From: Propionibacteriaceae bacterium
Lineage (GTDB): Bacteria > Actinomycetota > Actinomycetes > Propionibacteriales > Propionibacteriaceae
Direction: 5' to 3'
DNA: 46,942 bases
NCBI GenBank assembly: GCA_031285845.1
Contig: JAITVK010000003.1
Coordinates: 1 to 46,942 of the forward strand
A program made the translations under genes and the position numbers. Shown here piece after piece: positions 1-46,942 of this stretch; positions within the stretch are counted from its first letter, which is position 1; the number at the start of each line of letters is the position of its first letter. The notes under the pieces are model-generated. The model saw nothing but the letters and a program-made list of their open reading frames with translations. It was not told the DNA's origin and searched no databases.

Positions 1-570
1 CCAGTCGGTTGCGTTGGGGTAGATGAATCCGCCGTCTCCGGGTACTGGTGGGTGTAGTTGGAGGGTGTCGACCATGGTGTGGACGATGGCTTCGGGGTTG
101 ATGGGGGAGTCGGGTTTGACCGGGGTGTCGGGAGTGTCCTCGAGCCAGTAGACGAGGTTTGAGGTGGGTGCGTCGGTGCGTTGGCATTGGTATGGAAGAT
201 AACGGGGGCCGATGGTGATGGGTGTGCCTTGCCAAGCGGGGTTGGGGTCGGATTGGTCAAGCGCTCGGCAGTAGGTGTCGTAGTCGGGGTTCCAGGCGAG
301 GTCACCATTCCAGCAAGGAACGGGGTTGCCGTCATCATCGTGGCATTCTGACGCAGGGGGCTCGTCCGCGGTCACGGGCGCAGAATCAGGTTCGGTGCTG
401 ACCGTGTCGTCAAGACAGGAAGACGTGGCGGTGACGGTGACATCGCCGCTGTACCGGGCGTGTGACTCGACTTGACTCGTGCACTCAGCGTGTGCCTGTG
501 ATCCGAGCCAGATGACGGCGGAGATGGCTGTGAAAAGACTGAGGATCATTGGAGAGACTCGCTTCAGCAT
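1..570 (-). CDS. Secreted cysteine-rich protein, C-terminus beyond the window edge
   Basis: I do not recognise the family. The frame is open from an ATG at 568-570 to base 1 (190 codons, no stop), so the gene continues outside the window. Residues 1-28 look like a Sec signal peptide: a Lys/Arg start, a hydrophobic stretch (MILSLFTAISAVIWL) and a probable cleavage after AHA. The mature part has six cysteines spread through it (for example in ECTSQ, SCLDD, VPCWN and YQCQR), an even number that fits disulfides outside the cell. It is also rich in Asp, Pro and Thr. The start overlaps the stop of the upstream lipoprotein gene by 7 nt, which implies translational coupling and a shared role at the cell surface. 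No catalytic motif is visible. Confidence 0.6.
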   Translation of the reverse strand, partial: MLKRVSPMILSLFTAISAVIWLGSQAHAECTSQVESHARYSGDVTVTATSSCLDDTVSTEPDSAPVTADEPPASECHDDDGNPVPCWNGDLAWNPDYDTYCRALDQSDPNPAWQGTPITIGPRYLPYQCQRTDAPTSNLVYWLEDTPDTPVKPDSPINPEAIVHTMVDTLQLHPPVPGDGGFIYPNATDW

Positions 571-1205
571 GGCTCCTCCTTGTCCTCGCCATTTGTCACG
601 ACGTAGCGATCTTCGGGTGTCCGAAGGACGACATAGGTTGAGATTCCTTTGGGCACCCGAGTGTCTGCTCCAACTTCCCTGCCGCCCGCATCAACGAGTA
701 TGGCGTTTGTGGCATCTTCGCATCCGGTGACAAAGTAGCGGGTGCCTTGTTCATCTTGGCCGCCCCGGTTGACGGTGGTCGCGGTGAAGATGCCATAACC
801 CTGGAGTTTGTATCCCTTCTCTGCCCATTGGGTCCACAATCGAAAGTCATAGGTTACTTGCGGGCTGAAGGCGACGTTGTAAATCGTGTTCCAGTCGTTG
901 GCTTTGAGGTCTTGTCCGATGTCGGCCCAGGTGTGGAGGTAGTCGTGGACGGCTTGGACGGCGGCTTGGCCTTCGGCTGACCATTCGGGGGTTCGGCTGG
1001 TGGTGGGTGTGGTGGGTGTCCAAGGTTCGGTGTTGGGGGTGAAGCTGGGTACGGGTTGTGGTGTTGTGCAGGCGGCGAGTAGCAGGCTGGACAGGAGGAG
1101 TGCAGTCATGAGGCGGGGCTTGCGGTTGGTGGTGGATCGGAGGGCTGGTGGGTGGCCAGTGTCGCTCATAGTGCGGGGTTTGCGGCGGGTGGGGTTCGTC
1201 GTCAT
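564..1205 (-). CDS. Lipoprotein of unknown function
   Basis: 213 residues from the first ATG. A lipobox is clear: hydrophobic TALLLSSLLLAAC preceded by RKPR, so the cysteine in LAAC should be lipidated and the protein anchored outside the membrane. A Thr/Pro-rich linker follows, then a compact domain of about 140 residues (from TPEWSAEGQAAV onward) whose helix-then-strand layout is reminiscent of NTF2-like folds; that is a guess from pattern only. Internal ATGs at codons 13 and 33 could also serve as starts; the first has a weak AGGA before it, and codon 33 would leave a very short n-region. The stop overlaps the next gene's ATG, so the two are co-translated. Confidence 0.6.
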   Translation of the reverse strand: MTTNPTRRKPRTMSDTGHPPALRSTTNRKPRLMTALLLSSLLLAACTTPQPVPSFTPNTEPWTPTTPTTSRTPEWSAEGQAAVQAVHDYLHTWADIGQDLKANDWNTIYNVAFSPQVTYDFRLWTQWAEKGYKLQGYGIFTATTVNRGGQDEQGTRYFVTGCEDATNAILVDAGGREVGADTRVPKGISTYVVLRTPEDRYVVTNGEDKEEPC

Positions 1206-1375
1206 GGGTCCTATTCAAACATGGTTGCTTGGGTCCGATAAAGTTATCCACAGGAACTCACCAAGATTCTTGACAATTGCTTGACGGCCTCGCTGATCCG
1301 TCGACTGCTCGGCCGAGGATCCTCCACGGCTTCGCCGCTGCTGTTGTGCGCTGCCATTCGAGGATCTGTCGCGCT

Positions 1376-1403
1376 TGAGGTCTGGGGAATGATCGGATAA
1401 AGT
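1376..1403 (+). promoter_or_regulatory. Candidate promoter for tRNA-Gln
   Basis: TTGAGG at 1376-1381, a 16-nt spacer and TAAAGT at 1398-1403 resemble a housekeeping sigma promoter, 21 nt before the tRNA. The rest of 1206-1424 shows no gene. Confidence 0.4.
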
Positions 1404-1424
1404 TGTCCCTCGGTAAGTCCACCC

Positions 1425-1496
1425 TGGGGTATGGGGTAATTGGCAGCCCGCCGGATTCTGGTTCCGTCAGTCTAGGTTCGAGTCCTAGTACCCCAA
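1425..1496 (+). tRNA. tRNA-Gln (anticodon CTG)
   Basis: Cloverleaf: acceptor TGGGGTA pairs with TACCCCA, discriminator A. The anticodon loop TTCTGGT gives CTG, and the T arm carries GGTTCGAGTCC. No CCA is encoded. The outermost anticodon-stem pair (C with T) is mismatched, while the other four pair. The last bases lie inside a 65-nt repeat that is duplicated just downstream. Confidence 0.9.
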
Positions 1497-1554
1497 CGAA
1501 GCCTGAGGGCTCGGCAAGCGTAGCTTGTCGGAGCCGAAGGCAAGGCAGGGGTTG
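1490..1554 (+). repeat. 65-nt direct repeat, copy 1, overlapping the tRNA-Gln 3' end
   Basis: Identical to 1573-1637. It begins with the ACCCCAA of the tRNA acceptor end and contains an imperfect palindrome (GGCTCGGCAAGC, GTA, GCTTGTCGGAGCC). Its ends are complementary (ACCCC and GGGGT). No coding potential is evident, and it looks like a REP or MITE-like unit. Confidence 0.8.
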
Positions 1555-1572
1555 TGGTTCTGTGAACCGATC

Positions 1573-1637
1573 ACCCCAACGAAGCCTGAGGGCTCGGCAA
1601 GCGTAGCTTGTCGGAGCCGAAGGCAAGGCAGGGGTTG
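1573..1637 (+). repeat. 65-nt direct repeat, copy 2
   Basis: An exact second copy of 1490-1554, offset by 83 nt. An 18-nt spacer (1555-1572) separates the copies. The sequence after each copy differs, so this is not a simple longer tandem duplication. Confidence 0.8.
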
Positions 1638-1679
1638 CGTGTCGGGGATTCCCGATGTGTCAATCCTGGCAGGGTCTGG

Positions 1680-1685
1680 TAGACT
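1680..1685 (+). promoter_or_regulatory. Candidate -10 box for tRNA-Glu(CTC)
   Basis: TAGACT lies 19 nt before the tRNA 5' end. No convincing -35 was found. Confidence 0.35.
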
Positions 1686-1704
1686 CTTCCTGCTTTTAAG
1701 GCAT

Positions 1705-1777
1705 GGCCCCGTTGTGTAGCGGTCTAGCACGCCGCCCTCTCACGGCGGTAGCGAGGGTTCGAATCCCTTCGGGGCTA
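1705..1777 (+). tRNA. tRNA-Glu (anticodon CTC)
   Basis: Acceptor GGCCCCG pairs with CGGGGCT (one G-T wobble), discriminator A. The anticodon stem CCGCC/GGCGG encloses CTCTCAC, giving anticodon CTC. The T arm GAGGGTTCGAATCCCTT is intact. Pairing of tRNA-Gln and tRNA-Glu genes is common in actinobacteria. Confidence 0.95.
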
Positions 1778-1802
1778 CAAGGGCTGGGTATTGTGTCCAG
1801 CC

Positions 1803-1837
1803 AACCGGTGAGTTCATTCATGACTCACCGGTTTTTT
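1803..1837 (+). terminator. Intrinsic terminator after tRNA-Glu
   Basis: A perfect 11-bp stem (AACCGGTGAGT / ACTCACCGGTT) with a 9-nt loop is followed by a run of T. It ends the tRNA transcript and could also serve the opposite strand after the GH67 gene. Confidence 0.85.
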
Positions 1838-1890
1838 GTTGTGGTGAGGCGCAGCGATGCGAGTCCCACTTGGCTGATCTGGCGACCGAC

Positions 1891-3834
1891 TCAGTAGAGT
1901 GGTCGTTGGTCGCTATCAGGGATGCCGCTGTGTCGCCAGACGTAGCTGGTGAGCGTGTCGCACCACTGGCCGGCGTTGGCCAGTTGTTCGCTCAGCAGCA
2001 GGCTCACCCGATCGTACGTCGTCGGTTCGATCTGGCCGCGTAATTCTTGCCAGGTCTCGCATAGCCTTTTCACCGCTTCGACGCCGCCGAAGTGGATGTC
2101 GTAGATGTGCTGCGCCACGGTTGTGCCGTCGGGTAGCCGGTGGTTCCAGGCGACATGATGGAAGAACAGCAGCAACTCGGTCGGGCAAGTGTCGACCGAG
2201 TCGTAGAGCGTGGACCATGGCTGGTGATACTGGGTGGTGTATCCGCTGCCGCTGGTGCTCGTTCGATCCACGCCGATGCCATCACGATCAGCGAAATGGT
2301 AGGTTCCCCACGGCGAGTATTCGTAGCCGTCGATGTTGGGTCCGTAGTGGTTGCCGGGGGTGACCATGAAGCCGACGCCGAGCGGCGCGGTGTAAGACTC
2401 ATACAGGTCACAGGAGTCGAGGATCATCGAACGGAGGGCCTCGTGGACGGTCGGCAGCGGGGCGAAGGTCGACCGGATCCAGTCGTCGAGGATGGCGCTC
2501 GGGTCACTGGTCGGATCCCAGGCCAGCCGACCATAGCCGTAGAGGTTGGCTTGGGCGAAAGGATGTCCGGTCCAGAACTCGTCGGTTCCGACGTTAGCCA
2601 CGGCCACGATCGATCCTGGTCTGCTGCCTGGACCGCGCCCGGCCACGACCTCCCACTGGGCGCGCTCGTCGCCCCAGGGGCGAAAATCCAACACCTGCTC
2701 AGCCCAGCGCTGCGGCAGATAGCAGATGTGGCGTTGTTGGCCGGTGTATTCCTGGGTCAGCTGGACTTCCAGTCCGACCGCGGTGTGGGGCATGGCCGCG
2801 AGCAGCGGTGAGACAGGTTCGCGGATTTGGAAGTCGATCGGACCATGTTTGATCTGCAGGATGACTTCCGCGTCGAAATCACCGTCGAGTCCGATGAAAT
2901 GATCGTACGCCGCGCGGGCTCGATCGGTGCTGCGGTCACGCCAATCTTGTCGATGGTTGTAGACGAAGCAACGCCAATGCACGCGACCGCCGTGGCGTGC
3001 GACAGCCCGGGCGAGCAGGTTCGCGCCGTCAGCGTGGGTACGCTGGTAGGCGAATGGTCCGGGCTGACCTTCGGAGTCGGCTTTCACGACGTACCCACCG
3101 AAGTCGGGGATACGAGCGTAGACCTCGTCGGTGACAGCGTCCCACCACTGTTGGACGGTTGGAGCCAGCGGATCGCAGGTGTCCAGTTTGCCTAAGACGA
3201 TGGGGGAGGCGAAGTTCACTGACAGGTGAACCCGGACGCCCCAAGCGCGGAAATGGCGCGCCAATCGTTCGACCCACTCCAATCGGGTGGTGAGCAAGGT
3301 GGTCTCGGTGGCGTGGACGTTGACATTGTTGAGACAGACTGCGTTGATGCCGACACTGGCCAGCAGCCGGGCGTAATCGTCGACGCGATCCAGATTCCAC
3401 CGCAGCCGACCGTCGTCATAGAACAGCGAAGATCCGGCGTACCCTCGTTCGACTTGTCCCATCACGGGATGAATGTCGACGTTGTCCCAGTGGTCGACCA
3501 TGCGGATCGGGATCGCCGGGGCGTGAACTCGACCCGTACTGAGCTCGTCCGGGTTTCCGGTCAACCAACGGAAGAAGCCGTAGAGCAGTCCGGCCGGATC
3601 GCCTCCGGCGACCACGGTGGGGTTCTCGCCGCTCACTCGGAAGGTTTCTGGCGCCAGTCCTGAGTCGATGACTAGATGGAGTTCGGCCTGGCTTCGGTCG
3701 CTCAGTTCGGCGTCGCCACGCTTCAGTTCGCCGAGCAGGCTCGCTCGAATCGGTGAGTCGAACGCGTCAAGCCAGACGAAGCGGTGACGGAGTTTGGCGT
3801 ACGTCGTCGGCGCCAACCACGCGGGATGTGCCAT
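1891..3834 (-). CDS. aguA: Alpha-glucuronidase, glycoside hydrolase family 67
   Basis: 647 residues with the GH67 core. GH67 enzymes remove (4-O-methyl)glucuronic acid from xylo-oligosaccharides. The central barrel shows RMVDHWDNVD (about 111-120), ERGYAGSSLF (129-138), KADSEGQPGP (251-260), GPIDFQIREP (331-340) and QEYTGQ (361-366). Counterparts of the three catalytic acids are present at Glu255, Asp334 and Glu362. There is no signal peptide, so it should act in the cytoplasm on imported oligosaccharides. The start overlaps the manA stop by one base (TGATG), so the two are translationally coupled. No xylanase, xylosidase or xylose genes lie nearby, which is unusual for this family. The family call is firm; the physiological substrate is not. 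Confidence 0.93.
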   Translation of the reverse strand: MAHPAWLAPTTYAKLRHRFVWLDAFDSPIRASLLGELKRGDAELSDRSQAELHLVIDSGLAPETFRVSGENPTVVAGGDPAGLLYGFFRWLTGNPDELSTGRVHAPAIPIRMVDHWDNVDIHPVMGQVERGYAGSSLFYDDGRLRWNLDRVDDYARLLASVGINAVCLNNVNVHATETTLLTTRLEWVERLARHFRAWGVRVHLSVNFASPIVLGKLDTCDPLAPTVQQWWDAVTDEVYARIPDFGGYVVKADSEGQPGPFAYQRTHADGANLLARAVARHGGRVHWRCFVYNHRQDWRDRSTDRARAAYDHFIGLDGDFDAEVILQIKHGPIDFQIREPVSPLLAAMPHTAVGLEVQLTQEYTGQQRHICYLPQRWAEQVLDFRPWGDERAQWEVVAGRGPGSRPGSIVAVANVGTDEFWTGHPFAQANLYGYGRLAWDPTSDPSAILDDWIRSTFAPLPTVHEALRSMILDSCDLYESYTAPLGVGFMVTPGNHYGPNIDGYEYSPWGTYHFADRDGIGVDRTSTSGSGYTTQYHQPWSTLYDSVDTCPTELLLFFHHVAWNHRLPDGTTVAQHIYDIHFGGVEAVKRLCETWQELRGQIEPTTYDRVSLLLSEQLANAGQWCDTLTSYVWRHSGIPDSDQRPLY

Positions 3835-5003
3835 CAGACTCCTGGTGCGCAGATGAAGATCGTGGCTGAACCGGTGGCGCTGACATCCTCACCGAATGGG
3901 ATGAGGACGGCTTCTCCGGCGCTGAGGTCGATGGAGGAATCGGCTTGGCGCAGATGGGCCTCGCCGTCGACCACCAAGGCGATACGGCAGGAGTCGGTGC
4001 GTGGCACTGACATCGCCTGGGAATTCAGGTCTCCGCGCCAGACGGCGAATTCGGGGGTGGGGGTCAGATATCGGACGAAACCACCGTCATCTTCGGTTTG
4101 AATCGGGCGCGCTTCGCAGGCCGTGAAGTCGACCACTCGGATCAACTCGTCGACGTCGATGTGTTTTGAGGTCAATCCGCCGCGTAGGACGTTGTCAGAG
4201 CACGCCATCACCTCGATGCCGACCCCTTTGAGATAGGAGTGCAGCGTCCGAGTGGGTAGAAACAGCCCTTGCCCGGGTTCGAGGTGGACTCTGTTGAGCA
4301 GCAACGCGGCCAAAATCGACGGCTGGCCTGGGAAGTCGTGGTTCAAATCCAGCGCCGTACGAGCGAAGTCGCCCAATTCTGACTCGTCATCGACGTGACC
4401 CTTGGCCAAGCGGAGCACCTCGTTGAGATGGTCGGGGTGATCCTGGCTGAGGATGTCGAGGAAAACCTCTTCCAGTGCCGCGGAGCCCTTGCGCTGGGTG
4501 AGCGGACCGATGACGGTGTTGAGTGAGTCGCCGACTCCCAGCCGAACGAACAGGTCGACCGTATGGGCCGGATCCCTGAAACCGCACAGACCATCGAACG
4601 GCGTCAGCGCCACGAACAACTCTGGTTTGGGCCAGTCGTCTCGATAGATTCGCTCCGGGGCGGCCAGATCGATTTTCGCGTTCGTCTCCCGCTGGTATCC
4701 CTCTTCCGCCTGTTCGCGGTTGGGATGGGCCTGCAAGGACAACGGGTGCTCGGCGGCCAGAATCTTCATCAGTGCGGGAAAACGGTCGCCGAAAGCGCGA
4801 TAGGTCCGATCACCGATCCACTCGGGGTGGTCATGCAGGGCTTGGTCGAGGTCGACGCCGTCAATGGTGGACGGAGCCAGCGGATGGGCTCCCAACCAGT
4901 ATTCAGCCTGGGGTTCGCCCGTCGGATCATTGCCGAGCAACTCGGGGATAGCAGTCGGTGATCCCCACGCATAGTCGCGGATTTGTCCAGTGAGACGCTG
5001 CAT
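3834..5003 (-). CDS. manA: Mannose-6-phosphate isomerase, class I
   Basis: 389 residues from the ATG at 5001-5003, which has GGAAGG just upstream; an earlier in-frame start adds nine residues without a better site. The enzyme interconverts mannose-6-phosphate and fructose-6-phosphate using zinc. Metal-site motifs are visible: LSLQAHPN (Gln and His), KPELFVAL (Glu) and the TLHSYLKGVGIEVMACSDN segment (His), followed by VLRGGLTSKH. It feeds mannose into glycolysis or supplies mannose-6-phosphate for GDP-mannose. It is first in a two-gene operon with the GH67 gene. Its position beside a surface-glycan locus suggests the biosynthetic direction, but that is inference. Confidence 0.95.
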   Translation of the reverse strand: MQRLTGQIRDYAWGSPTAIPELLGNDPTGEPQAEYWLGAHPLAPSTIDGVDLDQALHDHPEWIGDRTYRAFGDRFPALMKILAAEHPLSLQAHPNREQAEEGYQRETNAKIDLAAPERIYRDDWPKPELFVALTPFDGLCGFRDPAHTVDLFVRLGVGDSLNTVIGPLTQRKGSAALEEVFLDILSQDHPDHLNEVLRLAKGHVDDESELGDFARTALDLNHDFPGQPSILAALLLNRVHLEPGQGLFLPTRTLHSYLKGVGIEVMACSDNVLRGGLTSKHIDVDELIRVVDFTACEARPIQTEDDGGFVRYLTPTPEFAVWRGDLNSQAMSVPRTDSCRIALVVDGEAHLRQADSSIDLSAGEAVLIPFGEDVSATGSATIFICAPGV

Positions 5004-5152
5004 ATCATCCTTCCGTCGTGGCCGGTCCACGCATCGGTTTCGCTCTGTCAGAAGTCTAGCCGCCTGGGCATGGTCGGGTCGAGAACCCCGGCGACCCCCG
5101 GGTAATATCCAGCGCGCCCAGGAATTATCCAGGTTGTTTTGATCCCGCTCGG

Positions 5153-5158
5153 TACGAT
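5153..5158 (+). promoter_or_regulatory. -10 box of a probable leaderless promoter (DUF3263 gene)
   Basis: TACGAT is followed by six bases and then the ATG at 5165. This spacing places transcription start at or next to the A of ATG. No separate Shine-Dalgarno at normal spacing is present. Confidence 0.5.
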
Positions 5159-5164
5159 GGAGTC

Positions 5165-5446
5165 ATGAGCGTCGAACGAACACCAGTCCAGCCGGTCCTG
5201 ACTGACCAGGAGATCAGTGTTCTGGACTTTGAGCGCCAGTGGTGGAAGTTGCCGATGGCCAAAGAACAGGCGATTCGCGAGACTTTTGGCTTGTCAGGGC
5301 CGCAGTACTACCAAATCCTCAACGCGCTGATCGATCGGCGGGAGGCGTTGGCGGCCGACCCGCTGCTGGTCAAGCGGCTGCGCCGGATGCGGTCCCAGCG
5401 TCGCGAGCAGAGGCACGCGACGTACTCTCAGGCGGAATCGCGCTGA
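5165..5446 (+). CDS. DUF3263 family protein
   Basis: 93 residues. The segment from LTDQEISVLDFERQWW through GLSGPQYYQILNALID matches the short actinobacterial DUF3263 family, whose function is not established. The protein is helical and basic at its C-terminus (RRMRSQRREQRH), with a helix-turn-helix-like middle, so a DNA-binding role is possible but unproven. The gene sits just upstream of an LCP cell-wall protein, an arrangement I know from mycobacteria too (DUF3263 beside a LytR_C protein). That suggests a role in envelope maintenance. Confidence 0.8.
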   Translation: MSVERTPVQPVLTDQEISVLDFERQWWKLPMAKEQAIRETFGLSGPQYYQILNALIDRREALAADPLLVKRLRRMRSQRREQRHATYSQAESR

Positions 5447-5558
5447 GGCGGTTTTGCCCCCTGAGCGGACGTGCCGTGCCGGCTCTGAGAACTCCCACAG
5501 GTGGGTTTGTGTGCAATTGCTTGTCACAACTGATTTCTAGCGCTATGTGAGCGTAGGG

Positions 5559-5564
5559 TAAAAT
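5559..5564 (+). promoter_or_regulatory. -10 box of a probable leaderless promoter (LCP gene)
   Basis: TAAAAT ends seven bases before the ATG at 5572. No Shine-Dalgarno is seen between them. The LCP gene therefore probably has its own promoter, separate from DUF3263. Confidence 0.5.
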
Positions 5565-5571
5565 CTCCGAC

Positions 5572-7065
5572 ATGGCAGATAACCGCGTTCCTCCCTGGTC
5601 CACCTATGTGGAGTCTGGTGAGCCCGCGGAGCCGCCGCCGTCGTCGCCCAAGAGTTTCGCGCAACGTAGCGCGCAGGCGACTGGGTCAGGCGAATCCGCC
5701 CGTGTCATTGGGCCCCAAGAGCCGGTCGAAGTGCCGGGCGAGACTTCGACGCGACCGTCCCGAGCGATCGAGGGCAGTGTCAGTTCGCGTCGTGGTGGGA
5801 CCAAGCCGCGCCACGGCGTGGCGACCACATCTCACCGCGGGGTCAAAGTCACGCTGCTGGTGATCGGATTGGTCCTGTTGTTGGTGGTTGGCGCGGTGTT
5901 GTTCATGTGGTTCGACCTCAACGGAAAACTCCACAACCGAAACGTCGATGATCTGCTGGGCTCGTCGCGACCGACGAGGGTGGAGAACACAAACTCCGCA
6001 ACAGTGACACATCCTGGTGACCCTTTTCCGGGGCGGGCGATGAACATCTTGGTCATGGGAACGGACTCCCGCGACGGGGCCAATTCCGCCACGTCGGGTG
6101 ACGAGGTTGCCGGAGCTCGCAGCGACACGACTTTCATCGCGCATGTGTCGGCTGATCGAACCCGGGCTGAGGCGATCTTCATTCCCCGGGACACGATGAT
6201 CACGATGCCCGAGTGTCTGAAGCCCGATAAGACGGTCATACCCGAGGCGGGCAATTTCGAACAGTTTAATTCCGCGTACTCCCACGGGGACGACTACGGT
6301 GGGACCGCCGGTGGCGCTGCGTGTGTCATCAGAGCGGTCGAAGAGATGACCGACGTGCAGATCGACGCCTACGTGGTGGTGGATTTCGCCGGTTTCACCA
6401 CGGTGGTCGACTCGATCGGGGGACTCGACATCACGATGTTGTGTCGCTTGTACGCTCCCGATGCCGGCGGCTTGGATCTACCTGAAGGAGTGGTCCACAT
6501 CGACGGAGCCCAGGCAGTGCAGTTGGCGAGGGCCCGGACCGGCGTGGGTGTCGGGGATGGCTCTGACCTGGGGCGAGTCGAGCGTGAGAAGGCGCTGCTT
6601 CGGGCGATCCTGTCCAAAGTCATCACGCTGAACTATGTGACCGATTTCCCTAAACTCTACGGCTTGGCCTCGGCCGTGCTCAGCTCGGTGACCACCGACT
6701 TGGGCAACGTCGCCGAATTCGCTGGGTTCGCCTACACGTTGCGTGGCCTGAATTTGGCTGACGTACAGTTCGAAACGCTTCCGGTGGCGGATTGGTCAGA
6801 GAACCGCAACCGTGTGGTGGTAGATCACAGTCGCGCCGACTACCTGTGGCAGGATCTGCGGAACGACCAACCATTGGGTTCGGCTTACGCCGCCGATCAC
6901 CCGGCTGCCGCTCCTGACCCGAGTTCGACCGAGGATCCCGCAGTCGCCGACCCCTCTCAGACGCCGACTGTTCCCGCAGACGCGTCAGGCGAGGCTGGGG
7001 CGACCACACAGCCTCAAAGCACCGCCCCGCCGACGATCCAACGGCCAACCGATTGTGACTGGTGA
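5572..7065 (+). CDS. LytR-CpsA-Psr (LCP) family cell-wall glycopolymer ligase
   Basis: 497 residues. A disordered Pro/Ser-rich cytoplasmic region (1-90) is followed by one membrane helix (about 92-114) and an extracellular LCP domain (about 155-330). Characteristic LCP residues are present: MGTDSRD (162-168), GARSD (181-185) and FIPRDT (203-208), which in the family bind the pyrophosphate of the lipid-linked donor. GGLDITM and QAVQLARAR lie further on. The C-terminal 80 residues are Pro/Ala/Thr-rich. LCP proteins transfer glycopolymers from lipid carriers to peptidoglycan or arabinogalactan, so this one could attach the polysaccharide built by the downstream locus. That link is inferred from position. 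Confidence 0.92.
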   Translation: MADNRVPPWSTYVESGEPAEPPPSSPKSFAQRSAQATGSGESARVIGPQEPVEVPGETSTRPSRAIEGSVSSRRGGTKPRHGVATTSHRGVKVTLLVIGLVLLLVVGAVLFMWFDLNGKLHNRNVDDLLGSSRPTRVENTNSATVTHPGDPFPGRAMNILVMGTDSRDGANSATSGDEVAGARSDTTFIAHVSADRTRAEAIFIPRDTMITMPECLKPDKTVIPEAGNFEQFNSAYSHGDDYGGTAGGAACVIRAVEEMTDVQIDAYVVVDFAGFTTVVDSIGGLDITMLCRLYAPDAGGLDLPEGVVHIDGAQAVQLARARTGVGVGDGSDLGRVEREKALLRAILSKVITLNYVTDFPKLYGLASAVLSSVTTDLGNVAEFAGFAYTLRGLNLADVQFETLPVADWSENRNRVVVDHSRADYLWQDLRNDQPLGSAYAADHPAAAPDPSSTEDPAVADPSQTPTVPADASGEAGATTQPQSTAPPTIQRPTDCDW

Positions 7066-7085
7066 GTCAGTGGCCGGTCACTGAC
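7066..7085. terminator. Hairpin between convergent LCP and rmlCD genes
   Basis: A 7-bp perfect stem (GTCAGTG / CACTGAC) with a 6-nt loop sits across the junction of the convergent genes. There is no clear T run, so its terminator role is tentative. Confidence 0.35.
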
Positions 7086-8439
7086 CGATCGGGTACACCG
7101 GAATCTCGTACCCCGTGGCTTCGAGCTTGGTCAGGTCCAGTGTGGAGAAGTGCGGTCGGGGAGCGATGTTGGACTTGCCAGCGTAGTACTGCTCAGTCGT
7201 CACCGGGATGACATCGTCGCTTGAGCGTCCGTGGTTGACGAAGACGGCGGCGGCGATCTGCGCCCAACTGAGACTAGGTCCGCCATCGGTGCAGTTGTAC
7301 GTCCCGTAGGCGGCTTTGGTGTCCAGCAGATGCTTGATGGCGCCGGCCAGGTTCGCGGTGTGAGTCAACCGGCCGATCTGATCGTCGACGACACTTGGAC
7401 TGACGCCTTTGTCGGCCAGGTCGGCCATGATGCCCAAGAAGTTGCGACCATCGCCGACCACCCAGCTGGTTCGCAGCAGATAGTGGCGCGGCACGGTCGA
7501 CACCGCCAGGTCACCAGCGGCCTTGGACTGGCCGTACACGCTCAAAGGCGCTAGATGATCGGTCTCAGTCCATGATGGGTGGGTCCCATCGAAGACATAA
7601 TCGGAGGAGACGTGGACCAAGGTGTGACGGTGGGCGATCGCCAGTCGGGCCAACAGGGCCGGGACCTCGGCGTTGGCCTGCCAAGCGCTGGAGCGTCCCT
7701 CACCGGTCTCGGCGCCATCGACGTTGGTCCATGCGGCCGCGTTCAACACGGTGTGATAGGCCGTCCAGTCGAACGCCTCGACCTGGGCCGGGTCGGTCAG
7801 ATCCAGCTCGTCGATGTCGACCCGACGAGCCGTGGGGTAAAGCTTGCCCAGCGCCCGTCCGAGTTGACCGTTGCCGCCGAGGATCAGGATTCCCGGCATG
7901 GTCTGCGCGACGACATCCGGCAGGTAGGGATGGTGGCGGTCCTTGTCGGAGATCTCGGCTTGGTCCAACGGGATTGGCCAGGGGATGTCCACCGTCGGGT
8001 CAGCCAGGTTGAGGTAGGAGTAGTTCGGAATCGCGGCCGGGCTCCAGTGGTCGTTGACCAGGTAGGAGTACGTCACGTTGTCGGTCAGGGTTTGGTACGC
8101 GTTGCCCACTCCGCGTGGGACGAACACCGCCACCGACTCGTCGACTTCGATGGTGAACACCTGGGCGAAGCTTGATCCGGCCCGTAGATCGACCCAGACA
8201 CCGAAGAATCGCCCTTGGGCGGCGCTGACGAACTTGTCCCACGGCTCGGCATGAATGCCGCGGGTGGTGCCCTTGGTGTCATTGAAGCTCATGTTGTTCT
8301 GCACGGGGCCGAAGTCGGGCAGTCCGGCGGCCATCATCGCTTGGCGCTGCCAATTCTCTTTGAACCAGCCGCGGTTGTCGCGATGCACGTCCAAGTGGAT
8401 CACCAACAGCCCGGGAATGGGCGTGGTCTCAATGTTCAT
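7078..8439 (-). CDS. rmlCD: Fused dTDP-4-dehydrorhamnose 3,5-epimerase / reductase
   Basis: 453 residues combining the last two steps of dTDP-L-rhamnose synthesis. Residues 1-180 are an RmlC cupin epimerase, with TTRGIHAEPWDKF (catalytic His63), FFGVWVDLR and GVGNAYQTL. Residues 183-453 are an RmlD reductase: nucleotide-binding GGNGQLG (188-194), SSDYVFDG (278-285) and VYGQSK with Tyr302 and Lys306. Fusion should channel the unstable keto-sugar between the active sites. Similar fusions occur in some actinobacteria, while most bacteria use separate genes. It lies 66 nt downstream of rmlB on the same strand and is probably co-transcribed. Confidence 0.93.
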   Translation of the reverse strand: MNIETTPIPGLLVIHLDVHRDNRGWFKENWQRQAMMAAGLPDFGPVQNNMSFNDTKGTTRGIHAEPWDKFVSAAQGRFFGVWVDLRAGSSFAQVFTIEVDESVAVFVPRGVGNAYQTLTDNVTYSYLVNDHWSPAAIPNYSYLNLADPTVDIPWPIPLDQAEISDKDRHHPYLPDVVAQTMPGILILGGNGQLGRALGKLYPTARRVDIDELDLTDPAQVEAFDWTAYHTVLNAAAWTNVDGAETGEGRSSAWQANAEVPALLARLAIAHRHTLVHVSSDYVFDGTHPSWTETDHLAPLSVYGQSKAAGDLAVSTVPRHYLLRTSWVVGDGRNFLGIMADLADKGVSPSVVDDQIGRLTHTANLAGAIKHLLDTKAAYGTYNCTDGGPSLSWAQIAAAVFVNHGRSSDDVIPVTTEQYYAGKSNIAPRPHFSTLDLTKLEATGYEIPVYPIGQ

Positions 8440-8505
8440 GGTTGGCCTTTCTCGATGGTCGGCGAGCCTGGGCGATCAGCGGAGCTCTCTACCCCCGCAA
8501 CGGGG

Positions 8506-9510
<1,005 letters not shown>

Positions 9511-9511
9511 C

Positions 9512-9518
9512 TATGCTA
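9512..9518. promoter_or_regulatory. Overlapping divergent -10 boxes for rmlB and rmlA
   Basis: TATGCT (9512-9517, plus strand) would serve rmlA. TAGCAT (9518-9513, minus strand) lies 8 nt before the rmlB ATG. They share five base pairs, so the two polymerases could not bind at once. Confidence 0.4.
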
Positions 9519-9565
9519 GTCCATGACTACTGGGCGTGCGCAGTCCACCGATTCAAGGAGGCACA

Positions 9566-10444
9566 GTGAAGGGAATCATCCTCGCCGGCGGTGCTGGAAC
9601 CCGGCTTCATCCCCTGACTTTGGGGTCGAGCAAGCAGATGCTTCCGGTCTATGACAAGCCGATGATCTACTACCCGTTGTCCACGCTGATGTTGGCGGGG
9701 ATTCGCGAGATTTTGGTCATCTCGACCCCGACCGACGCCCCAGCTTTTCAGCGGCTGCTGGGCGACGGATCGCAGTTCGGCGTCGAGTTGAGCTACCAGG
9801 TCCAGCCCAGTCCTGATGGTTTGGCGCAGGCCTTCATTCTTGGGCGTGACCACATCAATGGCGACAAGGCGGCGCTCATTTTGGGTGACAATCTGTTCTC
9901 CGGCCCTGGGCTGGGTCGTCAACTGACTCAGTTGACCCAGGTCGACGGGGCCGCCGTCTTCGGCTATTGGGTGTCCGACCCATGCGCGTACGGTGTGGTC
10001 GAGGTCGACGACCAGGGCAAGGCGATGTCGATCGAAGAGAAACCGGAGCAGCCGAAGTCCCATTGGGCGGTACCGGGGCTGTACTTCTACGACGAGCGGG
10101 TCTGCGATTACGCGGCCGATCTCAAACCGAGCCGTCGCGGTGAGTTGGAGATCACCGACTTGAATAGGATCTATCTGGAGTCCGGGGAACTCAGCGTGTC
10201 ACTGCTGCCACGTGGCACGGCTTGGCTGGACACGGGCACCTTCGATTCCCTGGCTGAGGCTGGCGACTTCGTGCGTACGGTCCAGAAGCGTCAAGGGCTG
10301 TTGATCGGTTCGCCGGAGGAGATCGGCTGGCGCAAGGGCTTCATCACCACTGAACAACTGCTCGCCCACGCCGACGGTCTGGGCAAGTCGGGCTACGGGC
10401 AGTATCTGCGGGCGGCGGTCGCCCAGCACAACTACTCCGACTGA
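9566..10444 (+). CDS. rmlA: Glucose-1-phosphate thymidylyltransferase
   Basis: 292 residues from a GTG at 9566, chosen because AAGGAGG lies at 9555-9561 and because the protein then begins right before the family motif [17 protein letters not shown]. The enzyme joins glucose-1-phosphate and dTTP to make dTDP-glucose, the first and usually feedback-inhibited step of dTDP-rhamnose synthesis. Other family segments are [53 protein letters not shown] and [10 protein letters not shown]. It is transcribed away from rmlB and rmlCD. A small GC-rich hairpin lies in the 56-nt gap after it. Confidence 0.96.
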
Positions 10445-10500
10445 ACTCACCGAAGCCGTGCGCCGGTCGGCGCGCGATCAATCACTGAGAGGGATCCCCC

Positions 10501-11097
10501 ATGAGCCTCGTGCATATTGTTTACGCCCATCCGAATCCAGTGTCGTTCACTCATGCGCTGTTGGACGCTTTCGTCGCCGGATTGGACGACGCCGGTCACC
10601 AACATTCGATCTCAGACTTGTACGCCATGGGGTTCAACCCAGTCATGTCGCCGGCCGAGTACGCCCGCGAGTCCAGGTGTGACGCGGCGTTGCCGGTGGC
10701 CGGTGATGTCGCCCAGGAGCAGGCGGCCCTCGACGCCGCCGATGTCTGGGTGTTCGTCTACCCGGTGTGGTGGAGCGACTGTCCAGCGATCCTGAAGGGG
10801 TGGTTCGATCGGGTGTGGACGGTGGGTTGGGCCTACCATGAGCCGACTGCCACCCCGACCCGCAAGGCCCTGGTGCTGTGTTCTGCTGGACAAAGCGTCG
10901 AACACCTGCGTGACACCGGTTTGGGTCAGGCGATGCGTGCTGTGATGGTGTCCGACCGGATCTTCACCAGGGCCGACGTCGCTGACATGCAGGTGTTCGC
11001 CGGATCAGAGGGGGCCGATCCAGCGCAGTGGGAGCTGATCCGTCAACAGCACCTTGACCAGGCTCGTCACTTGGGGCAAACCATCGACCTGGCCTGA
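10501..11097 (+). CDS. NAD(P)H-dependent flavin oxidoreductase (quinone reductase-like)
   Basis: 198 residues with the flavodoxin-like fold of NAD(P)H:quinone oxidoreductases (the NQO1/MdaB/KefF group). The FMN phosphate loop is YAHPNPVSFTHAL near the N-terminus. The segment VWVFVYPVWWSDCPAILKGW is the family's most recognisable motif, followed by FDRVWTVGWAY. Such enzymes perform two-electron reduction of quinones or related electrophiles in the cytoplasm. No link to glycan synthesis is evident. It sits between rmlA and a glycosyltransferase in the same direction but has its own ribosome site (GAGAGGGA). Confidence 0.85.
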   Translation: MSLVHIVYAHPNPVSFTHALLDAFVAGLDDAGHQHSISDLYAMGFNPVMSPAEYARESRCDAALPVAGDVAQEQAALDAADVWVFVYPVWWSDCPAILKGWFDRVWTVGWAYHEPTATPTRKALVLCSAGQSVEHLRDTGLGQAMRAVMVSDRIFTRADVADMQVFAGSEGADPAQWELIRQQHLDQARHLGQTIDLA

Positions 11098-11142
11098 CGC
11101 CACACCGGGGTCGAGCTGACCTGAACCCGGTCGCGGGTACCG

Positions 11143-11148
11143 TACACT
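11143..11148 (+). promoter_or_regulatory. Candidate -10 box upstream of the 11250 glycosyltransferase
   Basis: TACACT followed by a leader of about 95 nt. The leader can pair GGCACC (about 11152) with GGTGCC (about 11199), and GCCAC with GTGGC just before the ribosome site. The -35 is unclear. Confidence 0.35.
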
Positions 11149-11249
11149 GGAAGGCACCCGCCGGTTGTGGCGCGTCCCAAAGCGCGCGGTCGGGGTTTCT
11201 GGTGCCCAGTGTTCGCCACGAGAGTTGGTGGCAGTGAGGAGAGTTGACG

Positions 11250-12131
11250 ATGACGATTGACGTGCTTTTTCCCTTCTATGGTGATGTCGCCTTGATGAAA
11301 GCCGCCGTCCGTTCCGTGTTGGGACAATACGATCGGGATCTGCGCCTGGTGGTGGTCGACGACGGCTACCCGGATGATTCGATCCCCGGCTGGTTCGAGT
11401 CGTTGGGTGATGATCGGGTCGAATATCACCGCAACGAGCACAACCTCGGCGCGAACGGGAATTACCGCAAGGCCTTGACGTACGTCAAAAACGACTTGGT
11501 GGTGGTGATGGGTGCTGACGACATCATGCTGCCCAACTACACCGAATGGTTGCGCCAAGCTGCGGCCGCCCACCCGAAGGCCGACATCTTCCAACCCGGA
11601 GTGGTCGTCATCGACGAGAATGGCGCGGCGGGCAACGGGCTGACCGACTCGATCAAGGCGGTGCTGCGTCCGAGGGGCCACGGCGTCAGGGTGCTCTCCG
11701 GTGAGCGGATCGCCACCTCGTTGCTGCGTGGCGATTGGCTGTATTTCCCGTCACTGGGCTGGCGCGCCGAAGCGATCCTGTCCAACAGCTTCAGGGAGGG
11801 TTACGACGTCGTCCAGGATCTGATGCTCGTGATGGACATCATCATGAAGGGCGGTTCCTTGCTGCTCGACGACGCGTTGGCGTTCTGCTATCGACGCCAT
11901 TCCGGCTCTGATTCTTCCGTCCGGGCGGTTGCCGGGTCGCGCTTCGCCGAGGAACGCCGGGCTTTCCTGGTGTTGGCCGACGAGACCCAAAAGTTAGGAT
12001 GGAACCACGCGGCCAGAGTGGCCAGGTTGCATCTGTCGAGCCGCTTACACGCGGCCAGCTTGGCCCCCAAGGCCCTGCTGACCGGCAATCGGGAGGGGAT
12101 CCGCAACCTCTCCAGCCATGTCATTCACTGA
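11250..12131 (+). CDS. Glycosyltransferase, family 2 (GT-A fold)
   Basis: 293 residues from ATG 11250, preceded by AGGAGAG at 6 nt; an upstream TTG at 11244 abuts the ribosome site and is unlikely. The N-terminus IDVLFPFYGDVALMKAAVRSV and LVVVDDGYPDDS are the nucleotide-binding start of a GT2 domain. VVVMGADDIMLPNYTEW holds the metal-binding ADD (DxD-like) motif, and the RHSGSDSS segment follows the acceptor region. It should transfer a sugar from a nucleotide donor (unknown, perhaps dTDP-rhamnose) on the cytoplasmic face. It is followed by a flippase-like gene at 36 nt, which suggests the two act on the same glycan. Confidence 0.88.
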   Translation: MTIDVLFPFYGDVALMKAAVRSVLGQYDRDLRLVVVDDGYPDDSIPGWFESLGDDRVEYHRNEHNLGANGNYRKALTYVKNDLVVVMGADDIMLPNYTEWLRQAAAAHPKADIFQPGVVVIDENGAAGNGLTDSIKAVLRPRGHGVRVLSGERIATSLLRGDWLYFPSLGWRAEAILSNSFREGYDVVQDLMLVMDIIMKGGSLLLDDALAFCYRRHSGSDSSVRAVAGSRFAEERRAFLVLADETQKLGWNHAARVARLHLSSRLHAASLAPKALLTGNREGIRNLSSHVIH

Positions 12132-12167
12132 TCGACCACCGCTGGACCCCGCCCAGAACCGACCACG

Positions 12168-13430
12168 ATGAACCTTCCTTCCAAGGCGACGCTGTTGCGC
12201 GTCGGATCGGTCGGCGTGGCCAGCGTGATTGCCGGTCTGGCCGGCCTAGTGATCATGATTCTGACCGCCAAGGTGCTCACGCCGGCCCAGAACGCCGAGT
12301 TCATGGTGTTCTGGTCGGTCCTGTTCTGGGTGTTCGGCGTCTTGGGTGGGATCCAGTACGAGACGGTCCGCTCGGTCCAGACCACGCAGTTGGACGCTGC
12401 CGTCACCCCTAGTGTTCGCGGGGTCGCGGTCGTTCCGGCTGGTCTGATCGTCTCGGTCATCATCGCGGTGGTGTTCTTCGTCTCGGCGTTGATGTGGGGG
12501 CCTCGGGTGTTCGGTCATCAGCCGATCGCCTCGGCGCTGATCATCGCTGTCGCCGCAGCGCTGTACGGCGGGTACAGTGCGATCTTGGGCGCGCTCGGGG
12601 GGCGTGGCGACTGGGTTCGGGTGGCCGGTTTGATGACCGGGGACACCGTGATCCGTTCGGGGGCCATGATCCTGGTCGCCGTGGTGGCGGCCGCGCTGAC
12701 TCCGATCAAACTCGCCGCCGGGCTGGGTGCGCTCGCCTGGGTCGTGTTCTTCGTCGTGTCGCGCTCCTATCGGTCGGCCTGGTCGGCGCGGGGGGATGCG
12801 ACGGCCTCGGCGTACGCACGGCAAGTGTCGGCCTCAGTGGTGGCCAATCTGGCCAACTCGGCCCTGGTCGTGGGTTTCCCCACTGTCCTTGGCCTGGTGG
12901 TGGGCTATGACACGCTGTCGACCTCGGCCGGGCTGCTGTTCGCCATCTCGATGACCAGGGCTCCGTTGATGATGCCGCTGGTGGCGTTTCAATCCATGAT
13001 CGTGGCCCATTTCGTCCAACATGAGGGCAGTGGGCGGGTCATCGCCCGTTTGGTTGTGGTCGTGGCCGGATTGTCGGTCGTGGTCGCGGTGGCGGCAGGA
13101 CTGATCGGTCCACCGCTGCTGGGTCTGCTCCGACCGGAATACCATCTGTCGGCGCTGGTGATCGGCGCTTTGACGTTGGGGGCTGGGTTCTTGACGCTGG
13201 TCGTGGTGACCGGGACGTTGGCGTTGGCGGTGAAGCTTCACACGGTGTACATGGGCGGCTGGATCGTGGCCATCGTGGTGACCGTGATCGTGCTGGCTCT
13301 GCCTGGTCCGATCACGAACACCGTGATCGCCGCGTTGATGATCGGACCGTCCTGTGGGGCGATCATCCATGTCGTGGGTTTGATGCGGTCTCGCCGCAAG
13401 ATCGCGGCGGCCAACGATCCGGTCGACTGA
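12168..13430 (+). CDS. Polysaccharide flippase-like membrane protein (MOP superfamily)
   Basis: 420 residues, almost entirely hydrophobic, with about 12 membrane segments. The N-terminal segment VGVASVIAGLAGLVIMILTAKVLTPAQNAEFMVFWS resembles the start of Wzx-type O-unit flippases and related polysaccharide exporters. These move lipid-linked glycans across the membrane in exchange for cations. Charged residues are few and sit in short loops (for example RSVQTTQ and RGDWVR). It follows a GT2 gene in the same operon and converges on the DUF2304 gene with a 15-nt gap. It coexists with an ABC-type glycan exporter in the same locus. Substrate unknown. Confidence 0.75.
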   Translation: MNLPSKATLLRVGSVGVASVIAGLAGLVIMILTAKVLTPAQNAEFMVFWSVLFWVFGVLGGIQYETVRSVQTTQLDAAVTPSVRGVAVVPAGLIVSVIIAVVFFVSALMWGPRVFGHQPIASALIIAVAAALYGGYSAILGALGGRGDWVRVAGLMTGDTVIRSGAMILVAVVAAALTPIKLAAGLGALAWVVFFVVSRSYRSAWSARGDATASAYARQVSASVVANLANSALVVGFPTVLGLVVGYDTLSTSAGLLFAISMTRAPLMMPLVAFQSMIVAHFVQHEGSGRVIARLVVVVAGLSVVVAVAAGLIGPPLLGLLRPEYHLSALVIGALTLGAGFLTLVVVTGTLALAVKLHTVYMGGWIVAIVVTVIVLALPGPITNTVIAALMIGPSCGAIIHVVGLMRSRRKIAAANDPVD

Positions 13431-13445
13431 GGCGAGACCGTCGTG

Positions 13446-13952
13446 TCAGGGCGCTGGCGTCGCGCTCGGGTCTTGGTGTGGCGCGGGCTTCATCCCCGGG
13501 GTGCCATCCGGATCGGTCGCCATCGGTGTCGGATCGACGAGTTGGCCGGGTTGGTCTGTGACGCCTGGCTGTTCGGTTGAGGCCGACGGACGCGTGACAC
13601 TTGGCTGATCCGTGGGGGTCGGATCGGGGCGCTCGACGCTGGCCAGACTGACCTCTTCAGCCAGGCGGCGGATGCGATCCTCCAGCGTGGTGATCTCCAG
13701 CGACAGATGCAGACACACACCCAACACGAGCAGCAGCGTCAGCGCGAACAGCAGATTGGCGGGCACTTCGATGCCGACCAGGCGGGCCGCGAAATTCAAC
13801 GACTGAGGGAAGATCGCCAACACGATGCAGACCAGGCCCACGAACAACCACAGTCCGGCGTGCCGCTCCTTGAGCTTGCCGGCCCGAACCAGCATCAGCA
13901 CGCTGCCGAGGAAGACGATGGCGATGATGATGAACAGCAACATGGACGGCAT
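13446..13952 (-). CDS. DUF2304 family membrane protein
   Basis: 168 residues from ATG 13952, preceded by GGAGGAG at 6 nt. Three hydrophobic helices (MLLFIIIAIVFLGSVLMLV, HAGLWLFVGLVCIVLAIF and LLFALTLLLVLGVCLHLSL) and a short amphipathic helix (ITTLEDRIRRLAEEV) match DUF2304. The remaining 55 residues are a Pro/Thr/Ser-rich tail. DUF2304 proteins are typically found next to dolichol-phosphate-mannose-synthase-like enzymes and may form a complex with them. Here the start overlaps the stop of such a gene by one base, supporting the pairing. Confidence 0.85.
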   Translation of the reverse strand: MPSMLLFIIIAIVFLGSVLMLVRAGKLKERHAGLWLFVGLVCIVLAIFPQSLNFAARLVGIEVPANLLFALTLLLVLGVCLHLSLEITTLEDRIRRLAEEVSLASVERPDPTPTDQPSVTRPSASTEQPGVTDQPGQLVDPTPMATDPDGTPGMKPAPHQDPSATPAP

Positions 13953-14704
13953 CACGAACTCCTCCGAACGCTCGTCGCCCGCTGGGTCAGAGCGATGGCG
14001 AGGGAAAACAAGCTGCGAACCAGATACACCATGGCCTTGAACGGGTTGTTGGACGGGGCCCCCCCTTGACGAGCTCTCATCTCGACCGGCACCTGGGTCA
14101 CGGTCAGTCCTGAGCGTACGGCCATGACGAGCGAGTCGATCGTGTCGCCGAGGTACTCCACGGGATAGTAGCGGCAGTACTGCTCGATCGCGGTGCGGTT
14201 GGCCGCCCGGAAACCGCTGGTGACATCAGTCAACCGAACATGGGACAACCGCGACAGGACCCACGCCAAGACCACCATCGCCCAGCGGCGTGGGCCATGG
14301 ACTGTGTACGCGCCCTTTTGAGCGAATCGCGCGCCGATCGAGATGTCCGCCTGATCCAATCCGGCCAAGACTAAGTCGATGTCTTGGGGATCATGTTGGC
14401 CGTCGGCGTCGACCTGAATCGCGCGGTCGTACCCATGACGTCGGGCGTACTCGTAACCGCAACGCATGGCGCCGCCGACGCCCAAATTGAAGGGCAGCGG
14501 GATGACGATGGCACCGGCTTGACGTGCCAATTCCACTGTGGAATCGAGCGAACCGTCATCGACCACGGCGATGTCGTATCGCAGATGATGGCTCTTCAAC
14601 TCGGCCAAGGTCGACGCGATGACCTCCTCCTCGTTCCAGGCCGGCATGATGATCAACGTCTTTGGTGCGTTGGTGCGCTGGCTTATGGCTAAGGGGTCGT
14701 CCAT
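13952..14704 (-). CDS. Polyprenol-phosphate glycosyltransferase (DPM1-like GT2)
   Basis: 250 residues from the ATG at 14704. A TTG at 14779 would add 25 residues that lack family resemblance, and neither start has a strong ribosome site. Motifs of the dolichol/polyprenol-phosphate sugar synthase group are present: IIMPAWNEEEVI, IAVVDDGSLDST, FNLGVGGAMRCGYEYA, QVDADGQHDP (the DxD metal site) and LTDVTSGFRAANR. The enzyme would put a sugar on polyprenyl phosphate at the inner membrane face for later use by membrane-embedded GT-C transferases. The next gene encodes DUF2304, its usual partner, and the DUF2142 protein at 23855 could be a GT-C type user; the latter is inference. Confidence 0.87.
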   Translation of the reverse strand: MDDPLAISQRTNAPKTLIIMPAWNEEEVIASTLAELKSHHLRYDIAVVDDGSLDSTVELARQAGAIVIPLPFNLGVGGAMRCGYEYARRHGYDRAIQVDADGQHDPQDIDLVLAGLDQADISIGARFAQKGAYTVHGPRRWAMVVLAWVLSRLSHVRLTDVTSGFRAANRTAIEQYCRYYPVEYLGDTIDSLVMAVRSGLTVTQVPVEMRARQGGAPSNNPFKAMVYLVRSLFSLAIALTQRATSVRRSS

Positions 14705-14775
14705 GTGGTTCAGACTAGCGCATCGGTCGGCGTGACCTGCGGCTGGACTCGGTCTGCGAACCGGGTTGACGTCGC

Positions 14776-15693
14776 TCAACGGTAGCGACCGGCGGCGAAC
14801 AGCAGCGTCGACGGTATCGCGGCCCGACCAGCCGGTGTGGTCAGGGGATGACGCCGCAAGAACGCCAGTCGTTTGGCCAGGCTCGACTGGTCGAGCAACT
14901 CGGCCACCATGGCCTGATCGGCCGGTTTCAGCCGATCACCGATGGTGGTGCGAAGTCCTGCCGCTTGGCGGGTGACCAGCCCGCGATCCTCGCCCAGCAG
15001 GCGACGAGCTCGCGCGATCAGCCGCTGGACGGGGCCTGCGGCATAGCCGATCTCATTGTGGTCGTGCTGACGGTAGCGGGCGTGAGGCGTCGAGTCGAAG
15101 ATCACTTCACCCAGCCCCGCGGCCACACAGTAGGTCCACCAGTCGTGCATCACGGCGTACGGGCCGATCGTGGTGGCGGAAAGCCTCGTCAGCGCCTGGT
15201 TGAACGCCATCGTGTGACCGGGGGCGATGTTGTGGAACAGCGCGTGGGCGAAGTCCAGGTTGGTCGGCGCGTCCTCGGTCACACCGACCAGATGTCCGGT
15301 CTGGTCGATGATGGTTGAGCGCCCACACGACAATGTCGGCCTGGACGGATCGGCGTCGAGGATCACCTGTCGTGCGATCTCGACCTTGTCCGGCTCCCAG
15401 AGGTCGTCCTGGTCGCAGAACATCACCACAGGGAAGGTGGGTGGCGCGGCTCGCATCAGGGTCGCGAACGAGTCGCGCGCGCCCAGGGGAGAGCCGTGAT
15501 CGACCTGGATGGTCATCGCGCCGGTGTCGGCGCTGGTCAGGATGGACACGGTCGTGTCATCAGAGCCGTCGTCGCGCACCATCAGGTGGATCCGTTCGGC
15601 GACCGTCTGGTCACGCAGGCTGGCGAGTTGCTCACGAAGGTACGCCGCCCCGTTGTGGGTCGACAACAGGATCAACACGTCACGAGCGGACAT
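14776..15693 (-). CDS. Glycosyltransferase, family 2 (rhamnosyltransferase-like)
   Basis: 305 residues. VLILLSTHNGAAYLREQLASLRDQT, VRDDGSDDTTV and MFCDQDDLWEPDKV are typical of the GT2 subgroup that includes rhamnosyltransferases such as WbbL/RfbF. AVMHDWWTY holds the conserved HDWW motif of that subgroup. Its start lies 14 nt inside the end of the preceding GT gene and its stop overlaps an upstream TTG of the next, so it is tightly coupled within the minus-strand operon. The donor is probably dTDP-rhamnose given the HDWW motif and the rml genes, but that is not proven. Cytoplasmic. Confidence 0.88.
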   Translation of the reverse strand: MSARDVLILLSTHNGAAYLREQLASLRDQTVAERIHLMVRDDGSDDTTVSILTSADTGAMTIQVDHGSPLGARDSFATLMRAAPPTFPVVMFCDQDDLWEPDKVEIARQVILDADPSRPTLSCGRSTIIDQTGHLVGVTEDAPTNLDFAHALFHNIAPGHTMAFNQALTRLSATTIGPYAVMHDWWTYCVAAGLGEVIFDSTPHARYRQHDHNEIGYAAGPVQRLIARARRLLGEDRGLVTRQAAGLRTTIGDRLKPADQAMVAELLDQSSLAKRLAFLRRHPLTTPAGRAAIPSTLLFAAGRYR

Positions 15694-16534
15694 CGGTCAC
15701 CTGAGCAGTGGAGCGTCCGATTGTGGTGTGGCCCCACAGATGGTACGCGATGCGGCGGAGCCAGGCTGGCATGTGACGATACAGCGGCCCGCGCAGGATC
15801 CGGTTGCGTACGTACTGGCACTTGGTGATGAAACCCATGGCCAAGAACTCGCGCTGGATCTGCGCCTCGGAGCGGGCCAGAGTCGCGCCGCCGCGGCGCG
15901 AGAAGGCCCCAGCGCCGACTCGGTAGTGGACGAGGACCTGGCCCACATTGGCGACCTTGGCCCCATTCATCAGCATCTTCACCCATAGCAGGTAGTCCTC
16001 CATCTGCCGTAGCTGTGGATAGCCGCCGACGGCTTCGACAGCGGGCTTGCGGAACACCACGGTCGGGTGATGGAAGGGACAGATCAGTCGGGCTTGGCGC
16101 TCGATCTCGGCCTGGTCGGTGGGAACAGGGCGCACCGCGCCGGGGCGTCGTGGGTCGTCGGTGAATTCGGCAATGGCGCTTCCGACCAGATCCATTCCGG
16201 CCATCATCAAGGGGATTTGGAGGCTGAAACGTTGCGGCAGACAGATGTCGTCGGCGTCGGCGCGGGCTACGATCGGTGTCGGCGCGGCTTCCAGGCCGAC
16301 GTTGAGCGCGTTGGCCAAGCCGCCATTGTGTTCCAGTCGGATAACGGTGACCGTGGGGTCGGCTTCGATCTCGTCCAGCCAGCGGGCCACGCCGTCGCCA
16401 ACCGGTCCGTCGCGTACGACCACGGCATGAGTCGGCGGCAGCTCTTGGGCGGTGGTGGCCGATTCGAAGGCGTGTCGCACGAAGGCCTCGTCATCGCGGG
16501 CATACACCGCCATGAGAAGTGTGAAACCGTCCAT
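15680..16534 (-). CDS. Glycosyltransferase, family 2
   Basis: 284 residues from ATG 16534, preceded by AGGAAG at 5 nt; the longer frame adds 15 residues without a ribosome site. TLLMAVYARDDEAFVRHAFESA, VVVRDGPVGDGV and IVARADADDICLPQRF (the DAD/DD metal site) define the domain. HHPTVVFRKPAVEAVGGYPQL and EDYLLWVKML match the galactosyl/GlcNAc-type GT2 enzymes such as those of capsule clusters. The C-terminal region is basic (KCQYVRNRILRGPLYRHM) and may touch the membrane. It overlaps the next GT gene by 14 nt. Donor unknown; galactose is possible because galE is in the locus. Confidence 0.85.
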   Translation of the reverse strand: MDGFTLLMAVYARDDEAFVRHAFESATTAQELPPTHAVVVRDGPVGDGVARWLDEIEADPTVTVIRLEHNGGLANALNVGLEAAPTPIVARADADDICLPQRFSLQIPLMMAGMDLVGSAIAEFTDDPRRPGAVRPVPTDQAEIERQARLICPFHHPTVVFRKPAVEAVGGYPQLRQMEDYLLWVKMLMNGAKVANVGQVLVHYRVGAGAFSRRGGATLARSEAQIQREFLAMGFITKCQYVRNRILRGPLYRHMPAWLRRIAYHLWGHTTIGRSTAQVTDVRS

Positions 16535-16632
16535 GCTGACTTCCTGTTGACTGCTGCCTAGATTGTAGCGGGCCCACATGGAGCGCGAGTGGACCTAGGG
16601 CCGGCACCGCCGGTGTGTTGCGCGGCGTGCCT

Positions 16633-17556
16633 CTAGACGAACAGCAGGTACGCCACATTGCGGGAAAAACCGGTCTTGTGGACTCCGAGACGGACCACCG
16701 ACCAGACTCGTCCTAGCTTGGAGCGGGTCGGAATCTGGCAGTACGAGCGTAGGAACGTCGTCTGGGTGGGATTGAGACGGTCAGCGAACAGTCGCAGGAA
16801 GTCCTCGGCCTGCGGGTAGGTCTTGGCGATGTCGGCCCTGACGCCGTCAGGATGCAGGAAACGGTTCAGCTTGTAGCTGAGTCGGCGCATGTCGGTCACG
16901 CCCACCTGGTTCGCCGTGTGCTGGCGGTAGAGGATCGTACAGGCCTCCAGGTGATCTATCTGGCCGAAGGCGGCAGCGATCAGCGAGATCCACCAATCGT
17001 GCATGACCGCGTGGGGCGGGTCGGTGACGATCAGATCAGCCAAGGCTCGGTTGTAGATGATGGTGCATCCGGTGGCGGTGTTCTGGATGATCTGGTCACG
17101 CAGTGTCGTACGGTCGTAATCGGCGAACGTGTTGGTTCTGAAAGATCCGCCCAACGGGGTCAGCGCCTCGTCGACGACGGTCAGATCGGTGTGGACCAGA
17201 CAGGGGGTGCCGGGCGCCAACTGGGCCTCCAGGTCGGTGATCTTGGCGAGGGATTGCTCGATCTTGTCCGACAGCCACACGTCGTCTTGATCGCAGAGCA
17301 TCACGTAGTCGTCGCGCTCGCGGATCATCATCGACATGAAGTTGTGGCGCGCGCCGCGCTCAGCCTCGCTAGTCGTCCACTTGATCAGATCCGGATGGCT
17401 GCATTGATAGTCGTTCAGGATCTGACCGGTGGCGTCGGTCGAGTGGTCGTCTTGGATCACGATCCGATCAGGCAGGCGGGTTTGATTGAGCAAGGACTCC
17501 AGTTGCTCGACCAAGTATGTCTGACCGTTGAAGGTGGCCAGCAGGACGGTGATCAT
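16633..17556 (-). CDS. Glycosyltransferase, family 2 (rhamnosyltransferase-like)
   Basis: 307 residues from the ATG at 17556, which overlaps the stop of the ABC ATPase gene (ATGA). The longer open frame to 17892 runs through the ATPase gene and is a shadow. ITVLLATFNGQTYLVEQLESLLNQT, IQDDHSTDAT, MLCDQDDVWLSDKIEQ and AVMHDWWISL match the same HDWW subgroup as the protein at 14776. Most members are rhamnosyltransferases acting on lipid-linked acceptors. It is coupled to wzt, so it is likely to act on the chain exported by that transporter. A 98-nt gap without a gene separates it from the next GT. Confidence 0.88.
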   Translation of the reverse strand: MITVLLATFNGQTYLVEQLESLLNQTRLPDRIVIQDDHSTDATGQILNDYQCSHPDLIKWTTSEAERGARHNFMSMMIRERDDYVMLCDQDDVWLSDKIEQSLAKITDLEAQLAPGTPCLVHTDLTVVDEALTPLGGSFRTNTFADYDRTTLRDQIIQNTATGCTIIYNRALADLIVTDPPHAVMHDWWISLIAAAFGQIDHLEACTILYRQHTANQVGVTDMRRLSYKLNRFLHPDGVRADIAKTYPQAEDFLRLFADRLNPTQTTFLRSYCQIPTRSKLGRVWSVVRLGVHKTGFSRNVAYLLFV

Positions 17557-18761
17557 GCCGGGTCTTGGAAACTGATCTCTGGCTCGGTGTAGACCGGGCC
17601 GAGCACATGTTGGGGTCCGCGCACGGCGAAGGTTCCGGCGTGGTTCATCTGATCGAGGACGCGGTCTTGGTCGTCCCGCACCGTCAAACGGATCGAATAG
17701 TCGCCCTCGCCGAGCATCAGCTTGGGCAAGGTGATCACGAACTTGACCAGCCCCTCGGTGGCCGGCATCGTCCACCCCAAGGTCTCGCGGGTGTCGGCTT
17801 CGACGAACGTCGTCCCGAGGAAGTTCTCGACACTGACTTTGAGCGCCCAATCGGGCACCTTCTCGGTGAAGGACACTTCGAGGTGGAAACACAGATCCGA
17901 TCCCGGTGTCATCACGACCTGGAAGTCGGAGTGATGGTACGACGTCGGCGACGACAGGTAGATTCGTTCGATCCGGGCTTCCCAGGGCGACACCGTGGTG
18001 GTGTCGGTGGCTTTGGAGGCGTCGATCGACTGTTGGTAGTCCCGACGCAGACGACCCAAGGCGACGATCGGGGTGGAGTCTTCGACGATCTTGCCGTGTT
18101 CGAGAACCACCGCCCGGTCACAGATGTCGGCGACTTGTCCGGCCGAGTGCGACACGAAGATGATGGTACGGCCCTCGGCCTGGAATTGGCGGATCTTGTC
18201 GATGCACTTGGCCTGGAACGGCTCGTCGCCCACAGCCAGCACTTCGTCGACCAACAAGACGTCGGGGTCGACATGGACGGCGACAGCGAACGCCAGCCGA
18301 ACGTACATCCCGGAAGAGTAGAACTTGACCTGGGTGTCGATGAAGTCCCGGATGCCCGAGAATTCGACGATCTGATCGAAATAACCTTCGGCTTCCAATC
18401 GGGTCAGTCCGAGCACGGAGGCGTTGAGGAAGATGTTCTCCCGCCCCGTCAGATCGGGATGGAACCCAGCGCCGAGCTCCAACAAGGCGGCGATCCGACC
18501 GCGGGTCATCACCCGGCCGGAGTCGGGGGCCAAGATGCCGCCGATGACTTTGAGCAGAGTGGATTTGCCTGACCCGTTGGGGCCGACCAAGCCGACCGAC
18601 TCCCCGACGTTGATCGTCAGATCGATGTCGTTCAAGGCGGTGAACGACTCGTCGTGAAGGCGACCGCCTTTGGCGGAGACGAACCGATCCTTGAGCGACT
18701 TTTGTTTGCGGATGGTGAACGTCTTGTTGAGATGCTCAGCTTTGACGACTTCGACGGCCAT
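17553..18761 (-). CDS. wzt: ABC transporter ATP-binding protein for polysaccharide export (Wzt type)
   Basis: 402 residues. The ATPase domain covers about 1-250: Walker A GPNGSGKST (60-68), ELGAGFHPDLTGRENI, signature YSSGMYVRLAFA (near 168), Walker B VLLVDEVLAVGD (near 189) and the switch IFVSHS. The ELGAGFHPDLTGREN and YSSGM segments are hallmarks of the polysaccharide/teichoic-acid exporter group (Wzt, TagH, RfbB). The C-terminal 140 residues form a separate beta-rich domain like the Wzt glycan-binding domain, which in O-antigen systems recognises the finished chain end. It pairs with the permease directly upstream (no gap) and couples to the next GT gene. Confidence 0.93.
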   Translation of the reverse strand: MAVEVVKAEHLNKTFTIRKQKSLKDRFVSAKGGRLHDESFTALNDIDLTINVGESVGLVGPNGSGKSTLLKVIGGILAPDSGRVMTRGRIAALLELGAGFHPDLTGRENIFLNASVLGLTRLEAEGYFDQIVEFSGIRDFIDTQVKFYSSGMYVRLAFAVAVHVDPDVLLVDEVLAVGDEPFQAKCIDKIRQFQAEGRTIIFVSHSAGQVADICDRAVVLEHGKIVEDSTPIVALGRLRRDYQQSIDASKATDTTTVSPWEARIERIYLSSPTSYHHSDFQVVMTPGSDLCFHLEVSFTEKVPDWALKVSVENFLGTTFVEADTRETLGWTMPATEGLVKFVITLPKLMLGEGDYSIRLTVRDDQDRVLDQMNHAGTFAVRGPQHVLGPVYTEPEISFQDPA

Positions 18762-19661
18762 TCAGATCTCCTGCGCAAAATCACGTTGCAGACGCGCGAA
18801 GACGCGCGAGGCGATGAAAAGAACCACGAATCCGACGGCCAAAGCGATCAGCATCCGGTGGTCGAGGTGTTCGGGCCATGGATAGTCGACTTTCTCGGTC
18901 TTCCACCACACGAACTGAGTGCCCATGATCGCCAAAGTGATCGGGTTGGCTAGATAGATGTCTTGCACGATGGCGTTCATGTGTCCGGCGGCGAGCGACC
19001 ACGGATAGATGATCGGCGAGGCGTAGAACCCGATCATCAGTGCGACCTCGGTCAGATACTGCACGTCGCGCAGGTACACATTGGCCGCCGACAACAGCAG
19101 CGCGAAGGCTGTGCCCCACACCAAGACGATGGCGATGGCCAACGGGAAGTGGAGGAAGTTGACCGAGGTGTTGATCCCCGAGGTGGCCAGGACGAAAACG
19201 ACCAAGATGACCAGTTGGATGAAGAAGTTGAACAGCGCCACGCCGATGCTGGTCAGCGGCAGAATCTCACGCGGCAGGCGAGTCTTCTTGATGATGCCCG
19301 AGTTGGCGACGATCGACGCGGTGCCACCGGCGACCGACTCCTGGAACAGCGACCACACGGCCAAACCACAGTAGATGTACACCGCGAAATGATCGATGCC
19401 CCGGTCCGCGCCGAGCACCCGGCCCATGACCATGTAGTAAATCACCAGCATGACGATCGGGCGGACCAAACTCCAGACCAGCCCCAACACGGAGTCCTTG
19501 TATTTGGCCTTGATCTCACGCCGGATCAGCAGATCGAGCAGTTCACGCCTGGCCCAGATGTCTTTCAGTGTCCCCAAGGTGCCTCTGACCAGGCCTTCAT
19601 GGACGAAGACGTCAGTCAGGGGGAGCTTCTCCAGGGCTTGCTCGCGCTCGGAGGTGTTCAC
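18762..19661 (-). CDS. wzm: ABC-2 type polysaccharide export permease (Wzm type)
   Basis: 299 residues from a GTG at 19661, favoured because an internal promoter (-10 at 19708-19703) would leave a 30-40 nt leader with AAGGCGG before it; a GTG at 19691 is the alternative. RRELLDLLIRREIKAKYKDSVLG is the amphipathic N-terminal segment of Wzm/TagG permeases. About six membrane helices follow, with NSGIIKKTRLPREILPL (the loop contacting the ATPase) between them. With the adjacent ATPase it should export an undecaprenyl-linked glycan. It begins immediately before wzt. Confidence 0.92.
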   Translation of the reverse strand: MNTSEREQALEKLPLTDVFVHEGLVRGTLGTLKDIWARRELLDLLIRREIKAKYKDSVLGLVWSLVRPIVMLVIYYMVMGRVLGADRGIDHFAVYIYCGLAVWSLFQESVAGGTASIVANSGIIKKTRLPREILPLTSIGVALFNFFIQLVILVVFVLATSGINTSVNFLHFPLAIAIVLVWGTAFALLLSAANVYLRDVQYLTEVALMIGFYASPIIYPWSLAAGHMNAIVQDIYLANPITLAIMGTQFVWWKTEKVDYPWPEHLDHRMLIALAVGFVVLFIASRVFARLQRDFAQEI

Positions 19662-19702
19662 TGTTCGCCGCCTTCTGATGCCATGGACCACAACTGTCCC
19701 AC

Positions 19703-19708
19703 AGTATA
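19703..19708 (-). promoter_or_regulatory. Candidate internal -10 box for wzm-wzt
   Basis: TATACT on the minus strand in the 120-nt gap upstream of wzm. The -35 is weak. It implies that export genes can be transcribed separately from the two long GT genes upstream. Confidence 0.4.
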
Positions 19709-19781
19709 CCCAGGCGCTTCAGTCGCCTTGAGCGCCACTGGAGCGTGGAATCCGCCACGGCGGCCACGGTGTGCTGTCATC

Positions 19782-21656
19782 TCAGGGCTGCTCCTTCGTG
19801 TCGACCGGGTCCAAGTTGATCAGGAAGCTGCCTGAACGTTTGGACAGGTTGGGGTTGAAGTACGGGTCGGCGTCGACGATGTCGCGATAGCGCTCGTAGA
19901 CCAGATCGGCTTCGCGGCGGCGTCGGGCCTCTTTCTCCGAGGTGGTGTCATAGCCTCGGGTCCGCGACTCGTAATGGTACAACTCGGCGCGGTGGGCGAA
20001 CAGGTTGTCCCGCCCCAGATCGTGAACCCGGATCGACAGGTCGACGTCCTGGTACGCCACCGCCAGCTTCGGGTCGAACCCGCCGACGGTGTCAAAGTCC
20101 GCCTTCTTCACCATGGCGCAGGCCGCAGTGACGGCGTAATAGTCCACGTTGACCTGGAGGCGTCCGAAATAGCCGAAGTCGGCACGTGGGTACATGTGGT
20201 GAGCGTGGCCGGCCACTCCACCCAATCCGAGGACGACCCCAGCGTGTTGGATCTGATCGGTGGGGTAGAACAGCTTGGCTCCGACCATGCCCACACGGTC
20301 GAACTGGGCAAAAGAGACCATCGTGGTCAGCCAGTCGGGGCTGATGACCTCGGTGTCGTTGTTGAGGAACAGCAGGTAGGTTCCACGGGCATGCTCGGCG
20401 GCGATGTTGTTGATCTTGGAGAAGTTGAACGGGATGTCGACGTCCAGTGTGGTGAAGCGATCACCAAGCGCAGCCTTGTGTTTCGCGTACAACTGCTCCA
20501 TGCGCGGATCCTCGGACTGGTTGTCGGCCACGATGATCTCGTAATTGGTGTAGGTCGTCTTGGCGAGGATCGAGGCCAGGGCCCGGCTGATGTCGTCGTA
20601 GCCGTCTCTGGTCGGGATGATGATGGAGACCAACTCGGGCCGAGTCACCTCGTAGATCACGTCGTACAACCCCCACCCGGCGCCGTGACGGACTTCGGCG
20701 GCGATGCCGCGACGGGCGACCGCCTCCTGAACCGCTTTCAGACCGGCCTCGAAGGCGTACATCTTGGTCGACTGGTCGTTGGCCGTCGAACTGGGGACCA
20801 TCCGCCAGTGATAGAGCACTTGCGGGATGTGCTTGATCCGATCCGGGGTCGTGGCCTCGGTGAAGCGCAGCACCAGGTCGTAATCCTGGGAGCCTTCGAA
20901 ACCGGGCCTGAAGCCGCCGATGGCGCTGATCAGCTCGCGTCGATACACCCCCAGATGACTGATGTAGTTGGTGCTCAACAGCAGATCGGGGGACCAGTCC
21001 GGCTTGAACGCCGGATCTGAACGCGTGGAATGCAGGTCGATCTTGTCTTCGTCGGAGTAGATCAGGTCGACATCGGGATGCCGATTGATGACCCGGGCGA
21101 CTTCGTACAACGCGTGGGGGGCCAACTCGTCGTCATTGTCCAACAAGGCGACGAACTGCCCGGTGGCGAGGTCCAAAGCCGAGTTGGTCGCAGCGCAAAT
21201 GTGTCCGTTCGTCGGGCGCAACACCACCACGATGCGCGGGTCCTGCTCGGCGTAGCCGGTCAGAATCGGGGCGATTCGAGGGTCGGTCGAGGCGTCGTCA
21301 GCCAGACACAGCTGCCAGTGGGGGTACGTTTGCGCCTGGACCGACTCCACGCAGCGGCGAAGCCACACCGGGTCGGGGTTGTAGACCGGGACGACCACGC
21401 TGATCACCGGTGTGTGATCCCAGGCGTCGATGTCGCTCGGATCCGACCGGGTCGACGCTTCGCGGGTCGAGATCCACTCGGCATAGTCGAGCGCAGCCTG
21501 GTTGTGATCGGCGGCGGCCGGCGGCGCGGGGGAGCGCAGCCGCTTCAGAGTCGCTCTGAGACCGTGGTGGCGCAGGTAACGCATGGCTCGCACGAGGTCG
21601 TGGGGTCGTACGCGGCGAGCAAAGGCGATCACTGTGGTGAGGACAGTGCCTGGCAT
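19782..21656 (-). CDS. Two-domain glycosyltransferase, family 2 (tandem GT-A)
   Basis: 624 residues with two GT2 domains. Domain 1 (about 84-330): ISVVVPVYNPDPVWLRRC, CLADDASTDPR (Asp-Asp near 120), ATNSALDLATGQFVALLDND (DND metal site 173-175) and YSDEDKID. Domain 2 (about 355-600): VSIIIPTRDGYDDISRAL, IIVADNQSED and FLNNDTEVIS (second metal site), with VGMVGAKLFYP and VAYQDVDLSI. Both domains look catalytic. Such tandem enzymes can add two different linkages or build a repeat. It starts 3 nt after the preceding GT gene. The N-terminal 80 residues are basic and may associate with the membrane. Confidence 0.9.
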   Translation of the reverse strand: MPGTVLTTVIAFARRVRPHDLVRAMRYLRHHGLRATLKRLRSPAPPAAADHNQAALDYAEWISTREASTRSDPSDIDAWDHTPVISVVVPVYNPDPVWLRRCVESVQAQTYPHWQLCLADDASTDPRIAPILTGYAEQDPRIVVVLRPTNGHICAATNSALDLATGQFVALLDNDDELAPHALYEVARVINRHPDVDLIYSDEDKIDLHSTRSDPAFKPDWSPDLLLSTNYISHLGVYRRELISAIGGFRPGFEGSQDYDLVLRFTEATTPDRIKHIPQVLYHWRMVPSSTANDQSTKMYAFEAGLKAVQEAVARRGIAAEVRHGAGWGLYDVIYEVTRPELVSIIIPTRDGYDDISRALASILAKTTYTNYEIIVADNQSEDPRMEQLYAKHKAALGDRFTTLDVDIPFNFSKINNIAAEHARGTYLLFLNNDTEVISPDWLTTMVSFAQFDRVGMVGAKLFYPTDQIQHAGVVLGLGGVAGHAHHMYPRADFGYFGRLQVNVDYYAVTAACAMVKKADFDTVGGFDPKLAVAYQDVDLSIRVHDLGRDNLFAHRAELYHYESRTRGYDTTSEKEARRRREADLVYERYRDIVDADPYFNPNLSKRSGSFLINLDPVDTKEQP

Positions 21657-21659
21657 GAG

Positions 21660-23615
21660 TCACATCCTGTTCAGGTTGATGTACGGATCCAGATCGGTCT
21701 GGTCGGGGTGCTTAGCGATCAGGCGCCGCTGCATCGCGGCGGTCACCTTGTCGGAGATCGGCGCGGTGGCGTACATCTGCGCCGTGGGGCAGAACAGCAC
21801 CTGGGTGTGGCGGGCCTGGCGAATGTCGACCGTCAGCTCCACCCCACCCGCCGGTGGCTTGGCTGACAGATCGTCGATCCATTCGATGGCGTCTTCGCGG
21901 GCGACGAGAGTGAAGTCGGTGGTCGAGGCGGCGACGTAGCGTGGCAGCCAGGTTCGGAAGTAGGTCCCGATGGTGTTCTTGTTGCGTCCACGGTCGTCGT
22001 AGACCCAGCGGGGTTTGTTGGCGTCGATCGACAGTCCCGCCACCAACACCTGGTTGTCCAGGTTCGCCACCATCCCCGTCACCACGCCGATGTCGGGCTC
22101 GGTGATCCGCGAGACCATGGTCGTCAGCCATTCGGTGTTGGTCGTACGGGCTTTGCGGATTGAGCGCAACCCCGGATTGGCCAGGAGCACGTACTGTCCG
22201 CGAGCCTGACGCACCGCTTGGCCCCAACTGCTGGCCGCGACCAACTCCACCGGCTCATAGGACTGGTGGCGCAGGTTCTTCAGCCAGGTGGTGTGTTGAT
22301 TGGCGGTCGGGTTGACGATCACCACCGACACCAAGGGGCGTTCGGTCAGCGGATAGGTGATGTGGTACGCCCCCAGATAAGTCGTGTCGATGTTGACCTC
22401 GGCGTTGACGCCGCGGCGAGCCAGAGCCTCGGTGAGAGCCTCGCGACCAGCTTCGAAGGCGTACAACTTCTTTTCCGGTTCGTTGGCCGTGCTCGTCGAC
22501 AACATCTTCCAGTGGTAGAGGATGGCTGGAATGTGATGGATGGTGTTCGCCGCCGCGGTCGCGCGCAGCACGAAATCGTAATCCTGGGCGCCATTGAACT
22601 GGGAGCGCAGTCGGCCGGTCCGTTCGAGTAGGTCGCGACGCACCACCACCAGATGGGTGATGTAGTTGTGGCCGAACAGCAGCTCACGGTTCCAGTTCGG
22701 CTTGAAAAACGGTTCGACCCGCTTGCCGGCCTCGGTCATCTTGTCTTCGTCGGAGTAGAGGAAATCGATGCCGGGGTCGGCGTTGATCGCGGCCACGTTC
22801 TCGTACAACGCGTGTGGAGCCAACTCGTCGTCGTTGTCGACGAAGGCGACGAAAGCACCACTGACCAGGTCCAAGGCTGAGTTGGTCGCCTCGGAGATGT
22901 GGCCGTTCGTCTCACGGAAGGTGACTTTGATCCTCGGGTCGGTGGCCATCGCCGCCAGCAGCATCGGTCTCACGTGCGGCTCAGTCGAGGCGTCGTCGGC
23001 TAGACACAATTCCCAGTTGGTGTAGTACTGGTTCTTGATCGAGGTCAAGAAGGCTTGGAAATAGCGTTCCTCGACGTTGTAGACCGGTGTGACGATCGAG
23101 ATCAGTGGCTTGTTCGCGAACGACGTGATCGTCCGTTCCACCGCTTCGAGGTCGTAGGCCTCATGTTTCTTGATCCACGCGGGGTAGGTTCCCGTCTTGA
23201 GTAGTCGGCGCACGACTTGGCGAGCCACCGACTTCACGCCACCGGATCGGGCCAGGTTCCACGCCGTCGCCACCTTGCCGATCAGTTTGTGGCCTCCCGG
23301 GCGCTGGTTGACTTTGACGGTGACGACCGGATCGGTGGTGTCTGCGGGGCGCACCTGGATGGCGAGGTTCGATCCGATCGTGGCGTGGTCGACCCGGATC
23401 GACAAGCCGTACTGCACGCCGGAGCGCAGGCTGTGGACGGCGTTGACGTCGTTGCGGGTCGTCGCATGCCAGCTGACTGGCTCCGCGTTGACGCTGACGA
23501 CCTCAAGCGGCTTTTTCGTCGTCGGATCGAAACCCCAGCCGGTGAGGATGACGGCGTCGTCGCCCTCGGCGGGCTCGATGGACTCCACATGCAACCGGAT
23601 CGAATCGTGGTTCAT
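21660..23615 (-). CDS. Glycosyltransferase, family 2, with an extra N-terminal domain and a degenerate second GT domain
   Basis: 651 residues from ATG 23615 (GTGAGG at 6 nt); an ATG two codons earlier is also possible. Residues 1-110 are a beta-rich domain I do not recognise (DDAVILTGWGFDPTTKKPLEVV). Domain 170-400 is a normal GT2: ISIVTPVYNVEERYFQAFL, CLADDAST, VDNDDEL (metal site near 260) and FLYSDEDKM. Domain 410-651 aligns with domain 2 of the neighbouring 624-residue enzyme (shared TEWLTTMVS and IGVVTGM). However, LLANPGLRS replaces the FLNNDTE metal motif, so this half is probably inactive and may serve in binding. It is the first gene of the minus-strand operon. Confidence 0.87.
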   Translation of the reverse strand: MNHDSIRLHVESIEPAEGDDAVILTGWGFDPTTKKPLEVVSVNAEPVSWHATTRNDVNAVHSLRSGVQYGLSIRVDHATIGSNLAIQVRPADTTDPVVTVKVNQRPGGHKLIGKVATAWNLARSGGVKSVARQVVRRLLKTGTYPAWIKKHEAYDLEAVERTITSFANKPLISIVTPVYNVEERYFQAFLTSIKNQYYTNWELCLADDASTEPHVRPMLLAAMATDPRIKVTFRETNGHISEATNSALDLVSGAFVAFVDNDDELAPHALYENVAAINADPGIDFLYSDEDKMTEAGKRVEPFFKPNWNRELLFGHNYITHLVVVRRDLLERTGRLRSQFNGAQDYDFVLRATAAANTIHHIPAILYHWKMLSTSTANEPEKKLYAFEAGREALTEALARRGVNAEVNIDTTYLGAYHITYPLTERPLVSVVIVNPTANQHTTWLKNLRHQSYEPVELVAASSWGQAVRQARGQYVLLANPGLRSIRKARTTNTEWLTTMVSRITEPDIGVVTGMVANLDNQVLVAGLSIDANKPRWVYDDRGRNKNTIGTYFRTWLPRYVAASTTDFTLVAREDAIEWIDDLSAKPPAGGVELTVDIRQARHTQVLFCPTAQMYATAPISDKVTAAMQRRLIAKHPDQTDLDPYINLNRM

Positions 23616-23714
23616 CGTCATCCTCACATCCACGCCGCAGTCGGCGAACCGGCGGCGGTTCTTGGTTTTGTGAGGTCAATGTGCTTGACTCGTGCGCAGA
23701 AATTCACCCGTCTG

Positions 23715-23720
23715 ACTATA
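23715..23720 (-). promoter_or_regulatory. Candidate -10 box of the glycosyltransferase/export operon
   Basis: TATAGT on the minus strand, about 100 nt before the first GT gene. The leader between them contains a GC stem (CGCCGC / GCGGCG) near the ribosome site. No good -35 is visible. Confidence 0.4.
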
Positions 23721-23795
23721 GTGGACGACGATGTGCGCTGGCGCGGTGACAGTGGCGCGTCGAGCGTGTCCGAAGTGAACTGTTGGTCGTCGACG

Positions 23796-23801
23796 TAGAA
23801 T
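23796..23801 (+). promoter_or_regulatory. Candidate -10 box for the DUF2142 gene
   Basis: TAGAAT on the plus strand, about 53 nt before the ATG, divergent from the GT operon. The -35 is unclear. Confidence 0.3.
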
Positions 23802-23854
23802 GAACCACGTTGTGAGATGCCAGAAGCAGCAGAAGTACGAGAAGATGGGATGCC

Positions 23855-25444
23855 ATGAAAGAATCGTCGACGACCCCCACGTCGATCCTGGGACGGTTGA
23901 GATGGAACTGGGTCAGTGTGGTCGCAGTGGTCTTGGTCGTGCTTGGTGGGGCGGCCACAGCCTACGGATGGGCGGTGGCTTCGCCAAGCGGGGCCTCGCC
24001 CGACGACGACTTTCATATGGCGAGCATCTGGTGTCCGACCCCGGTGGACCAAGCCTGCCAGTTGGACAAGGACGAGAATGGCCAAACTGTGGTGGTCGTC
24101 CCTAAAGAGGTCGCCGCCTCGGCGGGCTGCTTCGCTTTTGACCCCAACAAGTCGGCCGGTTGTGTGTTGGAGATGGCCGGTGAGACTGGAGCGACCACAC
24201 GTTTCGACACCGGTTTGTACCCTGGCGGCTACTACGACATCATGCACATCTTCTCCAGCGACCATGTTTATTCGTCGGTGGTGTCGATCCGGCTGATCAA
24301 TGCCGGATTGGCCGTCGGTTTGTTGGGCGCGGCCGCCCTGCTTGGCTCCAAGGCGAATCGCCGCCTGATGATCTACTCGATCCTGCCGGTGTCAGTTCCG
24401 TTCATGGTCTACCTGGTGGCCTCGGTCAATCCGAGCAGCTGGGCCATCACTGGTGTGGCGGTCGCCTGGTTCGCGACCTGCTCGGCGGTGTTGGCCAAGG
24501 TTCGGTGGCGGTTGATCGCCTCGGGAGTGTTGGCCGGTGTTGGCGCTGCGATGGCCGCGGTCGCCAGAGCGGACGCCGGAGCGTACATCGTCTTGATTTC
24601 TCTGGCCAGCGTGGTCCTGCTGTTCAACCACTATCGCCAGCACCGCTGGCGTTTCGTGATTCCGGTTGCCACCGCGGTGATTGGTTTCATCGGCTTCTGG
24701 TCGGCCCGCCAGAACGGTTCGCTGGGCTCGGGCATGGACGGCAAAGGCCATATCGGCGACATCGGTCTGCTGATGTACAACCTGATGAACATCGAGAAGA
24801 TGTACGTCGACTACTCCGGCTTGTGGTTCGGCCTGAACTGGATCGACACCCCGATGCCGTCGATCGTGTCGATCTCGGTGCTGGCGGCCTCGCTGGGCGT
24901 GTTGTTCGTCGGGCTGAGGCGCTTTGGCGTCAACAAAGGATTGGCCTTCGGCGGTGTGTTGTTCGTCTACGTCGTGCTGCCGCTGTGGATCCTCCAGATG
25001 GGCGGGACCAGAGTCGGTGGCGAAGTCCAACCCCGCTACATCCTGCCCCTGGTCGCGATTCTGTGGTGTTTGGCGTTGTGGTGGGGCAAGCGCGGTGGAG
25101 CGCCGCGGTTATCGTTGCCTCAGACGATTCTGGTGTACGTGTGTGTGGTGGTGGCCCATGCCGTGGCCTTGCACACTCAGATCCGGCGTTTCGTGACGGG
25201 GACGGATGTGGCGGCGTTCAACCTGGACTATCAGGTCGAGTGGTGGCACGCCGGTCCGATGCCGATGGCGACCTGGATCCTCGCCAGCCTGGGCTTCGCC
25301 GCCTTCGCCGCGATCATCTTCGTTGTGCGTCGCTCGCAGTACGACGCGCCGACCGAGTTGGACGAGGTCGACAACCTGGACTTGCCCCAGGATCTCGACT
25401 CGTCGGCCGCTGTTGGTCGGCGAGCGATGCCCGCAGCCGCCTGA
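23855..25444 (+). CDS. DUF2142 family integral membrane protein
   Basis: 529 residues with roughly ten membrane helices. After the first helix, SPDDDFHMASIWCP carries the conserved acidic motif in the first extracellular loop that DUF2142 shares with GT-C type glycosyltransferases. A Cys-containing loop (four Cys between 60 and 130) follows. RYILPLVAI near the C-terminus is also typical of the family. The function of DUF2142 is not established; many lie in surface-polysaccharide loci and are thought to use polyprenol-linked sugars. The DPM1-like enzyme at 13952 could supply such a donor (inference). The gene is divergent from the GT operon. Confidence 0.85.
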   Translation: MKESSTTPTSILGRLRWNWVSVVAVVLVVLGGAATAYGWAVASPSGASPDDDFHMASIWCPTPVDQACQLDKDENGQTVVVVPKEVAASAGCFAFDPNKSAGCVLEMAGETGATTRFDTGLYPGGYYDIMHIFSSDHVYSSVVSIRLINAGLAVGLLGAAALLGSKANRRLMIYSILPVSVPFMVYLVASVNPSSWAITGVAVAWFATCSAVLAKVRWRLIASGVLAGVGAAMAAVARADAGAYIVLISLASVVLLFNHYRQHRWRFVIPVATAVIGFIGFWSARQNGSLGSGMDGKGHIGDIGLLMYNLMNIEKMYVDYSGLWFGLNWIDTPMPSIVSISVLAASLGVLFVGLRRFGVNKGLAFGGVLFVYVVLPLWILQMGGTRVGGEVQPRYILPLVAILWCLALWWGKRGGAPRLSLPQTILVYVCVVVAHAVALHTQIRRFVTGTDVAAFNLDYQVEWWHAGPMPMATWILASLGFAAFAAIIFVVRRSQYDAPTELDEVDNLDLPQDLDSSAAVGRRAMPAAA

Positions 25445-25478
25445 GGGTTTCGGTGGTCGGCTCGTCGATGATCACCGT

Positions 25479-25509
25479 CGCCTGAGTGGCTCGGTGGTCG
25501 ACTCAGGCG
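25479..25509. terminator. Hairpin between convergent DUF2142 and galE genes
   Basis: A perfect 9-bp stem (CGCCTGAGT / ACTCAGGCG) with a 13-nt loop overlaps the galE stop codon. No T run follows on either strand, so a bidirectional terminator role is only plausible. Confidence 0.4.
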
Positions 25510-26516
25510 GGGTAGCCGTCAGGATTGGTCGACTGCCAGCGCCACGAGTCGCGACAGGCGTCAAGAATCGTGTGCGTGGCCTGCCAGTTCAGGTCACGAC
25601 CCGCCTTGGCCGGTGAGCAGTACATGGCTGCGACGTCGCCGGGGCGCCGAGGCGCAATCTGGTAGGGGATCGGATGCCCGCAGGCTTGCTCGAAGGCGGA
25701 GATCAATTGCAGGACGGATGTCCCCTGCCCTGTGCCCAAGTTGTAGGTCGCGACCCCAGGGCTCAGGTGGTTCAGCGCGGCGAGGTGGCCTTGCGCCAAG
25801 TCCATGACGTGGATGTAGTCGCGAACCCCGGTGCCGTCGATGGTGTCATAGTCGTCACCGAAGACGTTGACTCGGTTGCGCCGTCCGGCGGCGACTTGGG
25901 CGACGTAAGGCATGAGGTTGTTCGGGATGCCGGCCGGATCCTCGCCGATGAGTCCGGATTCGTGGGCGCCGACGGGGTTGAAATAGCGCAACAGCGAGAA
26001 TTGCCAACTCGGGTCCGTGTGGGCCACGTCCCGTAGGATCTGCTCGATCATGGCCTTTGTCCAGCCGTAGGGGCTGGAGATCCCGATCCCTGATCGACTG
26101 GACTCCGTCAAGGGCAGGGTTTCGGGGTCACCGTAGACGGTGGCCGAGGAGCTGAAGATGAGGCGGCGGATCTGAGTGGCTTCCATGACTTTCAGCAGCG
26201 ACAGTGTGGCGTTGATGTTGGTGTCGTAATAAAGGGCCGGTTCGGCCACGGACTGTCCGACGGCTTTGAGCCCCGCCAGATGGATGACGGCCTCAGGGTG
26301 GGTGTCTTCAACGATCTTGAGCAGACGGTCGGTGTCGCGCAGGTCGCTGTGGTGGAACACCACCGGTGCGCTGATGATCGACTCGACCCGGTCGATCGCC
26401 GAATGGCGGGAGTTGCTCAGGTCGTCGACCACGATCGATTGATGTCCGTTGGCCGCCAGGGCGACGATGATGTGCGTGCCGATGTAGCCGGCTCCGCCGG
26501 TGAGAAGAATGCGCAT
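25503..26516 (-). CDS. galE: UDP-glucose 4-epimerase
   Basis: 337 residues from ATG 26516, chosen because it begins directly with the Rossmann motif MRILLTGGAGYIGTH; the longer frame adds 60 residues of unrelated upstream sequence. The enzyme interconverts UDP-glucose and UDP-galactose with tightly bound NAD. Active-site features are SSSATVYGDP (Ser about 124) and SPYGWTK (Tyr150, Lys154), plus FNPVGAHESGLIGEDP and GTGVRDYIHVMDLA, all standard. It provides UDP-galactose for the glycan or allows galactose use. Its upstream region (26517-26695) is A/T-rich and shared with the divergent DUF937 gene. Confidence 0.95.
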   Translation of the reverse strand: MRILLTGGAGYIGTHIIVALAANGHQSIVVDDLSNSRHSAIDRVESIISAPVVFHHSDLRDTDRLLKIVEDTHPEAVIHLAGLKAVGQSVAEPALYYDTNINATLSLLKVMEATQIRRLIFSSSATVYGDPETLPLTESSRSGIGISSPYGWTKAMIEQILRDVAHTDPSWQFSLLRYFNPVGAHESGLIGEDPAGIPNNLMPYVAQVAAGRRNRVNVFGDDYDTIDGTGVRDYIHVMDLAQGHLAALNHLSPGVATYNLGTGQGTSVLQLISAFEQACGHPIPYQIAPRRPGDVAAMYCSPAKAGRDLNWQATHTILDACRDSWRWQSTNPDGYPA

Positions 26517-26591
26517 GGCCACTACCTTACTCGGCGTGATCGTGCGCAGGATGAGTTGTCGGATGAACCACCATAACATGTATCTCATAAC

Positions 26592-26608
26592 GATTTCGTT
26601 AAGAAATC
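26592..26608. promoter_or_regulatory. Inverted repeat in the galE / DUF937 divergent promoter region
   Basis: GATTTC, five bases, GAAATC, inside an unusually A/T-rich stretch (about 26570-26640). It could be an operator, but no regulator family can be named. Confidence 0.25.
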
Positions 26609-26695
26609 TGAATAATAGGTTGCACTGAGCCCCAATTATGATGCAGACTTGATCCGCCGGTGCGATCTGATTGTCGCCGCGGCGAAAGGAGCACA

Positions 26696-27367
26696 ATGAG
26701 CGCGATCACAGACATTCTCGGCCAATTGCCTTTGGGTGATTTGGCGAGCAAACTCGGCGTCAGCGAGAGTCAAGCCAAGTCGGCCTCGACTGAGGTCATC
26801 ACGTCCCTGCTCGGAGGCATGACTGCCAACGCTCAGGACTCAGGTGGTGAGCAGTCGCTGGCCACAGCGCTGACCGGCCACGTCGCCTCAGGACAATCCT
26901 TCGCCGCTGACGGAGTCAAACTCGATGACCTCGACACCGATGATGGCGGAAAGATCGTTCAGCACGCATTGGGAGCCGACACCGCCAAGACGGCCGCCGC
27001 GATCTCGCAGAAGACCGGCACGGATCAGTCGCTGCTGCAGAAACTGCTGCCGATGTTGGCTCCAGTGGTGCTGGGCTACATCGCGCAGCAGGCGATGCCG
27101 AACGCCGCCGGGGCGAACCAGGGCGGGGCCAATGCGGCCTCCCTGCTGGGCGGGCTACTCGGTGGCGGCTCGTCCGCGGGCGGCAACGTCGTGGGGTCGT
27201 TGGTCGGCGGACTGCTCGGCGGTGGATCGGCCAACTCTGCTGGCGGTGGATTGGGATCGCTGCTCGGCGGGTTGCTGGGCGGTGCCACGGGTGGCAAGGC
27301 GACGACCACCAAGCCCCAGTCGGGGTCAGGCGGAGTCCTCGGCGGGCTTCTCGACTCCATTTTCTGA
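26696..27367 (+). CDS. DUF937 (YidB-like) family protein with a glycine-rich tail
   Basis: 223 residues from ATG 26696, which has GAAAGGAG immediately upstream. Residues 1-135 form an all-helical DUF937 domain (ITDILGQLPLGDLASKLG, VITSLLGGMTANAQ, SLLQKLLPMLAPVVLGYIA). From about 140 the chain is a repeat of LLGGLLGGGS-type units, a low-complexity hydrophobic/glycine tail. The biochemical role of DUF937 is not established. No signal peptide or membrane helix is clear. It is monocistronic, divergent from galE. Amyloid-like or oligomeric assembly of the tail is conceivable but speculative. Confidence 0.82.
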   Translation: MSAITDILGQLPLGDLASKLGVSESQAKSASTEVITSLLGGMTANAQDSGGEQSLATALTGHVASGQSFAADGVKLDDLDTDDGGKIVQHALGADTAKTAAAISQKTGTDQSLLQKLLPMLAPVVLGYIAQQAMPNAAGANQGGANAASLLGGLLGGGSSAGGNVVGSLVGGLLGGGSANSAGGGLGSLLGGLLGGATGGKATTTKPQSGSGGVLGGLLDSIF

Positions 27368-27480
27368 CCGACAGCCGTCACAAAGACAACTGAATGTTCT
27401 CGCCTCAGACTGGATGTCATGGCTAAATCGGTGCGAAATCGTGTGAATTGCTGTATATCACTGCAATGACGTGCTAATCT

Positions 27481-27637
27481 GAGGCCACTGGTTCTCCTGG
27501 CAGCATGATGCCAGGCAGACAGGTCGATGAAGCATAAGAGTTGGAGCATTCCCCGTTGCCCCGACTCGTCCGATGAAAGTCGGATTCTCCCACCCCGGAT
27601 GGTGGCGGTTTCCCCAAGCCGCCACCATCATTATTTT
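27481..27637 (+). ncRNA. Candidate C-rich small RNA (6C-like)
   Basis: No ORF is convincing in 27368-27677, yet it ends in a strong terminator. Upstream are three local hairpins (CCTGGCA/TGCCAGG at 27496-27515; TCCGA/TCGGA at 27570-27584; the terminal GGTGGCGG stem) and exposed runs of CCCC at 27551-27554, 27559-27562, 27593-27596 and in the terminator loop. Two C-rich unpaired regions with this end hairpin resemble the actinobacterial 6C RNA. A TAATCT box near 27476 could be its promoter. The start is approximate and the assignment is from memory of the motif. Confidence 0.4.
27598..27637 (+). terminator. Intrinsic terminator of the candidate small RNA
   Basis: A perfect 11-bp stem (GATGGTGGCGG / CCGCCACCATC) with a 10-nt loop containing CCCC is followed by ATTATTTT. 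It is 230 nt after the DUF937 stop, which is far for that gene alone. Confidence 0.75.
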
Positions 27638-27665
27638 CCGGCTGTGTCGCAGCACAGTCCTGGGT

Positions 27666-27671
27666 TAAGGT
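27666..27671 (+). promoter_or_regulatory. -10 box of a probable leaderless promoter (M20 dipeptidase)
   Basis: TAAGGT ends six bases before the ATG at 27678, giving a transcript that should begin at the start codon. Confidence 0.5.
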
Positions 27672-27677
27672 AGGGGC

Positions 27678-28982
27678 ATGACCCTATCTGACCAACTTCT
27701 CACCGACCTCGCGCGCCTGGTGGAGATCCCGTCGATCTCAGCCCAGCCAGAACACGCCGACGACGTCCAACGTAGCGCCCATCGTGTGGCCCAGATGCTG
27801 ACCGAGGTCGGCTGTCCTGACGTACGAGTCCTGCCCGGTCCTGCAGCAGGAGTCATCGCCCGGTTCCCGGCCCCCGCCGGTGCGCCGACCATCTGCTTCT
27901 ACAGCCATCATGACGTTCAACCGGTGACCGATCTGGAGACCTGGGTCCATGAGCCGTTGGCCGTGACACAGGTGGGGGATCGGTTGTTCGGGCGCGGCTG
28001 CGCCGACGACAAAGGCGGGATCGCCGTGCATCTGGCGACCTTGCGCGCCTTCGACGGTGTCCCGCCAGTCGGGGTGACCTTGTTCATCGAAGGCGAGGAG
28101 GAGGTGGGCTCGCCCCACATCCTCGACATCATCTCCGACAACGCTGAAGCTTTGGCCGCCGACGCTTTCGTGATCCTCGACTCTGCCAACTGGCAGGTGG
28201 GAGTCCCAGCCTTTACCACTAGCCTGCGCGGGGTTTGCGACGCCGTGATCGAGGTTCGTACCCTCGATCACGCCCTGCATTCGGGACAGTTCGGTGGCGT
28301 GGCTCCAGACGCGCTCACCGCTCTGTGTCGACTCTTGGCCACGCTGCATACCGACGAGGGTGACGTCGCGATCGACGGCCTGACCGTGTCCGAGCACTTC
28401 GACGTTCAGTACGACGACCAGGCGATTCGGACTGAGGCTGGCCTGCTCGACGGGGTGCGCCCAATCGGCACTGGGTCCGTGGCCGATCGGTTGTGGGCCA
28501 AACCGTCGGCCACCGTGATCGGTGTCGACACCGTTCCGATCGCCGAGTCGTCGAACACCCTGCTGGCCTCGGCACAGGCCCGCGTCAGCCTCAGAGTGCC
28601 ACCGGGGATGACCGCTGAGGCCGCACTGGACGCCTTGGTCGCGCACTGTGAGAGTCACGCCCCATGGGGTGCTCACGTCGAGGTGACGAGGGGCTCGGCC
28701 GGAAACTCTGGGCAGGTCCGCGCCGATGGGCCTTTGGCTCAGGCGGGCATGGTGGCGTACAAGCAGGCCTTCGGTGTCACTCCGGTCATGATCGGTCAAG
28801 GCGGTGCGATTCCCCTGGTCGGTGAGCTCCAAGCAGCCTTCCCGGACGCCGAGTTCTTGGTGACGGGCATCGCGGACCCCGATTCGCGCATGCACGCTCC
28901 CAACGAATCGGTCAGCCTGTCGGATCTGGAGCGTACGGTGGAAGCTCAGGTGGACTTCATCCGACGGGTGGCCGGCGCCTGA
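27678..28982 (+). CDS. M20 family metallodipeptidase
   Basis: 434 residues, the usual length for M20 dipeptidases. Two-zinc active-site segments are visible: CFYSHHDVQP (His and Asp, near 78), RGCADDKGG (bridging Asp, near 109), FIEGEEEVGSPH (the catalytic Glu and the metal Glu, near 140), VILDSANW and, near the C-terminus, DSRMHAPNESV (last metal His). A dimerisation/lid domain sits between (about 185-320). It should cleave dipeptides or related amides in the cytoplasm. It is probably transcribed alone from a leaderless promoter; purF follows after 52 nt with its own -10 box. Confidence 0.9.
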   Translation: MTLSDQLLTDLARLVEIPSISAQPEHADDVQRSAHRVAQMLTEVGCPDVRVLPGPAAGVIARFPAPAGAPTICFYSHHDVQPVTDLETWVHEPLAVTQVGDRLFGRGCADDKGGIAVHLATLRAFDGVPPVGVTLFIEGEEEVGSPHILDIISDNAEALAADAFVILDSANWQVGVPAFTTSLRGVCDAVIEVRTLDHALHSGQFGGVAPDALTALCRLLATLHTDEGDVAIDGLTVSEHFDVQYDDQAIRTEAGLLDGVRPIGTGSVADRLWAKPSATVIGVDTVPIAESSNTLLASAQARVSLRVPPGMTAEAALDALVAHCESHAPWGAHVEVTRGSAGNSGQVRADGPLAQAGMVAYKQAFGVTPVMIGQGGAIPLVGELQAAFPDAEFLVTGIADPDSRMHAPNESVSLSDLERTVEAQVDFIRRVAGA

Positions 28983-29019
28983 AACGCGGATGAGGATCGG
29001 GGCGACTGGTTTTGGTGGG

Positions 29020-29025
29020 TAAGGT
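29020..29025 (+). promoter_or_regulatory. -10 box for purF-purM
   Basis: TAAGGT is followed at six bases by an in-frame GTG (29032) and then the ATG (29035), so the pur transcript is probably leaderless or nearly so. Confidence 0.45.
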
Positions 29026-29034
29026 GTGACTGTG

Positions 29035-30540
29035 ATGGACCTCGATCCTGGTGATGACGACCAGCCAAAAGACGAATGCGGGGTATTCGGAGTCTGGGCG
29101 AATGGTGAGGAAGTGTCGAAGCTGACCTACTTCGGTCTGTACGCGTTGCAGCACCGTGGGCAAGAGTCAGCCGGGATCGCCGTGGCTGACGGTGAGCGGA
29201 TCATGGTGTTCAAGGACATGGGCTTGGTTTCCCAAGTCTTCAACGAACCGACTCTCAACTCGTTGACCGGTTTCGCCGCGATTGGTCACACCCGCTACTC
29301 GACCACCGGTTCGACTCGGTGGGACAACGCCCAACCGACGTTCTCGGCCACCTCCTACGGCGACGTCGCTTTGGCGCACAACGGCAACCTGACCAACACC
29401 GACCAGATGCAGGCCTGGCTCGGTCGACTCGATCCTCGCCACGGGGCTCCCAAGACGCAGACCGACTCCAGCTCGGACACGGCCTTGTTGGCTCGTCTGC
29501 TGGCGCGCGAAGCTGGGCCATGCGAACAAGCCGCGCTGAGCATCCTGCCGCGGCTCGAGGGCGCCTTCTCGCTGGTCTTCTTGACAAAGGACTGTCTTTA
29601 CGCTGCCCGTGACCGCCACGGAGTACGACCGCTGTGTCTGGGGAAACTGGGCGATGGCTGGGTGGTCGCCTCGGAGTCGGCGGCGCTGGACATCGTCGGC
29701 GCGCAGTTCGTTCGCGACATCGAGCCGGGCGAACTGGTCGTCATCAACGCCGATGGTCTGAGATCGGTGCGCTTCGCTTCGCCGCAGCGGCGTGAGTGCT
29801 TGTTCGAGTACGTCTACCTGTCGCGACCCGACACTGTGCTGAACAACCGCCTGATCCACAACATTCGCGTCAAAATCGGCAAACTGTTGGCTCAAGAGTG
29901 TCCGGCGGCAGCCGACCTGGTCATCCCGGTGCCCGACTCGGGCACCCCAGCGGCGATCGGTTACGCTGCCGCGTCTGCTATTCCATACGGGCAGGGCTTG
30001 GTCAAGAACGCGTACGTCGGGCGAACTTTCATCCAGCCGTCGCAAACTTTGCGTCAACGCGGCATCCGGCTGAAGCTGAATCCGCTCAAACATGTCGTTC
30101 GCGGCAAGCGCTTGGTGGTCGTCGACGACTCGATTGTCCGCGGAAACACGCAGCGACAAGTCGTGGCGATGCTGCGTCAAGCTGGCGCCGCCGAGGTCCA
30201 TGTGAGGATCTCGTCGCCGCCGGTGCTGTGGCCGTGCTTCTTCGGCATCGACTTCGCTGACCGTCAGGAGTTGATCGCTCGCCAGATGGACGTGTCTCAG
30301 ATCGCGGCCTCGATCGGTGCGGATTCTTTGGGGTACGTCAGTTTGGACTCGCTGGTCGCGGCCACTCATGTGGCCAAGAATCGGTTGTGCCGGGCCTGCT
30401 TCGATGGTCGGTACGCGATCCCGGTCCCGCCGGGTCCGGCCGTCACGCTCGGTTTGGATGACCAGGGACTGGGTCAAGCCGTCGACAATCCTGCCATTGA
30501 GCCCACATCCCACCGCCTCGCGAAAAAGGAGACACGATGA
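29035..30540 (+). CDS. purF: Amidophosphoribosyltransferase
   Basis: 501 residues from ATG 29035; in-frame GTGs at 29026 and 29032 are alternatives. It catalyses the first committed step of purine synthesis, making phosphoribosylamine from PRPP and glutamine. The N-terminal nucleophile is Cys15 in DECGVFGVW, so the first 14 residues are a propeptide to be removed. GHTRYSTTG belongs to the glutaminase site. The PRPP loop is VVVDDSIVRGNT. Cysteines matching the [4Fe-4S] ligands of the Bacillus-type enzyme are present: RRECLFEYVYLSRPD, WPCFFG and CRACFDG. The stop overlaps purM (ATGA). Confidence 0.97.
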   Translation: MDLDPGDDDQPKDECGVFGVWANGEEVSKLTYFGLYALQHRGQESAGIAVADGERIMVFKDMGLVSQVFNEPTLNSLTGFAAIGHTRYSTTGSTRWDNAQPTFSATSYGDVALAHNGNLTNTDQMQAWLGRLDPRHGAPKTQTDSSSDTALLARLLAREAGPCEQAALSILPRLEGAFSLVFLTKDCLYAARDRHGVRPLCLGKLGDGWVVASESAALDIVGAQFVRDIEPGELVVINADGLRSVRFASPQRRECLFEYVYLSRPDTVLNNRLIHNIRVKIGKLLAQECPAAADLVIPVPDSGTPAAIGYAAASAIPYGQGLVKNAYVGRTFIQPSQTLRQRGIRLKLNPLKHVVRGKRLVVVDDSIVRGNTQRQVVAMLRQAGAAEVHVRISSPPVLWPCFFGIDFADRQELIARQMDVSQIAASIGADSLGYVSLDSLVAATHVAKNRLCRACFDGRYAIPVPPGPAVTLGLDDQGLGQAVDNPAIEPTSHRLAKKETR

Positions 30541-31595
30541 CTGAGCAGACAGCGTACGCCAAGGCTGGAGTCGACATTCGAGCCGGCGACGCGGCCGTGG
30601 AGCTGATGAAAGCTCATGTCGCCCAAGCCACTCGCCCCGAGGTCATCGGTGGCTTGGGCGGTTTCGCTGGACTGTTCGATCTGTCCGCCATTCAGCGGTT
30701 CCGTCATCCTGTGTTGGCGACGTCGACCGACGGCGTCGGCACGAAAGTGGCGATCGCTCAGGCGATGGGCGTCTACGACACGATCGGATTCGATCTGGTG
30801 GGGATGCTGGTCGACGATCTGGTGGTCGTGGGCGCTGAGCCGCTGTTCGTCACCGACTACATCGCCTGCGGCAAGGTCCATCCCGAACGGATCGCCCAGA
30901 TTGTCGCCGGAATCGCCCGGGCCTGCGCCGAAGCTGGCGCCGCCTTGCTGGGCGGGGAGACTGCGGAGCATCCTGGCTTGTTGGGGGGCGATGATTTCGA
31001 TGTCGCGGGCGCGACCACCGGGGTGGTCGAGGCTGACGATATCTTGGGGGAGCGTCGGGTCCAGATCGGCGACCAGGTCTTGTGTCTGGCGTCGTCGGGA
31101 TTGCATTCAAACGGATTCTCCCTGGTGCGTCAAGTCCTGCTCAACGAGGCGAAGATGAGCTTGGAGGCCGAAGTCGCCGAGTTGTCTATGACGCTGGGCG
31201 AGAAGTTGTTGACACCGACGAAGGTCTACGCCATGGACTGTCTGAGCGTCATCCGGGCGATCGAGGTTCACGCGATGAGTCACATCACCGGAGGGGGATT
31301 GGCCAACAACCTCGCCCGAGTGATGCCGTCGACTATGACTGCCCAGTTGGATCGGGGATCATGGACTCCCGATCCGATCTTCGCCTTGGTCCAAGACCGC
31401 GGCGGCATCAGTCGCTCAGATTTGGAGGAGACGCTCAACATGGGCGTGGGAATGGTGATGATCCTGCCACAGACCTCGGTGGCATCGGCGCGCTCGATCC
31501 TCAACCAGCGCGGCGTCCAGTCGTGGGTGGCGGGCGAAGTCTTCGCCCGAGGCGCGGGCGACCCAGCGGTGAGCCTGACCGGTTCCCACCAGTGA
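30537..31595 (+). CDS. purM: Phosphoribosylformylglycinamidine cyclo-ligase (AIR synthetase)
   Basis: 352 residues. It uses ATP to close the imidazole ring and form aminoimidazole ribonucleotide, the fifth step of purine synthesis. Characteristic segments: YAKAGVDIRAGDAAVELMK at the start, GGLGGFAGLFDL, LATSTDGVGTKVAIAQ (ATP site), MLVDDLVVVGAEPLFVTDYIA, ALLGGETAEHPG and SSGLHSNGFSLVR. ITGGGLANNLARVMP and MGVGMVMIL lie in the C-terminal domain. Its ATG overlaps the purF stop by 4 nt, so the two are translationally coupled. purF-purM-DUF3073 order is common in actinobacteria. Confidence 0.97.
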   Translation: MTEQTAYAKAGVDIRAGDAAVELMKAHVAQATRPEVIGGLGGFAGLFDLSAIQRFRHPVLATSTDGVGTKVAIAQAMGVYDTIGFDLVGMLVDDLVVVGAEPLFVTDYIACGKVHPERIAQIVAGIARACAEAGAALLGGETAEHPGLLGGDDFDVAGATTGVVEADDILGERRVQIGDQVLCLASSGLHSNGFSLVRQVLLNEAKMSLEAEVAELSMTLGEKLLTPTKVYAMDCLSVIRAIEVHAMSHITGGGLANNLARVMPSTMTAQLDRGSWTPDPIFALVQDRGGISRSDLEETLNMGVGMVMILPQTSVASARSILNQRGVQSWVAGEVFARGAGDPAVSLTGSHQ

Positions 31596-31655
31596 CGGCA
31601 CCCGGTCACGGGTGTCGGCTTGGCGTGGGTCCGGTTGAGCGGGTAACCTTGACCC

Positions 31656-31661
31656 TACGAT
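31656..31661 (+). promoter_or_regulatory. Candidate -10 box for the DUF3073 gene
   Basis: TACGAT with TTGAGC 15 nt upstream, in the 121-nt gap after purM. It would give a leader of about 50 nt ending in GAAGGAGG. Confidence 0.35.
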
Positions 31662-31716
31662 TACATTCCACACATTTGACCACGCGGGTTAGCCGCGAGC
31701 GAAGGAGGCTGACCCT

Positions 31717-31926
31717 ATGGGGCGCGGCCGTCAAAAGGCAAAGCAGACGAAGGTTGCTCGTGAGTTGAAGTATCGGTCGGTGTCGACTGATTTCGCTTCC
31801 CTGGAGGAGGAACTTCGGGGTAGTTCTGGTGGCACCATCCCAGCAGCGTATGCCGATCTCGCGGGTTCGTATTCGGATGATTCTGAAGACGATGAGACCA
31901 GAAGTTGGGACACCGACGAGGATTAG
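31717..31926 (+). CDS. DUF3073 family protein
   Basis: 69 residues. MGRGRQKAKQTKVARELKYRS followed by an acidic C-terminus (DDSEDDETRSWDTDED) is the signature of the small actinobacterial DUF3073 family, whose members usually sit beside purM. The protein has a strongly basic head and an acidic tail and is probably largely unstructured. Nucleic-acid or ribosome binding would fit the composition but is unproven. It has an excellent ribosome site (GAAGGAGG) and a candidate promoter of its own, consistent with high expression. Confidence 0.9.
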   Translation: MGRGRQKAKQTKVARELKYRSVSTDFASLEEELRGSSGGTIPAAYADLAGSYSDDSEDDETRSWDTDED

Positions 31927-31972
31927 TCGTACGGGTGCCCCCGGCGTGGTCACTGATTCCGCAGGAGGAGCA

Positions 31973-33109
31973 ATGGAACCCAAGACAGCTCGATTCGATC
32001 CAGCCGCCCTGATTTCTGGGTGGCGCTTCGTGACCGGACGGTCGTCAGATGACGCAGCGTCGGATCCCACAGTTGATTTGTCCACCGATCATCACCAGTC
32101 GGGGTGGTGGGCCCCAACCTGGGCCCCTGACCGGCTGCTCGAGGGCTATCAGACCTTGACGTACGACATGCCCGATCGGCCTCATCACGCTGACGAGGGC
32201 GACGGGCATCTGATCGCCACCTTGATTCGTCATCATCCGCCGCGTCAGCGTCGAGCCGTGCTCTACATCCACGGCTGGAACGAATACTTCTTTCAAGCCC
32301 ATGTGGCTCGGGCTTTCGAAGAGCTGGGGTACGACTTCTACGCCATTGATCTGCATCGCTACGGGCGCAGCCTGCAACCCGGTGAGATGCCCGGCTACAT
32401 GGAGTCTGTCGAAGAGTACTTTCCTGAGTTGGACGCTTGCGTCGAGCGGATCCGCGACGATCATTCTCAGATCCTGTTGCATGGCCACTCCACCGGTGGC
32501 CTGATCGCCAGCCTCTACGCCGCCGACCGGCCGAAGACTTTCGTCGGGGTGGTTCTGAATTCGCCCTGGATCGACATGCAAGGCTCCGCTCTGTTCCGCG
32601 CGCTCACCCCGCCGATCATGCGCGGCTTGGCGGTCGCGTCGCCAACCATGGCCTTGCCGATGAGCGAGAACGAATTGTACGGTCGGTCCCTTCACAAAGA
32701 CTTCTGTGGGGAGTGGGATTACGACCTCAGTTTGAAGCGAGTCGATTCTCAGCCGATCCGTCCAGGATGGACCCGCGCGGTTGTCAACGGGCATGACCGG
32801 GTGGGCGCTGGATTGCACATCGACTGCCCGGTTTTGGTTCTGACGTCGGCTCGCTCCTCGGCGCCGAAGCAGTGGTGTGATGACGTCATGACATCCGATC
32901 TGGCTCTCGACGTCGACCGGATCGCCGCGCGCGCCCATTTGTTAGGCTGGCATGTCACCTTGGTGCGCCTCAGTGATGGTTTGCACGACCTGTCTCTGTC
33001 GCGAGCCGATGTGCGGGAACGCTACTTCGACGAGATCCGGCGTTGGGATTTGGCGTACGTGCGCGTACGGGCGTGGCAAGACCGGGTCTCACGCGACCTT
33101 GATCAGTGA
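31973..33109 (+). CDS. Alpha/beta hydrolase (serine aminopeptidase/lysophospholipase-like)
   Basis: 378 residues from ATG 31973, which has AGGAGGAG just upstream; the longer frame overlaps DUF3073 and is not used. An alpha/beta-hydrolase fold is shown by AVLYIHGWNEYFF (oxyanion region, near 95-107), DFYAIDLHRYGRS and LLHGHSTGGLIAS (nucleophile Ser173 in GxSxG). Near the C-terminus, LSDGLHDLSLS probably carries the catalytic His. The layout resembles the hydrolase_4 group of monoacylglycerol lipase-like enzymes. No signal peptide. Substrate unknown. It lies 46 nt after DUF3073 and is probably in the same transcript. Confidence 0.85.
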   Translation: MEPKTARFDPAALISGWRFVTGRSSDDAASDPTVDLSTDHHQSGWWAPTWAPDRLLEGYQTLTYDMPDRPHHADEGDGHLIATLIRHHPPRQRRAVLYIHGWNEYFFQAHVARAFEELGYDFYAIDLHRYGRSLQPGEMPGYMESVEEYFPELDACVERIRDDHSQILLHGHSTGGLIASLYAADRPKTFVGVVLNSPWIDMQGSALFRALTPPIMRGLAVASPTMALPMSENELYGRSLHKDFCGEWDYDLSLKRVDSQPIRPGWTRAVVNGHDRVGAGLHIDCPVLVLTSARSSAPKQWCDDVMTSDLALDVDRIAARAHLLGWHVTLVRLSDGLHDLSLSRADVRERYFDEIRRWDLAYVRVRAWQDRVSRDLDQ

Positions 33110-33192
33110 GTCGATCGTGCCGATCTGAGCCTGGTCAGCCGGCGCCTAGTCGAGTCGTGACAGGTGGTCTTGCCATCTGGTCGGCGTCCGCG

Positions 33193-34062
33193 TCACTGTC
33201 CTGTGCTCAGGCTTTTCAGCGAGGCCAGCAGAGAGTCGGCCGAGATAGTCGACACAGCCCCGTTCTGAGCCTCGGATTGCAGGTTGAAGGAGACCTTGAC
33301 CCCGTTGACGTAGAAGGTGGGAGTGCCGTTGATTCCGGCCGCTGAACCCTCCTGCTCCATCTCTTGGACGAAGCCGCTGGTCTGCTTGTCGTCGTAGCAT
33401 TGCTGGAATTTGGTCAAGTCCGTGCCCGTGATGCCCGCCTCGGAAGCGAAATCTTCGCGCAGTTGAGCGTCGGTGAACCCGACGCCTTCCTCGGGCTGAT
33501 GAGCGAAGATAGCCGAATGGTAGGCCCAGAAGGCTCCGACGGTGTCAGCGCAGGTCGCCGCCATCGCTGAGCGTTGGGAGGAATCATTGTGGATGATCTG
33601 GTCTCCGACCAACGTGCGCAGATGGATCCGCAGCTCGACATCCCCCGACTGGCTCAGCTGGGCCAACGCGTTGCCGTAGATCAGCTCAGCACGACCGCAC
33701 CACGGGCATTGATAGTCAGTGTGCAGCTCAACGACGATGGCATCCGATTTCACCGATTCCGGGTTGACTGCGACGTACTTGGTCAAATACAGCGGTTTCG
33801 CGCTGGCGCTGGTCGACGGGGTGCCGCTGGCGGTGGGGGCAGGGGTGCTGCGCAGCGCGAGCAGCACAACCGCGATGGCGAGGCCGATCGCGATGATCGA
33901 CACCACAGTCAAGCCGACTTGGAGGGCTCGAATGGTGGTGTCGCGCGGATCGGCGGCGGGGGAGGGTGGGGTCGGATTGTCTGGTTCCCTGGTGTGATCA
34001 GCGCTGGCCAAGGATGCCTTGGTCGCAGGTGGGGTGGTTCCGGATCGCTTCACTTTGGCCAT
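33193..34062 (-). CDS. Membrane-anchored DsbA-like thioredoxin-fold protein
   Basis: 289 residues. A cytoplasmic head rich in Pro/Thr (1-45), one membrane helix (about 48-70), a Ser/Thr/Pro linker and an extracellular thioredoxin-fold domain. The redox motif is CPWC (Cys119, Cys122) in TDYQCPWCGRAE, close to the DsbA CPHC. The cis-proline loop GTPTFYVNG lies near the end, and a helical insertion between them contains two more cysteines (ATCAD and QQCYD). It should form or shuffle disulfides in exported proteins. Cys-rich secreted proteins such as that at 1-570 would be possible clients (speculative). The -10 box TACAGT lies at 34093-34088. Confidence 0.88.
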   Translation of the reverse strand: MAKVKRSGTTPPATKASLASADHTREPDNPTPPSPAADPRDTTIRALQVGLTVVSIIAIGLAIAVVLLALRSTPAPTASGTPSTSASAKPLYLTKYVAVNPESVKSDAIVVELHTDYQCPWCGRAELIYGNALAQLSQSGDVELRIHLRTLVGDQIIHNDSSQRSAMAATCADTVGAFWAYHSAIFAHQPEEGVGFTDAQLREDFASEAGITGTDLTKFQQCYDDKQTSGFVQEMEQEGSAAGINGTPTFYVNGVKVSFNLQSEAQNGAVSTISADSLLASLKSLSTGQ

Positions 34063-34087
34063 GGTTGACTACCTTCCTCGCAGCTTG

Positions 34088-34093
34088 ACTGTA
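34088..34093 (-). promoter_or_regulatory. Candidate -10 box for the DsbA-like gene
   Basis: TACAGT on the minus strand, 25 nt before the start codon, followed by GAGGAAGG as the ribosome site. The remainder of 34094-34216 shows only a weak 6-bp hairpin (34179-34195). Confidence 0.4.
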
Positions 34094-34216
34094 CCAGGTG
34101 GCCGACGGCCCAGGAAAACCCTTGTGAGCCCGCTATGCCTGTCCGGTGAAAAGACTGATCGTCGAAGCGGCTGATGATGTGGTTCACACAGAACCATTGA
34201 TATGGACGTGATGTTG

Positions 34217-34290
34217 TGGCCAAGGTCGGGATCGAACCGACGACCTCATCCTTTTCAGGGATGCGCTACTACCGACTGAGCTACCTGGCC
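34217..34290 (-). tRNA. tRNA-Phe (anticodon GAA)
   Basis: On the minus strand the acceptor GGCCAGG pairs with CTTGGCC (one G-T), discriminator A. The anticodon stem CATCC/GGATG encloses CTGAAAA, giving GAA. The T arm GTCGGTTCGATCCCGAC is intact. It is last of a three-tRNA cluster. Confidence 0.95.
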
Positions 34291-34314
34291 GCTGAGCCGT
34301 GATCGACTCGACAG

Positions 34315-34388
34315 CGACCCCGATGGGACTTGAACCCACGACCTCCGCCGTGACAGGGCGGCGCGCTAACCAACTGCGCTACGGGGCC
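34315..34388 (-). tRNA. tRNA-Asp (anticodon GTC)
   Basis: Acceptor GGCCCCG pairs with CGGGGTC, discriminator G. The stem CCGCC/GGCGG encloses CTGTCAC, anticodon GTC. Middle of the cluster, 24 nt from tRNA-Phe. Confidence 0.95.
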
Positions 34389-34499
34389 ATATGGCCTTGC
34401 CGGAAGACCGGCCTGACAAATTATATCCTAAGCTCGCCTCAAGGGCCAATCTCGGCCGAGTCGGAAGAGGGCATAAAACCGATCCGCCTCGACTGCGCG

Positions 34500-34572
34500 C
34501 ATCCCCAACGGGGTTCGAACCCGTGTTGCCGCCGTGAAAGGGCGGTGTCCTAGACCCCTAGACGATGGGGAC
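34500..34572 (-). tRNA. tRNA-Glu (anticodon TTC)
   Basis: Acceptor GTCCCCA pairs with TGGGGAT, discriminator G. The stem CCGCC/GGCGG encloses CTTTCAC, anticodon TTC. First of the cluster; 111 nt without a gene lie between it and tRNA-Asp. Together with tRNA-Glu(CTC) at 1705 both Glu codons are covered in this window. Confidence 0.95.
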
Positions 34573-34590
34573 ATGGCTACAGCGCCTACC

Positions 34591-34619
34591 AGTGTAGGGG
34601 ATCAGAGCCGATCCGTCAC
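34591..34619 (-). promoter_or_regulatory. Promoter of the Glu-Asp-Phe tRNA cluster
   Basis: On the minus strand GTGACG, an exact 17-nt spacer and TACACT lie 19 nt before tRNA-Glu. This is the best-spaced promoter in the window. Confidence 0.6.
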
Positions 34620-34817
34620 CTAGGCGCGGTGGCTCAGGTCATCTGGGCGCGTGCTGTGAGAGGCGCGGTGACTCAGCTCGGTGACCCACGATTGGCCGAG
34701 GCGCACCGAGTCAACCTCGAGCTCGGCGCGAGCCCGACCGTGCCAGCCTCACCGCGGGTGCCGAACCCGACCAGGCCAACCCTGCGTCACCGCGCAATGA
34801 CCTGTCACAATGGGAGC

Positions 34818-35531
34818 ATGGATTGGTCGACCGTGATCGTGGCGGGAGTCGCCGCCCTGGTCGGGGTGGTGGTGGCTTTCGTGGCGGATCGCCGCCGATC
34901 TCAGGCTCGTCGGCGCATTCTCAGTTCGCCACCGCAGCGAACGAGTCTGGAATCGTTGGCGGCCCCGGAATACCTCAGTTCGGATCAGGTCAGGTCACTC
35001 CGCCAGACTGAACGTGCGGCGAGGCTGCCCGACGACGGCGCGCTGCGACACCCGCCTGTGACGTCAGACCAACCAGAGTTGGCGGCCGGTTGGGCCAGTG
35101 CTGACTTCATCAACGACCCGGTCGCCAGGCGAGCCGTGATGTGGGACCCGATGGTGTTGATGGTCGAGACGGTGACACGGTGGCAGTATCTGCCCCCGGT
35201 CATCCGTACGGCGTTGGATGCCGACCGAGCGTTGGTGGTCGTCGCCTCGTCCATCGACGAGTCGATCGTGACGACGTTGGGACTCAACGCCGTCGCTGGT
35301 CGGCTGAGGTGCCTGTGTGTCCTCACAGATCAGGTCGCCGACGTGCCGAGGTTAGTCGGAGGAGAGGTGGTCTCCAGCGCTGATCTGGCTGCCGACTATG
35401 TGCCGGCGACCAGTTGGGGTCGGTGCGAGGCTTGGGTGGCGGACAGCGACCACAGTTGGATCGTGGGTGGCTTCGGCACTCAGCCCCAGCCCAACTCATC
35501 CAGTCGCTCGTCGTCGATGCCGAAGAAGTGA
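34818..35531 (+). CDS. Membrane-anchored protein resembling a stand-alone GroEL apical domain
   Basis: 237 residues from ATG 34818, with CACAAT six bases upstream; the longer frame begins in non-coding sequence. Residues 4-23 are one membrane helix followed by [10 protein letters not shown], so the rest should face the cytoplasm. Residues 91-218 align by eye with the GroEL apical domain: [10 protein letters not shown] with GYLSPYFINK, DPMVLM with [14 protein letters not shown] with [27 protein letters not shown] with [32 protein letters not shown] with [12 protein letters not shown], and WIVGG with TIIDG. The equatorial ATPase domain is absent. The connection is to a substrate- and GroES-binding fold, not to folding activity itself. 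The 3' end overlaps the next gene (convergent). Confidence 0.7.
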   Translation: [237 protein letters not shown]

Positions 35532-35833
35532 GCCATCTCGTGGATCACGGTGATCCCGATCTCTTCGATCAGTTCATCGCGGTCGTCGCACAGTCGTTTC
35601 AGTGGGCCGCGATAGATCAGAATACGATCCGGCAGCACAGCGCCGTACGACGTGTCTCGTTCCGAGCGTGGCACGCCTTCGTACAAGCCGAGCAGGTCGG
35701 GATCGGAACCCTCGGGCTCGTCCTCGACGAGGATGACCACATTGTCGACCAGGTCCAGCAACTCCATCGGAACCGAATCCAAGGCTTCGGACACCGCTTG
35801 GTCGAACTCAGCGTCGGTGATGTTCACAGCCAT
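35480..35833 (-). CDS. Small zincin-like metalloprotein (HExxH, DUF1025-type)
   Basis: 117 residues from ATG 35833; an ATG at 35842 is the alternative. TAAGAT at 35846-35841 sits seven bases before the chosen start, a leaderless arrangement. The C-terminal IGITVIHEMAHFFGIDDERLDELG carries HExxH plus a downstream Asp, the compact minigluzincin-like site. FDQAVSEALDSVPMELL and LPDRILIYRGPL are the other family segments. Whether it is an active peptidase is unknown for the family. No signal peptide. Its last 52 nt overlap the 3' end of the convergent apical-domain-like gene. Confidence 0.88.
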   Translation of the reverse strand: MAVNITDAEFDQAVSEALDSVPMELLDLVDNVVILVEDEPEGSDPDLLGLYEGVPRSERDTSYGAVLPDRILIYRGPLKRLCDDRDELIEEIGITVIHEMAHFFGIDDERLDELGWG

Positions 35834-35840
35834 GGTCGCC

Positions 35841-35846
35841 ATCTTA
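35841..35846 (-). promoter_or_regulatory. -10 box of a probable leaderless promoter (metalloprotein)
   Basis: TAAGAT on the minus strand, seven bases before the ATG at 35833. Confidence 0.45.
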
Positions 35847-35941
35847 CCCAGGCCAGCGGTCTACACCGGCGATCAGGTGTGAGGCCGCGGGTCCGGTCGG
35901 TGGAAGTGAATCATTGTTTCGCGTCAACAGTGGGTCTCAGC

Positions 35942-35971
35942 TTGGGGTTCGGGAGTAAAATGGCCTAAACT
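35942..35971 (+). promoter_or_regulatory. Candidate infB promoter
   Basis: TTGGGG at 35942-35947, an 18-nt spacer and TAAACT at 35966-35971; TAAAAT at 35956-35961 is a second possible -10. It would give a leader of about 130 nt. Confidence 0.4.
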
Positions 35972-36011
35972 GTGCGGTGGTCCGTTGCAGTGACGGACTC
36001 GTAACAGTAAA

Positions 36012-36108
36012 GGTTGGGCAGTTGCTCATGAGCCAGCGATGAGTTGTACAAAATGAGCACTCGAACCATGTGACTTGCCCAGACGCGGTCTGGGCACAAA
36101 GGAGATTT
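36012..36108 (+). promoter_or_regulatory. infB: Structured infB leader with competing hairpins
   Basis: GCCCAGAC-GCG-GTCTGGGC (36077-36095) forms an 8-bp hairpin three bases before the AAAGGAG ribosome site. Its 5' arm can instead pair upstream: TGCCCA (36076-36081) with TGGGCA (36015-36020). TGCTCAT (36023-36029) can also pair with ATGAGCA (36053-36059). Mutually exclusive folds next to a ribosome site suggest regulation of IF-2 synthesis, but no experiment or known family supports it. Confidence 0.35.
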
Positions 36109-38850
36109 GTGGCTAAGCCCCGCGTCCACGAGCTCGCGAAGGAGCTCGGACTCGACAGCAAGACTGTGCTGTCCGCACTCACCGACATGGGTGAGTACGT
36201 TCGCTCGGCGTCATCGACCATCGAGCCGCCCGTGGCCCGTCGGCTGAGGGAACGCTTCTCGTCTCAATCCGCGCAAGCGGCTCCGATGCCCGCGGTCGCG
36301 ACACCGCCGCCCGCTCCAGCCGCTCGTCCAGCGTCGACTGCTAGCCAACCGCCTGCTGAAGAGGTCAAGCCCAAGCCGGAACCGGTCGTCACGCCGACTC
36401 CTACGGCGCGCAAACCCGCACCGGCAGCGCCGCGTGGCGCCTCGGCCGCTCCAACACCGGTCGTGCCGCGTCCGGGCCGCCAGGCCGCATCCGAGGCCAC
36501 ACCGCCCGCGCCAGCCGCACCGTCGAGGCCAACGCCGGACAAGCCCGCCATTCCTAAGCCATCCTCGATGATTCCTCGCCCGATCCCACGGCCCATGCCG
36601 CATCCTGGGCAAGGTCGTCGTCCCGGCGCGCCGCGTCCGGGAAACAATCCGTACGCCTCATCGCAGGGCATGGGGGTCCGTCGTCCGCGCGAGGACGATT
36701 CTCGTCCCGGTACGGGCGGGCCCAGGCCGCCACGCCCCAGTGGTGTTGGCCGTCCCGGCGGTGGCATCGGCGGTCCTCGTCCGACTCCCGGTGGGATGGG
36801 CGCCAGCGGCCAGGGGCCATCGAGTCGTCCGGGCGGACGCGGTCGCGGCGGAGTCGGCGGCGGTTTTGGCGCGCCGACACCCGGACAGGCCCCGGCTGGC
36901 CGCGGAGGTCGCGGTGGTCGAGCGGGTTCGGGAACCCAGGGAGCCTTCGGGCGTTCGGGCGGACCGAACCGTAAGAACAAGAAGTCGAAGAAGGCGCGTC
37001 GTCAAGAGTTCGACGAGATGGAAGCGCCGACGATCTCGGGTGTGCGTATTCGCCCGGGTGACGGCCAGACGATCCGGCTCCCCCGTGGCTCGTCGCTGAC
37101 TGATCTGGCCGAAAAGATCTCGGTCGATCCGGCTCAGCTGGTTCAAGTGTTGTTCAACATGGGCGAGATGGTCACCGCCACCCAGTCTGTGTCGGATGAC
37201 ACCTTGGAGATCTTGGGCACAGAGCTCAACTACGACATTCAGGTGGTGTCTCCTGAGGACGAGGACCGCGAACTGCTGTCGTCGTTCGACATCGACTTCG
37301 GTGAGAATTTGGCCGATGACGCCGATCTGGTGGTGCGCCCGCCGATCGTCACAGTCATGGGTCACGTCGACCACGGCAAGACCAAGCTGCTCGACGCTTT
37401 CCGTCACACCAATGTGGTGGCCGGCGAGGCGGGCGGGATCACCCAGGCCATCGGCGCGTACCAAGTGACCACTGAGGTCGACGGCCAGGAGCGCCAGGTG
37501 ACTTTCATCGACACCCCGGGCCATGAGGCCTTCACCGCGATGCGTGCCCGTGGCGCGCAGGTGACGGACATCGCCGTGCTCGTGGTCGCCGCCGACGATG
37601 GTGTGATGCCTCAGACGATCGAGGCGTTGAACCACGCCAAAGCGGCCGACGTGCCGATCGTGGTGGCCGTGAACAAGATCGACAAGGTGGGCGCTGATCC
37701 GACCAAGGTGCGTGGCCAACTGACGGAGTACGGCCTGGTGCCCGACACCTACGGCGGCGACACGATGTTCGTCGACGTCTCGGCGGTGACCCGTCAAGGT
37801 CTCGACGAGCTGTTGACCGCGATCGTGTTGACCGCTGACGCCGAGCTGGATTTGCGGGTCGATCCCGACATGCCGGCTCAAGGCGTGGCCATCGAGGCTC
37901 ATTTGGATCGTGGACGCGGTCCGGTCACCACGGCCATCGTTCAGCGCGGCACCCTGCGCATCGGCGATCCGCTGGTCGCTGGCAATTCGTACGGTCGTGT
38001 GCGGGCGTTGATCAACGACGTCGGCGCGACGGTGGACGAGGCTCCGCCGTCGACTCCGGTCCAGATTCTGGGCTTGACGGCCGTTCCTGGCGCTGGCGAC
38101 AACTTCCTGGTCGTCGACGACGAGCGTACCGCCCGTCAGATCGGCGAGCGTCGTGAGGCGAGAATGCGCGCGGCCGCGTTGGCTAAGTCCGCCAAGCGTC
38201 GCACGCTGGAGGACCTGTTCCGCGAGATGGAGAAGGGCGAAGAGCTCAACCTCATCCTCAAAGGCGACTCGGCCGGTTCGGTCGAAGCTTTGGAGGACGC
38301 CTTGCTCGGCATCGACGTCGGCGACGAAGTCAGCCTGCGCATCATCGACCGTGGCGTCGGCGCGATCACGGAGACCAACGTCACGTTGGCGGCCGCGTCG
38401 GACGCGATCATCATCGGTTATCGGGTACGCGCCCAAGGCCACGCCACCCAGTTGGCGAACCAAGAGGGTGTGGACATCCGCTACTACTCGATCATCTACC
38501 AAGCGATCGACGACATCGAGTCCGCCTTGAAGGGCATGCTCAAGCCGATCTTCGAAGAGCAGGAGCGCGGCACGGCTCAGGTCCGTCAGGTCTTCCGTTC
38601 CTCCAAGGTTGGTGTCATCGCCGGCTGTATGGTCATGTCTGGCACGATTCGGCGTCACGCCAAGGCCCGGTTGGTCCGCGACGGCATCGTCGTCGCCGAG
38701 ACCTCGATCAACACCTTGCGTCGCGAGAAGGATGACGTGGTCGAGGTTCGTGAAGGCTACGAATGCGGTGTGACCTTGGACGGCTTCAGTGACATCCGGG
38801 TCGACGACATGATCGAGACGTACGAAATGGTTGAGAAACCACGGGTCTGA
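36109..38850 (+). CDS. infB: Translation initiation factor IF-2
   Basis: 913 residues from GTG 36109, which follows AAAGGAG and begins with [20 protein letters not shown], the conserved IF2_N domain. A long Pro/Ala then Gly/Arg-rich linker (about 55-300) is typical of actinobacteria. A second IF2_N ([17 protein letters not shown]) precedes the GTPase domain: GHVDHGKT (about 418-425), DTPGHEAF and NKID (about 521). Domains II-IV follow, ending in the fMet-tRNA-binding C2 domain. IF-2 positions initiator tRNA on the 30S subunit and promotes subunit joining. rimP, nusA and ylxR, which often precede it, are absent here. rbfA follows at 14 nt. Confidence 0.97.
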
Positions 38851-38864
38851 CAAGGAGAGACACC

Positions 38865-39293
38865 ATGGCCGGAGCTGGAGCGCTGAAAGTCGCTGAGCAG
38901 ATCAAGCACATCGTGACTCAGACGCTGTCACGTCATATCAGCGACCCCAGACTGGGATTCGTCACCATCACCGAGGTGAGGCTGAGCAAGGACTGGCAGC
39001 AGGCCGAGATCTTCTACACCGTCTTAGGCGACGAACAGTCGTGTCAGGACACCGCGGAAGGCCTTGAGGCGGCCAAGGGCCAACTTCGTACGGCCGTGGC
39101 GCGTGGGTTGACCCTGCGTACGACTCCGGCGTTGGCCTTCATTTTGGACCGTTTGCCGCAGGCCTCGGGCGAGTTCGAGCAACTCTTGGCCTCGGTCAAG
39201 GCTCAAGACGCCGACATCGCGGCCAAGGCCCGTTCGGCCCAGTTCGCCGGCGACGAGGATCCGTATAAACATGATGACGAGGCGACCGAGTGA
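38865..39293 (+). CDS. rbfA: 30S ribosome-binding factor A
   Basis: 142 residues. RbfA binds free 30S subunits during late maturation of the 16S rRNA 5' end and is needed in the cold. The KH-like core is seen in VAEQIKHIVTQTLSRHISDPRLGFVTITEVRLSKDW and in AKGQLRTAVARGLTLRTTPALAFILD. The C-terminal tail is acidic (DEDPYKHDDEATE), as in many actinobacteria. It follows infB at 14 nt with AAGGAG before its ATG, and its stop overlaps the truB GTG (GTGA). Confidence 0.95.
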   Translation: MAGAGALKVAEQIKHIVTQTLSRHISDPRLGFVTITEVRLSKDWQQAEIFYTVLGDEQSCQDTAEGLEAAKGQLRTAVARGLTLRTTPALAFILDRLPQASGEFEQLLASVKAQDADIAAKARSAQFAGDEDPYKHDDEATE

Positions 39294-40357
39294 GCGCTGA
39301 CCTGTCCGGGGTCGTCCTGCTCGACAAACCGGCGGGGATGACCTCGCAACAGGCGGTGTCCCGGGTCAAACGTGCCTTGGGCGTGCGTAAGGCTGGTCAT
39401 GGCGGCACGCTGGATCCTGACGCGACCGGTTTGCTGGTCATCGGGGTTGGGCGAGCCACCCGGCTGCTGGGATACGTCTTAGGTCATGACAAGATCTATA
39501 GCGCCACGATCCGTCTGGGTGTCGGCACGGTGACTGATGACGCCGCCGGTGAGCCGCTGGGAGAGGTCCGTGACGCGAGCAGGCTGGATCTGGCGACAGT
39601 GTCGCAGGCGATGGCCCGCCTGACCGGTGAGATCCAGCAGGTTCCGAGCGCGGTGTCGGCCATCAAGGTGGACGGTCGGCGCGCGTACGCGATGGTACGC
39701 CGCGGCGAGGCGGTCGAGCTGGCGTCGCGGGCGGTGACCGTGCGTCGTTTCGACTTGAGGCAAGCGGTGGTTTCCGCGCCGTGGCTCGATCTGGAGGTCG
39801 AGGTCGAATGCAGCTCAGGAACCTACATCAGGGCGCTGGCCCGGGATTTGGGACGCGACTTGGGTGTCGGTGGGCATCTGACGAGGTTGCGACGCCAATG
39901 GATCGCTGGTTTTCCGCCGGATCGCATGGTCGGTCTGGAGGCGGTTGGTCGCCCAGACGTCGCCTCGCTCATTTCTTTGACTGAGGCGGCCGGCTGGTTG
40001 TTCGACTCGGTGACCGTGCCCGATTCGATGGTGGCCGACATCACCCAAGGCCGCCCGATCCCGGTGAGCCTGACCGGGACGACTGATCATCCGACAGCGA
40101 TTCTGGGACGGGTGCGCCCACAGTCGGGATCGGCCGAACCGGTGGTGGTGGGCCTGTACCGAGCCGATCCGGATCATGGCGGACGAGCCGTCCCCGTGGC
40201 GGTGTTCATCAGCGGTGGCGACGGTGATGGTATCGTGACCGTGTCGGATTCGTCGGCGATGGCACTCAGTGATCAGAGTCGGCCAACGTCACCGCCCGGC
40301 GGAATCGGTGATGAGCAGGATCCATCCGCTCATGATCAGACAAGGCGGGGCCAGTGA
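39290..40357 (+). CDS. truB: tRNA pseudouridine-55 synthase
   Basis: 355 residues from a GTG that overlaps the rbfA stop. It converts U55 of the T loop to pseudouridine in nearly all tRNAs. LLDKPAGMTSQQAVSRVKR and KAGHGGTLDPDATGLLVI carry the catalytic Asp (Asp42). KIYSATIRLGVGTVTDDAAGE and VPSAVSAIKVDGRRAYAMVRRGE are further family blocks, and CSSGTYIRALARDLG closes the core. The C-terminus runs about 40 residues past the usual end as a Ser/Asp/Pro-rich tail of no clear function. Its stop overlaps ribF (GTGA). Confidence 0.95.
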   Translation: MSADLSGVVLLDKPAGMTSQQAVSRVKRALGVRKAGHGGTLDPDATGLLVIGVGRATRLLGYVLGHDKIYSATIRLGVGTVTDDAAGEPLGEVRDASRLDLATVSQAMARLTGEIQQVPSAVSAIKVDGRRAYAMVRRGEAVELASRAVTVRRFDLRQAVVSAPWLDLEVEVECSSGTYIRALARDLGRDLGVGGHLTRLRRQWIAGFPPDRMVGLEAVGRPDVASLISLTEAAGWLFDSVTVPDSMVADITQGRPIPVSLTGTTDHPTAILGRVRPQSGSAEPVVVGLYRADPDHGGRAVPVAVFISGGDGDGIVTVSDSSAMALSDQSRPTSPPGGIGDEQDPSAHDQTRRGQ

Positions 40358-41244
40358 ACACAGTTGTGGCAGTGGGTAACTTCGACGGAGTGCACCGCGG
40401 ACACCAGGCGATTCTGGCTGCCGCGAGACGACTGGCCGGTTCATCAGGCCACGTCACCGCGGTGACGTTTTGGCCTCACCCTTTGACCGTGCTGGCCCCT
40501 GATCGCGCTCCGGCTTTGCTGTGCGATCTGGACGAGCGGAAACGCTTGTTGCGACAGTACGGCGCCGATGACGTCCATGTGGTGGATTTCACCGCCGAGC
40601 TGGCCGGCTTGAGCCCCAACCAGTTCATTCAGCGGATCCTGCGGCCGATTCACCCCCAGGCGGTCGTCGTGGGAAGCAACTTCCATTTTGGAGTCGGCGC
40701 CAGCGCTGATGGTGAGCGGATGCGAGCGCTGGCCGAGGGTCTGTTCGATGTCACGGTGTTGCCGCTGTTGAGCGATGGCGGGACGGTGTCCTCGTCCCGC
40801 ATTCGTCAGGCGCTGGTCGATGGTGAACCGGCGCGGGCCGCCAAGATGCTGGGCCGGTGGTTCCGCTACATCGGTGTGGTGGTGACGGGGGATCGCCGCG
40901 GTCGTACGCTGGGTTTTCCCACCGCCAACATCGAAGTGCCCGCGCTGCGGGCCTGCCCAGCTGACGGGGTCTACGCCGGGTTCCTGGTCAGTGACACTCA
41001 ACGCTGGGCGGCGGCCATCTCTGTGGGCGACAACCCGACGTTCGACGGCGCTGATCGGCGTGTCGAGGCGTATGCCATCGACCAGGTCGGACTTCAGCTC
41101 TACGGACAGCGCATGGGAGTGGATTTCGTCGCCAAGGTGCGTGAGCAGCGTCGTTTCGACTCGCGGGAAGACCTGATCGAGCAGATGACGGCGGATGTGC
41201 GCACGGTCTCGGCGCTGGTGGCCGACACTGAACCGGACCTCTGA
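40354..41244 (+). CDS. ribF: Bifunctional riboflavin kinase / FAD synthetase
   Basis: 296 residues from a GTG overlapping the truB stop. It phosphorylates riboflavin to FMN and then adenylates it to FAD. N-terminal adenylyltransferase domain: AVGNFDGVHRGHQAIL with the nucleotidyltransferase HxGH-like site, VVGSNFHFGVGASADG and SSSRIRQALVDGE. C-terminal kinase domain: RRGRTLGFPTANIEV (flavin/ATP binding), DGVYAGF, SVGDNPTFDG and VEAYAIDQ. The truB-ribF-rpsO order is widespread in bacteria. It is last of the four overlapping or tightly spaced genes from infB. Confidence 0.96.
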   Translation: MNTVVAVGNFDGVHRGHQAILAAARRLAGSSGHVTAVTFWPHPLTVLAPDRAPALLCDLDERKRLLRQYGADDVHVVDFTAELAGLSPNQFIQRILRPIHPQAVVVGSNFHFGVGASADGERMRALAEGLFDVTVLPLLSDGGTVSSSRIRQALVDGEPARAAKMLGRWFRYIGVVVTGDRRGRTLGFPTANIEVPALRACPADGVYAGFLVSDTQRWAAAISVGDNPTFDGADRRVEAYAIDQVGLQLYGQRMGVDFVAKVREQRRFDSREDLIEQMTADVRTVSALVADTEPDL

Positions 41245-41417
41245 AGAGCAGATTCTTGCGCTAAGCCTGACATTGGCCATCCTGCGGCGCAGATCGTGCA
41301 CGGCTCTCCCGCCCAGCCTGACCTCGGTGGCGCTTCGACGCGAACTCCGCCCGCAGCTTCGACGCGAATCTGGCCCCTGATTGTCCCCGCGATTACCCGT
41401 CGCCACGTCGGCGGTGG

Positions 41418-41423
41418 TAATCT
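41418..41423 (+). promoter_or_regulatory. Candidate -10 box for rpsO
   Basis: TAATCT in the 259-nt gap between ribF and rpsO, about 80 nt before the start codon. The preceding part of the gap shows no gene. Confidence 0.35.
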
Positions 41424-41457
41424 TGGTCAGCCGTTTGACGGCCGCGAATCGAGAGCG

Positions 41458-41476
41458 CCTGTCCATCAGGGACGGG
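41458..41476 (+). promoter_or_regulatory. Hairpin in the rpsO leader, possible S15 autoregulatory site
   Basis: CCTGTCC pairs with GGACGGG (7 bp, 5-nt loop), flanked by GCGC on both sides, 15-20 nt before the GAGGAG ribosome site. S15 represses its own mRNA through leader structures in several bacteria; assignment here is inference. Confidence 0.3.
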
Positions 41477-41503
41477 CATCGCGCAACGGATGAGGAGTGG
41501 CAC

Positions 41504-41767
41504 ATGGATGCTGCGGAAAAGACCAAGATCATTCAGGAGTACGCCATCACGACCGGTGACACCGGTTCGGCTGATGTTCAGGTGGCCCTCCTGACCAAGC
41601 GAATCGCTCACTTGACTGAGCATTTGAAGGCTCACAAGGGCGACCACCACTCACATCGTGGTTTGATGCTGATGATCGGGCGTCGCCGTCGCCTGCTGAA
41701 CTACCTGGCCAAGCAGGACATCGAACACTACCGCAAGCTGATTGAGCGTCTCGGCCTGCGCCGATGA
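41504..41767 (+). CDS. rpsO: 30S ribosomal protein S15
   Basis: 87 residues from ATG 41504, with GAGGAG upstream; the longer frame reaches into the leader. S15 binds 16S rRNA early and forms an intersubunit bridge. The family pattern is complete: [44 protein letters not shown] and [15 protein letters not shown], ending [12 protein letters not shown]. The DTGSADVQ loop and the HKKDHHSRRG-like segment are RNA-contact sites. It is followed by an 11-bp hairpin and then pnp, the same rpsO-pnp order as in E. coli. Confidence 0.97.
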
Positions 41768-41774
41768 TCGTCAC

Positions 41775-41802
41775 CAGGGCGCAAGCACTGTCTTGCGCCC
41801 TG
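41775..41802 (+). promoter_or_regulatory. rpsO-pnp intergenic hairpin (processing site or attenuator)
   Basis: A perfect 11-bp stem (CAGGGCGCAAG / CTTGCGCCCTG) with a 6-nt loop starts 7 nt after the rpsO stop. No T run follows, so it is more likely an RNA-processing or stability element than a full terminator. In E. coli an RNase III site in this gap controls pnp. The rest of the 222-nt gap shows no gene. Confidence 0.5.
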
Positions 41803-41989
41803 TATGCTTGAGGAAAAATACAGATATTTCTCGCACACCGCCTTCCGGCGTCGGGTACGGTCTTTGGTGGTGGCTTTCGGGTGTCAAGCCCCGCGAGCCT
41901 CGATCGAAGACCGCCGCTGACGATTGTGGGGCCATGCCTGGTGATGAGCATTGGGTGTGTCTGTGTGCGTGTTCATGAAAGGAACACCT

Positions 41990-44197
41990 ATGGAAGGCCC
42001 AAACCTTCGTTACACTGAAGCCGTTCTTGACAATGGCTCTTATGGGCGTCATGTCGTACGCTTCGAAACCGGTCTGCTCGCCCAACAGGCGGCAGGCTCG
42101 GCGGCTGTCTATCTGGACGGCGACACGATGTTGTTGTCGGCCACCACCGCCGCCAATTCTCCTCGGGACGCGGTCGATTTCTTCCCGCTGACTGTCGACG
42201 TCGAAGAGCGGATGTACGCCGTGGGAAAGATCCCCGGCTCGTTCTTCCGCCGTGAGGGTCGCCCCCCGGAGTCGGCCATTTTGGCCGCCCGTCTGGTCGA
42301 CCGTCCTCTGCGTCCGTGCTTCACCAAGGGCCTGCGTAACGAGGTCCAGGTCGTCATCACGGTCATGGCTTTGAATCCGCATGTGGTCTACGACACGCTG
42401 GCGATCAACGCCGGCTCGATGTCGACCACGTTGGCCGGACTGCCCTTCATTGGCCCAGTCGGTGGCCTGCGCATCGCGCTGATCAAGGATCAGTGGGTGG
42501 CGTTCCCCACCATTGAGCAGACGAAAGAAGCCGTCTTCGACATGGCGGTCGCCGGTCGGGTCCTGCCCGACGGCGATGTCGCGATCATGATGGTCGAGGC
42601 TGAGTCGACTCCCCAGACTTGGGAGTTGGTGCGTTCGGGTCGTCCGGCTCCGACCGAAGAGGTCGTCGCCCAGGGTCTGGAGGCGGCCAAGCCGTTCATC
42701 CGTGCGTTGTGCGATGCTCAGGCCGAGCTCGCCGCCCAGTTCCCCAAGCCCACCAAGGTTTTCCCCGTCTTCCTGGATTACCAAGAGGATGTGTACGAGG
42801 CCGTGGCCAAGGCCGGGACTGATCGAGTTCGCGAAGTGAACTCGATCGCTGCCAAACAGGAGCGCGAGACCGCAACCGAGCAGTTGTTGGCCGATCTGCA
42901 CGAAGAACTCGATGAGTTGTTCCCCGAGCGTGAGAAGGAAGTCACCGGGGCCTATCGGGCGTTGACGAAGAAGGTCGTGCGCCACCGCACATTGTCGGAG
43001 CAGGTCCGCATGGACGGTCGTGGTCCGAAGGACATCCGGACTTTGTCAGCTCAGATTGGGGTGATTCCCCGGGTGCACGGCTCAGCGCTGTTCATGCGCG
43101 GCGAGACCCAGATCCTCGGGGTGACCACGCTCAACATGCTCGACATGGAGCAGAAGCTGGACACCTTGGCCCCGGAGACGACCAAGCGGTACATGCACAA
43201 CTACAACTTCCCGCCGTACTCCACCGGTGAGACCGGTCGAGTCGGTTCGCCCAAGCGGCGCGAGATCGGCCACGGCGCGTTGGCTGAGCGGGCGTTGCTG
43301 CCGGTGATTCCCAGCCGCGAAGAGTTCCCGTACGCCATTCGTCAGGTCTCCGAGGCGGTCGGTTCCAACGGGTCGACCTCGATGGGGTCGGTCTGCGCTT
43401 CGACCTTGGCGCTGCTGCACGCCGGTGTCCCGCTGAAGGCTCCGGTGGCCGGTATCGCCATGGGCCTGATGAGCGAACAGATCGACGGCAAGACCCACTA
43501 CCTGGCCTTGACGGACATCCTGGGCGCCGAAGACGCCTTGGGTGACATGGACTTCAAGGTCGCCGGTACGAGAGATTTCGTCACCGCTTTGCAGTTGGAC
43601 ACCAAGCTGGACGGCATTCCGGCAGAGGTTCTGGCTCAGGCGCTGTTGCAGGCTCGTGAGGCTCGGTACATCCTGCTGGATGTCATGGCCGACACGATCG
43701 CGGCTCCCGGCGAGATGAGCCCGTACGCTCCGCGGATCATCACGGTGCGCATCCCCGTCGACAAGATCGGTGAGGTGATCGGGCCCAAGGGCAAGGTCAT
43801 CAACCAGATCCAGGACGACACGGGCGCGAACATCGCGATCGAGGACGACGGCACCGTTTACATCGGGGCTGACAATGGCGAGGCGGCGGAGTCGGCTCGC
43901 CAGATGGTCAATGGCATTGCCAACCCGCACCTGCCGGAGAAGGGTGAGCGCTTCTTGGGAACCGTGGTCAAGACCACTGCCTTCGGAGCCTTCATCTCCC
44001 TGGTACCGGGCAAGGACGGCCTGCTGCACATCTCCAAGATGAAGCTGCTGAACAACGGCGCTCGCGTGGAGAATGTCGACGACGTGGTGTCGGTGGGCCA
44101 GAAGATTCAGGTCGAGGTTCTCGACATTGACGACCGTGGTAAGTTGTCTTTGGTTCCGGTGATCGAGGACGAAGGATCCACCGACCAGGAGCACTGA
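41990..44197 (+). CDS. pnp: Polyribonucleotide nucleotidyltransferase (PNPase)
   Basis: 735 residues from ATG 41990, preceded by GAAAGGA; the longer frame adds 13 unlikely residues. PNPase degrades RNA 3' to 5' using phosphate. Two RNase PH domains (about 10-140 and 330-540) flank a helical domain. [20 protein letters not shown] and MGSVCAS are core motifs, and the second PH domain carries [19 protein letters not shown] with the catalytic Asp residues. Then KH ([19 protein letters not shown]) and S1 ([21 protein letters not shown]) RNA-binding domains. Its long leader (about 190 nt) and the upstream hairpin suggest autoregulation. Confidence 0.97.
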
Positions 44198-44203
44198 TCT
44201 CGC

Positions 44204-44284
44204 AAGCTGTGGCTGTGTCATCGCGTGAGAGTTTTAACGAGTGAGATACTCGTTAAAACTCTCCGGACGCAGTCACAGCTTTTT
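44204..44284 (+). terminator. Long nested hairpin ending pnp
   Basis: Inner stem: a perfect 16-bp, A/T-rich inverted repeat GAGAGTTTTAACGAGT / ACTCGTTAAAACTCTC (44227-44242 and 44248-44263) with a 5-nt loop. Outer stem: AAGCTGTG / CACAGCTT (44204-44211 and 44274-44281), extended by further pairs, ending in TTTTT. An asymmetric bulge separates them. It begins six bases after the pnp stop. The outer stem plus T run should terminate; the A/T-rich inner palindrome is atypical for this genome. Confidence 0.65.
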
Positions 44285-44353
44285 GGTACCCGGGCGGTTG
44301 TCGGATCGGGGAGCGAGATCACCACAGACGAGATGATCAGGAGAAACACCCAA

Positions 44354-45103
44354 ATGAAAGTGGCAGTGTTTGGCGCCAGCGGGCGCATGGGCACCCAGGT
44401 CTGCGAGACGGTCGCGACCCAGTCAGACATGGAATTGGTCGCCGGTGTCGACATCGGCGACGCCGTCGAGCCGGTCGGACTGGCCGATGTCGCGATCGAT
44501 TTCACCAATCCGGACGCGGTGATGGACCACATCACGTGGTGCCTGGCCCATGGGGTGCGCGTGGTCGTGGGAACCTCCGGCTTCACCGTCGCCAAGTTCG
44601 ACCAGGTCAAGCAGATGGTGAGCGACCATCCGGACGCCAGTGTTCTGATCGCGCCCAACTTCTCGGTCGGCGCTGTGCTGATGATGCATGTGGCCACGCT
44701 GGCGGCGCCGTACTTCGACTCGGCGGAAATCATCGAAGCTCACCATCCACTCAAAATCGACGCCCCCTCAGGCACGGCCATGGCCACGGCCTCGGCGATG
44801 GCGAAGGCGCGTCTTCGCGCCGACTGCGCCGCATGTCCAGACGCCACCGTCCATGAGCTTTCGGGAGCCCGTGGCGCCTCGATCGACGGGATTAAAGTTC
44901 ATTCGGTTCGCCTGCCTGGTGTGATCGCTCAGCAGGAGGTGCGTCTGGCTTCCGACGGGGAGAGCCTGACCATCATCAACGACGCGCGTTCCAGGGCGTC
45001 GTACATGCCCGGAGTCTTGGCCGGCGTACGCTGGGTGATGAGTCATTCAGGACTGACGATCGGGTTGGAACCGGTGTTGGGCCTGCCGAGCTTGGAGGCG
45101 TGA
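44354..45103 (+). CDS. dapB: 4-hydroxy-tetrahydrodipicolinate reductase
   Basis: 249 residues from ATG 44354, preceded by AGGAGA; the longer frame runs back into the hairpin. It reduces the dihydrodipicolinate precursor on the path to lysine and diaminopimelate for peptidoglycan. KVAVFGASGRMGTQV is the NAD(P)H loop, and VVGTSGF and APNFSVGAVLMM follow. EAHHPLKIDAPSGTA holds the catalytic His pair and Lys and the substrate loop. HSVRLPGVIAQQEV is typical of the C-terminal domain. It is followed after 4 nt by the RNase J gene, an order common in actinobacteria (often with dapA next, not seen here). Confidence 0.96.
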   Translation: MKVAVFGASGRMGTQVCETVATQSDMELVAGVDIGDAVEPVGLADVAIDFTNPDAVMDHITWCLAHGVRVVVGTSGFTVAKFDQVKQMVSDHPDASVLIAPNFSVGAVLMMHVATLAAPYFDSAEIIEAHHPLKIDAPSGTAMATASAMAKARLRADCAACPDATVHELSGARGASIDGIKVHSVRLPGVIAQQEVRLASDGESLTIINDARSRASYMPGVLAGVRWVMSHSGLTIGLEPVLGLPSLEA

Positions 45104-45107
45104 GGAC

Positions 45108-46787
45108 ATGTTCGACCTACCATTGAGCGACCCGCCCGCGCTGGGCGAAGACACCGTGCGCATCATCCCGTTGGGCGGGTTGGGCGACGTCGGACGGAAC
45201 ATGACCGCTTTCGAGATCAACGGTCAGATCCTGCTGATCGACGCTGGCGTGCTCTTCCCGGAAGAGGATTATCCCGGCGTCGATCTGATTCTGCCGGGCT
45301 TCGACGTCATCGCCGACCGGATGGACGACGTCGTCGGGTTGGTCTTGACCCATGGGCATGAGGACCACATCGGCGCGGTGCCGTACTTGCTGAAAACCTA
45401 TCCTGGGCTGAAGATCTTCGGATCGAAGCTGACGCTAGGCTTCCTGGCCCCGAAACTGAGGGAACACCGCCTCAACTCGGTCGATATGGTGGAAGTCCAC
45501 GAGGGTGAACGGTTGCTGATCGGGCGGGAGTTCGATGTCGAATTCGTCGCGGTCAACCACTCGATTCCTGACGCTTTGGCGGTGTTCGTGCGTACGACGG
45601 CGGGCACGGTGCTCCACACCGGCGATTTCAAGATGGACCAACTGCCGTTGGATCATCGTCTGACGGATTTGCGCTCCTTCGCCCGTTTCGGGGCCGAAGG
45701 GGTCGACCTGTTCATGGCCGACTCGACCAACGCGGAGGTGCCCGGTTTCACCACCGGGGAACTCGACGTGGAACCGGCGCTGCGCCGAGTGTTCGACAAG
45801 GCCCAGGGCAAGATCGTGGTGGCGTGTTTCGCTTCTCACGTCCATCGTGTCCAACAGGTCATGAATCAAGCCGCCGAGCACGGACGCCGAGTCGCGTACG
45901 TCGGGCGCTCGATGGTGCGCAACATGGAAATCGCCCGCGACATGGGCTTCTTGCAGGTCCCCGGCGGCACCCTGGTCGAGTCAGGTGAGCTCGACTCCAT
46001 TCCTGAGGACCACCTGGTCATCATTTGCACAGGCAGTCAGGGCGAACCGCTGTCGGCGCTGTCACGCATGGCCAATCGCTCGCATCCGTCGATCAAGATC
46101 GGTCCCTCGGACACGGTGCTGTTGGCATCCTCGCTCATTCCCGGCAACGAGAACGCCGTCTATCGGGTGATCAACGGGCTGGTCAAACTGGGGGCCACTG
46201 TGGTCCATAAGGGCAACGCGCTGGTCCATGTCTCGGGCCACGCCAGTGCCGGTGAGTTGCTCTACTGCTATAACATCATTCAACCGAAAAACGCCATGCC
46301 AATCCACGGCGAGGCCCGTCACTTGGTGGCAAACGCCGGACTGGCCACAGCCACCGGCGTCGCCAACGCCTTGGCAGTCGACGACGGCACGGTGGTGGAT
46401 CTGCGTGATCACCAGGCCCGTGTGGTCGGGCGAGTCGACGCGTCGTACATCCTGGTCGACGGGACGTCGGTCGGCGGGGTATCGCCGGAGTCGCTGGCGG
46501 ATCGTCGCGTTCTCGGCGCGGAAGGCTTCATCACGGTGATCGCGGTCATCAACTCGTCGGCTAATCCCGTGGTCTCCGTCGATATTCAGGCGCGTGGATT
46601 CTTAGACGACGGTCAGGTGTTCGAGGCAGTCGAGCCCTTGATCCGGTCCAATCTCACGGCGGCGCTGAACGATTCGGTGACCGACACCTACCTGCTCCAG
46701 CAGGTCATCCGTCGTACGATCGGGCGCTGGGTCGCCACCACGTTGCGTTCGCGTCCGCTGATCTTGCCGATCGTGGTACGAACCTGA
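45108..46787 (+). CDS. rnj: Ribonuclease J
   Basis: 559 residues. RNase J is a metallo-beta-lactamase/beta-CASP ribonuclease with 5' exonuclease and endonuclease activity in mRNA decay and rRNA maturation. Motif 1: IDAGVLFPEEDYPGVDLILP. Motif 2: LTHGHEDHIGA (His82, His84, Asp86, His87), the zinc site. HTGDFKMD and ADSTNAEVPG are further metal-site segments. The beta-CASP region includes ACFASHVHRVQQ and ICTGSQGEPLSAL, and HVSGHAS with PIHGEARHL completes the site. The C-terminal domain is of normal length. Located 4 nt after dapB, it is likely in the same transcript. With PNPase upstream, two RNA-decay enzymes lie close together. Confidence 0.96.
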   Translation: MFDLPLSDPPALGEDTVRIIPLGGLGDVGRNMTAFEINGQILLIDAGVLFPEEDYPGVDLILPGFDVIADRMDDVVGLVLTHGHEDHIGAVPYLLKTYPGLKIFGSKLTLGFLAPKLREHRLNSVDMVEVHEGERLLIGREFDVEFVAVNHSIPDALAVFVRTTAGTVLHTGDFKMDQLPLDHRLTDLRSFARFGAEGVDLFMADSTNAEVPGFTTGELDVEPALRRVFDKAQGKIVVACFASHVHRVQQVMNQAAEHGRRVAYVGRSMVRNMEIARDMGFLQVPGGTLVESGELDSIPEDHLVIICTGSQGEPLSALSRMANRSHPSIKIGPSDTVLLASSLIPGNENAVYRVINGLVKLGATVVHKGNALVHVSGHASAGELLYCYNIIQPKNAMPIHGEARHLVANAGLATATGVANALAVDDGTVVDLRDHQARVVGRVDASYILVDGTSVGGVSPESLADRRVLGAEGFITVIAVINSSANPVVSVDIQARGFLDDGQVFEAVEPLIRSNLTAALNDSVTDTYLLQQVIRRTIGRWVATTLRSRPLILPIVVRT

Positions 46788-46830
46788 GGTTCGTCGCCGC
46801 GGGGCGCATCGTCCTCGCGGGGCGAGCGAA

Positions 46831-46896
46831 GTGCCTCAGTTAGGAATGAGCGCGTGGCTGGTGTTGGTGCCTCACGTTGTTTGAGCGCGTGGCTTG
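46831..46896 (+). repeat. Two 30-nt partial direct repeats downstream of RNase J
   Basis: 46831-46860 and 46867-46896 share GTGCCTCA and TGAGCGCGTGGCT around a variable 8-nt centre, offset 36 nt. CTCA and TGAG in each form a short inverted repeat. The rest of 46788-46942 has no gene; unit function unknown. Confidence 0.45.
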
Positions 46897-46942
46897 CGTT
46901 CATTGCTGGGTTGCCAATCGGTTGATTGATGCTTTTAATGGT

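Follow-up and report, generated by a model that had tools for sequence, protein, structure and literature searches.

A bacterial protein family consisting of the GroEL apical domain and a predicted membrane anchor, without the chaperonin ATPase

For decades, free apical domains have been made by engineering to serve as minichaperones. In the parts of the sources drawn on here, these engineered fragments are active without ATP (PMC9138447, PMC4973282), the chaperonin apical domain is found reused in a nonchaperonin protein as the Fab1_TCP domain of PIKfyve (PMC2846930), and BBS6, BBS10, and BBS12 are chaperonin descendants with changed client positions (PMC2846930). A natural apical-only bacterial protein was not described among the literature matches listed, which came mostly from outside the subscription journals.

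The gene studied here lies in a window of 46,942 nucleotides, by which we mean the whole stretch of DNA analyzed, from a Propionibacteriaceae bacterium. It occupies 34818..35531 on the forward strand and, according to profile match and alignment, encodes an apical-only protein of 237 residues (P0001), whose start codon is supported by the alignment of M1 across 16 members of the family and by a promoter element just upstream. The first-pass annotation had described a membrane-tethered GroEL apical domain without the ATPase, and our analysis confirmed this observation, with the tether as a prediction. Profile matches, alignment, and predicted fold agree on a GroEL apical domain at residues 84 to 222 (35067..35483, forward strand), equivalent to GroEL 191 to 339, where GroEL numbers are chain index plus one. 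Cpn60-type profiles, of which the Pfam one had been proposed as a check, matched the apical part only, from about profile position 195 to about 340, and scored 10.3 bits (Pfam) and 30.3 bits (TIGR02348), below the curated cutoffs of 34.3 and 582.1 bits, which are set for whole proteins. Structure prediction, also proposed there, gave the GroEL apical fold over 191 to 339 for P0001, and the apical fold was predicted again for another member, P0004. As had been claimed, the match stops where GroEL returns to the intermediate domain, at GroEL 336 to 339, and is followed by an unmatched tail of 15 residues; the protein has neither a returning intermediate domain nor an equatorial domain, and only an anchor and a linker precede the apical domain. 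These comparisons establish homology to the GroEL apical domain, the absence of the ATPase parts, and, with the members described below, conservation as a family. Because the ATPase is absent, the protein is not a chaperonin. We regard its anatomy and homology as firm.

The N-terminus carries a hydrophobic segment at residues 6 to 22 (34833..34883, forward strand; mean hydropathy, 3.01), a predicted transmembrane helix that spans residues 3 to 36 in the structure model, followed by the positive flank RRRSQARRR at residues 25 to 33 (34890..34916, forward strand), which predicts an N-out/C-in orientation. Among 42 members compared, which are 209 to 275 residues long, an N-terminal segment with hydropathy above 1.6 was found in all 42, and the 20 residues on its C-terminal side were more positive than those on its N-terminal side in 40, so that a single-pass N-out/C-in topology, with one hydrophobic segment and the positive flank on the side of the domain, is predicted. 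A second 17-residue window exceeded the hydropathy threshold in 9 of the 42, inside the apical domain, where the model places such windows in core strands and helices. The anchor is also present in three further divergent members (L095, L096, and L097). It would hold the apical domain on the cytoplasmic face of the membrane, and the earlier proposal of a tethered, cytoplasmic domain was thus borne out as a prediction. The linker that follows, at residues 37 to 83 (34926..35066, forward strand), measures about 45 residues after the anchor and is modeled with low confidence (pLDDT 54 to 72 by block over residues 41 to 80); its P39 and Y52 are invariant in alignments A1 (16 rows) and A2 (19 rows). 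In L015:1399-2541, the linker between anchor and apical domain is a long Pro/Glu/Asp-rich repeat stretch. The member from locus L013 was clipped at 275 residues, and its frame continues into DUF202.

Within the apical domain, the equivalent of helix H covers residues 126 to 134, including GroEL 234 and 237 (35193..35219, forward strand; DSSP of the model and alignment), and that of helix I covers residues 148 to 159 in the model (35259..35294, forward strand), with N157 corresponding to GroEL Asn265. T170-D171 (35325..35330, forward strand) marks the site at which, in the alignment, about eight residues of the GroEL loop 279 to 286 are missing, and GroEL positions 283 to 285 are gapped in 41 of 42 members. 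L017:1501-2301 has a 24-residue insertion relative to L012 at the place of this gap in the other A1 rows.

Sixteen positions of the client groove were compared, drawn from lists in the parts of PMC7289027 and PMC2741606 considered except for 201, which we also take to be a groove position. Among 134 positions ranked by conservation, their median rank was 78.5, so that they are not conserved above the rest of the domain; the best ranked were 265, 204, 261, and 237, at ranks 1, 5, 30, and 31. A set of eight large hydrophobic client and GroES positions was taken from the list in the part of PMC7289027 considered, omitting Tyr222 and Tyr226, since the GroELs compared have I/L/V and Lys there. The set is complete in 14 of 14 GroELs and in none of the 42 members, of which 2 keep three positions, 9 keep four, 13 keep five, 16 keep six, and 2 keep seven. 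Position 203 is never large hydrophobic or aromatic and is charged in 18 of 42, while 263 is large hydrophobic in 3 and charged in 16. Large hydrophobic residues are kept at 234 (38/42), 237 (40/42), 259 (36/42), and 204 (42/42); in most members, 268 is no longer basic and 241 no longer hydrophobic.

Residues identical in nearly all members include Asn265 and Gly318 (42/42 each), Phe204 and G310 (40/42 each), and W331 (39/42). The top conserved positions 265, 318, and 262 are common to GroEL. A family-specific conserved stretch at residues 189 to 214 (35382..35459, forward strand) holds, in GroEL numbers and with their conservation ranks, D306 (23), A/S309 (21), G310 (4), an aromatic residue at 311 (27), P313 (14), C320 (24), an aromatic residue at 323 (16), and W331 (9), and at these positions GroEL has other residues. 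L095, L096, and L097 (genomes G061, G088, and G021), which retain anchor and apical stretch, are strongly divergent: 311 stays aromatic, while the aromatic residue at 323 and W331 are absent. Judged from the alignments, the family conserves, beyond the shared scaffold, residues other than those of the promiscuous groove of GroEL.

A survey of distribution had been called for, and the gene proved to be widespread within one family. It was found in 18 of 57 relatives, all 18 among the 33 of the same family, and among 196 genomes drawn from the order, 75 belong to the family, of which 53 gave an apical-only match of E 1.9e-24 or better, at least as good as their best GroEL. All matches were listed for the remaining 22 family genomes, and three weaker ones lie in frames of 212 to 260 residues that each show the anchor, the basic flank, and the apical stretch; since we read these as members, 56 of 75 family genomes carry the gene. 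Among the matches listed for 121 genomes of three sister families, no best match rose above the GroEL band, and in 13 sister-family genomes listed again, every match lay in a frame of at least 535 residues. At E ≤ 1e-25, a threshold that would miss weak members, the class draw gave 2 of 296 genomes, both within the family, and the phylum draw gave 1 of 296, the genome of the window itself, with nothing elsewhere. When the single sequence was searched against 5.8 billion proteins, the protein of the window was the only match, and a scan of genome contigs with the single protein found no relative; a profile search of proteins, in which the 7,995 candidates sharing most words were scored, gave at least 18 more members. 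Named members, known from two annotated records, come from Nigerium massiliense and Propionicimonas paludicola, which the NCBI taxonomy places in Propionibacteriaceae and Nocardioidaceae, respectively. The family as defined by the genome collection, which has its own taxonomy, would be Propionibacteriaceae, judging from Nigerium, P0010 and the L016 protein (genome G029) being identical. The 42 members compared leave aside L015, with its very long linker, P0010, 14 of the 22 loci L040 to L061, whose frame was not cleanly picked (one of these, L042, is the gene of L011), all loci past the 30 listed, and the three divergent members.

In a maximum-likelihood tree of the 42 members and 15 GroELs, the members formed one group with support of 100/100, separated from the GroELs by a branch of 1.43 changes per column. 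The simple reading would be a single origin from a GroEL; we rejected an assignment to one particular GroEL paralogue, since this single long branch gives no choice among them. Within the genus of the window, identity of the apical-only protein to its homologues is 32 to 43% (8 fetched loci), compared with 53 to 70% for the neighboring metallopeptidase (found in 6 loci) and 73 to 81% for infB (found in 4, leaving out a 21-residue fragment in a fifth). Genome G146 carries two apical-only genes, G146:C93:102-752 and G146:C71:1956-2582. An origin in phages was likewise dismissed, as PHROGs matched only to the phage GroEL family, and so was a role in antiphage defense, as three members gave no PADLOC match.

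Upstream of the gene, a likely -10 element, CACAAT (34806..34811, forward strand), ends 6 bases before the start codon, as in a leaderless-type transcript. An A at -11 together with a T at -7, which we take to be the geometry of a leaderless -10 element, occurs in 18 of 26 upstream regions, while the next best among spacings of 3 to 49 occurs in 5 of 26; the first position of the element is C instead of T in 16 of 26. With the CIRCE consensus as we assume it to be, the 26 upstream regions, each of 150 bases, contained no CIRCE at up to 5 mismatches of 18, and no HAIR was found in them, whereas the two groEL loci of the same genome each have two CIRCE elements with one mismatch each. The gene is thus not controlled like GroEL, and heat-shock control through HrcA/CIRCE was rejected.

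A gene for a Zincin_1 minimal metallopeptidase (35480..35842, reverse strand; PF06262, E 6.6e-31) converges on the apical-only gene, and the 3' ends of the two genes share 52 bases (35480-35531). Of 20 fetched loci, 13 have a convergent Zincin_1 gene no more than 1 kb away; in L077 it is 4.7 kb away, and in six fetched pieces it was not found. Zincin_1 is present in 55 of 56 carriers of the apical-only gene, G103 being the exception, and in 5 of 19 noncarriers, which are mostly close relatives of one another, 10 of the 19 falling in two genera. In several carriers, e.g., G193 and G212, it is far from the apical-only gene, and in four of the five noncarriers with Zincin_1 (G164, G120, G106, and G180) no neighbor of six carrier loci was found near it. 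On the other side of the gene lies a tRNA-Glu (ttc) gene (34499..34572, reverse strand), with tRNA-Asp and tRNA-Phe genes beyond. DUF202, as a pair or a single gene, is directly downstream in 4 of 20 loci, and L013:1471-2595 (genome G020) encodes an in-frame fusion of the apical domain with a DUF202 membrane domain (E 7.8e-15). DUF202 was present in 10 of 24 genomes searched and absent from all six of the genus of the window, including G000, and was thus rejected as an obligatory partner; in other lineages its place is taken by SMR transporter genes or a Sensor-domain gene. Because the neighbors differ between lineages, they name no partner. In L062, L064, L066, and L067, the apical-only gene adjoins infB and faces away from it. 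In the window (34499-38850), the metallopeptidase gene lies between the apical-only gene and infB, and the pair seems inverted relative to these four relatives.

We favor, at a probability of about 0.42, the reading that the protein is an apical domain anchored at the cytoplasmic face that acts as a selective protein-binding adaptor and not as a folding machine. A duplicated groEL would have lost everything except the apical domain, which would have gained the anchor and a linker of about 45 residues. Freed from ring, ATP, and lid, the domain would have retained its scaffold along with some of the helix H/I groove, and Tyr203 and Val263 would have disappeared; a new conserved aromatic set, 311, 323, and 331, would have arisen in most members. 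Near the membrane, the domain would then bind one particular segment of a partner, independently of ATP, the linker being long enough for reach. We prefer a selective adaptor to a general holdase mainly because the residues conserved in the family are not those of the groove, and the rapid divergence of the protein relative to the metallopeptidase and infB fits the tracking of a partner. The selective-adaptor reading is weakened by the three divergent members that lack both aromatic 323 and W331. The aromatic residues may also serve to repack the core where the loop was deleted, and the retention of Phe204, Asn265, the helix H leucines, and Leu259 would fit a generic minichaperone as well; both points count against a selective adaptor. 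Only tentatively do we entertain that the general client groove has been dismantled and that a new aromatic face makes the protein a membrane receptor for one protein or peptide, with a role outside folding.

The main rival of the selective adaptor is a natural membrane-bound minichaperone that would hold exposed hydrophobic stretches of many proteins without ATP. According to the part of PMC4973282 considered, GroEL 191 to 376 inhibits fibril formation of three clients, and the large hydrophobic residues kept at 234, 237, 259, and 204 would suit such an activity; we nevertheless consider it rather unlikely, because position 203 lacks a large hydrophobic residue in all 42 members and position 263 lacks one in 39, because the groove is not specially conserved, and because no CIRCE was found in the 26 upstream regions. 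The helix H/I groove could instead bind the mobile loop of GroES and recruit or titrate GroES at the membrane: Leu234, Leu237, and Asn265, named as GroES contacts in the part of PMC7289027 considered, are kept in 38, 40, and 42 of 42 members, and the genome has two GroELs. Against this, a lone site would lack the avidity of a ring, the residues at 268 and 241 are mostly replaced, and there is no covariation with GroEL number, because two full-length GroELs are present in each of the 22 genomes listed again (19 of which lack the gene). GroES capture appears quite improbable. Both a holdase and a GroES-capture site had been suggested by the first-pass annotation, and on the residues compared both seem less supported.

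A client adaptor serving a neighbor, be it the Zincin_1 metallopeptidase or DUF202 membrane proteins, would account for the convergent Zincin_1 genes, for the enrichment of Zincin_1 among carriers relative to the mostly closely related noncarriers, and for the downstream and fused DUF202 domains. We hold this to be improbable: the Zincin_1 version is lowered because both genes persist unlinked in several carriers, the six genomes searched from the genus of the window are without DUF202, and SMR transporter or Sensor-domain genes stand in its stead in other lineages. That the gene is a remnant of a groEL duplicate in the course of decay, and now functionless, might be suggested by its rapid divergence and by its not being found in 19 of the 75 sampled family genomes, but it is hardly credible given frames that are open across many genera, the shared promoter element, the anchor in all 42 members, and the near invariance of N265, G318, G310, and W331.

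In this family the free apical domain occurs naturally, is conserved in many genera, and is predicted to lie at the membrane. The family allows the capacities of an apical domain deprived of ring, ATP, and lid to be tested directly, with a client groove altered in graded steps across its members, from 3 to 7 of 8 positions kept. With the apical domain of GroEL/Cpn60 (group I), it shares sequence and predicted fold over 191 to 339 and the residues Asn265, Gly318, and Phe204; unlike GroEL, it has no equatorial or intermediate domain and has one predicted anchor, it is without loop 279 to 286, Tyr203, and Val263, and no CIRCE was found in the upstream regions scanned. The engineered GroEL minichaperones (191 to 345; GrAD, 190 to 333), as given in the part of PMC9138447 considered and in structure 1jon, comprise nearly the same stretch and are likewise free-standing, but they are laboratory made and soluble and keep the client surface, whereas the family is natural, has a predicted anchor, and has a degraded groove. 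By analogy, the apical-only protein may work like a minichaperone or like the PIKfyve domain. BBS6, BBS10, and BBS12, in the part of their source considered, retain the three-domain structure, unlike the apical-only family. The one comparable reuse in the literature considered is PIKfyve Fab1_TCP, which is eukaryotic and, in the part of the source considered, closest to CCT3 (group II) and set within a large kinase, whereas the family described here is of group I, stands alone, and is bacterial.
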